From Streptosporangiaceae bacterium (GTDB lineage Bacteria; Actinomycetota; Actinomycetes; Streptosporangiales; Streptosporangiaceae): a stretch of 34,538 nt of DNA. The stretch lies in the NCBI GenBank assembly GCA_030039155.1, contig JASHQL010000034.1, positions 1-34,538 on the forward strand. The letters are read 5' to 3'. Made by a program: the position numbers and the translations under genes. Shown piece by piece: positions 1 to 34,538 of this stretch; position 1 is the first letter of the stretch; each line of letters begins with the position of its first letter. Under the pieces are notes generated by a model that was given only the letters and a program-made list of their open reading frames with translations, was not told the origin of the DNA and did not search any database.

Positions 1-2
1 AG

Positions 3-566
3 AACCCGCTGGTGGACGCCGAAAACGGCCGGGCGCTGCACAACGGCAACTTCCACGGCGCGTACGTGACGCTCGCGCTCGACGGCTCGCGGCAGGCGCT
101 CTACTCGGTCGCCGCGCTGTCGCTGGCCCGGCTGGCCGCGCTGACCGAGCCTGCCAGGACCGGGCTGCGACCGTTCCTGGCAGGCGGCCCGCCTGGCAGC
201 TCAGGAATCATGATCCTCGAGTACACGGCCAGCTCCGCGCTGGCCGAACTACGCGCGCTGGCGGCGCCGGTCTCGCTCGGCGCCGCCGTGCTGTCGCACG
301 GCGCCGAGGAGCATGCGGCCTTCTCGCCGCAGGCCGCCCGGGCGACCTCCGCCATGGTGCCGCGGCTGCGCACGGTGCTGGCCTGCGAACTGGTCGCCGC
401 CGTGCGCGGGCTGCGCCAGCGCGGCACCGAGCCAGCGGGCGAGCAGCTGCGGGCGGTATACGACCGGTGCCATGCCCAGCTCGCCGCAGACGACGACGAC
501 CGGCCACTCGACGCGGACGTCGCCGCGGCCGAGCAGGTCATCGCCACCCTGGCGGCGGACCGATAG
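3..566 (+). CDS. Aromatic amino acid / histidine ammonia-lyase, C-terminal part (5' end outside window)
   Basis: The frame is open from the window edge (first whole codon at 3, reading N-P-L-V-D) to TAG at 564-566, so only about the last 187 residues are present. The segment H-N-G-N-F-H-G, followed by a long helical region with P-G-S-S-G-I-M and A-E-E-H-A-A-F, matches the C-terminal half of the MIO-dependent ammonia-lyase family (HAL/PAL/TAL). In that family the glutamate in the Q-E-D-H equivalent helps bind or deprotonate the substrate. The A-S-G motif that forms the MIO cofactor lies upstream of the window, so activity and substrate (His, Phe or Tyr) cannot be judged. The gene converges on the peptide-importer operon, with a 97-bp gap. 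Confidence 0.85.
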   Translation, partial: NPLVDAENGRALHNGNFHGAYVTLALDGSRQALYSVAALSLARLAALTEPARTGLRPFLAGGPPGSSGIMILEYTASSALAELRALAAPVSLGAAVLSHGAEEHAAFSPQAARATSAMVPRLRTVLACELVAAVRGLRQRGTEPAGEQLRAVYDRCHAQLAADDDDRPLDADVAAAEQVIATLAADR

Positions 567-663
567 TCCCGGCCGCTCGTCCCGGCCGCTCGGCCAAGCC
601 GCTCGTACTGGCCGCGGTACTCGCGTGCGGTCAGCGCCGCTGGTCCGAGCCCGCCCGGCCCGG

Positions 664-1593
664 TCAGCGACGATCCAGCCGATGCTCGACCATGTCATGC
701 AGCCCGTCGCCGAGCACGTTGACGGCCAGCACGATGAGCACGATCGCGATCGCGGGCGGCCAGAGCTGCCACCAGTAGCCGTCGAACAGGTTGTCAATGC
801 CGGTGGTGAGCAGGTCGCCCCAGCTGGTAGCCGGGGGCGGCACGCTGAGCCCGAGGAACGCGACCGCGGCGTAGGTGAGGATCGCGTCGGCCATGCTCAG
901 CGTCGCGGTGACGACCACGGTGCCGATCACGTTCGGCAGCAGGTGCCTGAAGATCACCTGGACATGCCCGGCGCCGAACTGCCGGCTGACCTCGACGTAG
1001 TCGCGGGTGCGCAGGCTGAGCACCTCGCCGCGGACCAGCCGCGCCGCCGACTGCCAGCTCGCCGCGGTGATCGCCAGGACGATGATCAGCAGGGTCGGCG
1101 TCGTGATCGAGGCCAGCAGCACCACGAAGAACAGGAACGGGATGGCCAGCAGCGCGTCCACCACCCGCATCAGCGCCGCGTCCACGATGCCGCCGACGTA
1201 GCCGGCCACCGCGCCCCAGATCATGCCGAACGCGGTGCTCAGGATGGCCACCGCGAATCCGACCTCGAGCGTGCTCTGGCCGCCGACCATGAGCTGGCCG
1301 AGTTCGTCCCTGCCCTCCGGGCTGGTGCCGAGCGGATGCGCGGCCGACGGCGCCCGGTTGGCCAGCAGCAGATTGGTCGCCGTCTCGTTGGTGTGGTAGA
1401 GCAGCGGGCCGACAAAGCTGAAGAGCGTCAGGGCCACCACGGCGGCCAGCCCGGCAACCGCGAGCTTGTGCTGCCTTGCCGCGCTGAGCGCGCCGCGGGA
1501 CCGGCGCGGCTGCACGTCCTCGACCGGAGCCAGCAGTGGCTCCGGCCCGATTCCGGTACCCGGCCTCAGCATGCCGGTGGGCAGCTCAGCCAA
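664..1593 (-). CDS. Oligopeptide ABC transporter permease, DppC/OppC type
   Basis: An integral membrane subunit of a peptide/nickel-family ABC importer, 309 residues. The N-terminal region (residues about 1-45) is cytoplasmic. It is followed by a first membrane helix with H-K-L-A-V-A-G-L and then by the BPD_transp_1 permease core, including the EAA-loop region around R-Q-F-G-A-G-H-V-Q-V-I-F-R-H-L-L-P-N, which contacts the ATPase. The TTG at 1593 overlaps the upstream permease gene by 8 bp. An ATG at 1572 is a possible alternative, and neither has a strong ribosome-binding site. It is the last gene of the amidohydrolase-binding protein-permease operon. No ATPase gene follows before the convergent lyase gene. 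Confidence 0.9.
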   Translation of the reverse strand: MAELPTGMLRPGTGIGPEPLLAPVEDVQPRRSRGALSAARQHKLAVAGLAAVVALTLFSFVGPLLYHTNETATNLLLANRAPSAAHPLGTSPEGRDELGQLMVGGQSTLEVGFAVAILSTAFGMIWGAVAGYVGGIVDAALMRVVDALLAIPFLFFVVLLASITTPTLLIIVLAITAASWQSAARLVRGEVLSLRTRDYVEVSRQFGAGHVQVIFRHLLPNVIGTVVVTATLSMADAILTYAAVAFLGLSVPPPATSWGDLLTTGIDNLFDGYWWQLWPPAIAIVLIVLAVNVLGDGLHDMVEHRLDRR

Positions 1594-2527
1594 CGCGCAC
1601 CCGCGGATCCATGATCGCGTAGCCCAGATCGGCCAGCAGCGAGCCGACGACCACCGAGGCGGTCACCACGAGCACCACCCCGAGCAGCACCGGGTAGTCG
1701 CGGTCCTGCGACGCGTTCCAGAACAGCAGGCCGATGCCGGGGAAGTTGAACAGCTCCTCGATGATCAGCGCGCCCGAGAACACATAAGGCAGCGTCAGCC
1801 CAAGGTTGGTGATCGTGCTGCTGAGCGAGTTGCGCAGCACGTGCCTGACCAGCACCCGGCGCGGCGAGTTGCCTTTGGCCAGGGCCGTCCTGACATAGTC
1901 CTCCAGCATGTTGTCGATCACCGACGCCCGCATGTACCGGCTGTAGTAGCTGACGTTGCCAAGCGTCAGCGCTGCGATCGGCAGTACCAGCACGGAGACG
2001 TCGGTCGGCAGGCTGGTCCCGAAGGCGGTGGCGGTGGACGGCAGCACGGGCAGGTCCAGGTTCAGCAGGATGATCAGGATCACCCCGAGCAGGAAGTCCG
2101 GCATCGCGTAGAGGATCAGCATGGACGCGCTCAGCGCGTGATCGTCTGGACGGTTCCGCCGGTAGCCCTGCCACAGTCCCATCGGAACGCCGATCGCGAC
2201 GGTGAGCGCCGAGGAGATCCCGACCAGCAGCAGGGTGCGCGGCAGGTAGTGCGCGAGCAGCCCGGCAACCGGCTGATTCAGCTTGTAGGAGAAGCCGAAG
2301 TTGCCTTCCACCAGGTGCAGCAGCCAGATGCCGAACTGCACAGGCAACGGCTTGAGCAGTCCCTCGGTGCGCTCGAGCTGGTGCACCGAGTAGGTGGACG
2401 CCCGCGGGCCGAGCTGGGCCCGCACGAGCCCGCCCGGCAGCGCATGCAGGATCACGAACACGACCACCGACACGATCAGCATGACCAGGACTGCCTGCAG
2501 CAGCCGGCGGATCAGGTAGCTGAGCAT
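1586..2527 (-). CDS. Oligopeptide ABC transporter permease, DppB/OppB type
   Basis: A 313-residue membrane protein starting at ATG 2527 with M-L-S-Y-L-I-R-R-L-L-Q-A, the typical start of DppB-like permeases. That opening helix is followed by a large periplasmic segment and five further helices. The permease core carries the EAA-like loop A-L-A-K-G-N-S-P-R-R-V-L-V-R-H-V-L-R-N-S and ends with M-D-P-R-V-R-V-G, a common tail in this family. It should pair with the DppC-type product encoded by the overlapping next gene to form the transmembrane channel. The binding-protein gene lies 49 bp upstream on the same strand, so both are probably on one transcript. The transported substrate cannot be read from the permease. 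Confidence 0.92.
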   Translation of the reverse strand: MLSYLIRRLLQAVLVMLIVSVVVFVILHALPGGLVRAQLGPRASTYSVHQLERTEGLLKPLPVQFGIWLLHLVEGNFGFSYKLNQPVAGLLAHYLPRTLLLVGISSALTVAIGVPMGLWQGYRRNRPDDHALSASMLILYAMPDFLLGVILIILLNLDLPVLPSTATAFGTSLPTDVSVLVLPIAALTLGNVSYYSRYMRASVIDNMLEDYVRTALAKGNSPRRVLVRHVLRNSLSSTITNLGLTLPYVFSGALIIEELFNFPGIGLLFWNASQDRDYPVLLGVVLVVTASVVVGSLLADLGYAIMDPRVRVG

Positions 2528-2576
2528 CGCGACCCGTTCCGCCGGCGCTGCCTGGCCGCCGCTGGCGGCGGCCCGC

Positions 2577-4409
2577 TCACTTGGTGAAGTACCAGTTCTC
2601 TGGCAGCTCGTTGGCGAAGACCTGCTGCGGCTGCCAGCCGTGCAGGGTGTCCTTCACCACCGAGATCTGGTTGTCGACGGTCGGGAACCACAGCGCGGCG
2701 ATGTTCCTCGACAGGTAGTTCTCCTCCGCGTACAGGCTCGCCACGCCGGTGCTGGTCGTGGTGGTGACGATGAGCTTGTCCGCCGTCTTCGAGGAGTATC
2801 CGCCGGTCCAGTAGTTGGCGCCGGTCTGGAAGATCCCGTCAGAGGACGGGTAGACATCGCCCTGCCCGTAGTTCCACATCCAGTCCGCGTAGATCAAGAT
2901 CCCGTAGTCGCACGGACCGGGCGGGCAGATCCCGCCGATGGAGAACATGGTCGTCTCGGTCTGCGGATCCAGCACGATCTGCACGCCGGCGCTCTTCGCC
3001 GCGGTCTGATAGGCCTCCACCTCGGCCTCCAGGCTCGGCTCGCCGGTCGAGTACATCAGCTTGAAGTCCAGCACCCGGCCTGCCGCGATGCCCGCGCCGC
3101 AGTCAGCGGCCCCGGTGCCCGCGTGCTTGCAGACCAGGTAGCCGCCTGAACCCGGTGCCCAGCCGTGCGCCTCGAGCAGGTTGCGGGCCGCCGTCACCGA
3201 GTACGGGTCGGGATCGGTCTTCTCCTCCGCGCTGACGTAGCTGGAGCCCGGCAGGTTCGGCACCGGGCCGTAGGTGTACTGGCCGTAGCCGTGGAACAGC
3301 GTGTTCAGGTACAGCGGCTGATCCACCAGGTGCTGCAGCGCCTGGCGAATGTAGAGCTGCCGGACCAGCGGACCGTAGATCGGGCTGGTGTAGCCAAGCT
3401 CTGCCCACTGCGAGTACTCAGGCGCCCACGGGCTGACGGTGAAGCCGTGGGTTTCGAAGTACCCCTTCAGCCCGTAGTCATCGAGCGGCAGGTAGCCATA
3501 GTCGAGAATCCCGGACCGCAGCGCGTCCACCTCGGCGGTCTCATCAGGCTCGCTTTCGATCACCACCTGAGACAGCCGCGGCTTGACCGGCCCGCTGTAC
3601 TTGGTGTTCGGCTCCAGGGTCGTCTGGAAGGTGACCTGGTTGTAACCGGTGAGCCGCCACGGGCCGTCGACCGTCCGCCACAGCGGGCTGGTCGCGTAGG
3701 TGGAGACCTTCGACGCCTGTCCGTACAGGAAGCCGAACACCTTCTTGGCCCCGGCCGCGGTCAGGTCATAGTTGCCGACCTTGCCGGTCAGGCTCGTCCG
3801 GTCCCACGCCTGCTGCGGCAGCGGGAAGATCCAGGTCAGCTGGTTGTCGTCGAACCATTGCTGGCTATAGGACCTGTTGAGGTGCAAGACCACCTCGGAC
3901 GACGTCGGATAGCTGGCGCTGGTGATGTTGTCCGGCAGCTCTCCTGGCACGTACCAGGCGTCCTGTGTCTTGGCCTGCTGCACCAGGTTCAGGAAGAACT
4001 CCACGTCCCGCGACGTCACCGGCGTCCCGTCCGACCACAGGTAGTGCTTCAGGTGAATCGTGACCGTCTGGTTGTGGTCCGACCACACCGGCGGGTAGGC
4101 CAGGCTGAGTTTCTGGTCGATCGTCGGGCTGGTGCCGTCGCCGGCGAAGTACAGCGGCCGGTAGAGCGCCTCCTCCACATTGAGATCCCACGGCTCGTTG
4201 TTCGCCTGGTTCTCGATCGGGAAGATCCAGCTGAAGTCCTGGCCGACGGCGAGCGCGAACGTCGCCGTCCCGCCCTTGAGCGGCGGCCCGGATGAGCTGT
4301 TGCTGTTGGCGACGTTGCCGGTGCAGGCGGCTACGACCAGCAGGCAGACCGCGCCGAGGGCGGTGTACAGCAGCCGCCGACGCCGACCCGCGAATCGTCT
4401 CGGAGTCAT
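2577..4409 (-). CDS. Oligopeptide-binding lipoprotein (SBP family 5)
   Basis: The extracytoplasmic solute receptor of the peptide importer, 610 residues from ATG 4409. This start is chosen because an AGGAGG sequence followed by AAGG lies directly before it. A start 18 bp further upstream would translate the ribosome-binding site itself. The Arg-rich n-region, hydrophobic helix and lipobox V-A-A-C give a lipoprotein signal peptide, so the mature protein should be anchored to the outer face of the membrane. The rest resembles SBP_bac_5 proteins, with segments such as K-H-Y-L-W-S-D-G-T-P-V-T-S-R-D-V typical of DppA/OppA. The length is at the long end for the family. The ligand may be a peptide or an amide linked to the amidohydrolase encoded upstream, which is inference. 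Confidence 0.93.
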   Translation of the reverse strand: MTPRRFAGRRRRLLYTALGAVCLLVVAACTGNVANSNSSSGPPLKGGTATFALAVGQDFSWIFPIENQANNEPWDLNVEEALYRPLYFAGDGTSPTIDQKLSLAYPPVWSDHNQTVTIHLKHYLWSDGTPVTSRDVEFFLNLVQQAKTQDAWYVPGELPDNITSASYPTSSEVVLHLNRSYSQQWFDDNQLTWIFPLPQQAWDRTSLTGKVGNYDLTAAGAKKVFGFLYGQASKVSTYATSPLWRTVDGPWRLTGYNQVTFQTTLEPNTKYSGPVKPRLSQVVIESEPDETAEVDALRSGILDYGYLPLDDYGLKGYFETHGFTVSPWAPEYSQWAELGYTSPIYGPLVRQLYIRQALQHLVDQPLYLNTLFHGYGQYTYGPVPNLPGSSYVSAEEKTDPDPYSVTAARNLLEAHGWAPGSGGYLVCKHAGTGAADCGAGIAAGRVLDFKLMYSTGEPSLEAEVEAYQTAAKSAGVQIVLDPQTETTMFSIGGICPPGPCDYGILIYADWMWNYGQGDVYPSSDGIFQTGANYWTGGYSSKTADKLIVTTTTSTGVASLYAEENYLSRNIAALWFPTVDNQISVVKDTLHGWQPQQVFANELPENWYFTK

Positions 4410-4462
4410 CCTTCCTCCTCGCGACATCTCCCACCATCGGGCCGCCGGGTAGCGGCCTTCGT

Positions 4463-6121
4463 CTATCTCCGTTGCTGGCCGTTGCGCTCGAAGGCGAGCT
4501 GGCCGCGGACCCAGGTATGCCGGACCGATGCCTGGCAGATCTGGCCGGCCGGCAGCGCGGCCAGGTCAGCGTCGACCACCACGAGGTCGGCGTCGAGCCC
4601 GGCGCGGATCGCGCCGGCGGTCGCCGCCATGCCGTTCACTTCGGCACTGCCCGAGGTGTACGCGGCCAGCGCCGAGTCAAGGCCGATGCGCTGCTGCGGC
4701 AAGAACGGCTGGTCGCCGGTGCCGCCCGCACTGGCCGGGAGGCTCCTGTTCACCGCCACATGAACACCCAGGATCGGGTCGGGGCTGCTCACCGGCCAGT
4801 CGCTGCCGGCGCACACCGCCGCGCCCGCGTCAACCAGCGAGCGGAACGGGTACTGCCAGCCGGACCTGCGCTCGCCGAGGAACGGGATCGTCAGCTCGTC
4901 CATCTGCGGCTCGTGCATGGCCCACAGCGGCTGGATGTTGGCCGTCGCCCCGACCTGGGCGAAGCGCGGCACGTCATCGGGATGCACGACCTGCAGGTGG
5001 GCCAGATGATGCCGCGCGCTCGGCTGCCCGTTCTGCCGCCTGGCTGCGGCGAGCGCGTCGAGCGCGTGCCGGACGGCGCGGTCGCCGAGCGCGTGAAAGT
5101 GGACCTGGAAGCCCGCCGCGTCCAGCGCCGTGACATACCGGCCAAGCTCGGCGGGATCGATGAAGTCGAGACCGGACTGCCCGGTCGCGCAGCCGTCCGC
5201 ATCCAGGTACGGCTCGAGCATCGCGGCCGTGTGATTCTCCGCCACGCCATCGAGCATCATCTTGACGCTGGTCGCGCGGAATGTGCCTGCCGCGGCCACG
5301 CTCCGCTGATGCAGCAACTCCGGCAGCTGCTCCAGGCCGCGGTGCCGGTCCCACCACAGCGCGCCGACGACGCTTGCCTGCAGCGTGCCGGCCTGCGCGG
5401 CGCGCAGGTACGCAGTCGTCGGGTCGGTCTCGTCGGCGGCCCGCCCGACGATCGCATCCTGCCAGCCGGTGATGCCAAGCGAGAGCAGGTAATCCTGGGC
5501 AGCCAGCAGCCCCTGGTAATAGTCCTCACTGGTGGCCGGCGGGATCAGCCGCGACACTAGCGAAGCCGCGCCCTCCTGCAGCATCCCGACCGGCTCGCCG
5601 TGCGCATCGCGCTCGATCCGGCCGTCCGGCGGGTCCGGCGTCCGCGCATCGATCCCGGCGAGCGTGAGTGCCCTGCTGTTCACCCACGCCCCGTGGCCGT
5701 CCTGGTTCGGCAGGAACACCGGCCGGTCAGCCACCACCGCGTCAAGGCTGTCCTTGGTCGGGATACCACCAGGAAACGCGCCCATCCACCAGCCGCCGCC
5801 AGTGATCCACTGCTCGTCCGGGTGGCTCCTGGCATAGCCGCCGATGATCTCGAGGTAGTCAGCCTCCGTGCTGGCTGCATGCAGGTCGCAGTGCCGGAGC
5901 TGGCTGCCGGCGAAGACCGGGTGCATGTGCGCGTCGATGAAGCCGGGCAGCAAGGTGCCGCCTGCCAGGTCCACCGGCTCGGCGGCATCCGCCTTGCCGG
6001 GCGGCCCGACGTCGACGATCTTGCCACCGCCGATCGTCACGCATGTACCGGCCGGCAGGAACCGAGTGCCATCGAACACCGACCCGTTGCGGAACAGGAA
6101 ATTCCCGGTGGCTGACCGCAC
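4463..6121 (-). CDS. YtcJ-like metal-dependent amidohydrolase (amidohydrolase family 3)
   Basis: A 552-residue hydrolase of the amidohydrolase superfamily. The GTG start at 6121 is supported by AAAGGGAGG four bases upstream. Visible motifs are the H-x-H metal motif (H65, H67 in D-A-H-M-H-P), H-F-H-A-L-G-D-R-A-V, H-L-A-H-L-Q-V-V and G-S-D-W-P-V-S. These are the usual metal-ligand and catalytic positions of the family-3 fold. No signal peptide is seen, so the enzyme is cytoplasmic. It is the first gene of the operon and lies 53 bp upstream of the binding-protein gene, so it may hydrolyse a C-N bond in the imported compound (inference). YtcJ-like enzymes have varied substrates and the name implies no specific one. 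Confidence 0.9.
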   Translation of the reverse strand: MRSATGNFLFRNGSVFDGTRFLPAGTCVTIGGGKIVDVGPPGKADAAEPVDLAGGTLLPGFIDAHMHPVFAGSQLRHCDLHAASTEADYLEIIGGYARSHPDEQWITGGGWWMGAFPGGIPTKDSLDAVVADRPVFLPNQDGHGAWVNSRALTLAGIDARTPDPPDGRIERDAHGEPVGMLQEGAASLVSRLIPPATSEDYYQGLLAAQDYLLSLGITGWQDAIVGRAADETDPTTAYLRAAQAGTLQASVVGALWWDRHRGLEQLPELLHQRSVAAAGTFRATSVKMMLDGVAENHTAAMLEPYLDADGCATGQSGLDFIDPAELGRYVTALDAAGFQVHFHALGDRAVRHALDALAAARRQNGQPSARHHLAHLQVVHPDDVPRFAQVGATANIQPLWAMHEPQMDELTIPFLGERRSGWQYPFRSLVDAGAAVCAGSDWPVSSPDPILGVHVAVNRSLPASAGGTGDQPFLPQQRIGLDSALAAYTSGSAEVNGMAATAGAIRAGLDADLVVVDADLAALPAGQICQASVRHTWVRGQLAFERNGQQRR

Positions 6122-6164
6122 TCAGCCTCCCTTTCCGGATGCGCCGCTTGCAAGACTTGGCGGC

Positions 6165-6193
6165 ACCGTATGACCGAGTGGGGCCATTGTCAA
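6165..6193 (-). promoter_or_regulatory. Promoter of the amidohydrolase/peptide-importer operon
   Basis: Read on the minus strand, TTGACA (6193-6188) is followed after exactly 17 bp by TACGGT (6170-6165). This is a perfect -35 and a TAnnnT -10 as used by actinobacterial housekeeping sigma factors. Transcription would start near 6158, giving a leader of roughly 37 nt before the GTG at 6121. The -35 box lies in the left arm of the palindrome at 6187-6217, so a bound repressor would block it. Confidence 0.7.
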
Positions 6194-6217
6194 TGCTTAT
6201 GACTAATGCATGGACAA
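6187..6217. promoter_or_regulatory. Imperfect palindrome, probable TetR operator
   Basis: The arms TTGTCAATGC (6187-6196) and GCATGGACAA (6208-6217) match as inverted repeats at 9 of 10 positions around an 11-bp spacer. The site lies between the divergent TetR gene and the amidohydrolase operon and covers the -35 box of the latter. On the plus strand, TTATGA (6197) and TAGACT (6220-6225), 17 bp apart, are a weaker candidate promoter for the TetR gene, also overlapping the site. One repressor could therefore control both directions. Confidence 0.6.
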
Positions 6218-6270
6218 GTTAGACTCCTCCCTGCCAACTGGCGAGCTCACGACCCGGCTGGGGGGACAGC

Positions 6271-7008
6271 ATGGCGGTAACCACGACCGCTCATCGTGCC
6301 CGGCGCCCGCGCCTGCAGCGCGGCAGCCTGAGCCGGGAGAAGATCGTCAGGGAGAGCCTGCGGCTGCTCGACGCTGACGGCATAGCCGGGTTCAGCCTGC
6401 CCAAGCTCGGCCGCGCCCTTGGCACAGATCCGACCGCGGTCTACCGGCATTTCGCCAGCAAGGATGATCTCATCCTGGCGATCGCCGACCAGCTCATCGA
6501 GGAGTCATCGGGCGGCCTGGTGCCCGGCGACTGCTGGGTGAGCACGCTGGCCGAGAGCACGCGCCGGCTGCGCACCACCTACCTGGCACATCCGGCGGCC
6601 GCCTCGCTGTCGGCTTACCGGACGACGCAGGGCCCGGCGGAGATGCACATCGTCGACGTCATCATCGGCGCGGTGCTCGCCGCCGGGTTCGAGGGCGCGG
6701 AGGCCGCGACGGTGTACCGCGCGATGGGCGACTTCGCCTTGTCGTGGGCCGGCTGCGAGGCATCGTTCCTGGCCCTGGACGAACGGCTACAGAAACGTGA
6801 CACCGACGCCTGGACCAGCGCGTACCTGGCGGTCGATCGCCGTCAGTACCCGCACATCTGGCAGGTAAGGACCGAGCTGCCTGGCGTCGGCGACGACGAG
6901 ATCTTCGAGACGATCCTGTCGTTCGTGATCGGCGGCCTGGTGGCGCGGGCGCCGCGGCCATGCGGCTGCGCTCAGCACCGGCAAGCCGCGGCCAACGGCA
7001 ACAGCTGA
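6271..7008 (+). CDS. TetR/AcrR family transcriptional regulator
   Basis: A 245-residue regulator with ATG at 6271 preceded by GGGGGGA. The N-terminal helix-turn-helix (residues about 24-70) reads S-R-E-K-I-V-R-E-S-L-R-L-L-D then A-V-Y-R-H-F-A-S-K-D-D-L, the typical TetR DNA-binding region. The C-terminal helical domain should bind a small ligand and form the dimer. It lies divergent from the amidohydrolase/peptide-importer operon and next to a palindrome that overlaps that operon's promoter, so it is most likely the operon's local repressor and may regulate itself. The last 20 residues are a low-complexity Cys/Gln/Asn tail. The ligand is unknown. Confidence 0.9.
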   Translation: MAVTTTAHRARRPRLQRGSLSREKIVRESLRLLDADGIAGFSLPKLGRALGTDPTAVYRHFASKDDLILAIADQLIEESSGGLVPGDCWVSTLAESTRRLRTTYLAHPAAASLSAYRTTQGPAEMHIVDVIIGAVLAAGFEGAEAATVYRAMGDFALSWAGCEASFLALDERLQKRDTDAWTSAYLAVDRRQYPHIWQVRTELPGVGDDEIFETILSFVIGGLVARAPRPCGCAQHRQAAANGNS

Positions 7009-7027
7009 CCGGCTGCTTGCCGGTCAG
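7005..7027. terminator. Bidirectional stem-loop between convergent genes
   Basis: CTGACCGG (7005-7012) and CCGGTCAG (7020-7027) form a perfect 8-bp stem with a 7-nt loop. The site sits in the 35-bp gap between the convergent TetR and zinc-ribbon genes, and the TetR stop codon is inside the left arm. There is no T tract, as is usual in high-GC actinobacteria. Confidence 0.5.
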
Positions 7028-7043
7028 ACGGCCCGCGGCGCGG

Positions 7044-7607
7044 CTACTGCGCCCGGTGGAGCCTGCCGTCGACAGTGGCCAGGTCCTGGCGCAGGTCGCG
7101 CAGCAGCGCGGTGCACTCGTCGCGGACCTTCCTGCCGCGGTGATCGAGGATCAGCAGCGCATCGCCGATGCGCTCGACTGCCCGCTCGACGGCGGCAGCG
7201 GCTGCCGCCATCGCCTCCGCCCGTCGCTGTGCTGCCTGGGCGGCGGGGTCGTCACCCGACCAGCCGCAGTGCGCACATCGGTAGCCGAGCAGTCGCGGTG
7301 CCTGGTAGACCGGCTCGGCGGCATTGCCGCAGCCGGCGCAGATGAGATCGTTGCCCGCGGGCTGCGCGGCCGGGGCGCCCGAGCGGACATTCTCGGCCTC
7401 GGCCATCCCGGCCATCACATGGTCAAGCTCGGCGTGGCAGCGCAGTACGGCCTCGTCATCCCCTGCGCGGTCGGCCTGGTCCAGCCGGACCAGCACGTCG
7501 GCCAGCAGCCGCGCGAGCTGGAGTTCGTCCGCCAGCGCCCGCCGCACCGCTCGGTTCCGTTCGACATGGTCGTCGGCCGGCGCAGCCTGGCTGTTCTGGC
7601 TTGGCAC
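7044..7607 (-). CDS. Small zinc-ribbon protein of unknown function
   Basis: A 187-residue soluble protein starting at GTG 7607, with AGAGGA eight bases upstream. The middle carries two C-x2-C knuckles, C-A-G-C-G-N and Y-R-C-A-H-C-G-W, a typical zinc ribbon. Both flanks are predicted to be long helices rich in Ala, Arg, Glu and Leu, likely to form coiled coil: residues about 15-70, and the region after the ribbon. I do not recognise a named family. The ribbon with helical arms suggests a nucleic-acid or protein adaptor, but this is only inferred from composition. It has no close operon partner. The ABC cassette upstream ends 177 bp away. Confidence 0.7.
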   Translation of the reverse strand: MPSQNSQAAPADDHVERNRAVRRALADELQLARLLADVLVRLDQADRAGDDEAVLRCHAELDHVMAGMAEAENVRSGAPAAQPAGNDLICAGCGNAAEPVYQAPRLLGYRCAHCGWSGDDPAAQAAQRRAEAMAAAAAAVERAVERIGDALLILDHRGRKVRDECTALLRDLRQDLATVDGRLHRAQ

Positions 7608-7784
7608 GGCCGGGCGTCCTCTCGTCAGACGTCAGGTGAACTCCGTGTGGCCAGGGTGACAGCCGAGCCTTGGCGAAACCTGGAAGAGATCCGCCGGCCT
7701 GCCAAGAGTCCGGCCGGCGGCTGACGGCGGCCGGGCGGCCGCCAGGTGGCGGCGCCGACGATCGCGCCGTTACCGATCGGGCGG

Positions 7785-8516
7785 TCAGCCAACTCGGGAC
7801 AGCGCAGTCGCCGGGTCCAGGCGGGCGGCGCGCCAGGCGCCGAGGGCACCAGCGAGCAGCGCGCCGAGCAGGCCGAGGCCGACCGCCAGCGCCACGATGC
7901 CGGGCGAGATCGGCGCGCTGAAATGGACAGCGACAGGGCCGTGACCTGGGGTCTTCGGCGGGCCGCCAGGACCGGGAACGGCATCGGCGAATCCGGTCAC
8001 GTTGACGGTCAGGGTCGGGCCGATGGCCGCCAGGATGGCGGCGCCGGCGTAGCCGAGCGCGACACCGGCCAGCGTTCCTGCCACGCCGATCGCGGCGGTC
8101 TCGGTGAGCACCTGCGCGGTGATCCGGCGGGCCGGCCAGCCGAGCGCCTTGAGTGTGCCGAACTCCCTGACCCGCCTGGCCACCGACGCCAGGGTGAGCA
8201 GGGTGGCGACGGCAACGGACGCGATGAGCGCGGCGGCCGCCACCCAGATGCCCAGGTGCGCGGCCAGGCCGGACGCCGTCGCCACCGCATCGTCCACGGT
8301 GCCGGCCGCGGCGTTCGAGGACGCCGCGTGGTCGAGGCTGTCCAGCACCCGATTCTGCGCGGCCCTGGTGCCCGATGCGGCGGCGCTGACCGTGATGACC
8401 AGGGCAACGCCCACCGCGAGGCCCGCACCGGTGGCGAGCGCCTGCCACCACCGGTGCCGTAGCTCGTGCCGCAGGTAGGTCAGGCGGAGCGTCCGGTCTT
8501 GCCGCAGGCGGCTCAC
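7785..8516 (-). CDS. FtsX-like ABC permease lacking the extracellular domain
   Basis: A 243-residue permease starting at GTG 8516, which overlaps the ATPase stop in a GTGA junction. Residues 8-60 are closely similar to the N-terminus of the neighbouring full-size permease (L-T-Y-L-R-x-E-L-R-H-R and G-L-A-V-G-V-A-L-V-I-T-V-S-A). The sequence then passes almost directly to the FtsX core, with R-R-V-R-E-F-G-T-L-K-A-L-G-W-P-A-R-R-I-T and the terminal W-R-A-A-R-L motif. About 200 residues corresponding to the periplasmic MacB-type domain are absent, yet the frame is intact and four membrane helices remain. It is probably a functional half of a heterodimeric transporter. A decayed paralog is possible but less likely. 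Confidence 0.85.
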   Translation of the reverse strand: MSRLRQDRTLRLTYLRHELRHRWWQALATGAGLAVGVALVITVSAAASGTRAAQNRVLDSLDHAASSNAAAGTVDDAVATASGLAAHLGIWVAAAALIASVAVATLLTLASVARRVREFGTLKALGWPARRITAQVLTETAAIGVAGTLAGVALGYAGAAILAAIGPTLTVNVTGFADAVPGPGGPPKTPGHGPVAVHFSAPISPGIVALAVGLGLLGALLAGALGAWRAARLDPATALSRVG

Positions 8517-9214
8517 GGCTGCCGGTCACCGCCGGTCACCGGGGCACCGTCGAAGAGCAGCCGGCCGTCGCGCATCTGGCCGATGCGCTCGGCCCTGGCC
8601 GCAACGGTGCTGTCGTGCGTCACCATCACCAGCGTCAGGCCGCGATCGCGGACGAGCTGCGCGAGCAGGTCGATGATCTCGTCGCGGGTGGTCTCGTCCA
8701 GGTTCCCGGTGGGCTCGTCGGCGAGCAGCACGGCCGGGTCCTTGACCAGCGCGCGGGCGATGCCGACCCGCTGCTGCTGGCCGCCGGACAACTCGGCCGG
8801 CAGGTGGCCGGCCCGGTCGGTGAGCCCGACCGCGTCGAGCGCCCTGGCCACCTGGGCCCGCCGCTCGGCGGCGTCCAGCCTGAGCGGGGCCAGCGCAAGC
8901 TCGACGTTCACCGCGGCGGGCAGCGTCGGGATGAGGTTGAAGGTCTGGAAGATGAACCCGATCGAGGTGGCCCGCACCCTGGTGATTTCGGCCTCGGTCA
9001 TCTCGCCCAGGTTCTTCCCGTCGAACAGGATGGTGCCGGAGGTGGGCCGGTCCAGGCCGCCGAGGAGCTGCAGCAGCGTGGTCTTGCCGTGCCCGGTCGG
9101 GCCCTGGATCGCCAGCCATTCCCGGTCGCCGATCACGACATCGACCCCGGCCAGCGCGTCCACCGTCTTGCCGCCCTTGCGGTAGGTCCTGGTGACGCCG
9201 GTGAGCTTGTACAT
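8513..9214 (-). CDS. ABC transporter ATPase, MacB/LolD type
   Basis: A 233-residue ATP-binding subunit with ATG 9214 preceded by AAAGGA. Walker A is at residues 38-46 (G-P-T-G-H-G-K-T-T), the signature is L-S-G-G-Q-Q-Q-R and Walker B is A-V-L-L-A-D-E-P-T-G-N-L-D. The E-P-T-G-N-L-D form is typical of the LolD/MacB/FtsE group that pairs with FtsX-type permeases. These systems usually transmit mechanical work to extracytoplasmic partners or expel lipids, peptides or antibiotics. The gene lies between two FtsX-type permease genes, so it should energise that pair. His in the Walker A loop (where Ser or Ala is common) still fits the G-x4-G-K-T consensus. Confidence 0.93.
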   Translation of the reverse strand: MYKLTGVTRTYRKGGKTVDALAGVDVVIGDREWLAIQGPTGHGKTTLLQLLGGLDRPTSGTILFDGKNLGEMTEAEITRVRATSIGFIFQTFNLIPTLPAAVNVELALAPLRLDAAERRAQVARALDAVGLTDRAGHLPAELSGGQQQRVGIARALVKDPAVLLADEPTGNLDETTRDEIIDLLAQLVRDRGLTLVMVTHDSTVAARAERIGQMRDGRLLFDGAPVTGGDRQP

Positions 9215-9245
9215 ATCTGGATCAGTCCTTTGGTGATGTTCCTGG

Positions 9246-10622
9246 CTAGCCGGCGTGGGCGAGGGCGACGGTCGGGCGGAGCCTGGCGGCCCGCCAGCTG
9301 CCGAGCGCGCCGGCCAGCAACCCGCCGGCCACGCCCAGCCCGATCGCGAGCGCCACCACGCCGGCTCCGACCGGGGCGCTGAAGTGGATCGGCAGCGAGT
9401 CGAGGGTGCCGGTGAACGGGATGGGGTGGTAGAAGTGCTGCCCGGTCCTGGCGTTCGAGCCGGCGATGAAGCCCATCGGCTCCCGGTGGCCGGGGGCCGC
9501 GGCGACGGTCGCGGTGAGGTTCCTGGCGATGCGGGAGATCACCGCCGCGGCGGCGTAGCCAAGGCCGGTGCCGACCAGGGCGCCGGCGATCCCGATGGTC
9601 ACCGACTCGCCGAGCACCTGGCCGGTGATCCGGCGAGCCGGCCAGCCGAGTGCCTTGAGCGTGCCGAACTCGCGGACCCGCCGGGTGACCGCGGTCACCG
9701 TGAGCAGGGCGGCCAGCAGGAAGGCCGCGGCAAGCACGGCGATGGCCAGCCACCGGCCGAGGTCCCTGGCCAGCCTGGCGGTCTCGCCGAGCGACCCGCT
9801 GATCTCGTGCGCCAGGGTGGCCGAGGTGGTCACGTCCGCCCACGGCAGCTGCGCCTTGACCTTTGCGGTCACGGCGGCCAGATCGGCGGCGCTGTCGACA
9901 GCCACGTCCACCGTGGTGATCTTGCCGGGGGCGTTCGACAGCGCCTGCGCGACCCGCAGCGGGATGAGGATGTCAGGCACGGTCCCGCCGGGCTCGGTGA
10001 CGATCCCGACGACGCGGAGCTGGTGGTGCGCGATCGTGATGACCGACCCGGTACGCAGGTGGTTGGCCCGTGCGTAACCGCTGTCGAGCAGCGCCACGTC
10101 GCTGTCGGAGTCGGCGGCGGTCAGGTCGCGTCCCGAGATGACTCTCGCCTCGCTGAGCGGGCCGAGCCGCTGGCTGGCCGGGTCGACGCCGTCGACCGGG
10201 ATGCTGAGCGGCAGGCCGTAAGGGTTCGACGGCGTGCGGGCCACGTGCCCGTTGAGCGGGGTCCAGCTCTGGTCCGCTACCAGCACGCCCACCGCGGACC
10301 GCACTCCGGGCAGGCCTGCGATGGCCGGCACGGCCGAAGAGCCGAAGAGACCACGGTTCGTGCCCAGCCAGTCCACGTGCTCGCCCGCATTGACCTGGTG
10401 CCCTGGCGAGGTGTCCCCGTGCCCAAACGGCCGGGTGACGGTCATGTCGGTGCCGATCCCGTACAGCCCGTGCAGCACGCCGGCCTGCGCGTCGCTGGTG
10501 CCAGCGGCGACGGCGCTGACCGTGATCACCAGCGCGACGCCGACCGCCAGGCCGGCCGCGATGAAGACCGCCTGTCGCAGCCGGTGCCGCAGTTCGAGGC
10601 GGAGGTAGGTGAGAAAGAGCAT
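9246..10622 (-). CDS. FtsX/MacB-type ABC transporter permease, full length
   Basis: A permease of 458 residues from ATG 10622. This start is preferred over GTG 10652 because GGAG lies five bases before it and the product then begins M-L-F-L-T-Y-L-R-L-E-L-R-H-R, like the paralog. It has one N-terminal membrane helix (about residues 15-38), a large extracellular MacB_PCD-type domain (about 40-255), and a three-helix FtsX core with R-R-V-R-E-F-G-T-L-K-A-L-G-W-P-A-R-R-I-T. It is first in a three-gene cassette with the ATPase (31-bp gap) and a shortened permease. The divergent two-component system may control it, as is common for such exporters. The substrate is unknown. Confidence 0.9.
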   Translation of the reverse strand: MLFLTYLRLELRHRLRQAVFIAAGLAVGVALVITVSAVAAGTSDAQAGVLHGLYGIGTDMTVTRPFGHGDTSPGHQVNAGEHVDWLGTNRGLFGSSAVPAIAGLPGVRSAVGVLVADQSWTPLNGHVARTPSNPYGLPLSIPVDGVDPASQRLGPLSEARVISGRDLTAADSDSDVALLDSGYARANHLRTGSVITIAHHQLRVVGIVTEPGGTVPDILIPLRVAQALSNAPGKITTVDVAVDSAADLAAVTAKVKAQLPWADVTTSATLAHEISGSLGETARLARDLGRWLAIAVLAAAFLLAALLTVTAVTRRVREFGTLKALGWPARRITGQVLGESVTIGIAGALVGTGLGYAAAAVISRIARNLTATVAAAPGHREPMGFIAGSNARTGQHFYHPIPFTGTLDSLPIHFSAPVGAGVVALAIGLGVAGGLLAGALGSWRAARLRPTVALAHAG

Positions 10623-10723
10623 CGAGTCTCCGGTGGCTGAGGTACGGGTCACTTCGAGGGCAGCGGGCCGGTGCCGGGATGGCCGCGGCCCGCGCAGATC
10701 GTTCTACTCGATGGCTGCTAACA

Positions 10724-10760
10724 GGGCCTTTACGCTGGTCGTTAAGCCTGTGAAAGGCCC
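10724..10760. promoter_or_regulatory. Inverted repeat in the ABC cassette / two-component divergent region
   Basis: GGGCCTTT (10724-10731) and AAAGGCCC (10753-10760) are perfect 8-bp inverted repeats separated by 21 bp. They lie in the gap between the divergent permease and histidine kinase genes. This is a plausible binding site for the response regulator encoded nearby. I could not find a convincing promoter in either direction within the gap. Confidence 0.35.
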
Positions 10761-10810
10761 GGCCGGGCACTATGGGCTCGTTGACGGGACCCGATCTCGA
10801 GGGACTTTCG

Positions 10811-12007
10811 ATGCCATCACTGACCATCCGCGCGCGGCTTACCTTGCTCTACGGGTCGCTGTTCCTGCTGTGTGGCGCCACCCTGCTTGCCATCGCCTAC
10901 GTGCTGGTTGACCACGCATCGCCGGTGGACACCTACACCCACCGCGGGCCCGATGGCAGCATCGTGACCTGCGGTATCGGCACCTTGTCCACACGCGGCG
11001 GGCTGACCGGGAGCAGCCCGCCGAGCCCGTGCAAAGCCGCCGCGCTGGCACAGCACGCGCACGAGATGCACCAGTTGCTGACCTACTCTGGGATCGCGCT
11101 GGCGATCATGGCGGTGGTGGCGACCGGGCTCGGCTGGCTGATCGCCGGGCGGGTGCTGCGGCCGCTGCGGACGATCACGGTGACCGCTCAGCGCATCACC
11201 GCAAGGAACCTGCACGAGCGGCTCGCGCTGGCCGGCCCTGACGACGAGCTCAAGGCCCTCGGCAACACCATCGATGACCTGCTGCAGCGGCTCGAGCAGT
11301 CGTTCACCGCGCAGCGGCGGTTCGTCGCCAACGCGTCGCACGAGCTGCGCACCCCGCTGACCATGATCCGCACCGCGCTCGACGTGGCGGCCGGCAAGCC
11401 GGGGCCGCAGCCGCCGCAGGTAGCCGCCCTCGAGGCCAAGATCCGCAGAGGGCTTGACCAGGCCGACCGGCTGCTCGAAGGCTTCCTCACCCTGGCCAGG
11501 CTCGAGCACGGTGCGGACGCCGGCGATGACGTGGTTTCGCTCGCCGAGACCGCGTCGGCCGCGCTGGCCGATCGCGAGCGGGCCATCGCCGGCCTGCGGC
11601 TCGGCGTCGAGCAGGACCTGGCCGATGCCTGGGTCCTCGGCAGCGAGATCCTGCTGGCCCGGCTGACCGAGAACCTGGTCGACAACGCGGTCAGGCACAA
11701 CGAGCCCGGCGGCTGGATCCGGGTGGCCACCGACGCCGGCGGCGGGCACGCCAGCCTGCTGGTCGAGTCAACCGGCCGGCCGCTGGCCGACCGGGAGGTC
11801 GGTGAGCTGGCGCAGCCGTTCCGCCGGCTGCGGGCCGACCGGACCGGCTCCGATGACGGGCTCGGCCTTGGCCTGTCGATCGTGGCCGCCATCGCCACCG
11901 CCCACGACGGCGGGCTGGAGCTGCGCGCCAGGCCCGGCGGCGGGCTGCGGGCCACGGTCACGCTGCCGCTGGCCGCTAGCCCAGCCCTGGTGGGAGCCGC
12001 TCGTTGA
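10811..12007 (+). CDS. Two-component sensor histidine kinase
   Basis: A membrane sensor kinase of 398 residues. ATG 10811 is chosen because GAGGGA lies seven bases upstream. An in-frame ATG at 10772 lacks a ribosome-binding site. Domains in order: a membrane helix at about 8-34, an extracellular loop of about 55 residues with two Cys, a second helix at about 90-115, HAMP, the HisKA box A-N-A-S-H-E-L-R-T-P-L with phospho-acceptor H177, an N box (E-N-L-V-D-N-A-V-R-H-N) and a G box (G-L-G-L-G-L-S-I). It overlaps the response-regulator gene by 4 bp and is divergent from the FtsX-type ABC cassette, its likely target. The signal sensed is unknown. Confidence 0.95.
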   Translation: MPSLTIRARLTLLYGSLFLLCGATLLAIAYVLVDHASPVDTYTHRGPDGSIVTCGIGTLSTRGGLTGSSPPSPCKAAALAQHAHEMHQLLTYSGIALAIMAVVATGLGWLIAGRVLRPLRTITVTAQRITARNLHERLALAGPDDELKALGNTIDDLLQRLEQSFTAQRRFVANASHELRTPLTMIRTALDVAAGKPGPQPPQVAALEAKIRRGLDQADRLLEGFLTLARLEHGADAGDDVVSLAETASAALADRERAIAGLRLGVEQDLADAWVLGSEILLARLTENLVDNAVRHNEPGGWIRVATDAGGGHASLLVESTGRPLADREVGELAQPFRRLRADRTGSDDGLGLGLSIVAAIATAHDGGLELRARPGGGLRATVTLPLAASPALVGAAR

Positions 12008-12666
12008 GGGTGCTGGTGGTCGAGGACGTCCGCAGCCTGGCCGACGACATCGCCGAAGGACTGCGTGACCAGGGCTTCGCCGTCGACGTCGCCTATGACG
12101 GCCTGGACGCCGCTGCCAAGATCGACGCGAACGGCTACCAGGTGGTGGTCCTGGACCGCGACCTGCCGGGCCTGCACGGCGACACGCTGTGCCGGATGAT
12201 TACCGAGGCCGACCGGGGGATCATGGTGCTGATGCTGACCGCCGCTGACTCGCCGGACGAGCGGGTCGGCGGGCTTGGCATCGGCGCCGATGACTATCTG
12301 GCCAAGCCGTTCCACTTCGCCGAGCTGGTGCTGCGCATCCGCGCGCTGGCCCGGCGGCAGCCTGCCGCGCGGCCCAGGATCCTCAGGGCCGCTGGCATCG
12401 AGCTTGACCCGCAGCGGCGCACGGCCGGCCGGGATGGCCGCCAGCTCGACCTGTCGGCCAAGGAGTTCGCGGTGCTCGAGGCCCTGCTGCGAGCCGCGCC
12501 TGCCTTCCTCAGCGCCGAGGATCTGCTGGAACAGGCCTGGGACGAGCACGCCGACCCGTTCACCAACGCGGTCTTCGTGACGATCAGCCGGCTCCGGCGC
12601 AAGCTCGGCGACCCGACGGTCATCGAGACCCAGCCGGGCGTCGGCTACCACATCGCGGGCGCCTGA
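12004..12666 (+). CDS. OmpR/PhoB-family response regulator
   Basis: A regulator of 220 residues translated from TTG 12004 inside a TTGA overlap with the kinase gene. GGGAG six bases upstream supports this unusual start. The receiver domain has the acidic pair E7-D8, phospho-acceptor D51 (V-V-L-D-R-D-L-P-G), conserved L-T-A-A-D and K-P-F motifs. The C-terminal winged helix (residues about 125-218) contains L-S-A-K-E-F-A-V-L-E-A-L-L and S-R-L-R-R-K-L-G, then G-V-G-Y-H-I. It should be phosphorylated by the kinase encoded upstream and act at the divergent promoter region near 10623-10810. Confidence 0.95.
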   Translation: MRVLVVEDVRSLADDIAEGLRDQGFAVDVAYDGLDAAAKIDANGYQVVVLDRDLPGLHGDTLCRMITEADRGIMVLMLTAADSPDERVGGLGIGADDYLAKPFHFAELVLRIRALARRQPAARPRILRAAGIELDPQRRTAGRDGRQLDLSAKEFAVLEALLRAAPAFLSAEDLLEQAWDEHADPFTNAVFVTISRLRRKLGDPTVIETQPGVGYHIAGA

Positions 12667-12691
12667 GCCGCGTGCCAGCCGGGCAGGCCGG

Positions 12692-12733
12692 GGTCAGCTG
12701 GTGCCGGGCGGGCCAGGTCAGCCGGTGCCGGGC
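12692..12733. repeat. Direct duplication around a tetR stop codon
   Basis: GGTCAGCTGGTGCCGGGC (12692-12709) and GGTCAGCCGGTGCCGGGC (12716-12733) differ at one of 18 positions and are offset by 24 bp. The right copy encodes the last codons and stop of the minus-strand TetR gene. The left copy lies just beyond the stop, in the convergent gap. Confidence 0.6.
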
Positions 12734-13287
12734 AGCAGGTTCAGCAGCTCACCCGCGATGGCCTCGAGCGGCGCGCTGCTGCGCTCGGCGCGGCACAGGA
12801 TGAGCGCGCCCTCCATCCCGGCCAGCGCGGTGACCGCCACGGTCGCCGCCCGGTCCGGCGCCAGCCCGGCCTGCCCGAGCTGGCCGGCCAGCTGCGCTGT
12901 CCAGTCGGCGAACGCGGCCCTGGCGACCTCGATCAGCTCCTCCTCATCCGGGCCGGCCGAGTCGACCGCGACCGCGGCCACCGGACAGCCTGAGCAGCCC
13001 TGCGAGGCCAGCACGGACTGCCGCCACAGGTCGATGAACCAGGCAAGTACCTCGGCAGGGCTGGCGCCTGGCGGGCAGCCACGCAGGTGGCCGAGCACCT
13101 GCTCGCTGGTCCAGCCGATGGCGGCCGCGGCGAGCTGTCGCTTGCCGCCAGGAAAGTGGTGGTAAATCGAGCCGCGCGGGGCACCGCTGTGCTCGAGCAC
13201 GTCGGCGAACGAGGTCGCGCTCATCCCGTGCATGCCGAACAGCACGGCCGCGCTGTGCACCATGCTCGCCCGGCTGCTCCTGGTCAT
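12718..13287 (-). CDS. TetR family regulator, LmrA/YxaF type
   Basis: A 189-residue repressor from ATG 13287. Residues about 1-60 form the DNA-binding domain, with the signature S-F-A-D-V-L-E-H-S-G-A-P-R-G-S-I-Y-H-H-F-P-G-G-K, which is characteristic of the LmrA/YxaF subgroup. The C-terminal part contains G-C-S-G-C-P-V-A-A-V, also typical of that subgroup. A start at 13335 would translate the operator palindrome as coding sequence, so it is rejected. The gene is divergent from a tautomerase gene, with two nearly identical palindromes between them, which suggests self-repression and control of the tautomerase. LmrA/YxaF regulators generally respond to small aromatic or hydrophobic ligands. The ligand here is not known. 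Confidence 0.92.
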   Translation of the reverse strand: MTRSSRASMVHSAAVLFGMHGMSATSFADVLEHSGAPRGSIYHHFPGGKRQLAAAAIGWTSEQVLGHLRGCPPGASPAEVLAWFIDLWRQSVLASQGCSGCPVAAVAVDSAGPDEEELIEVARAAFADWTAQLAGQLGQAGLAPDRAATVAVTALAGMEGALILCRAERSSAPLEAIAGELLNLLPGTG

Positions 13288-13319
13288 GCATCCCGCCTTG
13301 GTCAGGTCCGGCAGTTTGA

Positions 13320-13337
13320 CTATGACGATCGTCATAG
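13320..13337. promoter_or_regulatory. Operator 1: perfect 18-bp palindrome
   Basis: CTATGACGATCGTCATAG is a perfect palindrome. It lies 33 bp upstream of the LmrA/YxaF-type gene and recurs with one arm mismatch at 13358-13373. Two copies in a divergent TetR promoter region are strong evidence for the regulator's binding site. Confidence 0.8.
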
Positions 13338-13344
13338 TGCAGGC

Positions 13345-13375
13345 TTGGCATCGTCACTATGACGATCATCATAAT
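13345..13375 (+). promoter_or_regulatory. Candidate tautomerase promoter
   Basis: TTGGCA (13345-13350) and CATAAT (13370-13375) resemble -35 and -10 boxes, with a long 19-bp spacer. The second operator covers most of the spacer and the -10 box, consistent with repression. Confidence 0.45.
13358..13373. promoter_or_regulatory. Operator 2: near-perfect 16-bp palindrome
   Basis: TATGACGATCATCATA matches the core of operator 1 except for one base. The two centres are 37 bp apart, about three and a half helical turns. The site overlaps the -10 region proposed for the tautomerase gene. Confidence 0.75.
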
Positions 13376-13432
13376 TTGCCGGGGCGGCCTGCGGCCGTCC
13401 GCCGAAGCTAGCACTGCCCGCAGGAGATCCCA

Positions 13433-13876
13433 ATGCCGATGATCGACGCCTACGCAGCCGCCGGCACCTTCGCCGACAAGCACAAGCTTGCCGTGGATCT
13501 GGCCACCGCCGTCATGACCGTGGAGCAGGTTCCCGACATCCCGATGTTCCGCAAGAACACCGCGGCGTTCGTGCATGACCTTCCGGTGGACTCGCTGGCG
13601 AACGTCGACGGCGACAGCACCTACGTCAGGGTGCAGGTGCTGACCAACGCGGGCGCCCTGGACCGCGACAAGCAGCTTGCGGTGGTCAGGCAGCTCACCG
13701 ACATCGTCGCCGCGGCGGCCGGCGATCCCACGCTGGCCGACCGCACCTGGGTGCTGCTCACCGAGGCGGCCGAGGGCGGCTGGGGCTTGTGGGGCCACGC
13801 GCAGACCAACGCCGAGCTGGTCGGCGCGGCCAGGGCGCAGCTCGCCGAGCTCGCCAAGCAGGCGCCAGCGCAGTAG
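13433..13876 (+). CDS. Tautomerase-family protein
   Basis: A 147-residue cytoplasmic protein with ATG 13433 and AGGAG six bases upstream. It begins M-P-M-I-D-A-Y, so a proline follows the initiator Met. In the tautomerase superfamily (4-oxalocrotonate tautomerase/MIF fold) Pro1 is the catalytic base after Met removal. Conserved stretches F-R-K-N-T-A-A-F-V-H-D-L and Y-V-R-V-Q-V-L-T, followed by W-V-L-L-T-E-A-A-E-G-G-W, match actinobacterial proteins often found beside TetR regulators. The length suggests two fused beta-alpha-beta units. It probably isomerises a keto-enol compound linked to the ligand of the divergent regulator (inference). Confidence 0.85.
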   Translation: MPMIDAYAAAGTFADKHKLAVDLATAVMTVEQVPDIPMFRKNTAAFVHDLPVDSLANVDGDSTYVRVQVLTNAGALDRDKQLAVVRQLTDIVAAAAGDPTLADRTWVLLTEAAEGGWGLWGHAQTNAELVGAARAQLAELAKQAPAQ

Positions 13877-13948
13877 CCAGGCCCGAACCCCGGCCAGCTC
13901 AGCCGGTTAGCGGCTACACCCGTGCCGCCGCAGACCCGGTAGCCACGG

Positions 13949-15520
13949 TCAGGCCGCGGTATCCGGCTGCACCGCCGGCTCCGCCGCCGGGCCGCGCAAG
14001 CTGACCACGACGAGCACGGCCGCCACGGCGAGCAGCCCCGCCGACAGCAGCAGCGCGTCGTGCAGCGCGTGCTCGAAGGCCGAATAGCCTGCCCGGTACA
14101 GTTCGCCGATCAGGCCGGTCTGGCTGCTGCCGCCGCCGAGCGCGATCGCGCCGCCGCCGTGCTCGACTTCCTGCACGACGAAGCTCTGCAGCGCGGCGCT
14201 GACGTGCAGCTTGGTCATCTCGCTGATCAGCCCTGACCGCAGCTGCGAGTTCACCAGCGCGCCGAGCACGGCCACGCCGGCCACCGCGCCGACCTCCCTG
14301 CTGGTATTGGCCGACGAGGCCGCCATGCCCGATCGGGCGGCCGGCACCGCGGCCAGCACCGAAGCGGTGACCGGCACCACGCAGGCGCCGAGGCCTGCCC
14401 CGGCCAGCGCGAGTGCCGCCGCCAGCGGCAGGTAGCTGACCTTGCTGCCGATCGCCGCGTTGGTCGCGACCAGCCCGGCCGCGAACACCAGGCAGCCGAG
14501 CACCAGCGACCAGCGGACCCCGACCACGGTCGTCCACCGCCCGGCAAGCAGCGACGAGACGATCATCACGGCGGTCATCGGCAGGAACACCGCAGCGATC
14601 TTGTAGCCGGAGTACGCGGACACCTCCGCCAGGTACAGCGCGGTGAAGAAGAAGATCGCGAACGTGGCGAAGTAGCAGCAGAAGGCCACCACGTTCGGCG
14701 TGGCGAACCTGGGCACCCGCAGGAACGACAGGTCAAGCAGCGGGTGCGCGGCCCGCAGCTCCCAGACCACGAACCCGACGGCGGCCAGCACGGCCACCGC
14801 GAACAGCGCCAGCACCTGCGCCGAGGTGAAACCTGCCGACTCGCCGTTGATCACCGCGAACACGAACGCGGCAAGCGAAGCGGTGCCGAGCAGGGTGCCC
14901 GCCGTATCCACCCGGCCGGCCCGCGGATCCGAGCTCTCCGGCAGCAGCACGGCCGCGACGACCAGCGCGGCGAGCCCGAACGTGACGTCAAACCAGAAAA
15001 TCCCGCGCCAGCTCCACAGCCCGACGAGCGCACCGCCGAGGACCGGGCCGAGCGCGAGCGAGAAGCCGGAAACGGCGGCCCACACGCCGAGTGCCCGGTT
15101 ACGTGATCGTTCTTCGGTATAGAGCTGGCGGATCATCGACAGCGTGCCGGGCTCGCTCGCCGCCGCGCCAAGTCCCATGACCGCGCGCCCGGCGATCAGC
15201 AGCCCGATCGTCGGCGCCAGCGCGGACATCATCGCGCCGGCGCAGTACACCCCGGCACCTGCCAGCATCACCCTCTTGCGGCCGAACTCGTCGCCCACCA
15301 TGCCGAACGGCAGCATCAGCGCGGCGAAGGTGAGCGCGTAGGCGCCGATCACCCACTGCAGCGCGGACACCCCAGCGTGCAGGTCGGTCTGCACGTGCGC
15401 GAGCGCGACCGCGACCACGGTGTTGTCGAGGAAGGTCAGGAACAGCAGCGTGCACAGCGCGCCGAGCGCAGCGGGCCTGCGCCGTACCGTCGCCGACGCA
15501 GTAGCCGATGTGGTTGCCAT
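13949..15520 (-). CDS. MFS multidrug exporter, DHA2 (EmrB/QacA) type, 14 helices
   Basis: A 523-residue proton-coupled exporter from ATG 15520, with GGGAG eight bases upstream. Hydrophobic segments fit 14 membrane helices. The motif G-D-E-F-G-R-K-R-V-M after helix 2 is MFS motif A, and the helix-5 region G-F-S-L-A-L-G-P-V-L-G-G is the antiporter motif C of drug/H+ exporters. Typical substrates of the family are lipophilic cations, antibiotics or metabolites. The gene starts 4 bp after the MTB12-like lipoprotein gene on the same strand, so the two are probably co-transcribed. It converges on the tautomerase gene with a 72-bp gap. Confidence 0.93.
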   Translation of the reverse strand: MATTSATASATVRRRPAALGALCTLLFLTFLDNTVVAVALAHVQTDLHAGVSALQWVIGAYALTFAALMLPFGMVGDEFGRKRVMLAGAGVYCAGAMMSALAPTIGLLIAGRAVMGLGAAASEPGTLSMIRQLYTEERSRNRALGVWAAVSGFSLALGPVLGGALVGLWSWRGIFWFDVTFGLAALVVAAVLLPESSDPRAGRVDTAGTLLGTASLAAFVFAVINGESAGFTSAQVLALFAVAVLAAVGFVVWELRAAHPLLDLSFLRVPRFATPNVVAFCCYFATFAIFFFTALYLAEVSAYSGYKIAAVFLPMTAVMIVSSLLAGRWTTVVGVRWSLVLGCLVFAAGLVATNAAIGSKVSYLPLAAALALAGAGLGACVVPVTASVLAAVPAARSGMAASSANTSREVGAVAGVAVLGALVNSQLRSGLISEMTKLHVSAALQSFVVQEVEHGGGAIALGGGSSQTGLIGELYRAGYSAFEHALHDALLLSAGLLAVAAVLVVVSLRGPAAEPAVQPDTAA

Positions 15521-15524
15521 GCCG

Positions 15525-16070
15525 TCAGCTCCCGCAGACCGGAGGAATCACGTGGCTCTTCTTTCCGTACGCAAGCCGGAGCAGGCTGCAGAACGACGCC
15601 GTCGCCACCTTCCACGTCCCGCCGTTGTACACCGCCGTCCCGTGCAGGCCCTTCTCCAGCACCTTCCCGCTCAGGTACACCGTGAAGATCACGCTCGCCC
15701 GGCCGGCCGATTGCAACTTGACCGAGTTCACCTTCGCCGTGGCCGCAAGCACCAGCGCGCCGAGCGAGGTCTTGTCCTGGGCGTGCACGAACGAGGCGAA
15801 CGCCTGGCCGTCCTGCAGCAGCTTCAGCCGCTGCGGGATCGAGATCTTGCCGTTGAAGACGTCCTGCCAGTTCGCCTTGATCACGGCCGCCGCCGCGGCT
15901 CCGGTGCTCGGTACCGCGGACGGAGCTGCCGACGGGCGGTCGCTGGCCCGATGGCCGGGGGCTGAGCCGCCAGCGCAGGCGGCCAGGCACAGCGCAGCCA
16001 GCGCCAGGCAGCACGCCGTCCGCCCGGCGGGCAGGCCCGGCCGCCGGTTCCGGCGGCTGCTGACTGTCAT
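15525..16070 (-). CDS. MTB12-like secreted lipoprotein
   Basis: A 181-residue lipoprotein from ATG 16070. The signal peptide has an Arg-rich start, a hydrophobic run and the lipobox L-A-A-C, followed by a Ser/Pro/Ala-rich linker. The globular part (about residues 60-181) contains N-W-Q-D-V-F-N-G-K and L-L-Q-D-G-Q-A-F, then Y-N-G-G-T-W-K-V-A-T-A-S-F-C-S-L-L. This is the pattern of the low-molecular-weight antigen MTB12/CFP2 C-terminal domain, an NTF2-like fold of unknown biochemical role. Two Cys near the C-terminus may form a disulfide. No good ribosome-binding site is visible. It precedes the MFS exporter gene by 4 bp, which suggests a link with the cell envelope or export. Confidence 0.85.
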   Translation of the reverse strand: MTVSSRRNRRPGLPAGRTACCLALAALCLAACAGGSAPGHRASDRPSAAPSAVPSTGAAAAAVIKANWQDVFNGKISIPQRLKLLQDGQAFASFVHAQDKTSLGALVLAATAKVNSVKLQSAGRASVIFTVYLSGKVLEKGLHGTAVYNGGTWKVATASFCSLLRLAYGKKSHVIPPVCGS

Positions 16071-16176
16071 GCCGATGATTGTGGCCCAGCCGGGACTGCC
16101 GCCGATAGCCGCTCGTCGCTCCCGGCCGGCTCAGGCCACCCGGTCGCCTCGGCCCAGGTGCCCTGCTGGCAGGCCG

Positions 16177-16995
16177 CTACGCGGCGCCGTCGTGCGGCTC
16201 GATGCCGTGCCGGCGGAGCATGTCCCGCAGCCGGTCCACCTCGTCGCTGAGCGAAGGCAGATCGCGGTGCGAGCCGAGCCACTCGCGCTGACGTGCGGAC
16301 TTGTCGGCGAGCAGCTGCTTCTCCCGGTCCCGGAGCACCGCGGCGTCCTCGAAGTTCTCGGCGTCGATCGCCGCTTCCTTCTGGCTGCGCACCAGCGCGA
16401 TCTGGTCGTCCAGGTCAGCCACGTCGGGGCCGGTGCCTACCCTGGTCTCGAGCGCCGACAGCCTCGCCTCGATCGCGTCGAACCTGGCCAGCAGGTCAGA
16501 CTTCAGCTTGCGCCGGCCGAGCCCGGCCTTGCCTGCCCGGCTCGCCGCCCGGCCTGCGTGGCTTGCCTGCATCAGCTCAAGCAGCTTGGGGCGCACATCG
16601 CCGAGCTCGACGCCCAGGCTGACGAGCACCTCGCTGGCCGGGCCCTCGCCGCCCCTGACCAGTCCGAGCAGGATGTGCTCGGGCCCGATGCTGCTGCTGC
16701 CGAGCTGCAGCGCCTCCCGCAGCGCCCGCTGCAGGGTCATCTTGGTCATCGGCGTGAACGGCAGCGCGCCGCCCCGGCTGGCCCGGCCAGGGCCGGACAC
16801 CTGTTCCACCTGGCGGCGGGCCTCCGCCGTGCTGACGCCGAGCGCGGCCAGCGCTCGGGCCGGAACGGTGTCCTGGTCATGGAGCAGGCCAAGCAGGATG
16901 TGCTCGGTGCCGATGTAGTCGTGCCGCAGCAGCCGTGCTTCCCCCTGAGCGAGCACGACCACCCGCCGCGCCTGGTCGGAGAACCTCTCGAACAT
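16177..16995 (-). CDS. Stand-alone Clp N-domain protein with UVR motif
   Basis: A 272-residue protein from ATG 16995, chosen because M-F-E-R-F-S-D-Q-A-R-R-V-V-V is the usual start of ClpC-type proteins. An open frame extending upstream to 17160 covers promoter-like repeats. Two Clp_N repeats (about 3-65 and 78-140) contain I-G-T-E-H-I-L-L-G-L and I-G-P-E-H-I-L-L-G-L. A linker and coiled coil follow, then a UVR motif (about 192-230) with E-A-A-I-D-A-E-N-F-E-D-A-A-V-L-R-D-R-E. There is no AAA+ ATPase domain, so this is not ClpC itself. It may act as an adaptor or substrate receptor for the ClpC/ClpP machinery, which is inference from the domains. Confidence 0.85.
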   Translation of the reverse strand: MFERFSDQARRVVVLAQGEARLLRHDYIGTEHILLGLLHDQDTVPARALAALGVSTAEARRQVEQVSGPGRASRGGALPFTPMTKMTLQRALREALQLGSSSIGPEHILLGLVRGGEGPASEVLVSLGVELGDVRPKLLELMQASHAGRAASRAGKAGLGRRKLKSDLLARFDAIEARLSALETRVGTGPDVADLDDQIALVRSQKEAAIDAENFEDAAVLRDREKQLLADKSARQREWLGSHRDLPSLSDEVDRLRDMLRRHGIEPHDGAA

Positions 16996-17036
16996 GCCGA
17001 TGCCGCCTTCCGCACGCATGTGGCCCCGTGGGTTCT

Positions 17037-17081
17037 CACGATACATCTCGACAGGCTCACCGCACGATATATCGCGAGATA
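17037..17081. promoter_or_regulatory. Repeated regulatory motif upstream of the Clp N-domain gene
   Basis: CACGATACATCTCG (17037-17050) and CACGATATATCGCG (17063-17076) are direct repeats matching at 12 of 14 positions, 26 bp apart. The second overlaps TATATCGCGAGATA (17068-17081), an almost perfect palindrome resembling operators of PadR-type regulators in actinobacteria (general knowledge, not proven here). The AT content is high for this window, so the promoter of the Clp N-domain gene is probably here. No PadR gene is present in the window. Confidence 0.5.
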
Positions 17082-17167
17082 CCTTGCCCGCAGTGACCCG
17101 GTGCCCCCGGCCGTGCGCAGCGGCGGCGGGCCGGGCGGCTGCCGTCCGGCCCGCCGTCACCCGGTGC

Positions 17168-18088
17168 CTAGGAGGAGATGTTGGTGTACTCGATCGCCTC
17201 GACCGTCACCTGGAAGATGGCGGTGTTCGTGCCGGCCGCCGACGGCAGCCCGCCGACCAGGTCCACCGGCGTGCTGAGCGAGCCGGCTGGCCCGCAGCTC
17301 GCCGCACCAGGAGCGGCGAACGCGTTGTCGACCACGGTCCCGATGATCACGATCTCGTTGCCGATCTCCTGCAGCGAGTTGATGCTGCCGGAGATTGGCT
17401 GATTCGGCGGCGGCGGATTGGTGGTGCCGAATGTCGGGTCAACCGTGACCGGGTCCGGCCTGGTGCCGATCGAGCAGTGCTTGCGGAACACCGGATTGAT
17501 CAGCTTGATCTTCTGCGACAGGAAGCCAAGCGTGGCGCCCGTCGGGTCGACCGCGACCCCGGTCAGTACCGGCTTGACCTGCAGCCGCAGGTTCGGGTCC
17601 TTTTCGGTCACCTGGTTGGCCAGCGGCGCCAGGAAGATCCCGCCGAGCACCGGCATCGGCTCCGAGGTCATCGTGCCGGCCAGCAGCACCGAGTTGCCTG
17701 CCGAGTCGGTGCCGTCAGCGAGCGGAATCGTCATGTCCCTGGAGATGATCTGCGTGCTGTTGCCCATCTGCAGCTCACCGCCGGTGATGTGGATGAGGAT
17801 GCAGAGGAAGTTGTCGGCCTGGTCGCCGCTCGGCAGCGTCGGGCAGGAGGAGAAGTCGCCGATCTTCACGCTGGGCCGCACCCGGCTGCCTGCGTGATCT
17901 GCCCGTGCCTCGGCGACGGCGTCCCTGATCCACCTCAGCGACATCGGGCCGGTGACCGCGGCCTGCCCGGCCTGATGACGAGCCGGTGCTGCGGTGGCGC
18001 CGACCGCCGAGGCCTGGGTCACCCCGAGCGCCACCGCGGCGGCCGCCGCGCAGATCGCGATGATCTTCGGAACTCTGGTCATGTGCAT
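17168..18088 (-). CDS. Secreted protein of unknown function
   Basis: A 306-residue exported protein. ATG 18088 has GGAGGA six bases upstream. Residues 1-27 form a Sec signal peptide (positively charged start, Ala-rich core, likely cleavage near A-S-A). The mature part has four Cys. Those in S-S-C-P-T-L-P and F-L-C-I-L-I-H-I lie near the N-terminus, and those in K-H-C-S-I-G and A-S-C-G-P-A-G lie later, which suggests disulfides. It also has many beta-strand-like stretches such as I-G-N-E-I-V-I-I-G-T-V-V. No membrane anchor follows the signal peptide. I recognise similarity to uncharacterised actinobacterial secreted proteins only. A strong promoter at 18171-18199 serves this gene. Confidence 0.8.
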   Translation of the reverse strand: MHMTRVPKIIAICAAAAAVALGVTQASAVGATAAPARHQAGQAAVTGPMSLRWIRDAVAEARADHAGSRVRPSVKIGDFSSCPTLPSGDQADNFLCILIHITGGELQMGNSTQIISRDMTIPLADGTDSAGNSVLLAGTMTSEPMPVLGGIFLAPLANQVTEKDPNLRLQVKPVLTGVAVDPTGATLGFLSQKIKLINPVFRKHCSIGTRPDPVTVDPTFGTTNPPPPNQPISGSINSLQEIGNEIVIIGTVVDNAFAAPGAASCGPAGSLSTPVDLVGGLPSAAGTNTAIFQVTVEAIEYTNISS

Positions 18089-18170
18089 GATCTGTCCTCC
18101 GCTCGAGTGCGCCGCGCGGCTGCGCGCAATTCCAGGGAATGAGAAACATTGGTGTGTTCAGGTTGGCTCG

Positions 18171-18199
18171 ACCATATTCCCGCATGTATCCGTGGTCAA
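18171..18199 (-). promoter_or_regulatory. Promoter of the secreted-protein gene
   Basis: On the minus strand, TTGACC (18199-18194) is followed after 17 bp by TATGGT (18176-18171), close to the housekeeping consensus. Transcription would begin near 18164, leaving a leader of about 76 nt before ATG 18088. TATTCC (18175-18180) and GGAATA (18204-18209) form inverted repeats that bracket the spacer and -35, and ATTCC-AG-GGAAT (18129-18140) repeats the motif in the leader. These could be binding sites. Confidence 0.6.
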
Positions 18200-18316
18200 T
18201 ACCGGAATAGGCACAACCAAGGACGAACCGGAGTCTCTTGATAAATGCGCTGGTCAACGGCCTGCACCCGGCGGCTGTGCCATTCCGCCGGCCGATCGGA
18301 CGTTAGCTACGGAAAT

Positions 18317-18340
18317 GACGCTGTATACAATGGCAGCGTC
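18317..18340. promoter_or_regulatory. Inverted repeat over the TetR promoter, probable auto-operator
   Basis: GACGCTG (18317-18323) and CAGCGTC (18334-18340) are perfect 7-bp inverted repeats with a 10-bp spacer containing TATACAAT, a good -10 sequence. A weak -35, TTAGCT (18303-18308), lies 17 bp upstream of TACAAT. The arrangement fits self-repression by the TetR protein encoded just downstream. Confidence 0.5.
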
Positions 18341-18389
18341 CACGAGCCGTCCGGGCGAGCAGGGCGGACCGGCAGCGAGGCGGCCGTCA

Positions 18390-19109
18390 GTGAACCCAGG
18401 CGCAGGCTTGCCGGAGTCGGTGCGCGAGCGGCCGCCGGCCGGCCGGCGGCGGCCGCATCAGCTGCCAAGCGGCCGCCACGGCCTGCAGCGCAGCTTCGTC
18501 AGCAAGAACCAGCGTGACCGGATCCTGGCCGCGGTGGCCGCGGCCGCGGCGGCCGTCGGCTATCAGGACATGAGCGTGGAAGCGATCATCGAGCGGGCGG
18601 GCGTGTCCAGGCGCACCTTCTACGATCATTTCAAGAACAAGGAAGAGGCGTTCCTCGCCGCCTACGACTCGGCGATCCAGCGCCAGGTCAGGCGCGTCAG
18701 GACGGCCTACCTGAAGGAAACCACGGTGCGCGCGCGGCTGCGCGCCGGGCTGACCGCGTACCTGGACCTGATGGCCAGCGAGCCCGAGTTCGCCCGGATG
18801 TGCATCGTCGAGGCACTCGCCGCCGGACCGCGCGCGATCGCCCGCAGGAACGCCGCCATGCGGATGTTCACCGAGATCATCGAGGACAACATCCGTGAAC
18901 TCGCCCCGGCGTGCACGCTCGCCGAGCTGGCAGCGGAGACCATCGTGGGCGGCATCCACGAGGTGGTGTACAGGCGGATCCTGGCCGGCCAGACCGAGGA
19001 ACTGCCAGGCCTAGTCGAGGACCTGCTCGCGACGATCATGGTAGTCACCGCTGGCGCCCGTGAGCTGGCCAGGCCTGGCGGCCGCGGACCGGCCGCGCCG
19101 CCAGGCTGA
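18390..19109 (+). CDS. TetR/AcrR family transcriptional regulator
   Basis: About 239 residues if translation starts at GTG 18390, which has GAGG nine bases upstream and lies about 50 nt after the candidate -10. Other starts are possible, because the first 45 residues are Pro/Arg/Gly-rich and poorly conserved in appearance. The helix-turn-helix (about residues 48-92) contains S-V-E-A-I-I-E-R-A-G-V-S-R-R-T-F-Y-D-H-F-K-N-K-E-E-A-F. The C-terminal domain is an all-helical ligand and dimer region. The final 99 bp overlap the convergent 3' end of a zinc permease gene on the other strand. Likely targets are itself and possibly the divergent secreted-protein gene. The ligand is unknown. Confidence 0.85.
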   Translation: MNPGAGLPESVRERPPAGRRRPHQLPSGRHGLQRSFVSKNQRDRILAAVAAAAAAVGYQDMSVEAIIERAGVSRRTFYDHFKNKEEAFLAAYDSAIQRQVRRVRTAYLKETTVRARLRAGLTAYLDLMASEPEFARMCIVEALAAGPRAIARRNAAMRMFTEIIEDNIRELAPACTLAELAAETIVGGIHEVVYRRILAGQTEELPGLVEDLLATIMVVTAGARELARPGGRGPAAPPG

Positions 19110-19877
19110 GTAGCCGCGGCCGAGCCCGTACGCCGCCGCGCCGAAGACGCCGACAAAGAAGCCGATCGGCCAGTTGGTCTGGTACGAGGCCGCGATCGCG
19201 AGCCATACGGTCAGCAGCGCGATCGCCGCGGACAGCACCATGGCCAGCAGCGGCCTGCTGGTCACCGAGCGCGCCGCGGCCGGCGGGCCCATCATCAGGC
19301 TGAAGATCAGCAGCGCGCCGACCACCGGCACGGTGACCGCGGTCGCGAACGCCACCACGAGCAGGAAGCAGATCTCGATCCAGTAGGCGCGGACGCCCCG
19401 TGCCTCGGCGATCTCCGGCACGATCGAGGACAGCATGAGCGGCCTGAAGATGATGCCGACGACCGCGAGGCAGCCGACCGCCATCAGCGCCACCGGCAGC
19501 AGCTCGTTGGTGCTGACGCCGAGCACCTCGCCGAACAGCAGCGAGAAGATCGCCGCCTCGTACTCGACAGTCCGGCTCAGGAACGCCGCGCCGAGCGCGA
19601 GCATCAGCACCAGCGCAAGCGCGGTCACCACGTCGTGCCGGCCGCGGCGGCCGAGGTAGCCGATGCCGAGCGCGCCGAGCACGGAGAACACTGCAAGGCC
19701 GAGCAGCGTGCTGACGCCGAGCAGCGCTGCGCCCGCGGCGCCGGCGAACGCGCCCTTGGGAATCGCGTGCGCGGGGAACGCCGATCCGCGCAGCACCACG
19801 AAGTAGCCGACCACGCCGGCCACGATCGCGACGATGGTGGCCGAGATCCAGGCGTTCGTCATGAAGGACGCGAACAC
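19011..19877 (-). CDS. Zn/Mn-type ABC transporter permease (ABC-3 family), second copy
   Basis: A 288-residue membrane protein from GTG 19877, with GAGGGG six bases upstream. The start lies inside the end of the preceding permease gene (19-bp overlap). It has about eight hydrophobic segments and the ABC-3 features G-S-A-F-P-A-H-A-I and P-V-V-G-A-L-L-I-F-S-L-M-M-G-P-P-A-A-A, like ZnuB/MntB. The hydrophilic 30-residue C-terminal tail is encoded opposite the end of the convergent TetR gene. With its sister permease it should form a heterodimeric channel powered by the ATPase encoded at 20747-21535. Confidence 0.92.
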   Translation of the reverse strand: MFASFMTNAWISATIVAIVAGVVGYFVVLRGSAFPAHAIPKGAFAGAAGAALLGVSTLLGLAVFSVLGALGIGYLGRRGRHDVVTALALVLMLALGAAFLSRTVEYEAAIFSLLFGEVLGVSTNELLPVALMAVGCLAVVGIIFRPLMLSSIVPEIAEARGVRAYWIEICFLLVVAFATAVTVPVVGALLIFSLMMGPPAAARSVTSRPLLAMVLSAAIALLTVWLAIAASYQTNWPIGFFVGVFGAAAYGLGRGYSAWRRGRSAAARPGQLTGASGDYHDRREQVLD

Positions 19878-20740
19878 CGGCGCCCCCTCGCGACTCGCAG
19901 CCCTGACGCCAGGTAGCCCACGAAGATGATCGCCACCACGAAGAAGCTCACCGGCAGCGACTCGTGCGACGCCCCCCAGTAGTAGCTGTCGTAGGCAAGC
20001 AGCACGCCGAGCCAGGTGGCCAGCACGCCGATCAGGCAGGCGGTCAGCTGTGCCCAGGCCATCCGCCTGGTCAGCCGGAGCGCGGCCGCGGGCGGGCCGA
20101 TCAGCAGCGCGGTCGACAGGATGGCGCCCACCACCAGGGATGACAGGCCGACCGACACCGCGAGCGCCAGCATGTAGAGCAGGCCGACCACGCGCACCGG
20201 CACTCCCCTGGCTGCCGCGATGTCCGGGCTGACCGTGCTGAGCAGCAGCGGCCGGCCGACCGTGCCGAGCACCGCGAGCGCGATCACCCCGAGCGCGGTC
20301 ACCACCGGCAGCGTGCCTGGCGTGACCGCGAAGATCGAGCCGAACAGGATCTGCTGGGTGACCCCGGTGATCGAGCTCGAGATCGAGGTCAGGTGGATGA
20401 ACAGGGCCGACAGCCCGATGGCCGCGCCGAGCACGATCCCGGTCGCCAGGTCGCGCCCGCGCAGCCGCTGCACCCCGATCAGGTCCATCACCGCGCTGCC
20501 GATCACGCCGAGCCCGACGAACCCGGCCAGCGGGCTCAGCCCGATCAGCAGCGCGCCGGAACCGCCGGCGGCCGACACGTCGCCGAGCGCGTGCCCGGCG
20601 AAGGACTGGCCGCGCATCACCGTGAACACGCCGGTCACCGCCGAGACGACCGCGACCACCGCGCCGATGGAAACGGCGACGTGCACCTGCGGGCTGGCGA
20701 AGAAGCCGGGCTCGAAGATGGCGGTATACAGCGCGTGCAT
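19859..20740 (-). CDS. Zn/Mn-type ABC transporter permease (ABC-3 family), first copy
   Basis: A 293-residue permease from ATG 20740, six bases after the ATPase stop. It shows the ABC-3 pattern: G-Q-S-F-A-G-H-A-L-G-D-V-S-A-A-G-G after the second helix and L-V-V-G-A-I-L-S-T-A-L-L-I-G-P-P-A-A-A near helices 6-7. The protein is clearly related to, but different from, the next gene product, so the importer probably uses two distinct permease subunits. It lies in a four-gene minus-strand operon: binding protein, ATPase, permease, permease. All junctions are overlapping or under 10 bp. Confidence 0.93.
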   Translation of the reverse strand: MHALYTAIFEPGFFASPQVHVAVSIGAVVAVVSAVTGVFTVMRGQSFAGHALGDVSAAGGSGALLIGLSPLAGFVGLGVIGSAVMDLIGVQRLRGRDLATGIVLGAAIGLSALFIHLTSISSSITGVTQQILFGSIFAVTPGTLPVVTALGVIALAVLGTVGRPLLLSTVSPDIAAARGVPVRVVGLLYMLALAVSVGLSSLVVGAILSTALLIGPPAAALRLTRRMAWAQLTACLIGVLATWLGVLLAYDSYYWGASHESLPVSFFVVAIIFVGYLASGLRVARGRRCSRPS

Positions 20741-20746
20741 GGCCGG

Positions 20747-21535
20747 TCAGACCTGTTCCCCGGCGCCGGCCACCACCAGCACCCGGCCATGCACGTGCAG
20801 CACGTCAACCTGGTAGCCGTACAGGCTGCTCAGCACCGGCGAGGTGATCACCTCGGCGGTGGTACCGCTGGCCGCGCGGCCCGCCGCCAGGTACACCACC
20901 CGGTCCATCACCGGCAGCAGCGGGTTCATCTCGTGCGCGGACAGCAGCACCGCGATCTGCTGCTCGCGCGCGATCCTGGCCAGCAGGCTGACGATCTCCT
21001 GGCCGCTGCGCAGGTCCAGGTTGGCCAGCGGCTCGTCGAGCAGCAGCAGCCGCGGCCGGCTGATCAGCGCGTGCGCGATCAGCACCCGTTGCTGCTCGCC
21101 GCCGGACAGGTCGCCGACCCTGGCGTCGGCGAACCGGTCGGCGTCGACGGCGTGCAGCATCTCCCTGACCGCCTCGCTGCGCCAGGCCGGCCGCAGCCGC
21201 AGGCCGTACCGGTTACCGTCGATGCCGAGCGCGACCAGGTCCCTGGCGCGCACCGGCATGTCCGGGTCGAGCTGCACCTTCTGCGGCACGTAGCCGACCG
21301 CCTGCTGCCGCCCGGACAGCGGCTTGCCGAGCACGCTCACCGAGCCGGCCGACGGCCGCTGCAGGCCGAGGATGACCCGCAGCAGCGTGGTCTTGCCCGC
21401 GCCGTTCGGCCCGATCAGGCCGGTGAACTGACCGGCGCCGACGGTGAAGCTCACCTGGTCGAGGATCTGCCTGCCGGAAAGCGCGACGCTGACCTGGTCG
21501 ACATTGAGGATTGCGTGCTCGGCGATATCGGTCAC
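20747..21535 (-). CDS. Zn/Mn-type ABC transporter ATPase
   Basis: A 262-residue ATP-binding subunit from GTG 21535, which overlaps the binding-protein stop in a GTGA junction. Walker A is at residues 42-50 (G-P-N-G-A-G-K-T-T). Q-loop region Y-V-P-Q-K, signature L-S-G-G-E-Q-Q-R and Walker B L-L-L-L-D-E-P-L-A-N-L-D are all present, with the switch His in S-A-H-E-M-N. The order and gene neighbours place it in the ZnuC/MntB-type metal-importer family. Coupling is to the two ABC-3 permeases encoded next in the operon. Confidence 0.94.
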   Translation of the reverse strand: MTDIAEHAILNVDQVSVALSGRQILDQVSFTVGAGQFTGLIGPNGAGKTTLLRVILGLQRPSAGSVSVLGKPLSGRQQAVGYVPQKVQLDPDMPVRARDLVALGIDGNRYGLRLRPAWRSEAVREMLHAVDADRFADARVGDLSGGEQQRVLIAHALISRPRLLLLDEPLANLDLRSGQEIVSLLARIAREQQIAVLLSAHEMNPLLPVMDRVVYLAAGRAASGTTAEVITSPVLSSLYGYQVDVLHVHGRVLVVAGAGEQV

Positions 21536-22467
21536 TTCAGCTGCTGAGTCGAGATCTTGTTGGTGACTGCCTCGGTGATGGCGTGCACTTCTGCCATCAT
21601 CCAGCTCTGGTAGTCGTAGCCGGTCGGCATGGTCTCGTAGACCCCGACGACCGGAACGCCATCGTGGATGGCATTCTCCCTGATCGAGATCGTGAGCGCG
21701 TCGGTCACCTGCTGGTTATAGGCGAACAAGTTGACCTTGTGCTTGCTGAACAGGCCGTTCTCCAGCGCGATGTCCTCCGGCGCGGGATCGACGCCGTTCA
21801 TGATGTCGGCCTGGAAGACGAACGGCGTGAGGTTCTTGATCCCCATGGCGGTCAGCAGGTAGTCCGCGACCGGCTCGGTCGTGGCTGCCGTGACGCCCGG
21901 GTGCGCGGCCTTGAACTGCGCGATGGCATCGAACCACGGCTTGAGCGAGGCGTCGAACGCGCGCAGCCTGGCCTGGAAGTACGCGCGGTGGGCCGGCCGC
22001 AGCTCGGACAGGTCGCCGGCCATCGCCTTGGCCACCGCCGGCATCGTGCGCGGGCTGTACCACAGGTGCGGATTCTGGGTATCGGTGGGCAGGCCGAGCA
22101 CCTGCTGGGCGCTGATCACCTTGCGTGCCGAGTTCGGCGACGCCGACTCGATCTTGTTGATCCAGCCGTCGTAGCCCACGCCGTTCTGCACGATGAGCTG
22201 GGCCGTGCTGACCTCCTCCGCCACCGCCGGGCTCGCCTCGAACGTGTGCGGGTCGGTATTGGGGTTGGTCAGGATGGCGGTCACGCGCACGTACTTGCCG
22301 CCGATCTGGCTGAGCACGTTGGCGTACTCGTTCTCCGCGCCGACCGCATTGATCACGCCGGAGCTGGCTGCGCTGGCGTGTCCGCCGCAGCCCGCCAGGC
22401 CGGTGAGCACCGCGGCGGCGGCCGCGGCGGCAACAGCGATTCGCTTCTGCATCATAGGCTTGAACAT
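21532..22467 (-). CDS. Zinc/manganese-binding lipoprotein (ZnuA/TroA family)
   Basis: A 311-residue metal receptor from ATG 22467 (an in-frame ATG at 22455 is possible). The lipobox L-A-G-C places the lipidated residue at C27. The TroA-like fold is indicated by N-P-N-T-D-P-H-T-F-E (H74), N-P-H-L-W-Y-S-P and the long central helix. At the position where ZnuA proteins usually have a third His, the sequence reads T-T-E-P-V-A-D-Y, so Glu probably replaces it. There is no His-rich loop. It is first in the importer operon and divergent from the SmtB-like gene, which supports zinc as the metal, though Mn cannot be excluded. No Shine-Dalgarno sequence is visible. Confidence 0.92.
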   Translation of the reverse strand: MFKPMMQKRIAVAAAAAAAVLTGLAGCGGHASAASSGVINAVGAENEYANVLSQIGGKYVRVTAILTNPNTDPHTFEASPAVAEEVSTAQLIVQNGVGYDGWINKIESASPNSARKVISAQQVLGLPTDTQNPHLWYSPRTMPAVAKAMAGDLSELRPAHRAYFQARLRAFDASLKPWFDAIAQFKAAHPGVTAATTEPVADYLLTAMGIKNLTPFVFQADIMNGVDPAPEDIALENGLFSKHKVNLFAYNQQVTDALTISIRENAIHDGVPVVGVYETMPTGYDYQSWMMAEVHAITEAVTNKISTQQLK

Positions 22468-22471
22468 AGTC

Positions 22472-22486
22472 TAAGACTCAGTCTCA
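22472..22486. promoter_or_regulatory. 7-1-7 inverted repeat, candidate Zur box
   Basis: TAAGACT-C-AGTCTCA pairs at six of seven positions around one central base, the geometry of Fur-family operators. It lies 5-19 bp upstream of the zinc-binding lipoprotein start and overlaps a second palindrome, AGTCT-A-AGACT (22468-22478). The bases differ from the common TGAAAATCATTTTCA-type Zur box, so assignment rests on geometry and context. Confidence 0.4.
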
Positions 22487-22537
22487 ATACAAGTACTGCC
22501 GGGGAACAGTCTCCGGCGCCGCAGCCAGCGGAATTGC

Positions 22538-22561
22538 ATAAACAGATCGGCATGTGTTTAT
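22538..22561. promoter_or_regulatory. Inverted repeat, candidate SmtB operator
   Basis: ATAAACA (22538-22544) and TGTTTAT (22555-22561) are perfect inverted repeats separated by 10 bp, directly before the ATG of the SmtB-like gene. AT-rich repeats of this spacing resemble SmtB/ArsR operators (A/T-rich, near TGAACA...TGTTCA). No ribosome-binding site is seen between the repeat and the start. Confidence 0.55.
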
Positions 22562-22864
22562 ATGACGTTCGTGTCGCCGCAGACGAAGGCGTTCGAGGCA
22601 GCCGGGGAGCTGCTCAAGGTGCTAGCCGCCCCGGCCAGGCTGGCCATCGTGGCCGAGCTGGCCGAATCGCCGCGCTTCGTGCACGAGCTGGTCGACCTGC
22701 TCGGGATGAGCCAGCCGCTGGTCTCACAGCATCTGCGCGTGCTGCGCGGCGCCCGCCTGGTCGGCGTCGAGCGCCGCGGCAGGCAGGCGGCCTACTCGCT
22801 GGTCGACCAGCATGTCGCGCACATCGTCGCCGACGCAGTCCAGCACAGCAAGGAGGAGACGTGA
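22562..22864 (+). CDS. smtB: SmtB/ArsR-family zinc-sensing repressor
   Basis: A 100-residue winged-helix repressor from ATG 22562. The recognition helix region reads L-L-G-M-S-Q-P-L-V-S-Q-H-L-R-V-L. The last helix carries D82, H84, H95 and E98, spaced D-x-H-x10-H-x2-E. This is exactly the alpha-5 zinc site of cyanobacterial SmtB, so zinc sensing is well supported. The gene overlaps the His-rich gene by GTGA and precedes a Zur-like gene, resembling the SmtB-Zur pair of mycobacteria. Known SmtB proteins release DNA when zinc is bound. Here that would switch on the downstream genes at high zinc. Confidence 0.92.
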   Translation: MTFVSPQTKAFEAAGELLKVLAAPARLAIVAELAESPRFVHELVDLLGMSQPLVSQHLRVLRGARLVGVERRGRQAAYSLVDQHVAHIVADAVQHSKEET

Positions 22865-23157
22865 CAACCAGCGATCACCACGTGCATGGCGAGCACGTGC
22901 ATGACCACGGCCCCGGTTGCGGGCACGCCAGCGTGCAGCGCGAGGGCCACACCGACTACGTGCACGAGGGGCATGCGCACACCCCGCATGACGATCACTA
23001 CGACGAGCACCCGCTGCCGCACCTGGCGCATCCAGCGCACCAGCACGCGCACGGCCCTGGCTGCGGGCACGACCAGGTCGAGCACGGTGACCACGTCGAC
23101 TACGACCACGACGGGCACCGGCACGCCGAAGACGGCGACCACTACGACGAGCACTGA
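22861..23157 (+). CDS. Small histidine-rich metal-binding protein with two repeats
   Basis: A 98-residue protein from GTG 22861, with AGGAGG four bases upstream, overlapping the smtB-like stop. I count 27 His and two Cys. It consists of two similar modules. Each begins G-P-G-C-G-H (near residues 17 and 60), continues with G-D/H-x-H/T-D-Y-x-H-x-G-H-x-H, and ends D-H-Y-D-E-H. There is no signal peptide or membrane helix, so it is cytoplasmic. The composition, and the position between SmtB-like and Zur-like genes, suggest a zinc buffer or chaperone. Single-module relatives with C-G-H and Y-x-H-D-G-H-x-H motifs are known in actinobacteria without a proven function. Confidence 0.85.
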   Translation: MTTSDHHVHGEHVHDHGPGCGHASVQREGHTDYVHEGHAHTPHDDHYDEHPLPHLAHPAHQHAHGPGCGHDQVEHGDHVDYDHDGHRHAEDGDHYDEH

Positions 23158-23189
23158 CCGACCGGGTACTGAGCGAATGAGGGAGCGGC

Positions 23190-23639
23190 ATGCCTGACCA
23201 GGGAATGGCCGAGGACATGCACAGCCTGGTCGAGCACCGGCTGCGTCGGATCGACCAGCGCTACACCAGCGGCCGCCGGGCCATCGTGGACCTGCTGGTC
23301 ACCGCGGGCCATCCGGTCAGCATCGGCGACATCGCCGAGCGGCTGCCCGACCTGCCGCGCAGCTCTGCCTACCGGCACCTGACCGACCTGCATGCGGCCG
23401 GCCTGGTGCGCCGGGTGGCGGCCAACGACGAGTTCACCAGGTTCGAGCTCGCCGAGGACCTGACCGAGCACCATCACCACCTGCTCTGCGTGAACTGCGG
23501 CAAGGTCATCGACGTCACCCTGCCGAGCGGCGCGGAGCAGCAGGTCACCAGCGTGATCAGCCAGCTCGCGGACACTGCCGGGTTCCAGCCGCACAGCCAC
23601 CGGCTCGACGTGCTCGGCCTCTGCAGCGCCTGCGCCTAG
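23190..23639 (+). CDS. zur: Fur-family zinc uptake regulator (Zur-like)
   Basis: A 149-residue regulator from ATG 23190, with GAGGGAG about six bases upstream. The N-terminal winged helix contains L-P-R-S-S-A-Y-R-H-L-T-D-L. The regulatory region follows, with E-H-H-H-H-L-L-C-V-N-C-G, and the tail has L-C-S-A-C. The two C-x2-C pairs form the structural zinc site, and the His cluster belongs to the sensory site. The operon with smtB and the divergent zinc importer favours Zur over Fur or PerR. Zur proteins repress zinc uptake genes when zinc is replete. The 7-1-7 repeat before the binding-protein gene is the likely target. Confidence 0.9.
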   Translation: MPDQGMAEDMHSLVEHRLRRIDQRYTSGRRAIVDLLVTAGHPVSIGDIAERLPDLPRSSAYRHLTDLHAAGLVRRVAANDEFTRFELAEDLTEHHHHLLCVNCGKVIDVTLPSGAEQQVTSVISQLADTAGFQPHSHRLDVLGLCSACA

Positions 23640-23661
23640 CGAAGCTGGCATGCTCGCCTGC

Positions 23662-24693
23662 ATGACCTACGTCGCGCACGATGACCGTTACCAGCAGATG
23701 CCGTACCGCCGCTGCGGCCGCAGCGGCATCCAGCTGCCGGAGATATCGCTCGGCCTCTGGCACAACTTCGGCGACGACCGGCCGATCGACACGCAGCGGG
23801 CCATCCTGCGCCGCGCCTTCGACCTCGGCGTGACGCACTTCGACCTGGCGAACAACTACGGCACGCCGTACGGCTCGGCCGAGCGGAACTTCGGCAGGCT
23901 GCTGGCCGAGGATTTCCGCCGGTACCGGGACGAGCTGATCATCTCGACCAAGGCGGGCTGGGACATGTGGCCAGGCCCTTACGGCGAGTTCGGCTCGCGC
24001 AAGTACCTGCTGGCCAGCCTCGATCAGTCGCTGGCCAGGATGGGCCTCGACTACGTGGACATCTTCTATAGCCACCGGCCGGATCCTGATACGCCGTTCG
24101 AGGAGACGATGGGCGCCCTCGATACCGCGGTCAGGTCGGGCCGCGCGCTGTACGCGGGCATCTCGTCCTACTCCGCGGCGCAGACCGAGCAGGCGGCCAA
24201 GATCCTCGGCCAGCTCGGCACGCCGCTGCTGATCCATCAGCCGTCGTACTCGATGCTCAACCGGTGGATCGAGGGCGGGCTGCTTGACGTGCTCGGCCGT
24301 GACGGCATCGGCTGCATCGTGTTCTCGCCGCTGGCACAGGGCATCCTCACCGGCAAGTACGCCGCCGGCGTGCCTGCCGGATCGAGGGCGAGCCGGGACT
24401 CGACGCTGCCGGCCAGCGAGCTGACCCCGGCCGTGCACGGCTACGTGCACGCGGCCGAGGCGATCGCCAGGGAACGCGGCCAGACGCTGGCTCAGCTCGC
24501 GCTGTCCTGGGCGATGCGTGATCCGCGGGTCACCTCGGTGCTGATCGGCGCGAGCAGCGTGGCCCAGCTCGAGGAGAACCTGGCGGCCGCGGGCGGCGCC
24601 GGCTTCAGCAACGCCGAGCTGGCCGCGATTGACCGGCTGGCGGCCGAAGCCGGCGCGCTGGCCACCGAGGAAGCCGCCGATGACGGGGCCTGA
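23662..24693 (+). CDS. Aldo-keto reductase, YghZ/Kv-beta-like
   Basis: A 343-residue NADPH-dependent reductase. ATG 23662 is chosen because M-T-Y-V-A-x-D-D-R-Y and Y-R-R-C-G-R-S-G is how this subgroup begins. An ATG 12 bp upstream is possible, and neither has a clear ribosome-binding site. The catalytic tetrad is visible: D and Y in F-D-L-A-N-N-Y-G, K in S-T-K-A-G-W, H in Y-S-H-R-P-D. The cofactor-binding end has I-G-A-S-S-V-A-Q-L-E-E-N-L. YghZ-type enzymes reduce glyceraldehyde-3-phosphate and methylglyoxal in vitro. The substrate here is unknown. It lies 22 bp after the zur-like gene and overlaps the next oxidoreductase gene by 14 bp. Confidence 0.93.
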   Translation: MTYVAHDDRYQQMPYRRCGRSGIQLPEISLGLWHNFGDDRPIDTQRAILRRAFDLGVTHFDLANNYGTPYGSAERNFGRLLAEDFRRYRDELIISTKAGWDMWPGPYGEFGSRKYLLASLDQSLARMGLDYVDIFYSHRPDPDTPFEETMGALDTAVRSGRALYAGISSYSAAQTEQAAKILGQLGTPLLIHQPSYSMLNRWIEGGLLDVLGRDGIGCIVFSPLAQGILTGKYAAGVPAGSRASRDSTLPASELTPAVHGYVHAAEAIARERGQTLAQLALSWAMRDPRVTSVLIGASSVAQLEENLAAAGGAGFSNAELAAIDRLAAEAGALATEEAADDGA

Positions 24694-25747
24694 CCACCGG
24701 GTTCGCTGGGGCGTCATGGGCACCGCGAGGATCGCGGTCAGGGCCTTCCTGCCCGCGCTGCGCCAGGCCGGCGGGGTGGCTGCGGTGGTCGGCGGCCGCG
24801 ACCTGGATCGCGCGCGGCAGTACGCGGCCGCCAACGACATCGGCCGGGCGGTGGCCGGCTACCAGGCGCTGGTCGACGACGATCAGGTCGAGGCGATCTA
24901 CATCGCGCTGCCGAACTCGCTGCACGCGGCGTGGACGATCGCCGCGCTGCAGGCCGGCAAGCCCGTGCTGTGCGAGAAGCCGCTGTGCGGCACGCTCGCC
25001 GACACCGAGCGGGTGCTCGCGGTCGCGGCAGCGGCGGACCCGGCATCAACCGATGCCGGGGCGCACCGCTCTGCCGTTCGAGACACCGGAGCCGGCACGC
25101 CGCTGTGGGAGGCGTTCGTGTTCCCGTTCCAGCGCCAGCACGAGCAGCTTCTTGCGGTGCTGGACAGCGGCGAGGTCGGCGAACTGCGGGAGATCCAGTC
25201 CGGGTTCCACTTCAAGCTCGGCCGCGCCGATGACATCAGGATGTCGCCAGCGCTTGACGGCGGCGCGCTCAACGACGTCGGCTGCTACCCGGTCAGGCTG
25301 GCCGCCGAGCTGTTCGGTGAGCCACATGAAGGCTGCTGGTCCGACGCGGTGTTCGGCGGGCAGGGCGTGGACGTGGAGAGCTGGGGCGCGCTGCGCTATC
25401 CGGGCGGCCGGCGGCTGCTGTTCAGCTGCGGCATGCGGCGCGGCCCAGACACCTTCACCAGGCTGCTCTGCTCCGACGGCGAGATCCGGGTCAGCAACCC
25501 GTTCCATCCACGGCAGGGTGACCAGTTCACGGTGCTGCGGGCCGGGCAGCAGCCGCGGACCGTGCACGCCTCGGCCGAGCCAACGTTCACCGAGGCGATC
25601 AGGCATATCCAGCAGGTGGTGCGGGGCATGGCCGAGCCGAGGCAGCTTGCCGTCCAGCACACGCTGCCGACCGCGCGGGCACTGCACGATCTGCAGTCCT
25701 GCTGGCGGCGGCCCGCCGGCGCGGCGGCCGCCGGCGGCACGCACTAG
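24680..25747 (+). CDS. Gfo/Idh/MocA-family oxidoreductase
   Basis: A 355-residue NAD(P)-dependent dehydrogenase from ATG 24680, with GAGGAAG about six bases upstream inside the aldo-keto reductase gene. The N-terminal Rossmann domain begins R-W-G-V-M-G-T-A-R-I-A. The conserved catalytic-lysine motif is G-K-P-V-L-C-E-K-P-L. The C-terminal domain contains G-G-A-L-N-D-V-G-C-Y-P-V-R-L, typical of sugar and inositol dehydrogenases of the family. The translational coupling to the aldo-keto reductase suggests that the two act on the same carbohydrate or aldehyde. The exact substrate cannot be inferred. Confidence 0.92.
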   Translation: MTGPDHRVRWGVMGTARIAVRAFLPALRQAGGVAAVVGGRDLDRARQYAAANDIGRAVAGYQALVDDDQVEAIYIALPNSLHAAWTIAALQAGKPVLCEKPLCGTLADTERVLAVAAAADPASTDAGAHRSAVRDTGAGTPLWEAFVFPFQRQHEQLLAVLDSGEVGELREIQSGFHFKLGRADDIRMSPALDGGALNDVGCYPVRLAAELFGEPHEGCWSDAVFGGQGVDVESWGALRYPGGRRLLFSCGMRRGPDTFTRLLCSDGEIRVSNPFHPRQGDQFTVLRAGQQPRTVHASAEPTFTEAIRHIQQVVRGMAEPRQLAVQHTLPTARALHDLQSCWRRPAGAAAAGGTH

Positions 25748-25792
25748 GGTCGGTTCGGCAGCCAAGGTCCGCGAGCCAGCAAGGAGGCGTCC

Positions 25793-26794
25793 GTGCCGGA
25801 GCCCGAGCCACAGCCGGTGCTCACGCCGCTCACCGCGGCGGCGATGTTCCTGGTGCTGACCATCAACTCCGGCGGCGAGCAGGCGGTGCGCGACCTGCTG
25901 CCGGACCTGGCCGGCCTGCAGCGCTCGGTCGGGTTCCGCAGCCCGACAGGCGACCTGGCCTGCGTCACCAGCATCGGCTCCGGTGCCTGGGACCGGCTGT
26001 TCGGCGGCAGCAAGCCGGCCGGGCTGCACCCGTTCCGCCCGCTCGACGGCTCCCGGCACCGCGCCGTCGGCACCCCAGGCGACCTGCTGCTGCACATCAG
26101 GTCAGCACGGATGGACCTGTGCTTCGAGCTGGCCGCCCTGATCAGCGGCCGGCTTGGCGACGCGGTCAGCGTGGCCGACGAGGTGCACGGCTTCCGTTAC
26201 TTCGACGAGCGTGACCTGCTCGGATTCGTGGATGGCACCGAGAACCCGACGGGCCGCGCCGCCGCGGACGCGGTCACGATCGGCGCCGAGGATCCCGATT
26301 TCCGCGGCGGCAGCTACGTCATCGTGCAGAAGTACCTGCATGACATGGCCGCGTGGAACACGCTGACGACCGAGCAGCAGGAACTGGTGGTCGGCCGGAC
26401 CAAGCTGGCCGACATCGAGCTGCCTGACGAGGTGAAGCCGGCCAACTCGCACGTCGCGCTCAACACCATCGTCGGACCGGCCGGCGAGCAGCGGCAGATC
26501 GTGCGGGACAACATGCCGTTCGGCTCGATCGCCGACGGCGAGTTCGGCACCTACTTCATCGGCTACTCGGCGGCGCCGGAGGTCACCGAGCTGATGCTGC
26601 AGCACATGTTCATCGGCGACCCGCCGGGCAATTACGACAGGATCCTCGACTTCTCCACCGCCGTCACCGGCGGACTGTTCTTCGTTCCCACTGCCGACTT
26701 CCTCGACAGCCCGCCGTCCGGGCCGGCCAAGGCGGCCGCTTCAGCCGACGGGTCGCTGGGTATCGGCAGCCTGAAAGGAGCCGTCACGCCATGA
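25793..26794 (+). CDS. DyP-type heme peroxidase, encapsulin cargo
   Basis: A 333-residue dye-decolorising peroxidase from GTG 25793, with AAGGAGG five bases upstream. It has the family G-x-x-D-G motif in G-F-V-D-G-T-E-N-P (the catalytic Asp), N-S-H-V-A-L-N with the probable heme-ligand His, and Q-I-V-R-D-N-M-P-F-G with the distal Arg. The C-terminal 15 residues D-G-S-L-G-I-G-S-L-K-G-A-V-T-P match the known encapsulin-targeting peptide, reached through a flexible Ala/Pro-rich linker. The stop overlaps the encapsulin start by ATGA. The enzyme should therefore be packaged in the shell and use H2O2 for oxidation. No signal peptide is present. Confidence 0.96.
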   Translation: MPEPEPQPVLTPLTAAAMFLVLTINSGGEQAVRDLLPDLAGLQRSVGFRSPTGDLACVTSIGSGAWDRLFGGSKPAGLHPFRPLDGSRHRAVGTPGDLLLHIRSARMDLCFELAALISGRLGDAVSVADEVHGFRYFDERDLLGFVDGTENPTGRAAADAVTIGAEDPDFRGGSYVIVQKYLHDMAAWNTLTTEQQELVVGRTKLADIELPDEVKPANSHVALNTIVGPAGEQRQIVRDNMPFGSIADGEFGTYFIGYSAAPEVTELMLQHMFIGDPPGNYDRILDFSTAVTGGLFFVPTADFLDSPPSGPAKAAASADGSLGIGSLKGAVTP

Positions 26795-27594
26795 ACAACC
26801 TGCACCGCGAGCTTGCGCCGATCTCGGAGGCGGCCTGGTCGGGCATCGACGCCGAGGCGCGCGAGGCGTTCAGCAGCCACATCGCCGGCCGCCGCGTCGT
26901 CGACGTCACCGGCCCGGACGGGCCGACCCTGGCCGCTGTCGGCACCGGCCACCTGCGCCAGGCCGATCCGACGGGCGACGGCGTCAGCCTGGCGGTGCGG
27001 CTCAGCCAGCCGGTCACCGAGTTGCGGCTGCCGTTCACCGTCAGCCGCTCGGCGGTCGACGACGTGGAGCGAGGCGCGAAGGACACCGACTGGGAGCCGG
27101 TCAGGCAGGCCGCGCGGGTGATGGCCGGCACCGAGGACCGCGCGGTCGCGGCCGGCCTCGAGCCGGCCGGGATCACCGGGATCGTGCCGGGCTCGCCGAA
27201 CCGCGCCGTGCCGCTGCCGGCCGACGCCCGCCAGTACCCGGCGGCGGTCAGCCAGGCGCTCGAGACGCTCCGGCTGACCGGAGTCGGCGGGCCGTACGCG
27301 CTGCTGCTCGGCGCCGAGGCCTACACCAAGCTGGCGGCCGCGGCGGACGACGGGTACCCGGTGGAGAGCAGGCTGGCTACGCTGCTCGGCGGCGCGATCA
27401 TCTGGGCGCCGTCGATGGACGGCGGCCTGGTGCTGTCCGCCAGGGGCGGCGATTTCGAGCTGCACCTCGGCCAGGACCTGTCGATCGGCTACCTGTCACA
27501 CGACGCGCAGGACGTGCAGCTGTACCTGCAGGAGTCGCTGACGTTCCTGGTGCACACGCCGGAGGCGGCGGTCCCGCTGGCCGCGAAGTCTTGA
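26791..27594 (+). CDS. Encapsulin shell protein (family 1, HK97-like fold)
   Basis: A 267-residue shell protein, from ATG 26791, preceded by AAAGGAG nine bases upstream. It begins N-N-L-H-R-E-L-A-P-I-S-E-A-A-W, followed by I-D-A-E-A-R-E, and contains A-G-R-R-V-V-D-V-T-G-P and D-L-S-I-G-Y-L-S-H-D. These are typical of linocin-M18/CFP29-type encapsulins. Proteins of this length usually assemble 60-mers of about 24 nm. The cargo is the DyP peroxidase encoded directly upstream, in the same translationally coupled unit. The native function in actinobacteria is thought to relate to oxidative stress. Confidence 0.96.
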   Translation: MNNLHRELAPISEAAWSGIDAEAREAFSSHIAGRRVVDVTGPDGPTLAAVGTGHLRQADPTGDGVSLAVRLSQPVTELRLPFTVSRSAVDDVERGAKDTDWEPVRQAARVMAGTEDRAVAAGLEPAGITGIVPGSPNRAVPLPADARQYPAAVSQALETLRLTGVGGPYALLLGAEAYTKLAAAADDGYPVESRLATLLGGAIIWAPSMDGGLVLSARGGDFELHLGQDLSIGYLSHDAQDVQLYLQESLTFLVHTPEAAVPLAAKS

Positions 27595-27618
27595 TCATGG
27601 CCGCGGCGCGCCTACAGT
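27591..27618 (+). promoter_or_regulatory. Promoter giving a probable leaderless transcript
   Basis: TTGATC (27591-27596) and TACAGT (27613-27618) are separated by 16 bp and followed after 6 bp by the ATG at 27625. Transcription would start at or near the A of the start codon. No ribosome-binding site is present, in line with leaderless initiation, which is common in actinobacteria. Confidence 0.55.
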
Positions 27619-27624
27619 GATGGC

Positions 27625-27915
27625 ATGCGGGTTGAGGTAAGTCCGCAGGCTGCCGAGTTCGTCACCCGGCACGGCGGCCAGCTGTGGGTATGGACCGAGC
27701 GGACCTCGTGCTGCGCGGCCACTCCGCCGATCATGCGCACCGCGACCCGCCAGCCGGCCCGGCCGGCCGAGTTCCGGCGGATGCCAGCCGACGGTCTCGA
27801 ACTGTGGTTCAGCCCGCCGTTCGGCCAGCTGCCTGACGTGCTCGAGGTCGACCTGCGCGGCAAGCGCAGGCCCAGGGTCGAGGCCTACTGGGACGGCTGC
27901 CTGCTGGCGCTGTGA
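27625..27915 (+). CDS. Conserved small protein of unknown function with a Cys-Cys pair
   Basis: A 96-residue protein starting at ATG 27625, six bases after a -10 sequence. It opens M-R-V-E-V-S-P-Q-A-A-E-F-V and ends R-P-R-V-E-A-Y-W-D-G-C-L, a pattern I associate with an uncharacterised actinobacterial family. The opening loosely resembles A-type iron-sulfur carrier proteins (V-x-V-T-x-x-A-A), but their C-x-C-G tail is missing. Cys residues occur as an adjacent pair (T-S-C-C-A-A) and one near the C-terminus, and could bind a metal. It converges on the DUF4177-like gene with a 9-bp gap. Confidence 0.75.
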   Translation: MRVEVSPQAAEFVTRHGGQLWVWTERTSCCAATPPIMRTATRQPARPAEFRRMPADGLELWFSPPFGQLPDVLEVDLRGKRRPRVEAYWDGCLLAL

Positions 27916-27924
27916 CCGGCCGGG

Positions 27925-28197
27925 CTAGCTGACCCGGCGCTTGAACGTGTAGGTGGTCAGCGACCAGGCCGCGTCCCAGTAGCTGCGCCCTTCGCGGCCC
28001 TGCCGGTGCTCCTCCTGGCTGGTCAGCTCCCAGCCGTCCGAGCCGAACTTGTTGAGCAGCCCGAGTACCTCAAGGTTGCTGGCCGACAGGTCTTCCTCCG
28101 CGCCAGGCTCGGGGCCGTGCCACAAGATCGTCCGGCCCCGGTCCTGTGACCGGCCGTCCAGCGTGATCGTGAGCTGCGCGTACTGCCAGACAGACAT
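27925..28197 (-). CDS. DUF4177-like small protein
   Basis: A 90-residue protein from ATG 28197. The pattern W-Q-Y-A-Q-L-T-I near the start, L-N-K-F-G-S-D-G-W-E-L in the middle and Y-T-F-K-R-R at the end is that of the DUF4177 fold, a small alpha/beta domain of unknown function. No ribosome-binding site is obvious. It lies 57 bp after the 6-phosphogluconate dehydrogenase gene on the same strand, with a weak hairpin between them. It may be read from its own promoter. Confidence 0.75.
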   Translation of the reverse strand: MSVWQYAQLTITLDGRSQDRGRTILWHGPEPGAEEDLSASNLEVLGLLNKFGSDGWELTSQEEHRQGREGRSYWDAAWSLTTYTFKRRVS

Positions 28198-28223
28198 CTG
28201 GCTAGTGTTCCACCGCAGCGCCC

Positions 28224-28251
28224 CGTTACTCGCCGCGCCGGACCGGTAACG
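28224..28251 (-). terminator. Weak stem-loop after the gnd gene
   Basis: CGTTAC (28224-28229) and GTAACG (28246-28251) pair as a 6-bp stem with a 16-nt GC-rich loop, just past the gnd stop codon in the direction of transcription. Flanking CC/GG can extend the stem with a mismatch. There is no T tract, so termination is only a possibility. Confidence 0.3.
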
Positions 28252-28254
28252 AGG

Positions 28255-29697
28255 TCACGCAGGCTGCTCCCGTTGGTCCCCGGCCCAGGCGGTATGGAAG
28301 CTGCCCTCGGCATCTACCCGGTGGTAGGTATGCGCGCCGAAGTTGTCGCGCAGGCCCTGGATCAGCGCGGCCGGCAGCCGGTCCCGGCGCAGCCCGTCGT
28401 AGTAGGCAAGGCTGGAGGAGAAGGCGGGCGCGGGCAGTCCCGCGGCGGCCGCGTGCCCGACCACCCGCCGCCAGCTCGCGGTGCCGGTCTTGACCGCCTC
28501 GGCGAAGTACGGCGCCACCAGCAGGCTCGGCAGGTCCGCGGTGCCGTCGTAGGCCTCCATGATCCGGTTCAGGAAGCGTGCCCTGATGATGCAGCCGCCG
28601 CGCCAGATCATCGCCATCGCGCCGCGGTCGATATGCCAGCCGTACTCCTGGCTGCCCGCGCTGATCTGGTCGAATCCCTGTGCGTACGCGACCACCTTGG
28701 ACGCATACAGCGCGCGCCTGACGTCCTCGGTGAACGCGTCCCTGTCGGTGACCTGGCCGGCCGCAAGCTCGCTGCCGAAGGTGGCGCGCGCCGCGGCGCG
28801 CTGGTCCGCGGCGCCGGACAGCGACCTGGCGAACGTGGCCTCAGCGATCCCGGTGATCGGGATGCCCAGGTCGAGCGCGCTCTGCACGGTCCACCGGCCG
28901 GTGCCCTTCTGCTCGGCCTGGTCGAGCACGATGTCCACGAACGGCTTGCCGGTCGCCGCGTCCACATGCTGCAGCACGTCAGCGGTGATCTCGATGAGGA
29001 ACGACTCGAGATCGCCCTCGTTCCACTTGGCGAAGATCTCGCCGATCTCGGCGGGTTCGGCGCCCAGGCCGTGCCGGAGCAGGTCGTAGGCCTCCGCGAT
29101 CAGCTGCATGTCGGCGTACTCGATGCCGTTGTGCACCATCTTGACGAAATGCCCGGCTCCGTCCGGACCGACGTGCACGCAGCACGGCACCCCGTCCACC
29201 GTCGCCGCTATCGACTCGAGCATCGGGCCGAGGGTCGCATATGACTCCGCCGACCCGCCCGGCATGATGCTCGGCCCGAGCAGTGCGCCCTCCTCGCCGC
29301 CGGACACGCCGCAGCCGACGAAGTGCAGCCCGCGCTCCGCCAGCGCCGCCTCGCGCCTGCGGGTGTCCAGGTAGTGCGCGTTGCCGCAGTCGATCACGAT
29401 GTCGCCCTGGTCGAGCAGCGGCAGCAGCTCGCCGATGACCGCGTCGGTTGGCTGGCCGGCCTTGACCATGATGATGATCGACCTGGGCCTGGCCAGGCTG
29501 GCGACAAAGTCGGCCATGCCGTCGCTCGGCACGAACTTGCCCTCGTCGCCGTGCTGGTCGACCAGGCTGTGCGTGCGCTCAGGCGACCTGTTGTGCAGCG
29601 CCACGACATGCCCGTGCCTGGCCAGATTGCGGGCTAGATTGCGCCCCATCACCGCGAGCCCGGTCACGCCGATCTGCGCCTCGCCACGCTCGCTCAT
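28255..29697 (-). CDS. gnd: 6-phosphogluconate dehydrogenase, decarboxylating
   Basis: A full-length enzyme of 480 residues from ATG 29697, with GGGGAG six bases upstream. It oxidises 6-phosphogluconate to ribulose-5-phosphate and CO2 with NADP+ in the pentose phosphate pathway. The N-terminal Rossmann motif is G-V-T-G-L-A-V-M-G-R-N-L-A-R-N. The substrate loop V-S-G-G-E-E-G-A-L-L-G-P-S-I-M-P-G-G and catalytic F-V-K-M-V-H-N-G-I-E-Y are intact. The long length matches the classical NADP type, not the short NAD-dependent GndA type. The zinc-finger gene upstream ends 28 bp away, so they may be co-transcribed. Confidence 0.97.
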   Translation of the reverse strand: MSERGEAQIGVTGLAVMGRNLARNLARHGHVVALHNRSPERTHSLVDQHGDEGKFVPSDGMADFVASLARPRSIIIMVKAGQPTDAVIGELLPLLDQGDIVIDCGNAHYLDTRRREAALAERGLHFVGCGVSGGEEGALLGPSIMPGGSAESYATLGPMLESIAATVDGVPCCVHVGPDGAGHFVKMVHNGIEYADMQLIAEAYDLLRHGLGAEPAEIGEIFAKWNEGDLESFLIEITADVLQHVDAATGKPFVDIVLDQAEQKGTGRWTVQSALDLGIPITGIAEATFARSLSGAADQRAAARATFGSELAAGQVTDRDAFTEDVRRALYASKVVAYAQGFDQISAGSQEYGWHIDRGAMAMIWRGGCIIRARFLNRIMEAYDGTADLPSLLVAPYFAEAVKTGTASWRRVVGHAAAAGLPAPAFSSSLAYYDGLRRDRLPAALIQGLRDNFGAHTYHRVDAEGSFHTAWAGDQREQPA

Positions 29698-29725
29698 ACG
29701 CCGCTCCCCAAGTCACGACATGGCG

Positions 29726-30076
29726 TCAGTTCAGATACGCCTGCCAGTCTGGCGGAACGCGGCCCGCTGGGCCAGGCACACCCTGGCCTGCCGGATGTGC
29801 GTGCGGCGGCGCCAGCTCCGGCCCGCCGTCGAACATCTGGTTGGTGTGGAAGTTCCAGAACCAGGTCTCGCCCGGCTCGTAGCTTCTGATCACCGGATGC
29901 CCGGTGGCCGCGAAGTGCGCGGTCGCGTGCTGCGACGGCGAGGTGTCGCAGCAGCCGATGTGCCCGCACTGGGTGCACCTGCGCAGGTGCACCCACCAGC
30001 CCCCGGCGGCCTCGCACTCGACGCAGCCAGGTCCGCTCGGCGGCACCGACGGATCGATGCCAGGCAGCTCAGTCAC
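29726..30076 (-). CDS. Stand-alone UBP-type zinc-finger protein
   Basis: A protein of 116 residues from GTG 30076, chosen because GAGGAG lies seven bases upstream. An open extension to 30121 lacks one. The body is a zf-UBP domain: C-V-E-C, then W-W-V-H-L-R-R-C-T-Q-C-G-H-I-G-C-C-D, H-A-T-A-H-F, G-H-P-V-I-R-S, and E-P-G-E-T-W-F-W. All Cys/His metal positions expected for this domain are present. In eukaryotes the domain binds the ubiquitin C-terminus. Bacterial stand-alone copies are common in actinobacteria and have no established partner. A Pro-rich C-terminal tail ends D-W-Q-A-Y-L-N. Confidence 0.88.
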   Translation of the reverse strand: MTELPGIDPSVPPSGPGCVECEAAGGWWVHLRRCTQCGHIGCCDTSPSQHATAHFAATGHPVIRSYEPGETWFWNFHTNQMFDGGPELAPPHAHPAGQGVPGPAGRVPPDWQAYLN

Positions 30077-30169
30077 GTGTCTGCTCCTCTCCCTGACACG
30101 GGCAAAGCAGGATGAGCCCAATCGTAGGATCCAGCTAGGAACGACGGCACGGCGGCCGGAGGAACGATC

Positions 30170-30673
30170 GTGGCAGTGTCACCGCGGCAGCAGTACGCCA
30201 TGCGCAGTTCGGCGCTGCCGTACCTGCAGCCAGGCGAGACCATCCAGGCGATCTTCCCGTGCTGTACCGCCGTGACGCCTGCCCGCAGGGCGGCGGCGGT
30301 AGCGGCAGGGCTGGCCGGCCTGGCCGTGCTGATCTGCGGCGCGCTGATCCCCGCCCCGCAGGCCGTGCAGCACGAGATCGGGCCGTACGTGTTCGCGATC
30401 GTCGTGGTCGACCTGCTGCTGTTCGCCCTGTGGTACCGGCTGATGCAGTGGCGGATCCTGGTGGCCACCCCGAAGCGGATCCTGGTCCTCAAGTCGTTCG
30501 ACATGGGCTGGCGCGGCCGGGGCATCAGGGCCGAGCTGCCCAGGTCGACCAGGCTCGGCCCGGTCTCTGAGAGCAGCCAGGTCATCAGCGTCGATGGCGA
30601 GCGCCTGCGAGTGCGCAAGGACTTCCTTGACGCCGTCCAGCTCGCCGACATGGCCCGCGCACTGGCCGAATAG
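30170..30673 (+). CDS. Two-helix membrane protein with PH-like C-terminal region
   Basis: A 167-residue protein from GTG 30170, with GGAGGA seven bases upstream. A hydrophilic start contains L-P-Y-L-Q-P-G-E-T-I-Q-A. It is followed by two membrane helices (about residues 40-62 and 70-90) and then a cytoplasmic region beginning W-R-I-L-V-A-T-P-K-R-I-L-V-L. The order (short N-terminal helix, hairpin, then V-A-T-x-x-R-I-L-V-L strands) resembles small bacterial membrane proteins with a PH-like fold. I cannot name a specific family. It is divergent from the UBP zinc-finger gene, with a 93-bp gap. Confidence 0.75.
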   Translation: MAVSPRQQYAMRSSALPYLQPGETIQAIFPCCTAVTPARRAAAVAAGLAGLAVLICGALIPAPQAVQHEIGPYVFAIVVVDLLLFALWYRLMQWRILVATPKRILVLKSFDMGWRGRGIRAELPRSTRLGPVSESSQVISVDGERLRVRKDFLDAVQLADMARALAE

Positions 30674-30687
30674 CGCCCGCGCCACTC

Positions 30688-30738
30688 CGCGTAGCCCCCG
30701 CGTAGCCCCGCGTAGCCCCGCGTAACCCGCGTAGCCCC
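30688..30738 (+). repeat. Short tandem array of a CGCGTAGCCC unit
   Basis: Five consecutive units starting at 30688, 30699, 30709, 30719 and 30728 share CGCGTAGCCC or a near variant. Unit lengths are 11, 10, 10 and 9 bp, then a final copy. The array begins just after the stop of the membrane-protein gene. It resembles a slippage-type microsatellite. Confidence 0.8.
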
Positions 30739-30760
30739 GGCAGCCGCCCGCCCCCCGGCA

Positions 30761-30829
30761 CATTTCATCGATTCTGGTCGTTACGTAAGCGACAAAACTC
30801 ACATTCAGACCACCAGAATCGATGAAATG
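30761..30829. repeat. AT-rich 69-bp element with perfect 18-bp terminal inverted repeats
   Basis: The left arm CATTTCATCGATTCTGGT (30761-30778) and right arm ACCAGAATCGATGAAATG (30812-30829) are exact inverted repeats. The 33-bp centre includes the palindrome TTACGTAA (30781-30788). GC content is 29 of 69, far below the surrounding DNA. There is no coding capacity, no T tract and no clear target-site duplication. It could be a MITE-like or REP-like element, a terminator-like hairpin or a protein-binding site. Confidence 0.85.
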
Positions 30830-31075
30830 ACGGGATCGGGGCTCGTCGGCGGCGAGTGGCCCAGGTGGGTCAGTGCTGGTGCGGGAACCCTTATGTGGCC
30901 GGGAATCCGGCTTGCCGGGTCATAGCCCATCTGGACTATTTAGTAGTAATCCCCTGTGCTGCGTGTTATGTGCCGTCATGATGTTCGGTGCGTGAAATGT
31001 AAGGCCCTGGGCACGCGCGCGGTCAGCGCAGGCGCGCAAGCGCGGCACGGGCGCGGAGACGGCGTTAGGTGGGTT

Positions 31076-31891
31076 GTGGGGTCAGCAGCCGCGCATCGCA
31101 GGCCCAGGAAGGTCAGGAGCACCGGGCGGCACGCCCGGCCGTCGAAGGCCAAGAAGGTGGCCAGCAGAGCCGGCCTGGCCGCCCCTGTCGTCGCGGTAGC
31201 CGGGGCGCTGGTTGCCTCGCCGGTCTCGCACGTGCTCGCCGCCACCTCGCCGTCGCTGCACCTGGCGATGGCAGACCAGGGCGGAAAGCGGCCGCCGGGC
31301 CGGTCGGCGGCGTCTTCCAGGTCCAGCGAGGACGGGCTGTCCGGCACCGCGCTGCCGGGCAACTCCCTGGCCAGCGCCGCACGGCGGCACCAGCACGCCA
31401 GCCGGCTGGTCAGCCAGCGGCACGCCAGGCAGGCCGGACGGCAGCCAGCGCCCGGCAAGCGCGCGGCCCCCGATGCGCTGACCTGCTCGGGCTCCAGCTA
31501 CTTCCTGCCGGCGAACTACCAGACGATCGTCAGCTTCCTGCTCGCGCACGGCTACTCCAAGCTCGGCGCGGCCGGCATCGCGGGCAACATCTTCCAGGAG
31601 TCGAAGGGCGACCCAGAGTCCGTCGGGATGGGCGGCGGCGGGCTGATCGGGTTCACCCCGCTGCCGGCCGGCTACGTGACCGGCAATCCGGTCGCGGACC
31701 TGCAGACCCAGCTGTACGCAATCTTGAGTTACGACCAGCAGTGGGCGCAGTACATCCCGGCGCTGAACGCGGCCAGCACGCCGACCGAGGCCGCCGACAT
31801 CTACATGAACTACTTCGAACGGCCGGGCATCCCGGCGGCAGCGAACCGGGAGGCGGCCGCCAATGCCGTCGCCCAGGCCTGCCACCTGTAA
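31076..31891 (+). CDS. Secreted protein with phage-tail-type lysozyme domain
   Basis: About 271 residues if translation starts at GTG 31076. The start is uncertain, since the frame is open back to 30956 and ribosome-binding sites are weak throughout. A basic N-terminus, the hydrophobic run A-G-L-A-A-P-V-V-A-V-A-G-A-L-V-A-S-P and a likely cleavage near V-L-A-A give a signal peptide. A long Arg/Gln/His-rich low-complexity linker follows. The C-terminal domain (from Y-F-L-P-A-N-Y-Q-T-I-V-S-F-L-L) with G-I-A-G-N-I-F-Q-E-S-K-G-D-P matches the Phage_lysozyme2 type. The Glu in F-Q-E-S is the likely catalytic acid. It should act on cell-wall peptidoglycan outside the membrane. Confidence 0.8.
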   Translation: MGSAAAHRRPRKVRSTGRHARPSKAKKVASRAGLAAPVVAVAGALVASPVSHVLAATSPSLHLAMADQGGKRPPGRSAASSRSSEDGLSGTALPGNSLASAARRHQHASRLVSQRHARQAGRQPAPGKRAAPDALTCSGSSYFLPANYQTIVSFLLAHGYSKLGAAGIAGNIFQESKGDPESVGMGGGGLIGFTPLPAGYVTGNPVADLQTQLYAILSYDQQWAQYIPALNAASTPTEAADIYMNYFERPGIPAAANREAAANAVAQACHL

Positions 31892-31901
31892 CCCAGCCAG
31901 A

Positions 31902-31945
31902 CCAGCCCAGGGCCAGGCCAGCCCAGGGCCAGGCCAGCCCAGGGC
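31902..31945. repeat. 16-bp tandem repeat, 2.7 copies
   Basis: CCAGCCCAGGGCCAGG occurs at 31902 and 31918 and partially at 31934, in the short gap between the convergent lysozyme-domain and winged-helix genes. The unit can pair with itself (CCCAGGG and CCAGG parts) and may act as a terminator. Confidence 0.75.
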
Positions 31946-31949
31946 AACG

Positions 31950-33050
31950 TCAGCTGCCGTCCGGGTACCCGCCGCGGTGCAGCACCATCGGGTAGTGCGG
32001 CAGCGGGCCTGCCGCCCGCGCCGATGCGCGCCAGCCGTCCGGGTACGGCTCTAGGCCGCGCCACAGCGGCCCGTGCCCGCCGCCTGGCAGGTCAGCCAGC
32101 GGCTCGAGCAGGCCGCGCAGCCCGGCCACCAGGTCCGCGCCGTAGCGGGCACGCCAGCCAGCCTCGATGTCCGCCGTGCGGCCTGCGTACGCCCGCTGAG
32201 CGGCGATTCCGCTGCCGGTGAGCCTGGCCAGCTTGCCCCGGCCGCCCGGCTTCGCCGCCTGCTCGACCGTCCCCGCCTTGGTCACCAGCCCCAGCGCCAT
32301 CGCGATCCCCTCCTTGGACACCCCAGACCTGACCGGCAGCTCGGCGACCGGCACGCCGCCGGCATCCAGCACCCTGATCAGGTTCGCCATCACCGCCAGC
32401 GACCTGGTCCCGGCCTCGAACTCGACGGCGAACGCCAGCAGCACCTTCGACAACAGCTCGGGCAGGGCGGCACCGGCCAGCTGGTCTTCGTTCCCGGCCA
32501 ACGCGATCGCTGCGCGGTTCGCGGGCTCGCTGCGCAGCGGGTAGCCGAGGATCGGCATGCAGGCCGGCAGCGCGGGGTCGAGCTGGCTGGCCAGGCCGGT
32601 CAGCGCGGCCCGCAGCCCGGCGAGCGTGGCCGCGCCGAGCCGCTGCTGCCAGCGGGCCTCCACCTGGCCGGGCAGCGGGGCCCAGACCTGCCTGGCCAGC
32701 CGCCCGCCGGGCTGCAGCGTGATCACCTGGTCCCGCTCCGGCGGCTTCGGCCTGGCATCGGCCGGGCCCGGCCCGACCCTGATGTAGCCCCAGCGCTGCA
32801 GGTGCGTCAGGGTCGTGCGGGTGCCGGCCAGGCTGGTCAGCTCGCCGACGGTGATGCCCTCGTCGCCGACGTAGCGCAGGCAGGTCCACCACATCGCCAT
32901 CGAGGTCAGCCACGGCGCGTACCGCGCGCCTTGGGTACGGCCGTGCGCCGTGGTGGTGTGCGGCATCTGGTGCTCGAACTCGTTGTCGCACTCGATGATG
33001 AACGCGACCAGCGGTTGCGACAGCAGCGCCGAAAGCGGCAGCGGTGGCAT
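31950..33050 (-). CDS. Protein with two winged-helix domains, probable MarR-like regulator
   Basis: A 366-residue cytoplasmic protein from ATG 33050, with no clear ribosome-binding site. An N-terminal winged helix (about 45-105) has W-W-T-C-L-R-Y-V-G-D-E-G-I-T-V-G-E-L and then L-T-H-L-Q-R-W-G-Y-I-R-V. A second unit near residues 240-300 reads V-P-V-A-E-L-P-V-R-S-G-V-S-K-E-G-I-A-M-A-L-G-L-V and ends K-L-A-R-L-T. Each is followed by a similar W-x-x-R-x-G helical stretch (W-Q-Q-R-L-G and W-R-A-R-Y-G), so the protein looks internally duplicated. It lies 14 bp after the SDR gene, in the same operon, and may regulate it. Confidence 0.8.
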   Translation of the reverse strand: MPPLPLSALLSQPLVAFIIECDNEFEHQMPHTTTAHGRTQGARYAPWLTSMAMWWTCLRYVGDEGITVGELTSLAGTRTTLTHLQRWGYIRVGPGPADARPKPPERDQVITLQPGGRLARQVWAPLPGQVEARWQQRLGAATLAGLRAALTGLASQLDPALPACMPILGYPLRSEPANRAAIALAGNEDQLAGAALPELLSKVLLAFAVEFEAGTRSLAVMANLIRVLDAGGVPVAELPVRSGVSKEGIAMALGLVTKAGTVEQAAKPGGRGKLARLTGSGIAAQRAYAGRTADIEAGWRARYGADLVAGLRGLLEPLADLPGGGHGPLWRGLEPYPDGWRASARAAGPLPHYPMVLHRGGYPDGS

Positions 33051-33064
33051 GCGGCCAGTCTGCG

Positions 33065-33868
33065 TCAGCGCAGGGTGATCACGTTGCCGGTGATGAGCCC
33101 TGACGCCTCCGAAGCCAGGTAGCCGATCACCTCGGCCACCTCGGCTGGCGTGGCCACGTGGAAGTGCGAGCCGCTGCCCGCCACGAACGCCCTGACCGGG
33201 TCGGTGACCCAGCCGGTGTCGGTGACCGGCGGGTGCACCATGTTCGCGGTGACGCCGAACTCGGCGAGCTCGACTGCCGCCGACATGGTGTAGCTGACCT
33301 GCGCCGCCTTCGCCGCGCCGTAGGACACCTCGCTGGGGAAGCCGAGGTCGCCGCCGGAGGTGAGCCCGATGATCCGGCCCCAGGTCGCGCCGCGGGCCAC
33401 ATGCCGGCGGGCGAACTCGCCGATCAGCAGCGCGGCGGCCAGCGCGTCCACGCCGAACTGCTGCCGCCAGGTGGCCGGCGTGACCGGCTGCATGGACCGG
33501 CCGGCCTGGTCGGTGCTGGCCGGCCCGAACGTGTCCTGCACCCAGCCGGTCGCGTTGTTCACCAGGATGTCGACCGGCCCGAGGTCGCGCTCCGCCGCGT
33601 CGAACAGCAGCCCGGCCGCCGCCGGGTCGGTCAGGTCGGCTTCCACGGCCACCGCGCGGCCGCCGCCGGCCACGATCCGCGCGACCACGCCGCTGGCGTC
33701 GGCCACCCGGTTGTCCCGGTAGGCCTGCGGAACGCCGGGGTCCTGCGGATCGTGCAGCCGCAGGTAGCTGCACAGCACGGCGCAGCCCGCCGCCGCCAGC
33801 GCGACGGCGGTGGCGGCGCCGATGCCGTGGTTCGCGCCGGTCACGATCGCGGTGTGGCTGGCTGACAT
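33065..33868 (-). CDS. Short-chain dehydrogenase/reductase
   Basis: A 267-residue SDR enzyme from ATG 33868, with AAGGAG seven bases upstream. The nucleotide-binding motif T-G-A-N-H-G-I-G is at residues 10-17. N-N-A-T-G replaces the usual N-N-A-G, the active-site Ser lies in L-T-S-G-G-D and the Y-x-x-x-K pair is S-Y-G-A-A-K. The C-terminus I-T-G-N-V-I-T-L-R is the standard SDR ending. The fold and motifs fit a 3-oxoacyl reductase-like enzyme, but the substrate is not evident. It is transcribed with the double winged-helix gene. A 21-bp direct repeat lies upstream at 33890-33930. Confidence 0.93.
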   Translation of the reverse strand: MSASHTAIVTGANHGIGAATAVALAAAGCAVLCSYLRLHDPQDPGVPQAYRDNRVADASGVVARIVAGGGRAVAVEADLTDPAAAGLLFDAAERDLGPVDILVNNATGWVQDTFGPASTDQAGRSMQPVTPATWRQQFGVDALAAALLIGEFARRHVARGATWGRIIGLTSGGDLGFPSEVSYGAAKAAQVSYTMSAAVELAEFGVTANMVHPPVTDTGWVTDPVRAFVAGSGSHFHVATPAEVAEVIGYLASEASGLITGNVITLR

Positions 33869-33889
33869 GCACGGCTCCTTCCGGCGGTC

Positions 33890-33930
33890 GGCTCAGCAGA
33901 GCTAGCGGCTGGCTCAGGAAAGCTAACGGC
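33890..33930. promoter_or_regulatory. Tandem 20-bp direct repeat, 21-bp period
   Basis: GGCTCAGCAGAGCTAGCGGC (33890-33909) and GGCTCAGGAAAGCTAACGGC (33911-33930) match at 17 of 20 positions. The 21-bp period is two helical turns, placing both copies on the same DNA face. The repeat lies 22 bp upstream of the SDR start, a likely regulator-binding region for the SDR/winged-helix operon. Confidence 0.55.
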
Positions 33931-34001
33931 GCCGCGGCCAGGCCCGCCACCCATTTGGCCTGGGCCTCGGATCGCGCGCCGCCGCGTGCCACGATGGCCG
34001 C

Positions 34002-34538
34002 ATGACGCTGGAGATCAGACGGCTGCACCTGGCAAGCCTGCGCGGCGTGGACGGACTTACCTGGCCGGTGCACGGCTTCGTCATCCTGCACGACGGCGGC
34101 GCGATGCTGGTCGACACCGGAGTCGGCGGCCCAGATGAGGCGCTCAGCGACTGGCGGGTGGTGAACCGGACAGTGGCCGATGCGCTCGCGGACGTCGGCC
34201 TCAGCCCGGCCGACATCGGCATGGTGGTGAACACGCACCTGCACTTCGACCACTGCGGGCAGAACGCGGTGTTCCCGCACGCGGCGCACTACGTGCAGCG
34301 GGCCGAGCTGGCCAGGTCGCAGCGCGAGGAACCGGAGTTGTACGACTGGTTCGGCTTCATGAACGCCAAGTTCGAGCTGCTTGACGGCGACGCCGAATTG
34401 CTGCCTGGCGTCTCGGTGGTCGCCACCCCTGGCCACACCTCGGGACACCAGTGCGTGCTGGTCGGCACCGACGACGGGCCAGACCTGCTGATCGGCGACG
34501 CGGCCTACACGCCGCGGCTGTACGCCAACCCGGCGGCG
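34002..34538 (+). CDS. Metallo-beta-lactamase-fold hydrolase, N-terminal part (3' end outside window)
   Basis: The frame is open from ATG 34002 through the window end, giving 179 residues. T-H-L-H-F-D-H is the zinc-binding motif (H79, H81, D83, H84). T-P-G-H-T-S-G-H supplies the next His, and L-L-I-G-D-A-A the bridging Asp. The order matches MBL-fold hydrolases of the lactonase (AHL lactonase-like) group, but the substrate is not determined. CACGAT at 33990-33995 lies six bases before the ATG, and there is no ribosome-binding site. Translation may thus be leaderless. The gene is divergent from the SDR operon. Confidence 0.9.
   Translation, partial: MTLEIRRLHLASLRGVDGLTWPVHGFVILHDGGAMLVDTGVGGPDEALSDWRVVNRTVADALADVGLSPADIGMVVNTHLHFDHCGQNAVFPHAAHYVQRAELARSQREEPELYDWFGFMNAKFELLDGDAELLPGVSVVATPGHTSGHQCVLVGTDDGPDLLIGDAAYTPRLYANPAA

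Follow-up and report, generated by a model that had tools for sequence, protein, structure and literature searches.

A dispersed family of 69-bp paired half-sites with REPIN-like architecture in Streptosporangiaceae

The 69-bp repeat element at 30761–30829 (+ strand) of the window, by which we mean the whole analysed stretch of 34,538 nucleotides from a Streptosporangiaceae bacterium, is one of at least 21 gap-free copies dispersed through its genome (G000), and relatives of it occur in sister species. The reading we favour, to which we would give not quite an even chance, is that these are lineage-specific REPIN-like, non-coding and non-autonomous DNA elements with half-sites read by a trans-acting protein. 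The working unit would be two inverted 18-bp half-sites held at a rigid distance and recognised as DNA: a protein encoded elsewhere in the genome would bind both half-sites and, either itself or through recombination that it triggers, would copy or convert the elements into inter-gene spacers, where insertions would be tolerated mostly just behind genes, and such copying or conversion would keep the copies of one genome alike.

The window copy reads CATTTCATCGATTCTGGT, 33 bp and then ACCAGAATCGATGAAATG, that is, a left half-site (30761–30778, + strand; genome consensus CATTTCAYCGATTCTGGT), an asymmetric interior of fixed length (30779–30811, + strand) and a right half-site that is the inverted copy of the left (30812–30829, − strand). 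Re-reading and a repeat finder, by which the arms reach 21 nt if one mismatch is included, bear out the boundaries and the perfect 18-bp inverted arms described in an earlier note made from the letters alone, and its remarks on ATCGAT in each arm (30767–30772 and 30818–30823) and on a GC content of about 42% in GC-rich DNA (0.420 for the element versus 0.708 for the window) hold as well. The small palindrome TTACGTAA, which that note had placed at the centre, in fact lies at 30781–30788 (no strand assigned), adjoining the left arm and off the element centre at 30795; it is retained in most G000 copies and not in other species. Across the G000 copies the 13-bp core of the half-site, TTTCAYCGATTCT, is near-invariant except at its Y, and the interior has conserved positions at G20, A27, A36, A43 and T44 (element numbering). 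The window copy is placed 88 bp behind a frame of 167 aa that has no Pfam match, and in front of the gene for a Phage_lysozyme2 protein; no promoter-like site was found near it. Five near-tandem copies of CCCCGCGTAGCCC (30685–30737) end some 24 bp ahead of the element. Elsewhere the window holds an encapsulin shell protein (26791–27594; Linocin_M18, E 2.5e-87) and, on the minus strand at 29726–30121, a small protein bearing a zinc finger of the zf-UBP type (E 2.2e-12), a domain more familiar from ubiquitin systems.

BLAST of G000, a fragmented draft of 4.8 Mb in 599 contigs that is 88% complete, returned 21 full copies at 76–100% identity, and a single-arm pattern search recovered the same arm pairs, its reversed control matching nowhere. 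All 21 are exactly 69 bp long and align without gaps: summed over the copies, 227 substitutions from the consensus stand against 0 indels, an outcome with a probability near 1e-5 if one indel per 20 substitutions is assumed. The distance from the consensus averages 10.8 bases of 69 and amounts per site to 0.071 in the arms and 0.250, or 3.5 times as much, in the interior. The earlier note had taken the perfect arms as a sign of recent origin; for the window copy this is rejected, because perfect arms are found in only 3 of the 21 copies, arms vary independently and the window copy itself is 7 bases away from the consensus. Beyond the 69 bp, identity is at background save for a weak CGT/ACG extension, with CGTC at 9 of the 42 outer ends. 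The motif CATGATCA is found 7–8 bp outside, always on the same side, in eight copies (L002, L004, L005, L008, L012, L014, L016 and L018); missing at the window copy and present at 8/21 only, it is rejected as a part of every element. CAAGATC/GATCTTG occur outside other G000 copies, and palindromes of a similar kind, GTGATCATG, are scattered through the relA spacers of G000 and of G106 (L182), a member of another genus.

With genes called as long frames scored by codon-position GC rather than by a dedicated gene finder, all G000 copies are placed in intergenic DNA or at its edge, two of them between divergent genes and 15 of the 21 no more than about 120 bp beyond a stop codon. This position behind genes, which is that of REPs in PMC3733652, counts for the favoured reading. 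Orientation relative to the neighbouring gene shows no significant bias (about 10 same, 5 opposite, by manual count), and no transposase was seen by eye among the nearest neighbours. These include genes that we take, from reading of the sequence, to be rpsO, rpsL, relA, rplY, pntB and mshA, such reading being the source of every neighbour name that lacks a Pfam or Rfam match. Rfam matches show a tmRNA gene after one copy and, close to a different copy, an Actino-pnp RNA. A regulon was considered and rejected, as the neighbours are unrelated ordinary genes with no common function seen. All carrier genomes are fragmented drafts, which puts genome-wide spacing, orientation and parent elements beyond their reach.

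For other genomes the pattern TTTCATCGATTC-N41-GAATCGATGAAA was run with 3 mismatches against 343 genomes of Streptosporangiaceae, of which it matched three. Pattern matches in genome contigs outside the family differ from it in length and have interiors unrelated to its own, and we regard them as due to chance or as hairpins of other kinds. When a covariance model made from 49 copies was run on 30 genomes, it found 21 loci in G000, about 40 in G105 (MAG JOPF022, Streptosporangiaceae), about 15 in G101, 7–11 in G099, 1–3 in G098, single weak matches in G103, G100, G097 and G090, and none in the remaining 21; the counts elsewhere are lower bounds, since most of the copies behind the model come from two of the genomes, and the overlapping or near-duplicate contig pairs L097/L099 and L103/L107 of G105 were each counted once. 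Close relatives thus differ strongly, copy number within one genus running from ~40 through ~15, 7–11 and 1–3 to 0, the last even in one genome of the genus that is 98% complete, and several members of the sister genus carry a single copy or none. Nearly all related elements measure 68–70 bp, with one 71-bp match in G105. An origin from phage or plasmid is rejected, since searches of 50,697 phage records and 72,556 plasmid records gave no match and the pattern was not found in viral contigs. Some G105 copies (L103, L105, L106, L101, L089, L104 and others) form a subfamily that shows one-sided conservation beyond the palindrome, with GAAATRCRGTATTTA...TATATACCGGTCACGCTCTGT ahead of it and the blocks GTGACCGTTTAGTCCTGATTGCC and GACGACACGCAACGTGACTCCC behind, reaching some 300 bp in the best pair; a second G105 subfamily is flanked by the near-direct repeats CTGTCCTGATATACGAGAT / CTGTCCGACTTATACGGAT. 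In G084, of a different genus, L175 carries about 611–670 bp behind relA a long spaced palindrome, TCCATGATCGATGTACGTTTA...TAAACGTACATCGATCAAGGA, that is either unrelated to the 69-bp family or very distant from it.

Each species has its own arm consensus (CATTTCAYCGATTCTGGT in G000, CATTTCAYCGAYTCSGTC in G105, CATTTCACCGATNNTGCA in G101 and CTYTCCACCGATTCCGCG in G099), and arms pair at about 15.5 of 18 positions within a species and worse with the arms of another. Inside G000 left and right arms change independently. Their pairing is 90.7% as observed and 90.9% with shuffled arms, no covariation between arms is seen among the 21 copies, and at pair 8/62 the combinations T-A (8), C-A (8), T-G (3) and C-G (2) occur as under independence; since observed pairing equals shuffled pairing, each half-site is conserved independently of the other in this genome. 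Between species, in contrast, the two arms change together: over all genomes 86.5% of positions pair, against 85.3% after shuffling of right arms within species and 73.1% after shuffling across species. As within-species shuffles pair slightly less than observed (maximum 86.6% of 300), a weak within-species association remains, which probably comes from the G105 subfamilies. Among genomes with several copies, the nearest relative of a copy lies in the same genome in 76 of 76 cases, also when the interior alone is compared.

Because half-sites and spacing are conserved and pairing within G000 is unprotected, we prefer recognition of double-stranded DNA by a protein at both half-sites over an RNA hairpin, and the steep copy-number differences between close species, together with the genome-specific interiors, point to spread or conversion and hence to a REPIN-like system. 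Both the trans-acting protein and the role of conversion or spread, rather than selection alone, in keeping the copies alike are what we infer from these patterns. Against this reading count the lack of any transposase or recombinase tied to the elements, the lack of target-site duplications and the sister-genus members with no or one copy; the main reason for our lower certainty is that some spacers are occupied in more than one species. Flanks match on both sides at relA/DUF349 (G000–G105), L121–L256 (G000–G101), L278–L257 (G105–G101), L156–L263 (G105–G099) and L277–L270 (G105–G103); the G101 locus L258 has one side in common with each of L156 and L263, and L281–L254, as well as the rpsL region, match on one side only. 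The spacers with the element in two or three species, among them relA–DUF349 and a pur locus, compare with an expectation of about 0.5 in total under random placement (some 4000 spacers per genome assumed), and their copies resemble one another no more than other pairs drawn from two species do. For the relA spacer, where the position is shared and the sequence is not, we reject plain vertical inheritance of a single copy; this spacer occurs without the palindrome at 13–61 bp in three genus members and at 405–415 bp in two others.

Shared spacers agree with inherited sites no less well than with new insertions. The foremost alternative, unlikely yet of real weight, is a set of stationary, inherited binding sites for a host protein (a nucleoid organiser, a segregation or a global regulator) with a specificity that shifts between species, every site of a genome following the change. 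Such sites would have a fixed length without indels, independent half-sites within G000, matched changes that keep the palindrome across species, and the same spacers in two or three species with copies as different as random pairs and matching their own genome, all of which is observed. However, about 40 to 0 copies within one genus, with 0 in a 98% complete genome, would be odd for a core function; the neighbouring genes share no function, the copies lie mostly behind genes and not in front of them, and the interior is genome-specific too (76/76), which goes further than binding by a protein would require. The shared spacers may be either old sites rewritten in concert or the outcome of repeated strikes on the same spacers. 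The former idea, in full, is that dispersed paired half-sites undergo genome-wide concerted evolution, positions being preserved from species to species as the copies of a genome are all rewritten towards a new palindrome by a non-HUH enzyme that would recognise and convert the sites; we hold this to be rather unlikely, and if true it would amount to a novel type of system that homogenises or spreads sequence, distinct from RAYT/REPIN.

An RNA element, transcribed as a hairpin that serves as terminator, mRNA 3′-end protector or small RNA, appears improbable. Its appeal lies in the strong stem predicted for the window copy (−32.6 kcal/mol, z = −7.05), in the 15 copies close downstream of a stop codon and in the upkeep of the palindrome between species, but among the 21 G000 copies covariation is absent, on which ground a hairpin under compensatory evolution is rejected there, and on average 2.3 of the 18 arm pairs are not Watson–Crick. 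Nor are intrinsic-terminator features (GC-rich stem, short loop, T tract) found: the loop is 33 nt, there is no T tract at the window copy, as the earlier note had seen, or in the family, and the sole terminator-like match nearby, at 30915–30934, is outside the element. No Rfam family matches the elements at gathering score, a mir-1784 hairpin at 27.9 bits versus a required 98 being taken as chance. Poorer still are the prospects of a cut-and-paste transposon remnant, that is, a MITE whose terminal inverted repeats a DDE transposase would have cut. The small size and dispersal of the unit would suit it, as would terminal inverted repeats that are perfect or nearly so and copy numbers particular to each lineage, but no target-site duplication is present at lengths of 2–9 or at any boundary shift tested, for the window copy, as already remarked in the earlier note, or for the whole family, and no clean pair of filled and empty sites was obtained. 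Moreover, no element of greater length sharing these ends was found, arms in the 88% complete G000 assembly occurring only as 69-bp pairs bar three isolated single matches with 3 mismatches; the length is rigid even in diverged copies, and in a relative some copies run into wider repeats outside the arms. A chance or one-off palindrome is of negligible probability, given 21 copies, an arm pattern (≤3 mismatches) found at 2 places in the window and at 0 in 100 dinucleotide shuffles, and a reversed control pattern with 0 matches in each of 343 genomes.

We finally compared the family with known repeat systems. The earlier note had proposed a mobile element, a REP-like repeat or a protein-binding site, and as a class this stands, because the genome search it suggested yielded 21 dispersed intergenic copies with conserved arms, and relatives in sister species; membership of the classical tagged REP/RAYT group finds no support, with no GTAG tag within 15 nt at any of the 42 G000 ends and no Y1 transposase (Y1_Tnp, PF01797) in the 15 genomes searched, several of them 72–90% complete, while 5 of 14 control genomes were positive. 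RAYT/IS200 is rejected on this ground; the assemblies being incomplete, a RAYT gene may have been missed in one of them, which is unlikely for all. MITEs are likewise short, non-coding and dispersed with inverted ends, but the present family shows no target duplication, has a rigid length and yielded no parent element in the 88% complete assembly. TIRtron TIR repeats also come as dispersed families of inverted-repeat units, and their TIRYT enzymes are Y1/HUH transposases (PMC3733652), of which none was found in the 15 genomes. A further comparison is with the CGTC-tagged REPs, which form 8–9 bp stems with 4–5 nt loops and have no dedicated transposase, in a paper with no mention of actinobacteria in its text (PMC3733652). 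Shared with these are the lack of a dedicated transposase, the inverted pairs and the CGTC at 9/42 outer ends, but that is a minority of ends, and neither half has such a stem and loop.

Architecture and size are those of REPINs, which in P. fluorescens are GI pairs of inverted conserved 16-mers with 71 bp between first residues (PMC3116915): both have inverted conserved ends of ~16–18 bp at a fixed distance, a variable spacer, intergenic position, genome-specific sequence and many copies. Here, however, copies number tens rather than hundreds, the interior has a direction and is conserved in part, no RAYT was found, and the half-site lacks the GTAG tag and is not itself a REP hairpin, folding at 0.0 kcal/mol with outer CGTC and −1.5 with the inner flank. 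Compensatory changes, reported as common in REPINs (PMC3116915), are not seen among the G000 copies. Since architecture and size match but tag, inner hairpin and transposase fail, we name the elements REPIN-like and not REPIN; no description of the 69-bp family was found in the open-access literature. REPIN-like repeats are explained by RAYT transposases, whereas the present actinobacterial family has the shape of REPINs although its (incomplete) carrier genomes yielded no Y1/HUH enzyme. Its copies supply a probe sequence, natural variants and relatives with ~40, 15, 7, 1 and 0 copies for seeking the protein.
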